Counted from the first letter of the stretch, positions 1 to 21,432 are shown. The stretch: DNA of 21,432 nucleotides from a bacterium (GCA_030622125.1 JAUXGM010000020.1:1-21432), one strand, 5' to 3'. Notes: a model not told the origin generated them from the sequence alone. Program-made: numbers and translations.

Positions 1-1
1 C

Positions 2-820
2 GCATTAAAAGGTGTTAATACACTCGATCTTTTCAATGATCTTAATTTGGATGACGACACACTTGCTGATACCGCTCCGCTATTTGATAGAGGTAAATGT
101 CCACTCTATTTTGATGTCTCATTGGTTGTGGATAATGATCTAACTCCGATCATTGAGGGATACTGTAATCTTCCGACGGATGACAGCGAGACAAATTTGA
201 ATATTGCTTTTACCTCAATACTTCTCGGTGCACTCCGAGTTTATGATATTGACGGCAATGGTAATTTTAATGAGACTCAAGAAATACTATACCTTGATAG
301 AGAGATGAATGTTCGTGGATTTGAGGGTCTTTCATCATCAGATGCGGGTTTTATAGCCGATAACATAAACAATAGAATCGACGATGTTGTTGATGATATC
401 AATAAATGCACAACTGCACTGAATATCGTTATAAAAAACCTTGATCTTGATAGTGGGGATGAGAATATGCTTGATGATATTAATAGTGTTGCAAATACCG
501 CTACAACACAGATAAGATACTATTATTATCAAGATGGAATCGATAATGACGGTGATTGGATAGATGTAAATCAAAACTTTCAACAGGATACAACTGTTTG
601 GACCGATTCAAACGATAATGGGACAATGGATGATACTACAGGAACACCCTGGACTTATGACAGAGTTAATCTTCTTCCCCTTCCCCTTGATGCCACATGG
701 TTCAATACCACCGGCGGTGAATGGCAAGGCGGTGATTTTGGTGTTGATGAAGAGATAATTGACGGAATTGATAACGATGGCGATGGAATGATCGATGAAG
801 ATTCGGGTGGTCATATATGA
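2..820 (+). CDS. Asp-rich protein with EF-hand-like calcium loops, 3' part only
   Basis: This reading frame is open from the first complete codon of the window, so it is the C-terminal end of a longer protein whose start lies upstream. A TTG at 47 is only an internal leucine codon. The visible 273 residues are very acidic and carry several Asp/Asn/Gly loops of the calcium-binding type: DIDGNGNF around codon 83, DNDGDW and DSNDNG in the second half, and DNDGDGMIDED just before the C-terminus. Such loops are known from EF-hand, dockerin and thrombospondin-3-like repeats of secreted proteins, so I infer an extracytoplasmic calcium-stabilised protein. No catalytic motif is recognised. The stop overlaps the next start (ATGA at 817-820), so it is translationally linked to the barrel/OmpA gene and probably works in the same envelope process. 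Confidence 0.85.
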   Translation, partial: ALKGVNTLDLFNDLNLDDDTLADTAPLFDRGKCPLYFDVSLVVDNDLTPIIEGYCNLPTDDSETNLNIAFTSILLGALRVYDIDGNGNFNETQEILYLDREMNVRGFEGLSSSDAGFIADNINNRIDDVVDDINKCTTALNIVIKNLDLDSGDENMLDDINSVANTATTQIRYYYYQDGIDNDGDWIDVNQNFQQDTTVWTDSNDNGTMDDTTGTPWTYDRVNLLPLPLDATWFNTTGGEWQGGDFGVDEEIIDGIDNDGDGMIDEDSGGHI

Positions 821-2673
821 AAAGAATAATAATATTTTTATTTTCGGTGATTGGAATTTTTGCCTTTTCAGAGACAAATATTGAAAACTTTGATATATTT
901 TCAAAAGCAATAGGAGATGCTTCCATCTCTTTCGGCACTTCCTTAAATTCATTTAACCTCAATCCTGCAAATGTAACGAACTTTGAAAGCGGAGCATTTA
1001 CTCTTTTTATCCCCTCTTTCGGTTTTAATAAGGAATCTTATGATCTCTACAAGTTTTATATGAATAATAAGGATCGTTTTGATTCCGACTCTTCTTTGGA
1101 GGATCTTGATTGGGATGAGATCGATGATATACTAAGTAAGGACCCGTTTTTGGCACTACAACTACCGATAAATTTTTATATCTTGACAAAACCGGATAAA
1201 TGGGGAATACAAACACTTTTCGGACTGAATGCTTACACAAGGATAAAAACGGATATCGATAAAGGAGTGATCCCTCCTGTTTCATCCTACATTTCTGCGG
1301 AAGCGATCGGTGATATCTATGTTCCTTTTTCAATATCAAAACAATTTAAAATTAAAAGTTACAAATTGAATGTTGGAACTACACTTAAATATATTCACAG
1401 GGAAAAGGTATTTGTTGATAAAAGTCTGACGCCTGCACTTGTAAACTATGTTCCCGTCCGATATTCCGGTGATGGATTCGGTATTGACCTTGGAGCGGTA
1501 TTTGAATACAACGACCAGATAAATGTCGGCGTATCCCTTTTAAATGCCGGAAAGGCAAGGTTTTGCTGGACCGCTGAAAAGTTTGATAAAGATGACACAA
1601 CACCGGTAACAATAGACACACGCCCAACCTACATTGATCCGATCCTGAATCTTGGATTTACTTTTTTCCCAAAAATAAAAGGTTTGCCCGGTTTTATCAA
1701 GAATAATTTTATATCGGCTTCTCTAAATGATATCTTAAAACCTCAGGACTATCTACTCAATCATTTAAAGATCGGACTTGGAACAAATATATATAAAGCA
1801 TTTAATATTTTCATCGGACTGAATGGGGGTTATCCGACAATTGGAACGGATATTGATATCTGGGTCTTTCATCTTTCTTATGCCTATTATACGGTAGAAC
1901 TTGGAAAATACCCGGGTCAGATCGCCGATAGCAGACATCTTTTTTCTATGTCATTTAGCGGAATGAAGAGGATAACACCGAGAGAATCAAGATGGAGAAA
2001 GATAAAAAGTAAAAGTGCAAAACCAAAAGAGAAAAAACAAGTAGCAAAGCCAACACAAATAGAAATAGACAAGAGTGTTAAAAAAGCACAATCGGAAGCG
2101 GATAAAAAAAGGCAGGAAGAACTGAGGAAAGAAGCGGAACTAAAAAAAATGCAAAAGCAAGCAGCAGAGGAATTACAAAAGGAAAATAAAAAAGAAACTG
2201 CTGCAAAAAAAATCGCTTATAAGGGAAAAAAGGTCAAAGAAGAGATTTTGGAAGAAGTGAAAATAGAGAAAAAACAAAGTGAAGAAATTCTTGAAGAGAT
2301 TAAAACATTGCCGCACAAAAAAACAGAAAAAGAGGTAAAGATATTACTGAATATTAAGTTTCCGCCGGGAAAAACCTATATTCCGGAAAACCAAAAAAGT
2401 GATCTTTACACGGTATTGGAAGGGGTTAAAAAGTCAAAAGGTCATATAATGATCAATTCATATACCGATTCTTCCGGTTCCGCTGCAATAAACCTCAAAC
2501 TATCCAAATTAAGGGCTGCGGAAGTAAAAAAGTTTTTCATTAAAAATGGAATAGATCCTTTAAGATTGATCGTGAAAGGATGGGGAGCTACAAATCCAAT
2601 TGCCGACAATTCAACAAGAGAAGGAAGAGCGAAAAACAGAAGAATTGAAATAGTGATAAAAGTGGAAGAATAA
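817..2673 (+). CDS. PorV/UPF0164-like outer-membrane barrel fused to OmpA domain
   Basis: The 618-residue protein has three parts. Residues 1-18 are a signal peptide (MKRIIIFLFSVIGIFAFS). Residues of about 20-380 look like an outer-membrane beta-barrel: alternating aromatic/Gly strands and an early GTSLNSFNLNPAN stretch resembling the NPA motif of the PorV/PorQ and UPF0164/TraF-like families. Residues of about 385-505 are a Lys/Glu/Ala-rich linker, likely helical, suited to crossing the periplasm. Residues of about 507-616 are a canonical OmpA_C peptidoglycan-binding domain, with TDSSG, LSKLRAAEV, KNGIDPLRL, GWGATNPIADN and GRAKNRRIEI. I infer an outer-membrane protein tethered to the cell wall. 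Start ATG overlaps the previous stop, and the phosphatase gene follows after 1 nt. The barrel assignment is by pattern; the OmpA domain is certain. Confidence 0.88.
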   Translation: MKRIIIFLFSVIGIFAFSETNIENFDIFSKAIGDASISFGTSLNSFNLNPANVTNFESGAFTLFIPSFGFNKESYDLYKFYMNNKDRFDSDSSLEDLDWDEIDDILSKDPFLALQLPINFYILTKPDKWGIQTLFGLNAYTRIKTDIDKGVIPPVSSYISAEAIGDIYVPFSISKQFKIKSYKLNVGTTLKYIHREKVFVDKSLTPALVNYVPVRYSGDGFGIDLGAVFEYNDQINVGVSLLNAGKARFCWTAEKFDKDDTTPVTIDTRPTYIDPILNLGFTFFPKIKGLPGFIKNNFISASLNDILKPQDYLLNHLKIGLGTNIYKAFNIFIGLNGGYPTIGTDIDIWVFHLSYAYYTVELGKYPGQIADSRHLFSMSFSGMKRITPRESRWRKIKSKSAKPKEKKQVAKPTQIEIDKSVKKAQSEADKKRQEELRKEAELKKMQKQAAEELQKENKKETAAKKIAYKGKKVKEEILEEVKIEKKQSEEILEEIKTLPHKKTEKEVKILLNIKFPPGKTYIPENQKSDLYTVLEGVKKSKGHIMINSYTDSSGSAAINLKLSKLRAAEVKKFFIKNGIDPLRLIVKGWGATNPIADNSTREGRAKNRRIEIVIKVEE

Positions 2674-2674
2674 A

Positions 2675-3418
2675 ATGGCATTTAAACTGGAATACGGTGT
2701 TGTAACAGATCGCGGTAAAAAACGGGAAATAAATGAAGATAGTTTTACCGTGATTTCAAAAGATCAGATATTTATTGTTGCAGATGGTATGGGTGGTCAT
2801 TATGGCGGTGAGATTGCGAGTAATCTTGCAATAGAAATTCTGAAAAACAAAATGAAGAAAAAAGAACTTTCTCTGGATGAAATGGCACCGGAAGAAAATA
2901 TCAAAAAATTGGATTCAATAATAAACCACACAAATGATGAAATAAGGAAAAAAGCTAAGGATTCCTCCGTATACAATGATATGGGTACAACGGTAATAGG
3001 CGGGATATTTTTTAAAAATAGTGCAATGTTATTTCACATAGGAGACAGTAGAATTTATCTTTTAAGAGAAGATGAACTTATTCAGGTTACTTATGATCAC
3101 AGTTGGGTAAATGAGCAGTTAAGATACAATCGATTATCTACAAAAGAAGCAAAGACCCACAAGTGGAAAAATGTAATAATGAGAGCACTTGGGGGGCAGG
3201 ATAATATTATTCCCGAATATTCACAAATAGATGTATCTTCGGGAGATAAATTTATTATATGTTCCGATGGATTATCCGATATGGTCTCTGATAGAGGAAT
3301 AGCAAGAATTGTTAAAAGGTATGACGATCCTCAAACAACTGCAAATGTCCTTTTACGGGATGCATTGAAAAAAGGCGGTTTAGATAATATTACAATTATT
3401 GTTATAAAGGTGGTGTAA
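2675..3418 (+). CDS. PP2C-family Ser/Thr protein phosphatase (Stp/PrpC type)
   Basis: A single-domain, 247-residue metal-dependent phosphatase of the bacterial PrpC/Stp1 size that removes phosphate from Ser/Thr residues, usually reversing Hanks-type kinases. All family motifs are visible: DRGKKREINED (D22), VADGMGGH (D37, G38), the MGTT turn, GDSRIY (D124), SDGLSD (D198) and LDNIT (D237); together they hold the Mn/Mg ions. There is no membrane segment, so it is cytosolic. It starts 1 nt after the barrel/OmpA stop and ends 1 nt before the kinase start, so phosphatase and kinase are made from the same message in the order usual for PP2C-kinase pairs. Its probable substrates are the two kinases of this cluster and their targets, which is inference. 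Confidence 0.96.
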   Translation: MAFKLEYGVVTDRGKKREINEDSFTVISKDQIFIVADGMGGHYGGEIASNLAIEILKNKMKKKELSLDEMAPEENIKKLDSIINHTNDEIRKKAKDSSVYNDMGTTVIGGIFFKNSAMLFHIGDSRIYLLREDELIQVTYDHSWVNEQLRYNRLSTKEAKTHKWKNVIMRALGGQDNIIPEYSQIDVSSGDKFIICSDGLSDMVSDRGIARIVKRYDDPQTTANVLLRDALKKGGLDNITIIVIKVV

Positions 3419-3419
3419 T

Positions 3420-5576
3420 ATGTTGCAAAGATGGGAAGATTTTATTATCTATAAGGACTACATATTTTTAAAAAAGCTTGCAATGGGCGGTATGGCAAAT
3501 GTTTATCTTGCAAGAAAAAAAGGCGCACACGGCTTTGAAAAACTTTATGCCATCAAAGAGTTGCATGATCACCTAAGAGAAAACAATACATTTTTCTCAA
3601 TGTTTTTGCAGGAAGCAAAACTATCATCAAAACTTGATCATCCGAATATTGTTAAGATATTTGATCTTTTAGGTGAAGAAAACCATTTTTTTATGGTAAT
3701 GGAGCATATTAAAGGAAAAAATTTAAAGAATATTTTACATACCGCTGCGACAAAAAAAATAGATATTTGTTCATTGGCATTAAAGGTAACATCTGAGATA
3801 TTAAGAGGATTGGATTTTGCTCATAATCTAAAAGATATAAACGGAAAAGCACTAAATATAATACATCGGGATATATCACCGCAAAATATAATGATCTCTT
3901 ATGATGGTTCCGTAAAGATCACGGATTTCGGCATTGCTAAGGCAGCGGATAATATTGAAGCAACGAGAACAGGTGTTTTGAAAGGAAAGGTTTCATATAT
4001 GTCTCCGGAGCAAGCATTTGGAAAAAAAATGGATTCCCGATCGGATCTTTATTCGGTAGGAATTATTCTCTATGAAATGTTGACATTAAAAAAATGTTTT
4101 CGCGGAAAAAATTCTGTCCTAACCCTTGATAATGTTAGAAACGGTGATTATATCTCAATAAAAAAACTTATTCCCGATATAGATCCGAAATTATCTCATA
4201 TCGTTAACAAGGCACTTGCTTATGCACCTGATAAAAGGTATCAAAGTGCGGCACATTTTCAAAAGGCAATTGACGACTATATTTTTGAAAGTAGAATTCC
4301 GATAAATAAACTTAACACTGCTAACTTTATGCACAAGAGCTTCGCCGATGATATAAAGAAAGAATTTGAAGAATTATCAAGGTTGAATAAAAAGATCAAA
4401 GAGATGCCGTATACTGCCGATACTAAACTTTCCGATAAAAAAAGAAAAAAGAAAAATACTAAAGCCCATAAAAAGAAAAAAATGTTGAAACCTATTTTAA
4501 ATATTTTTCTTCTTCTTTTTATCCCATTTTTACTATTTGATCTTTTATTTTATAATTTTTATAAGGATTTTATCAATAGTTTTCCCATATCAAAAAAAAT
4601 TGTAAAAGTATTGGAATATCGCCCTGATTTTTTACCGATTTTTAATTTGATACCTTATGAAAAATATAAACCGATTATTATAGAAAGTATATCCGAGCCG
4701 ATAAAATTTGTTTTCCAATCCACACCCGATAATGTGATAATAAAGGAAACGGTTGGTGATACACCAATGAATATGACGAAGGAAACAACAGGTATATATT
4801 CAATCGATATTATGTCATACAGAGGGTATAATTTTACTATATCAAAAAAAGGATACCGAGAAAAAATGATCCATACCAACCTTGCAAGAACTAATACGAT
4901 ACCTCATACAATTGAACTAAAAGAAAAATTAACCGAACTTACCTTGAATTATGCACCTAATGATGCAATGTTATATGTAAATGGAGAATTAAAGACTGAT
5001 TCATCTCCATATACATTGATCTACAACCCCGATAACGATACATCGGTTCATGAGATCATGGTTGCCAGGGTAGGCTTTGAGGCATTTAAAACAAGGATAA
5101 CATGTTCGGAAGAAACAAAGTCCTATTCCATAAAGCTTGAGCCGAAATTCGTAAATATAACATTCAAAGTAAAACCATGGGGAAAGGTTTATCATAACGG
5201 TAAATTACTTGGATTGTGCAATAAAGACTCTTCTTTTTTAAAGAAATTGCAAGCAGGAACTTATAAATTTAAGTTCGTTTATCCGGATGGCGATGTTACA
5301 AAAACACTTACCTACCATTTGACCGATTCCAAAGTTATTGAATACAGTTTTTTAAAAGCTTACGGATATGCTTTTATAACTTCTTATCCAAGTGGAGCGG
5401 ATATTTATGTGGACACCGCAAAGATGGCGGTAACACCGCAGGAAAGATTGCCATTAAAAGCAGGCTATCGCGTGATTGTGATATATAAAGATGGCTTTAA
5501 ACCTTATGAGACCAAGATTACAATAAAAGGTGGAGAAGAAATAAAAATATATGGTGAACTTGAGAAAATAGAGTAA
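3420..5576 (+). CDS. Transmembrane Ser/Thr kinase with periplasmic PEGA-like repeats
   Basis: A 718-residue Hanks-type kinase. The cytoplasmic catalytic domain spans about residues 12-290: Gly-rich AMGGMANVY, ATP-anchoring K46, helix-C E65, HRD at 149-151, DFG at 169-171, the SYMSPEQ activation-segment end, and SDLYSVGIILYEML. It therefore looks active. A Lys-rich juxtamembrane stretch precedes one membrane span at about residues 357-380. The rest should be periplasmic and is built of roughly four beta-rich units. The last one, about 647-718, matches PEGA domains well (SYPSGADIYVD, VTPQERLPLKAGYRV, DGFKPYE); the others are divergent. PEGA domains are thought to bind surface proteins or glycans, so I infer an envelope sensor. 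It sits between its phosphatase and the polysaccharide genes; its stop overlaps the next start by 1 nt (TAATG). Confidence 0.95.
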   Translation: MLQRWEDFIIYKDYIFLKKLAMGGMANVYLARKKGAHGFEKLYAIKELHDHLRENNTFFSMFLQEAKLSSKLDHPNIVKIFDLLGEENHFFMVMEHIKGKNLKNILHTAATKKIDICSLALKVTSEILRGLDFAHNLKDINGKALNIIHRDISPQNIMISYDGSVKITDFGIAKAADNIEATRTGVLKGKVSYMSPEQAFGKKMDSRSDLYSVGIILYEMLTLKKCFRGKNSVLTLDNVRNGDYISIKKLIPDIDPKLSHIVNKALAYAPDKRYQSAAHFQKAIDDYIFESRIPINKLNTANFMHKSFADDIKKEFEELSRLNKKIKEMPYTADTKLSDKKRKKKNTKAHKKKKMLKPILNIFLLLFIPFLLFDLLFYNFYKDFINSFPISKKIVKVLEYRPDFLPIFNLIPYEKYKPIIIESISEPIKFVFQSTPDNVIIKETVGDTPMNMTKETTGIYSIDIMSYRGYNFTISKKGYREKMIHTNLARTNTIPHTIELKEKLTELTLNYAPNDAMLYVNGELKTDSSPYTLIYNPDNDTSVHEIMVARVGFEAFKTRITCSEETKSYSIKLEPKFVNITFKVKPWGKVYHNGKLLGLCNKDSSFLKKLQAGTYKFKFVYPDGDVTKTLTYHLTDSKVIEYSFLKAYGYAFITSYPSGADIYVDTAKMAVTPQERLPLKAGYRVIVIYKDGFKPYETKITIKGGEEIKIYGELEKIE

Positions 5577-6979
5577 TGAAAAAAATAAAAAGAGAGAGAG
5601 CTTTTTTATTTTCCTTAAAGGTGATCGGTGATATTCTTATAGTATTTTTTTCTTATCAATTATCTTATTTGATCAGACACGGAGTATTTTTTTTCTACGG
5701 GAGAGAGCATTTTCTTGAATACATAGAACTCTTCGGATTTGTAGTTGTAATTACATTTTTTTCATTTCTAATCAGTAAGGTTTATAAACACCGCCGTTCT
5801 TTTTTTAGTTTGGATGAGTTGAAATATGTTTTCAATGCTTTATTTATTGCATTTCTTATTACTGTTTTTTTTGTATTCTTTAGTAAGGGTTATCAGTATT
5901 CCCGAGCAGTAATATTTCTATGGTTCACCTTTGATTTCATCTTTATTTCCTTTTTTCACTTTGTTTTCAGTAGATTTGAAACACATCTTCATTCTAAAGG
6001 ATTCGGCGTAAAAAACATTGCAATAATCGGTAAAACCGATACCGGTGTTGATATCCAAAGAAAATTAAAAAAATATCCCGCACATGGAATGAAATTCATT
6101 GGATTTATTACAAAAAAGAAAGACAACAAAAAAAATGTTTTAGGAAGGCTTGAAAATTTAACGGATATCATAAAAAAATATAACATAGGTGAAATAATTA
6201 TTGCTGATGACACTATCAATGATAATGAAAAAATGAAAATAATAAAAATTGCAATTAAATATCAAATTCATGTAATTATTGCATCATCAATTTTTGAGTT
6301 ATTATCCTCCGATATTTCTGTAACCGAGATCTATGGAATACCGACCCTTACGGTAAGTCCATCGCCGATAAGAGGATTAAATCTTGTCTTGAAACGATTG
6401 ATAGATATATCCATATCCTTTTTTGTTTTGCTTATTAGCTTACCTTTTTCATTATTTATTTCAATTGCTATCAAGCTTGATTCAAGGGGACCGGTTTTTT
6501 TTAAACAACTCAGGGTAACAAAAAAAGGCAGGATATTCAACTGCCTAAAATTCAGATCAATGGTCAAGAACGCAGAAAAGATAAAAGATTCTATCTCTCA
6601 TCTCAATGAACAAATTAAGGGACCTATTTTCAAGGCGAAGAACGATCCGAGAATTACACGAGTTGGTAAATTCTTGAGAAAATATTCAATAGATGAATTT
6701 CCACAATTTATAAATGTTTTTTTGGGACAGATGTCTATTGTAGGTCCCCGACCGCCGATCCCTGAAGAGGTGGAAGAATACAATTCAATTCATATAGAAA
6801 GATTAAAAGTTAAACAAGGAATTACCGGCTTATGGCAGGTTTCCGGAAGATCGGAATTAAGTTTTGAAGATATGGTTAAACTTGATATCTTCTATATTGA
6901 ACACTGGTCATTATGGATAGACATAAAGATAATATTAAAAACAATTCCCGCTATAATAACAACAAAAGGAGCATATTAA
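5576..6979 (+). CDS. WbaP/EpsE-type polyprenyl-phosphate sugar-1-phosphate transferase
   Basis: Initiating enzyme of capsule, exopolysaccharide or O-antigen synthesis: it moves a hexose-1-phosphate from a nucleotide sugar onto undecaprenyl phosphate at the inner membrane. The 467-residue protein has the full long-form layout. About four membrane spans lie in residues 1-135, a Rossmann-like CoA_binding_3 region follows (NIAIIGKTDTGVDIQ onward), and the catalytic monotopic transferase runs from about 272 to the end. The latter shows KRLIDIS, GPVFFKQLRV, the KFRSM motif, YSIDEFPQ with the Asp-Glu dyad D373/E374, SIVGPRPP, and KQGITGLWQVSGRS. Donor sugar cannot be read from sequence; glucose or galactose is usual. 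It follows the PEGA kinase directly, and the dehydrogenase starts 11 nt after its stop. Confidence 0.95.
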   Translation: MKKIKRERAFLFSLKVIGDILIVFFSYQLSYLIRHGVFFFYGREHFLEYIELFGFVVVITFFSFLISKVYKHRRSFFSLDELKYVFNALFIAFLITVFFVFFSKGYQYSRAVIFLWFTFDFIFISFFHFVFSRFETHLHSKGFGVKNIAIIGKTDTGVDIQRKLKKYPAHGMKFIGFITKKKDNKKNVLGRLENLTDIIKKYNIGEIIIADDTINDNEKMKIIKIAIKYQIHVIIASSIFELLSSDISVTEIYGIPTLTVSPSPIRGLNLVLKRLIDISISFFVLLISLPFSLFISIAIKLDSRGPVFFKQLRVTKKGRIFNCLKFRSMVKNAEKIKDSISHLNEQIKGPIFKAKNDPRITRVGKFLRKYSIDEFPQFINVFLGQMSIVGPRPPIPEEVEEYNSIHIERLKVKQGITGLWQVSGRSELSFEDMVKLDIFYIEHWSLWIDIKIILKTIPAIITTKGAY

Positions 6980-6990
6980 ATGGAGATTTT

Positions 6991-8279
6991 ATGAATATAA
7001 CTGTAATTGGAACAGGCTATGTTGGACTTGTAACTGCCGTTTGCTTTGCAGATTTAGGAAATAGAGTGATCGGTATTGATGTAGATATTGAAAAAATTAA
7101 AAAATTAAAAAATGGTGAATCGCCTATCTATGAGCCCGGACTTACGGAACTTCTTAAAAAAAATCTGAGAGAAGGAAGATTGACTTTTGCAACCAATTCG
7201 AAAGAAGCGATAAAGACCTCTGATATTATTTACATTGCTGTCGGAACTCCACAGGACGAAGATGGTTCAGCCGATCTAAGTTACCTTATTACTGCTGTTC
7301 GCTATTTTGCATCTGTAATAGATCATAAGGTTATTATTGTAAATAAAAGCACTGTTCCTGTTGGCACCGGAAATTATTTAAAAAAAATATTATTGAAAGA
7401 AAATGTTTCGGAGAATCTTTTTGCTGTTGTTTCCAATCCCGAATTCTTAAAGGAAGGGACAGCTGTTTCCGATTTTATGTATCCTGAAAGGGTTGTAATC
7501 GGCTCCGAAGACAGGGATGCAATTGAAAGTATCGCAAGGCTTTATGAACCCCTTACAAAGAATATAATAAAAACTGATATTTTAAGTGCTGAGATGATCA
7601 AGTATGCTTCAAATGGTTTTCTTGCAACAAAAATATCATTCATAAACGAGATAGCGAATATCTGTGACAGGGTTGGTGCAAATGTCCGAGAAGTTGCCTA
7701 TGGAATGGGATTGGATTCAAGGATTGGAGATAAATTTTTGAATGCCGGGATTGGATACGGCGGTTCTTGCTTTCCAAAGGATACATTGGCGCTTATTGAT
7801 ATTGGGAAAAAAGCGGGTTACGATTTTCAGATATTGGAAAGTGTTGTTCGGGTGAATGAAAATCAAAAAAGGCTTTTTTTTGAAAAAGTAAAAGCAAATT
7901 TTACCGAACTTAAGAATAAAAATATTGCAATATGGGGACTTGCCTTTAAAGATAATACCGACGATATCCGGGAATCCCCGGCACTTAATATCATTCCCTG
8001 GTTAGTTGAAGCGGGTGCAAATATTTACGCTTATGATCCAATCTCTATTGAAAATGCTAAAAGACTTTTACCCGAAGAAGTAAATTATATAAATGATGCT
8101 TATGATACATTGAAAGATAAGGATTGTCTTTTGATCTTAACGGATTGGAAAGAGTTCAAACAGGTTGATTTTAAAAAAATGAAAGAATATCTCAAAGCCC
8201 CAACTATTATAGATGGCAGGAACCTTTATAAAAAAGATGATTTAAAGAAGTTAGGATTTACATATATAGGTATGGGAAT

Positions 8280-8283
<4 letters not shown>
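6991..8283 (+). CDS. ugd: UDP-glucose 6-dehydrogenase
   Basis: Oxidises UDP-glucose twice with NAD to UDP-glucuronate in the cytosol, the first step toward UDP-xylose and uronic-acid glycans. The 430 residues begin with the nucleotide-binding fold ([12 protein letters not shown], ending in GIDVD), then [19 protein letters not shown], the central dimer helix [17 protein letters not shown], the catalytic loop [10 protein letters not shown] with C260, and the C-terminal [17 protein letters not shown]. Start ATG 6991 is chosen because GGAG lies 5 nt upstream and the GTGYVG fold starts at once. The frame stays open upstream to an ATG at 6913, but that would add 26 residues overlapping the transferase gene. 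The stop overlaps the next start as ATGA (8280-8283), so it is coupled to the decarboxylase that uses its product. Confidence 0.97.
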
Positions 8284-9208
<925 letters not shown>

Positions 9209-9212
<4 letters not shown>

Positions 9213-10081
9213 AATATCTTTATTTAAACATAATAATTTCACTTATTTTTACTTTGTTACTCCTCGTATCAAGAAATAAACTGCCGAGAAAAAAAGGAGA
9301 ACAAACACCATTTTTAGGAATTATTTTTATCGTTCCTATTGCAATTTCACTTTTTATTAAATTTGATCAAATATTTTTATTGATATCAATATTGGTAATT
9401 TTATTAGGAATTATCGATGATATCTATCATTTAAAACCATTTTATAAACTCCTTTTAGAGATCATCATTGGAATTTTATACTTTGGATTGCAAAAAAATT
9501 ATAATCCGATCCTTTTTTTGATCCTAATCTTTATATTAAATAGTTTTAACCTTGCAGATGGAATAGATGGATTGCTACTTTTTATTTGTATTTTATGGCT
9601 CGGTATATTATTTTATGTCAACAGAAATCCAATTCTATTATTATTTTTATTTACTTCTATAATAGGGCTGATAGTTAATTTCCCACCGGCTAAGATGTTT
9701 CTTGGTGATTGTGGTTCTCTTTTTTTAGGATTTCTATTTTTTTATTTGATTGAAAATTCCTTTCGATTTTCCGATCTTAATTTTATCGGAATAGCATTCT
9801 TATTATGTTCATACCCATTTATAGATACCCTGTATGCCGTTTTTCGCAGGTTGAAAGCAAGAAAAAATCCCTTTAAAGGAGATAAAAAGCATATACACCA
9901 TCTTTTGAAAAATAAACTGGGAAATCCGAAGACAATTTTTGTAATTTTTTTACTTAATTTGCTGAATAGTGTGATATTTATCACCTTATACGAAAAATTT
10001 TATTTGCAATTCTTATTAATTTGTAGTATAATATTATTTATATTGAATGGTGTAATTTATTATTATGAATCGAAAAATTAA
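9209..10081 (+). CDS. WecA/TagO-like undecaprenyl-phosphate HexNAc-1-P transferase, apparent AUA start
   Basis: Polytopic transferase (glycosyltransferase family 4, MraY/WecA superfamily) that loads an N-acetylhexosamine-1-phosphate onto undecaprenyl phosphate. Counting from ATA 9209 it has 290 residues and many membrane spans. Motifs: an early [21 protein letters not shown] (D70, D71), NLADGIDGL (N114, D117, D120), [11 protein letters not shown] (D167) and the WecA-type HIHH (228-231) in the cytoplasmic loop, which MraY lacks. The first conventional start, TTG 9254, would remove most of membrane helix 1. From 9209 the protein begins KYLYLNIII after a good ribosome-binding site, and the overlap with the uxs stop is ATAA, mirroring the ATGA overlaps used elsewhere in the cluster. 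So either AUA is the start or ATG was mutated or misread. The gene overlaps the next by 17 nt. Confidence 0.85.
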
Positions 10082-11984
10082 GGATTATGAAATTATTGAA
10101 AAGATTGCCTCAGGGGGAATGGCAGATGTTTATAAAGCAAAAAAGATAGGTATCCGGGGATTTACAAAAATATTTGCAATTAAAGTAATAAAGGAAAAGA
10201 TCAGTGCCGATCCTAAATTAAAAAGTATGTTCGTTCAGGAGGCGGAACTTTCATCAAATCTCATTAATCCAAATATTGTTCAGATATTTGAACTTGGTGA
10301 AGATAAAGACAGGCTTTTTATTGTAATGGAATATATTCATGGTAAAAATCTAAAAGAGGTAAACAAATTTATAGGTTTTCAAAATATTAAATGGGAAATG
10401 TCCGCATATATAATACTCAAGAGTGCCATTGCACTTTTTTATGCCCATTCATTAAAAGATAATTATGGGAATAAGATTGGGATCGTTCACAGAGATGTAT
10501 CACCACAAAATATTATGGTAACCTTTAACGGAGATGTTAAGCTGGCTGATTTCGGTATTGCAAAGGTTGAGAATAAGGGAGAAACGGATAAAAATATACT
10601 CGTCGGTAAATACCCATATATGTCTCCCGAACAAACAAGAGGTGATAACTTAGATTATCGGTCGGATATATTTTCCCTTGGAATAGTATTTTATCAATTA
10701 CTTACGGGAAAATTACCGTTCATCGGAACAAACGGCAGTGAAGTTATACGAAGTATCAGGAACCATATCCCCGAACCACCATACAAGATAAAAAAAACAA
10801 TTCCCGTTGAAGTATCCAACATAATTATGAAATGTCTTGAAAAAGAACCTGATTTCAGGTATAAAACCACTATGGAAGTTGCAAAAGCACTTGAAAAATT
10901 TGTTCCCAATGTAATTGCAATATCCGATGAATTGGGACGACTTCTTCTTGAAAAATATACTATGAATCTGAGTAACAATCTTTCAGAGAAGCAAATTGAT
11001 ACAAAACATCCAAGCTCTGATACTGAAATAACCGATACAATAACATCATTGTTGGGACTGCTTAGAGAAAACCCGAATAATGTTGAATATTTAGAGAAGA
11101 TCGGAGTTGCTTATGCATTTCAGGGAAATTATGAAAAAGCAATGGAATACTACACACGAGGGCTTGCTGAAAACGATAGTAATTTTATGATCCGATTTAG
11201 ATTGGCTCAATTATTTATTAGAGAAAAGGATAAATATGATTTTTCTCATCAGTATAATATTTTAAAAAAACTTGAACCTAAAAACCCTCTTTTAAATCTT
11301 TTGGAACTTCAACATCAAATTGCTTATAAAAAATGGGATGATGCAGAAAAAGATATAAAAAAACTTAAGAATGATTTTCAAGATAATGTTGATTTCCTTC
11401 TTCTTGAATCGGAATTTTTCTCTCATAAAAAGAAATACACAAAGGTTATAAATAATTACATAAAAATTGCCGAGATTGAACCCGAATACTATTTTTTTAA
11501 GGAAAAAGCAAGGAATCTTGTAGAAGATATGTATAGTTCTATTTTTGATGGAGGTAAAACTACTACGGCAAAGAAACAAACCAAAAAAGTAGAAAGCAAA
11601 ATTCATCGCAAAGCACTTGTTATTGATGACGATAAAAATATGCGAATATTTCTAAAAATTATACTTACCGATCTGGGGTTTTCGGTAGATGTTGCTAAAA
11701 ATGCATTTAATGTGGAAAAATTACTTGAACTTCATGATTACAACTTCATAGTATTAGATATTCTCATGCCCGGGCAGAACGGTTTCAACCTTTTAAAGGA
11801 ACTAAAGAAAAAAAATTTAATTTCGGAAAAGATGATCATATTTATGATATCGGGTGTCTATAAAACCACAAAATTTAAACTTATGGCACATGATTTAGGT
11901 GTAGTTGAATATATTGAGAAGCCGTTTGCCGCACCAAAATTTACCAAATTAGTAAGAAAATATTTAAATGTATCCGTTAATTGA
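10065..11984 (+). CDS. Soluble Ser/Thr kinase-TPR-response-regulator receiver fusion
   Basis: A 639-residue protein with three modules. Residues of about 7-275 are a Hanks-type kinase with all key residues: ASGGMADVY, K40, E59, HRD 142-144, DFG 162-164, PYMSPEQ. Residues of about 335-490 hold TPR-like helices; the clearest is YLEKIGVAYAFQGNYEKAME. Residues of about 514-636 are a CheY-like receiver with the acidic pair D521-D523, phospho-acceptor D565 in LDILMPG, the MISG switch residue and the conserved Lys in EKPF. No membrane span is seen, so it is cytosolic, unlike the PEGA kinase upstream. Receiver domains take phosphate from histidine kinases, so this protein may join two-component and Ser/Thr signalling. 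Its start lies inside the wecA-like gene and its end overlaps the recombinase gene by 17 nt. Confidence 0.95.
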   Translation: MNRKIKDYEIIEKIASGGMADVYKAKKIGIRGFTKIFAIKVIKEKISADPKLKSMFVQEAELSSNLINPNIVQIFELGEDKDRLFIVMEYIHGKNLKEVNKFIGFQNIKWEMSAYIILKSAIALFYAHSLKDNYGNKIGIVHRDVSPQNIMVTFNGDVKLADFGIAKVENKGETDKNILVGKYPYMSPEQTRGDNLDYRSDIFSLGIVFYQLLTGKLPFIGTNGSEVIRSIRNHIPEPPYKIKKTIPVEVSNIIMKCLEKEPDFRYKTTMEVAKALEKFVPNVIAISDELGRLLLEKYTMNLSNNLSEKQIDTKHPSSDTEITDTITSLLGLLRENPNNVEYLEKIGVAYAFQGNYEKAMEYYTRGLAENDSNFMIRFRLAQLFIREKDKYDFSHQYNILKKLEPKNPLLNLLELQHQIAYKKWDDAEKDIKKLKNDFQDNVDFLLLESEFFSHKKKYTKVINNYIKIAEIEPEYYFFKEKARNLVEDMYSSIFDGGKTTTAKKQTKKVESKIHRKALVIDDDKNMRIFLKIILTDLGFSVDVAKNAFNVEKLLELHDYNFIVLDILMPGQNGFNLLKELKKKNLISEKMIIFMISGVYKTTKFKLMAHDLGVVEYIEKPFAAPKFTKLVRKYLNVSVN

Positions 11985-12864
11985 TGAGTTTCAAAGATAT
12001 TTAAAGATTCAACGGAATTATTCCAGTAATACGGTAAGAGCGTATACAGCAGATCTTACAATGTTTATAGAATTTCTAAAAAAAAGAAATACTAAGATCG
12101 ATCTAAAAACCGTTACCCATTACCAGATCCGCTCCTATCTTTCCTATCTTGTAAAATCCGGTTTAGCAAAGACATCAATATTAAGAAAACTTTCAACGCT
12201 CAGGAGCTTTTACAATCATTTGATAAGGGAAGGCGCCACCACTTTTAATCCGGTGAATGCAATTATTTCACCTAAAAAACCAAGACATCTTCCGCAATTT
12301 TTTAATGTAGAGGAAATTACGGATATTATTGAAAATATTGAAGTAAAAGATCTTAAAACTGCAAGGAACAGAACTATTTTTGAACTTTTTTATTCAACGG
12401 GCTTTAGAATATCGGAGCTAACGAAACTTCAACATAGAGATATTGATTTTATTTCTGAAATTATCAGGGTATTTGGAAAAGGTTCCAAGGAAAGAATAGT
12501 TCCTTTTGGAAGTTTTGCAAAAAATGCGTTACAGAAATATTACGAATATAAAAAGGAAGCAGGTATTCCAACTGATGATAATAGTTTTGTCTTTGTAAAT
12601 TTAAGAGGAAATCCAATAACGGTAAGAGGTATTAGAATGATAGTTGATGATCATTTGATAAAAATGGCTAAAAAAAATGGAAAATCGGCACATACATTAA
12701 GGCACAGTTTCGCAACTCACTTAATGAATGGAGGAGCAGATATAAAGTTAGTTCAAGAATTGCTTGGACATGTCTCTCTTTCAACAACGCAAATATATAC
12801 ACACCTTTCAACCGCTCATTTAAAAGAGGTCTATAAAAAATCCCATCCAATGGAAAAGGAATGA
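11968..12864 (+). CDS. Tyrosine recombinase, XerC/XerD type
   Basis: Site-specific recombinase of the Xer type, which resolves chromosome dimers at dif with a partner. The 298-residue length is that of XerC/XerD. An N-terminal SAM-like core-binding domain (QRNYSSNTVRAYTADL) is followed by the catalytic domain with all six active residues at Xer spacing: R147 (TGFRISEL), K171 (GKGSKER), H242 and R245 (HTLRHSFATHL), H268 (LLGHVSL) and nucleophile Y277 (IYTHLS). The sequence does not let me choose XerC over XerD. It shows no sign of being a mobile integrase: no attachment site, phage gene or composition change is nearby, and it is embedded in the gene train, overlapping the kinase by 17 nt and the next gene by ATGA. 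Confidence 0.94.
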   Translation: MYPLIDEFQRYLKIQRNYSSNTVRAYTADLTMFIEFLKKRNTKIDLKTVTHYQIRSYLSYLVKSGLAKTSILRKLSTLRSFYNHLIREGATTFNPVNAIISPKKPRHLPQFFNVEEITDIIENIEVKDLKTARNRTIFELFYSTGFRISELTKLQHRDIDFISEIIRVFGKGSKERIVPFGSFAKNALQKYYEYKKEAGIPTDDNSFVFVNLRGNPITVRGIRMIVDDHLIKMAKKNGKSAHTLRHSFATHLMNGGADIKLVQELLGHVSLSTTQIYTHLSTAHLKEVYKKSHPMEKE

Positions 12865-13694
12865 AAAAAATATTTTTGACTGCACCATCATTTGCTCTGG
12901 ATAAAAAAAATACATTGGATCAGATCAAGATCTTAAGAAATCATTTTGATATAGTTTATCAAAATGATATTTTTGATAAATGGTATAAATTCGCAGGAAC
13001 AGAGGAAAGACGAATAGATGAATTAAACAATGCTATTAGATCGGATGCCGATATCATCTGGGCGATCAGGGGGGGTTATGGTGTCAGTCAGATCCTCAGT
13101 AAGATAGATTTTAGATCAGAGAAGAAAAAGGTTTTTATTGGTTTCAGTGATTTCAGTGCTATTGGTTCTATTGCAATTAAATTCGGTCATAAATTTATAT
13201 ATGGACCGATGTTATTTACATTTAATTATCAAAAGTCGGGGACAAAAACATTATTTAAACTACTTAACGGAGATGGAAAAACACGAGAATATAGATTACC
13301 ATATAAAAAAAATTTGAATGGATATGCTTCGGTTTTCTGTTTGAAATTACTTGTGAATCTTCTTGGCACTCCCTTTGAACCGAAATTTAAAAGGAACACA
13401 ATTCTTTTTCTTGAGGATGTTGGAGAACGAGCGTATGCGATAGATAGGGATCTGATGCAATTATACCATTCCTATTTGTTAAAAAATGTTAAAGCAATTT
13501 TTTTTAATTTTGTAAATGTCTATAGGGAGAATGATATTGACCTAAAAGAACATATCAAGAAGGTATTTTATGATAAGGATCTCTTTTGGGGATTGAAATT
13601 CGGTCATTCACAAAAATTCATTCCTATTATATACGGTGAAAGAGTGGAGATAAAAAATGAAAAGATTATTTTTTACGATAATTTTATTTATTGA
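12861..13694 (+). CDS. LD-carboxypeptidase, peptidase family S66 (LdcA-like)
   Basis: Serine peptidase that cleaves the L,D bond to the terminal D-Ala of tetrapeptide muropeptides, usually in cytoplasmic cell-wall recycling. At 277 residues it is slightly short for the family, and it has no signal peptide. Visible family features are the N-terminal TAPSFA, AGTEERRIDEL, AIRGGYG, and IGFSDFSA with nucleophile S96. Later come IYGP, FLEDVGERAYAIDRDLMQL with E185, and FGHSQKFIPIIYGERV with H249. These three residues fit the Ser-Glu-His triad of LdcA. Homologues of the MccF branch cleave microcin instead, but no antibiotic-related gene is nearby. It fits the cell-wall theme set by the OmpA domain at the other end of the cluster. 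The next gene starts 38 nt before its stop. Confidence 0.9.
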   Translation: MKKIFLTAPSFALDKKNTLDQIKILRNHFDIVYQNDIFDKWYKFAGTEERRIDELNNAIRSDADIIWAIRGGYGVSQILSKIDFRSEKKKVFIGFSDFSAIGSIAIKFGHKFIYGPMLFTFNYQKSGTKTLFKLLNGDGKTREYRLPYKKNLNGYASVFCLKLLVNLLGTPFEPKFKRNTILFLEDVGERAYAIDRDLMQLYHSYLLKNVKAIFFNFVNVYRENDIDLKEHIKKVFYDKDLFWGLKFGHSQKFIPIIYGERVEIKNEKIIFYDNFIY

Positions 13695-14931
13695 TCTATT
13701 GATATTTTCAGAGGTCTTTATTCCGATGGATATTACTCAAAATGATCATTTAAAAGCCTACGGTGCGGTCTATAATTTTCTCAGGAATGTTGGAGGCAAG
13801 ATTGAATGGGTATTGAATTATAAGGGTGGCAGTTTTATTGTTCCCGATTGTATCTTTATAAGAGAATATTGCAAGACGCGCAAGATTATATATAAACTTA
13901 TTGGTTCCGAAGAAATAGCAGCCATTAAGCAAACGGTAAGTGAGAACAATATGGAGATAGTATACCTTGAAAAAGCAGCTAAAATCGCAGTATTTACGGC
14001 ACTTACATTAGGAAAAGAAACAATAATGTCGGAAGAACCGTGGGACGATGCGGTAATTCTTGTATTAGAATATGCGGAGATCCCTTATGATAAGATATAT
14101 ATTGATGATATATTGAACGGGAAACTGAAGGATTATGAATGGATACATCTTCATCATGAGGATTTTACGGGACAATATGGGAAATTTTATAAATCCTTCA
14201 AAACAGCAAGCTGGTATATTGCACATAAGAGATGGCTTGAAATAAAAGCGAAAGAAAGAGGATTTAACGATGTCCCTACACTTTTAAAAAAGGTTGCGGT
14301 TAATATTGCCAAGTATGCCTCAAACGGTGGATTCTTATTTGCGATGTGTTCTGCAACCGACACAATAGACATTGCACTCTCTGCATTAAAAACAGATATT
14401 GTACCACCTGAATTTGACTATACACCGATAGATCCCGATTATGCTTCAAGGTTAAATTTTGCTGTTTCATTTGCTTTTAGTAATTTCAATTTGATAACAA
14501 ACCCTAATATATACGAGTTTTCTGATATTGATGTTTCAAATTACAATGTTCCGCCTGAATCCGGAAAGGAAGATTTTTTTCTCTTTGATTTTTCTGCAAA
14601 GCAGGACCCGATACCGACAATGCTTTGTCAGAACCATCAAAAATTAATACATGGGTTTATGGGACAGACATCAACATTTAATATGAGAACAATAAAGGAT
14701 TCCGTTGTTATAATGGGGTATCTGAAAGATATGAAACGGGCAAAATATTTATACGGCGGTTATGGTAAGGGTTTTTTTACATTCTATGGAGGGCACGATC
14801 CTGAGGATTATGCACACAGAATAGGTGATCCTCCAACCGATGTTTCTAAATACAAAAATTCTCCAGGTTACCGTTTGATATTGAATAATATCCTCTTCCC
14901 CGCAATGCGGAAGAAGAAGATGAAGACATGA
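13657..14931 (+). CDS. Secreted, possibly GATase-1-like protein of the type labelled 'asparagine synthetase B'
   Basis: A 424-residue protein with a signal peptide (MKRLFFTIILFIDLLIFS). Its opening FIPMDITQNDHLKAYG resembles, from memory, a Bacteroidota-type secreted family labelled 'asparagine synthetase B'. None of the domains of that enzyme is present: no N-terminal Cys nucleophile and no synthase PP-loop. Two segments look instead like a class I glutamine-amidotransferase or ThuA-like fold. One is GGFLFAMCSATD, with C231 at a nucleophile-elbow-like position. The other is GKGFFTFYGGHDPED near the C-terminus, with H380 and E383. I therefore infer a periplasmic hydrolase or binding protein of that fold; the substrate is unknown. 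Start ATG 13657 has GGAG 7 nt upstream, inside the end of the carboxypeptidase gene. It is the last gene of the + strand train, and no clear terminator follows. Confidence 0.72.
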   Translation: MKRLFFTIILFIDLLIFSEVFIPMDITQNDHLKAYGAVYNFLRNVGGKIEWVLNYKGGSFIVPDCIFIREYCKTRKIIYKLIGSEEIAAIKQTVSENNMEIVYLEKAAKIAVFTALTLGKETIMSEEPWDDAVILVLEYAEIPYDKIYIDDILNGKLKDYEWIHLHHEDFTGQYGKFYKSFKTASWYIAHKRWLEIKAKERGFNDVPTLLKKVAVNIAKYASNGGFLFAMCSATDTIDIALSALKTDIVPPEFDYTPIDPDYASRLNFAVSFAFSNFNLITNPNIYEFSDIDVSNYNVPPESGKEDFFLFDFSAKQDPIPTMLCQNHQKLIHGFMGQTSTFNMRTIKDSVVIMGYLKDMKRAKYLYGGYGKGFFTFYGGHDPEDYAHRIGDPPTDVSKYKNSPGYRLILNNILFPAMRKKKMKT

Positions 14932-14992
14932 AAACAGGAAATAAGTAAAACAATATAAAACTCCGTTACTAACAAAAGAGGGACATTACCGA

Positions 14993-15027
14993 ATACAATT
15001 GACAATGGACAATGGACAATTGACAAT
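14993..15027. repeat. Tandem heptamer repeat (TGACAAT / GGACAAT)
   Basis: Four consecutive 7-mers read TGACAAT, GGACAAT, GGACAAT, TGACAAT at 15000-15027, preceded by a degenerate fifth unit, ATACAAT (14993-14999). The pattern resembles short tandem heptamer repeats found between genes in cyanobacteria and Bacteroidota-like genomes. Confidence 0.8.
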
Positions 15028-15044
15028 GAAAAAAAGACAAATAC

Positions 15045-15217
15045 AAACTCAGAAAACAAGCGGGACGCACCTAAACATCAGAGGTACTTCCCCCGATTAG
15101 TCGGTTCGTATTCGCTCACTCCGAACAATTTCGGAGTTCTTTAATTCATAAGGTAGGGGGACACAGTCTTGGGACACACGATGCAAGCAACGTATGTCCC
15201 GCTTGTTTTCTGAATTT
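15045..15217. mobile_element. Possible MITE-like element with 18-bp perfect terminal inverted repeats
   Basis: TCAGAAAACAAGCGGGAC at 15049-15066 is the exact reverse complement of GTCCCGCTTGTTTTCTGA at 15196-15213. Extending outward gives 21 of 22 matching bases (15045-15066 and 15196-15217). The enclosed segment of about 170 bp encodes nothing and contains one of the 54-bp direct repeats. I see no target-site duplication, so a decayed element or a long-range RNA stem is equally possible. Confidence 0.4.
15086..15139. repeat. 54-bp direct repeat, copy 1, containing a perfect 8-bp hairpin
   Basis: It starts ACTTCCCCCGATTAG and ends TTCGGAGTTC, and matches copy 2 at 15297-15350 in 52 of 54 bases. 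Inside it, ACTCCGAA (15118-15125) and TTCGGAGT (15130-15137) form a perfect stem around a 4-nt loop, and CCGA-TTAG-TCGG forms a smaller one. Confidence 0.9.
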
Positions 15218-15296
15218 AATATTTTTTTACCAACCTCTAACCTTTCACCCCGCACCAAATTGGTGCTGGGCATGCCTCCAACCTCTGTTTTTGGTA

Positions 15297-15350
15297 ACTT
15301 CCCCCGATTAGTCGGTTCGTATTCGCTCACTCCAAACACTTTCGGAGTTC
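15297..15350. repeat. 54-bp direct repeat, copy 2
   Basis: Second copy, 211 bp from the first and ending 10 bp before the gdhA stop codon. The two differences from copy 1 fall in the hairpin: one in the left arm, one in the loop. The arm change turns a G-C pair into a mismatch in a + strand RNA but leaves a G-U pair in a minus-strand RNA, the direction of gdhA transcription. Confidence 0.9.
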
Positions 15351-15360
15351 GCTCATTAAC

Positions 15361-16709
<1,349 letters not shown>

Positions 16710-16744
16710 AATATTGCTTACTAATTTGCAAATGATTATTTTGG

Positions 16745-16772
16745 ATTATACAACTTTAAATTTTAAAGTCAA
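16745..16772 (-). promoter_or_regulatory. gdhA promoter (sigma70 type) with palindromic spacer
   Basis: On the minus strand, TTGACT (16772-16767) and TATAAT (16750-16745) are separated by 16 bp, close to the housekeeping consensus and about 47 nt upstream of the gdhA start codon. The spacer carries an 8-1-8 inverted repeat, ACTTTAAA-T-TTTAAAGT on the + strand (16753-16769), which overlaps three bases of the -35 box. It could be an operator. The -35 box begins 9 bp after the tldD stop codon, so gdhA can be controlled separately from the upstream genes. Confidence 0.8.
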
Positions 16773-16780
16773 GAGGGAAA

Positions 16781-18220
16781 TTATTCTTTCGGCAACATTG
16801 AGATATTTTTAAATCTTGCCGGTGATACTCCGTGAGAAAGGTGCATTATTTGCCCCGGTTCGCCTTTCCCGCAATTAAAAGTTCCATAAAAATTCCATTC
16901 TTCCGGTCCACATATTCTATCGCAGGAACGCCAAAATTCTGAAGTAATTCCATAGTAAGTCGGTTCCTTTACAATATGTTTTATTTCACCATTTTCGATT
17001 TTCCATCCTATCTCCGTTGTGAATTGAAAATTATTTCGATTATCATCGATAGACCATGTCTTTGTAAAATCCAGTAAATACCCATTTTCGGTATCTTTGA
17101 TCAGATCTTTTAATGTTCCTTCGCCTGGTTCGATACAGATATTCGTCATCCTAATAAGAGGCACATCGGAGGCGTCGGATGCCTTCATATTTGAACTTGG
17201 TTTAAGTCCCAATTTGTCTGCTGTAAATCTTGATGTTTGAAGATCAACAAGTTTTCCATTTTTTATCAGATCAACCCTTCTTGCAGGAATACCCTCATCG
17301 TCAACGGGGTTATATCCAATCGCTCGTTTATCACTTGAATCGGTATAGATATTTAAAATATCAGATCCGTATCTAAAATCCCCGATCATTTCGGGTTTTA
17401 TGAATGTTTTCCCTGCATAAGATATTTCCATTCCAAATATTCTATCTGCCTCTGTGGCATGTCCGACCGATTCGTGTAATTGAAGAGCAAGATGTCCGCC
17501 TACAATAATAATATCCGATTTTTTTTCTGTAACGGTAGGTGCATCCAAAAGATCGACTGCTTCCTTTACTATTTTTTCACTATTTTCCTCAAATCTATAT
17601 TTTTTAAGCACCTCAAATCCACCTCGTTGTCCCGGCATATGCCCGGGAAATGTTCGAGTTTGAACCCCGTTCTTACCGGCTGCCATAACGAACATTACAG
17701 GGCTTGTATCGTATAATAATGTATCCACAAATGTCCCTTCCGTATTCGCATACATCTTGTATTGTCTGTAAAAATTAACAGCAGCATAAGAATGGACTAT
17801 CTTTGGATTTTGAGTCAATTTCTTTGCAATATTGCCTACAAAATTAACCTTTTCTTCAATATCCATTTCAAATGGATCCTCTTTTGGTTTGAATTCATAA
17901 CTTATAATAGTTGGAGATACTACTTTGTATTTTATCTTATCCCATTTGAATCTGCTTCCTTCCTTTGCACTTTCCATAGCATTTTTTATAAGTTTGTCAA
18001 CAACGGATTCATCTACTTTGGAGGATGCTGCAAATCCCCATGTTCCGTTTATCAGTACTCTAATTCCGATTGCAGTGTTCCCTATACTACTTGAAACGCT
18101 TTTTAAACTTCCTCTTTCAAAAAATATACCTTCATTGTCTGTTTTTGTAAAACGAACATCTGCAAAATCTATCTCCGGAATATTCAACTTATTTATTATT
18201 TTTTTTATTAGTTCTTTCAT
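16781..18220 (-). CDS. tldD: Zinc metalloprotease subunit TldD
   Basis: Catalytic subunit of the TldD/TldE (PmbA) heterodimeric protease, known for processing microcin B17 and CcdA and for cutting unfolded peptides threaded into the cavity. The 479-residue length is typical. The zinc site is HESVGHATEAD, with H249, E250 and H254. Later family marks are DDEGIPARR, the ...NCGKGEPGQ segment with C450, and SHGVSPARF near the end. Start ATG 18220 has GGAG 6 nt upstream, and the pmbA stop lies 9 nt before it, so the two subunits are cotranscribed with pmbA first. No modified-peptide (RiPP) precursor or cyclase gene is seen nearby, so a general proteolytic or maturation role is more likely than a toxin-specific one. 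Confidence 0.95.
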   Translation of the reverse strand: MKELIKKIINKLNIPEIDFADVRFTKTDNEGIFFERGSLKSVSSSIGNTAIGIRVLINGTWGFAASSKVDESVVDKLIKNAMESAKEGSRFKWDKIKYKVVSPTIISYEFKPKEDPFEMDIEEKVNFVGNIAKKLTQNPKIVHSYAAVNFYRQYKMYANTEGTFVDTLLYDTSPVMFVMAAGKNGVQTRTFPGHMPGQRGGFEVLKKYRFEENSEKIVKEAVDLLDAPTVTEKKSDIIIVGGHLALQLHESVGHATEADRIFGMEISYAGKTFIKPEMIGDFRYGSDILNIYTDSSDKRAIGYNPVDDEGIPARRVDLIKNGKLVDLQTSRFTADKLGLKPSSNMKASDASDVPLIRMTNICIEPGEGTLKDLIKDTENGYLLDFTKTWSIDDNRNNFQFTTEIGWKIENGEIKHIVKEPTYYGITSEFWRSCDRICGPEEWNFYGTFNCGKGEPGQIMHLSHGVSPARFKNISMLPKE

Positions 18221-18229
18221 TTTTATCTC

Positions 18230-19558
18230 CTAAATAGCTTTTGTTGAAGAGGTTATATTAAAGTCCGAAACCGTTACACTCGGCATCAAACTGCTTAATA
18301 TAAAAAACTCGCTATAATTTGTTGAAAACGGCAAGACATAATTCTTATTTTCAATCGCAGTTATATTTTTCAATAGATCTATCAAGCTTATCGTGTAACG
18401 CAGGTTGTTTACAACATTGGTTATCTCACCGTTTTTTATTAGAAATGTTCCATCTCTTGTTAGCCCTGTTACCGTTGTTTCCTTCATATTGATAAAATTC
18501 ATATAATGCAATTTTGATATGTAAAGTCCGTTTTTTACCGATTTGATCATTTTATCAAACGATTTATCCCCGGGTTCAAAAACTATATTTGTTCCCATAT
18601 TCCCGTTCTTTTTTAATTTTAATTTATTACCGTAGTAATTATCAACCATAAAATTTTTAAAGATGCCGTTTTTAATAATATCAAGTTTCTTTAAGGTATG
18701 TCCATTTTGATCATAGTAAAACCTTATCATTCTATCATTATGTGGCGAATCCGATATACTTATATTTTCCGGAAATATTTTTTCATTGATCTTGTCCTGA
18801 AAACAGGAGTTGCCTGTATCTAATGCCTGAGCAGAACTGCCATAAAGAAGATACTGGATAAATTCACTAATTGCTGCTGGTCCAAGTATTACCTCATATT
18901 TTCCAGGCTCCATATCTATAATTGGTAAATTTGCAAGTTTAACTTTGTTCAAAAGTCGGGACTTAAAATCATTTAGATTAAATTTAACAAAATCCTCACT
19001 ACCATAAGTTTCAATTACCGTAACCTGGTTCTTATCAGAGACCGCTTTTACATCAAGCATGATCGGAGATGTTATATATTCCTTATTCACTCCATTTGAA
19101 TTTATAATAAATGATTGAACATAGTTGGTAATGAAGGTTCCATATATCTTAAAATTGTACGGTTTGACAGCGTTGGAAAGCTCATTTAATATGCTGATCT
19201 TATCTTTTAGATTGATCTTTTCCGTATTATCAACGATCTCCCCTTGTTTTGTTATTTCTTTATCGTTTTCAATATCAACAAAATCAGGATCTTCCGGAAG
19301 ATCATCAATAAATTTTTCCGCATAAAGGATCTTTTTTTTAAGTTCATTAATATTTGGATTTACCATTTTAAAGCTAAATAACCGTTTACCTTTATATATT
19401 GTGCAAGAGAGTTTTTTTACCTCTTTTGTAATATTATAATTGGTCATTGACTGAAAAAACCGAAGAAAATTTGTTTTCCAGGATTCATATCCGAGTTCAA
19501 GTTTATATTGCGGATATTTCTTAATAAGTTCATTGAGCTCTGCAACAAAATTGTTCAT
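18230..19558 (-). CDS. pmbA: TldE/PmbA subunit of the TldD-TldE protease
   Basis: Partner of TldD in the heterodimer; this subunit lacks the zinc-binding HExxxH motif but shapes the active cavity. The 442 residues are of normal length. The family is recognisable in the C-terminal half: GSSAQALDTGNSCFQDKI, FPENISISDSPHNDRM, LKKLDIIKNGIFKNF, EPGDKS, VKNGLYIS, and TVTGLTRDGTFLIKNGEI. The N-terminal half is more divergent. Start ATG 19558 is chosen because GGAG lies 6 nt upstream; the frame also has a TTG two codons earlier, at 19564, which sits almost against that site. The gene begins 51 nt after the tRNA-Ala 3' end. A weak promoter in that gap (TTGAAT-17-TATTTT) is conceivable but unconvincing. 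Confidence 0.9.
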   Translation of the reverse strand: MNNFVAELNELIKKYPQYKLELGYESWKTNFLRFFQSMTNYNITKEVKKLSCTIYKGKRLFSFKMVNPNINELKKKILYAEKFIDDLPEDPDFVDIENDKEITKQGEIVDNTEKINLKDKISILNELSNAVKPYNFKIYGTFITNYVQSFIINSNGVNKEYITSPIMLDVKAVSDKNQVTVIETYGSEDFVKFNLNDFKSRLLNKVKLANLPIIDMEPGKYEVILGPAAISEFIQYLLYGSSAQALDTGNSCFQDKINEKIFPENISISDSPHNDRMIRFYYDQNGHTLKKLDIIKNGIFKNFMVDNYYGNKLKLKKNGNMGTNIVFEPGDKSFDKMIKSVKNGLYISKLHYMNFINMKETTVTGLTRDGTFLIKNGEITNVVNNLRYTISLIDLLKNITAIENKNYVLPFSTNYSEFFILSSLMPSVTVSDFNITSSTKAI

Positions 19559-19609
19559 AATCAACTCCTATATTTAAAAATACAAAAAGCATAAAAAAAA
19601 TTCAAAAAA

Positions 19610-19682
19610 TGGAGATGACCGGACTTGAACCGGCGACCTACGCGTTGCGAACGCGTCGCTCTCCCAGCTGAGCTACATCCCC
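19610..19682 (-). tRNA. tRNA-Ala, anticodon CGC
   Basis: A complete 73-nt cloverleaf on the minus strand. The acceptor is GGGGATG/CATCTCC, including the G3-U70 wobble that marks alanine tRNAs, with discriminator A. The D arm GCTC...GAGC encloses AGCTGGGA. The anticodon stem ACGCG/CGCGT holds loop TTCGCAA, giving anticodon CGC (codon GCG). The variable loop is AGGTC and the T arm GCCGG-TTCAAGT-CCGGT. The CCA end is not encoded. It lies 9 nt after the gcvH stop codon, with no room for a separate promoter except inside gcvH, so it is probably cut out of the gcvT-gcvH transcript. T-runs follow its 3' end. Confidence 0.97.
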
Positions 19683-19691
19683 AATATCTTA

Positions 19692-20057
19692 CTATATTGT
19701 TTCAAGGTATTTCTTGTATTCTTCCTCATCCATCAATTCGTTGAATTGAGATTCATTTAAAATTTTGACTTCAACGATCCACCCTTCATTTTCAGCACTG
19801 CTGTTTACAAGCTCAGCCGCATCTTCAAGTTTATCATTAAATTTAACGATTCGTAGGTCAACGGGAGCATAGAAATCCTCTGCCGATTTTACGGATTCTA
19901 AACTCCCCAACCTTTCACCTTTTTTTATTTCAATATCAATCTGTTCACTTTCCACATAAATGATATCGCTTAATGCTTCTTGTGCATAATTACTGATGCC
20001 TGCCCTGTAATTTTCTCCCGCTTTTTCAATCCACTCATGGGTTTTTGTGAATTTCAT
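19692..20057 (-). CDS. gcvH: Glycine cleavage system H protein
   Basis: Lipoyl carrier that shuttles the aminomethyl group between the P, T and L proteins of glycine cleavage. At 121 residues it is close to the normal length. It begins FTKTHEWIE and carries the lipoylation motif SLESVKSAEDFYAPVD, with K57 as the modified lysine, then the C-terminal NEGWIVEVKI. Two usual family features are altered. The ELP segment of IVFVELPEVG is replaced in IIYVESEQID, and the conserved Gly in the PVSGEV turn is missing (APVDLRIV). It may be a divergent but functional H protein. The start has AGGAG 6 nt upstream, overlapping the gcvT TAG stop. No gcvP gene is in the window. Confidence 0.95.
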   Translation of the reverse strand: MKFTKTHEWIEKAGENYRAGISNYAQEALSDIIYVESEQIDIEIKKGERLGSLESVKSAEDFYAPVDLRIVKFNDKLEDAAELVNSSAENEGWIVEVKILNESQFNELMDEEEYKKYLETI

Positions 20058-20066
20058 ACTTCTCTC

Positions 20067-21173
20067 CTATTTTTTATATTGTTTTCTATAAAATGGGGTT
20101 TTGACGATCACTGCTTTTTTGAGTTTTCCCCTTATATCTATATATAACTCATTCCCCCTTTTTCTATTTTCGTAAGGAACATAACCAAGTCCAATATATT
20201 TCTTTAAAAATGGTGCATAAGTTCCACTCGATACAAAACCTGCTTCTTTATCATCAAGAATAACCTTGTAATTATGTCTCGGAATTGCTTTTTCTTCCAT
20301 TTCAAAACCGACCAGGTATCTTTTTAAACCCTCTTCTTTTTCCTTTAATAACGGTGCTTTACCGATGAAATCATCCTTATCAAAGTCAATAGCCCATTTC
20401 AATCCCGCCTCAAGCGGTGTAATATCATCGGTAAGTTCGTTTCCATAGAGCATAAGTTTTGCTTCAAATCTTAAAGTATCTCTTGCACCAAGACCAATTG
20501 GTTTTAAACCATCCTCTTTACCTGCTTCCATTATTTCATCCCACATTTGTGCAGCTTTCAATGCCGTGAAATAAATTTCAAAACCATCTTCGCCCGTATA
20601 ACCGGTTCTTGATACTATTGCAGAAATTTTATTCTTAAAGGTAAGCTCCTTAAAATGAAAGAATCCAATTTTTGAAAGATCATAACTGATCAATTTTTGA
20701 AGTATTTTTTGAGCGAGAGGACCTTGCAAAGCAAGCTGTGCCGTTTCTTTTGATATATTCTCTATCTTAACATCAAAATTCCCCTTTTGAGATACAACCC
20801 AGTTATAATCCTTATCTGTATTTGATGCATTAACAACAAGTATTACCTTATGAGCACTAAACTTGTAAGCAAGCAGATCATCCACCGTTCCGCCGTTTTT
20901 ATTACACATAGGTGAATAACAAACCTGACAGTTCTCTAATTTATTGACATTGTTCGTAATTAAATGATCGGCAAACTTAACTGCATCCGATCCATTAAGT
21001 ATTATTTCACCCATATGAGAAACATCAAAAAGCCCTGCTTTGGTTCTCACGGCATTGTGCTCGTCAATGATCGTTGTATATCTCACAGGCATTTCCCAAC
21101 CGGCAAATGGTACAACATGCCCATTATACCTTTTATGCACTTCATAGAGAGGCGTCCTTCTAAGGTCTTCCAT
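20067..21173 (-). CDS. gcvT: Glycine cleavage system T protein (aminomethyltransferase)
   Basis: Transfers the methylene group of glycine from the H-protein lipoyl arm to tetrahydrofolate and releases ammonia. The 368-residue length is normal. Motifs seen in order: TPLYEVHKRY, VPFAGWEMPVRY, GLFDVSHMGEI, GTVDDLLAYKF, LALQGPLAQ, SRTGYTGEDGFEIYF, GLGARDTLRFEA, LYGNELTDDITPLEAGL and YVPYENRKRG. Start ATG 21173 is chosen because AGGAG lies 5 nt upstream and homologues start here. The open frame reaches an ATG at 21227, but the 18 extra codons would run through the -35 and -10 boxes. It is the first gene of the gcvT-gcvH-tRNA-pmbA-tldD series, and gcvH starts 9 nt after its stop. Confidence 0.97.
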   Translation of the reverse strand: MEDLRRTPLYEVHKRYNGHVVPFAGWEMPVRYTTIIDEHNAVRTKAGLFDVSHMGEIILNGSDAVKFADHLITNNVNKLENCQVCYSPMCNKNGGTVDDLLAYKFSAHKVILVVNASNTDKDYNWVVSQKGNFDVKIENISKETAQLALQGPLAQKILQKLISYDLSKIGFFHFKELTFKNKISAIVSRTGYTGEDGFEIYFTALKAAQMWDEIMEAGKEDGLKPIGLGARDTLRFEAKLMLYGNELTDDITPLEAGLKWAIDFDKDDFIGKAPLLKEKEEGLKRYLVGFEMEEKAIPRHNYKVILDDKEAGFVSSGTYAPFLKKYIGLGYVPYENRKRGNELYIDIRGKLKKAVIVKTPFYRKQYKK

Positions 21174-21198
21174 ACTTACTCCTAAAAAAAACTTATTT

Positions 21199-21227
21199 AT
21201 TATAACTCTTTTTCTTATAAAATTCAA
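21199..21227 (-). promoter_or_regulatory. Promoter of the gcvT-gcvH-tRNA-pmbA-tldD series
   Basis: On the minus strand, TTGAAT (21227-21222) and a perfect TATAAT (21204-21199) are 17 bp apart. Transcription should begin near 21191, leaving a leader of only about 20 nt before the gcvT ATG. That is too short for a glycine riboswitch, so any control would be by DNA-binding proteins upstream. Confidence 0.8.
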
Positions 21228-21432
21228 TTTTTTTTATTTCGAGGCATTTGCGAAATTCTAAATGTCCAATAGCAAATGATTTAGAATGATAAAAAAAATC
21301 TTTCACCCATAAAAGTAAGAATATTAACCACAGATTAGACAGATTAAAAACAGAAAAATCTTTAGAATCTATCTTTAAATTTTCAGTTTAAGTGATTTTA
21401 TTAAATCACTTTTCATTAAATCTTTTTTTTAA
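21228..21432. other. Non-coding window end with degenerate repeats
   Basis: No gene is seen. Besides the interleaved inverted repeats, it contains the doubled CAGATTA unit in ACCACAGATTAGACAGATTA (21328-21347), an intergenic boilerplate motif I recall from several phyla. It also holds three AATCTTT runs and an AT-rich hairpin, AAGTGATTT-TATT-AAATCACTT (21390-21411), with a run of eight T on the + strand 11 nt later. The hairpin could be a weak + strand terminator, but no + strand gene ends here. Confidence 0.5.
21245..21287. repeat. Two interleaved inverted repeats upstream of the gcvT promoter
   Basis: CATTTGC (21245-21251) is complementary to GCAAATG (21272-21278), and ATTCTAAAT (21255-21263) to ATTTAGAAT (21279-21287). 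The arms alternate, so only one of the two hairpins can form at a time. The block ends 18 bp upstream of the -35 box, a usual activator position, but it could equally be a decayed intergenic repeat. Confidence 0.55.

What the first reader, a model, noticed from the sequence alone, without database searches (positions are those of the whole stretch)
2675..11984. Polysaccharide genes bracketed by two Ser/Thr kinases and a PP2C phosphatase
Order seen: PP2C, membrane PEGA kinase, WbaP-type transferase, Ugd, Uxs, WecA-like transferase, then a soluble kinase-TPR-receiver protein, all touching or overlapping. In known capsule systems control is by tyrosine kinases (Wzc/CpsD); Hanks kinases are known to affect cell-wall enzymes, but a cotranscribed two-kinase, one-phosphatase frame around both lipid-linked priming enzymes and nucleotide-sugar enzymes is not a layout I know. 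Inference: phosphorylation tunes initiation of a xylose-containing surface glycan, with the PEGA domains sensing the envelope and the receiver bringing in a second signal.
Basis: partly seen in the sequence, partly recalled or inferred. Interest (0 to 1): 0.65.

Follow-up and report, generated by a model that had tools for sequence, protein, structure and literature searches.

The report
Kinase genes beside glycan-starting genes
In an uncultured bacterial phylum, enzymes that start a surface sugar chain sit in one conserved run of genes between two protein kinases and a phosphatase; the run is real, but it was joined from older separate units, and only one of the kinases has stayed with the sugar genes in every relative.

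Summary
The run is longer than described (gA-OmpA ... Xer-LD-carboxypeptidase-g12, ending at a terminator-like hairpin). Its order is identical in all five genomes of the family held. In the sister family it is two separate units: gcv-PP2C-PEGA kinase on one side, WbaP-Ugd-Uxs-WecA-kinase/TPR/receiver-Xer on the other, the latter behind a perfect sigma-70-type promoter. So the 'frame' arose by fusion in one family. The right-hand kinase also has its own near-consensus promoter-like site inside wecA in all seven genomes, which argues against simple cotranscription. The PP2C is the only one of its family in every genome, so it is probably a general phosphatase. The genome also carries Wza and a Wzc-type tyrosine kinase elsewhere. 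A Hanks kinase restraining a capsule-priming transferase is already known (S. aureus PknB-CapM), and the actinobacterial pstP locus joins one PP2C, two kinases and wall enzymes. Among 40 neighbourhoods of the same sugar genes in other phyla, two hold a Hanks kinase and none a PP2C, so the layout is unusual. Best reading: the kinase-TPR-receiver protein tunes glycan initiation. Its substrates are unproven. wecA appears to start at a conserved ATA codon.

The parts
1..820 (+). gA: conserved protein with D-rich repeats, cut by the contig start; homologues look like lipoproteins
   Evidence: ORF, orthologue before OmpA in 4 other genomes; no Pfam family
817..2673 (+). outer-membrane-type protein, barrel-like N-terminus and OmpA domain
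   Evidence: Pfam OmpA 72 bits; conserved in place in the family
2675..3418 (+). PP2C Ser/Thr phosphatase (Stp1/IreP type), the only PP2C_2 hit of the genome
   Evidence: NF033484 244 bits over cut-off 230; one PP2C_2 hit per genome; metal-site motifs intact
3420..5576 (+). membrane Hanks kinase with C-terminal PEGA domain; activation-loop Thr182 invariant
   Evidence: Pfam Pkinase 148 bits, PEGA 62 bits; alignment A2; model
5576..6979 (+). polyprenyl-phosphate hexose-1-phosphate transferase (WbaP/WcaJ superfamily)
   Evidence: TIGR03025 438 bits over 296; Salmonella WbaP structures E 1e-54
6991..8283 (+). Ugd, UDP-glucose 6-dehydrogenase type
   Evidence: TIGR03026 485 bits over 190; GGSCFPKD motif
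8280..9212 (+). Uxs, UDP-glucuronate decarboxylase (UDP-xylose synthase)
   Evidence: best solved relatives are UDP-glucuronate decarboxylase 1 (UXS1), E 1e-112
9195..9211 (+). Shine-Dalgarno AGGGAG and ATA start codon of the WecA-like gene, overlapping the Uxs stop (ATAA)
   Evidence: ATA at this place in all 5 family genomes; no ATG/GTG/TTG through TM1 in three of them, including the two near-identical ones
9209..10081 (+). divergent WecA/MraY-superfamily transferase, motifs [19 protein letters not shown] kept
   Evidence: Pfam PF00953 63.5 bits; motifs
10004..10032 (+). promoter-like site TTGCAA-17-TATAAT inside wecA, 32 nt before the second kinase
   Evidence: TATAAT and 17-nt spacer at the matching place in 7 of 7 genomes, 10-12 of 12
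10065..11984 (+). soluble Hanks kinase - TPR - receiver protein (KTR); receiver phospho-Asp565 kept, no invariant activation-loop Ser/Thr
   Evidence: Pfam, alignment A1, model
11968..12864 (+). XerC/D-type tyrosine recombinase, next to KTR in both families
   Evidence: TIGR02224 338 bits over 335
12861..13694 (+). LD-carboxypeptidase (S66)
   Evidence: Pfam S66 domains
13657..14931 (+). conserved exported protein of unknown family
   Evidence: no Pfam match; 66-68% identical in the family
15118..15137 (+). terminator-like hairpin after the last gene
   Evidence: 8-pair stem and T-rich tail; terminator counts in the region are at chance level

Best explanation
This is a conserved envelope gene run made by joining older units: (i) PP2C-PEGA kinase, once behind the glycine-cleavage genes; (ii) WbaP-Ugd-Uxs-WecA, which supplies UDP-GlcA and UDP-xylose and loads the first sugar on the lipid carrier; (iii) KTR-Xer, with its own promoter inside wecA. 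Most likely KTR is the regulator tied to glycan initiation: its receiver takes a two-component phosphoryl signal, this gates the kinase (which has no conserved activation-loop acceptor), and the kinase phosphorylates a priming or nucleotide-sugar enzyme. The PEGA kinase and the sole PP2C are general envelope signalling that joined the run later in one family. Shown: genes, motifs, order, unit boundaries, promoter-like sites. Inferred: transcription, substrates, signal, direction of effect.
For: Order identical in 5 of 5 family genomes. KTR stays with WecA-Uxs-Ugd and Xer in both sister-family genomes, and WbaP is placed with them in the one whose contig reaches it; PP2C-PEGA kinase does not stay. 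Perfect promoter-like site before WbaP in G005. KTR mean promoter score 11.0 of 12 against 6.2-8.7 for ten other genes. Invariant receiver Asp565 and Lys619; invariant T-loop Thr in the PEGA kinase but no invariant Ser/Thr between DFG and SPE in KTR. Sugar-gene neighbourhoods in other phyla: Hanks kinase in 2 of 40, PP2C in 0. Precedent: PknB phosphorylates the priming enzyme CapM and lowers capsule (PMC6441080).
Against: No phosphorylation data of any kind. KTR is as firmly linked to Xer as to WecA. Only seven genomes of the phylum are held and the sister-family contigs are short. No glycosyltransferase, flippase or polymerase lies in the run, so the glycan is unidentified. The sister-family KTR has HLD in place of HRD, so the kinases may be regulated differently.
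Confidence: 0.45

Rival explanations
1. Neighbourhood without a special link: a long run of housekeeping and envelope genes (gcv, kinase/phosphatase, sugar enzymes, Xer, carboxypeptidase) held together by shared transcription; both kinases act on targets elsewhere.
For: Functionally mixed neighbours: gcvT-H-PA-PB upstream in G001-G003, gcvPB in G004, Xer and HslV downstream in the sister family; the PP2C is the sole one per genome.
Against: Sugar genes and KTR stay together across two families at 26-64% protein identity; the linkage is rare elsewhere.
Confidence: 0.3
2. KTR serves Xer or the cell cycle: the promoter inside wecA drives KTR-Xer, and the kinase tunes chromosome-dimer resolution or division; the sugar genes are upstream bystanders.
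For: KTR-Xer adjacent in all seven genomes with a conserved promoter-like site just before KTR.
Against: Xer is followed by HslV in the sister family, and Xer/codV genes commonly sit in mixed operons (own knowledge); no known Hanks kinase control of Xer was found here.
Confidence: 0.15
3. One reading: both kinases and the PP2C form one dedicated circuit on glycan priming, with PEGA domains as envelope sensor and the receiver as second input.
For: Fixed order in the five family genomes; overlapping genes.
Against: Split in the sister family; separate promoter-like sites; the sole PP2C must serve about four kinases in G000.
Confidence: 0.1

Closest known systems
Staphylococcus aureus PknB acting on CapM (PMC6441080)
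   Same: Hanks kinase controlling a capsule-priming phosphoglycosyl transferase; a tyrosine autokinase system coexists
   Different: PASTA kinase of a Gram-positive; here a PEGA kinase and a kinase-TPR-receiver encoded beside the transferase; substrate not shown
Actinobacterial fhaA-fhaB-pstP-rodA-pbpA-pknA-pknB locus (PMC6554272)
   Same: one PP2C, two Ser/Thr kinases and wall-synthesis enzymes in one conserved locus; PP2C often the sole phosphatase; kinases with their own start sites
   Different: peptidoglycan enzymes rather than lipid-linked priming and nucleotide-sugar enzymes; PASTA and FHA proteins there, PEGA and receiver here
Rhizobium leguminosarum Pss-I cluster with pssZ (PMC6071215)
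   Same: Ser/Thr phosphatase gene inside an exopolysaccharide cluster and needed for it
   Different: PssZ is assigned to the PPP/MPP group by database match; no adjacent kinases described in the passages read
E. coli Wzc/Etk acting on Ugd (PMC2516531)
   Same: phosphorylation of Ugd tunes polysaccharide output
   Different: tyrosine kinases; this genome's own Wzc-type kinase lies on another contig

Membership tests
Stp1/IreP PP2C phosphatase | NF033484 curated score and metal-binding motifs | tested here: met
   244.1 bits over 230; DGMGGH, SDG, DN motifs
PASTA kinase (PknB/Stk1) | NF033483 score with PASTA repeats | tested here: not met
   279.7 and 253.9 bits below 450; PEGA or TPR-receiver instead
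Hanks Ser/Thr kinase | Pkinase fold score, catalytic Lys, Asp of HRD, DFG | tested here: met
   about 148 bits each over 31.7; motifs; Foldseek to PknB for the PEGA kinase
Polyprenyl glycosylphosphotransferase (TIGR03025) | curated score | tested here: met
   438 bits over 296
WbaP or WcaJ in the strict sense | TIGR03022 / TIGR03023 curated scores | tested here: not met
   340 under 403; 379.5 under 410.75; the sugar is therefore unassigned
UDP-xylose synthase (UXS) | closest solved relatives and SDR catalytic YxxxK | tested here: met
   UXS1 structures E 1e-112; YDEAK
WecA in the strict sense | TIGR02380 curated score | tested here: not met
   70 bits under 326; member of PF00953 only
Wzc/CpsD-controlled capsule locus | tyrosine autokinase beside the genes | tested here: not met
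   none in the window; Wzc-type (TIGR01007 145 bits over 108) on contig C49
Single operon of seven genes | one transcript | not testable with these tools
   overlaps favour it; promoter-like sites before KTR (7 genomes) and WbaP (G005; 227 nt upstream in G001/G004) speak for several units
Kinase control of the sugar enzymes | phosphorylation of at least one enzyme | not testable with these tools
   needs kinase assays or phosphoproteomics

The most novel reading that the evidence does not exclude
KTR is a new kind of switch: a Hanks kinase gated by a two-component receiver instead of T-loop phosphorylation, encoded from a promoter inside the priming-enzyme gene and acting on that enzyme, whose own synthesis is held low by a conserved AUA start codon.
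Probability: 0.15. Interest if true: 0.7.

Novelty: new variant of a known kind. Interest (0 to 1): 0.42.

Why it matters
It points to one specific, testable regulator-substrate set (KTR against four sugar enzymes) in an uncultured phylum, and would show that Hanks control of glycan initiation, known from S. aureus, also exists with a receiver-linked kinase in a bacterium with an OmpA-type outer-membrane protein and a Wza-Wzc system. It also shows how a striking gene frame can be a fusion of unrelated units, which only a sister lineage reveals.

Tried and rejected
Local duplication of the two kinases: they fall in one clade with two deltaproteobacterial (labelled Myxococcota) kinases (100/98), but not clearly as sisters, and the sister-family KTR is placed unsurely. 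Frameshift fusion Uxs-WecA instead of the ATA start: no slippery site seen by eye in any of the five genomes; ATA with a Shine-Dalgarno fits better. Glycan genes near kinases of other phyla: none with Ugd, Uxs or WecA, one WbaP near a TPR-only hit. Contig C120 as the missing left neighbour of the window: no overlap found. CapM Thr134 equivalent: the CapM sequence was not held. Fission in f2 rather than fusion in f1 as the direction of change cannot be excluded without an outgroup; fusion is preferred because each f2 unit has neighbours of its own.

Full report
What is there. The window is contig C89 of a 2.08-Mb draft genome; its phylum has seven genomes held, five in one family (f1: G000-G004) and two in a sister family (f2: G005, G006). 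The closest named records are unclassified 'bacterium' MAGs. All seven genes of the finding are present at the stated places, on one strand, with the stated families. Genes abut within 1-2 nt or overlap by 1-17 nt (17 at WecA/KTR and KTR/Xer), except 11 nt between WbaP and Ugd. Ugd starts at 6991, not 6913. The run goes on to the left (gA, an OmpA-domain protein) and to the right (Xer, LD-carboxypeptidase, an unknown exported protein), ending at a hairpin at 15118-15137.

Intact enzymes. Kinase Lys, HRD and DFG, PP2C metal motifs, receiver Asp and Lys, the PGT motifs, the Ugd Cys motif, the Uxs YxxxK and the MraY/WecA-superfamily motifs are all present. The PEGA kinase keeps an activation-loop Thr182 in all members. 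KTR has no invariant Ser or Thr between DFG and SPE, so activation by autophosphorylation there is less likely; this is inference. Models (PEGA kinase pLDDT 64, KTR pLDDT 72) show a beta-rich C-terminus in the former and a TPR solenoid plus a complete receiver fold in the latter.

Conservation. In the four other f1 genomes the order gA-OmpA-PP2C-PEGA kinase-WbaP-Ugd-Uxs-WecA-KTR-Xer-LDcp-g12 is identical. In G001, G002 and G003 gcvT-gcvH-gcvPA-gcvPB lies directly upstream of gA, and gcvPB does so in G004. In f2 the run is split: G006 has gcvPA-gcvPB-PP2C-PEGA kinase, G005 has gcvT-H-PA-PB-PP2C at a contig end and PEGA kinase-zinc ribbon-LepA on another contig (LepA and HslV named from their sequence by eye). 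The sugar genes form their own unit with KTR and Xer, followed by HslV; in G005 WbaP is preceded by a perfect TTGACA-17-TATAAT, while G006's contig begins inside Ugd. So the two-kinase frame is a join found in f1 only; that f2 split it instead cannot be excluded without an outgroup. In the window's own genome the gcv link is absent: gcvT-gcvH lie at 19.7-21.2 kb on the other strand and gcvPA-gcvPB on C120.

A promoter inside wecA. For eleven genes of the run the best sigma-70-type match in the 90 nt upstream was scored in every genome. KTR averages 11.0 of 12, the other ten 6.2 to 8.7. All seven KTR genes have an exact TATAAT and an exact 17-nt spacer, 29-42 nt before the start, although the wecA protein at that place is poorly conserved. 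The window's own copy is the weakest (10 of 12, shuffle fraction 0.03 with 70 nt and 0.08 with 90 nt). The seven are related genomes, so this is not seven independent cases. It suggests that KTR-Xer is expressed on its own as well as by read-through.

Is the linkage unusual? Forty neighbourhoods (583 kb) of the best WbaP and Uxs relatives in other phyla hold two Hanks kinases and no PP2C; the kinase profile recovered 48 known kinase loci as a positive control, some of which had supplied its training sequences. Conversely, 43 loci of related kinases in other phyla have no Ugd, Uxs or WecA near them and one WbaP. These samples were chosen by similarity, not at random.

What else the genome has. 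One PP2C_2 hit in each of the seven genomes against about four Hanks kinases in G000. Three Bac_transf genes in G000; one lies in a cluster with several glycosyltransferase-like ORFs (by eye). Wza and a Wzc-type protein with a tyrosine-rich tail and a tyrosine-autokinase domain over the curated cut-off are on C49. So tyrosine-kinase control exists here too, elsewhere.

Literature. S. aureus PknB phosphorylates the priming enzyme CapM, lowers lipid I formation by up to 30% in vitro, and its loss raises capsule five-fold (PMC6441080). The pstP locus of Actinobacteria joins a PP2C, wall enzymes and PknA/PknB, with separate start sites for the kinases (PMC6554272). pssZ in the Rhizobium Pss-I cluster is needed for EPS (PMC6071215). 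Ugd is activated by tyrosine phosphorylation in E. coli (PMC2516531).

The ATA start. In all five f1 genomes the wecA frame opens only 3-7 codons before an ATA that follows a Shine-Dalgarno sequence and, in four, overlaps the Uxs stop as ATAA. In the window the first ATG/GTG/TTG is a TTG inside TM1; in G001, G003 and G004 there is none before TM1 ends; G002 has a TTG five codons after the ATA. f2 has TTG. Conserved AUA starts are known in S. aureus, with non-canonical starts giving about 10-30% of AUG output (PMC13009471). This would keep the enzyme scarce.

Judgement. The regulator worth testing is KTR.

Noticed in passing
window 9195-9211; L009, L010, L011, L012 at the Uxs/WecA junction: wecA appears to start at a conserved ATA codon (SD spaced 5-9 nt) in five genomes of the family, TTG in the sister family.
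   Followed up: partly
window 10004-10032 and the matching place in L009-L014: Near-consensus promoter-like site inside wecA just before the kinase-TPR-receiver gene in all seven genomes of the phylum.
   Followed up: yes
L200:1779-6165, L199:2163-6475, L198:3612-7889, L197:484-5483, L016: Glycine-cleavage genes gcvT-H-PA-PB sit directly upstream of the PP2C (with gA-OmpA between in f1) in both families; the link is broken in the window genome.
   Followed up: yes
L091:9015-12765 (G000 contig C49): Wza-like export protein, a 319-aa membrane protein and a Wzc-type tyrosine kinase with a Tyr-rich tail, next to a full-length WecA-family gene.
   Followed up: partly
L013, L014 KTR: Sister-family KTR has HLD in place of HRD in the catalytic loop, a change of kinase class.
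   Followed up: no
L012:7125-7153, L009:11955-11983: Perfect TTGACA-17-TATAAT inside the PEGA kinase gene, 227 nt before WbaP, in genus g2.
   Followed up: partly
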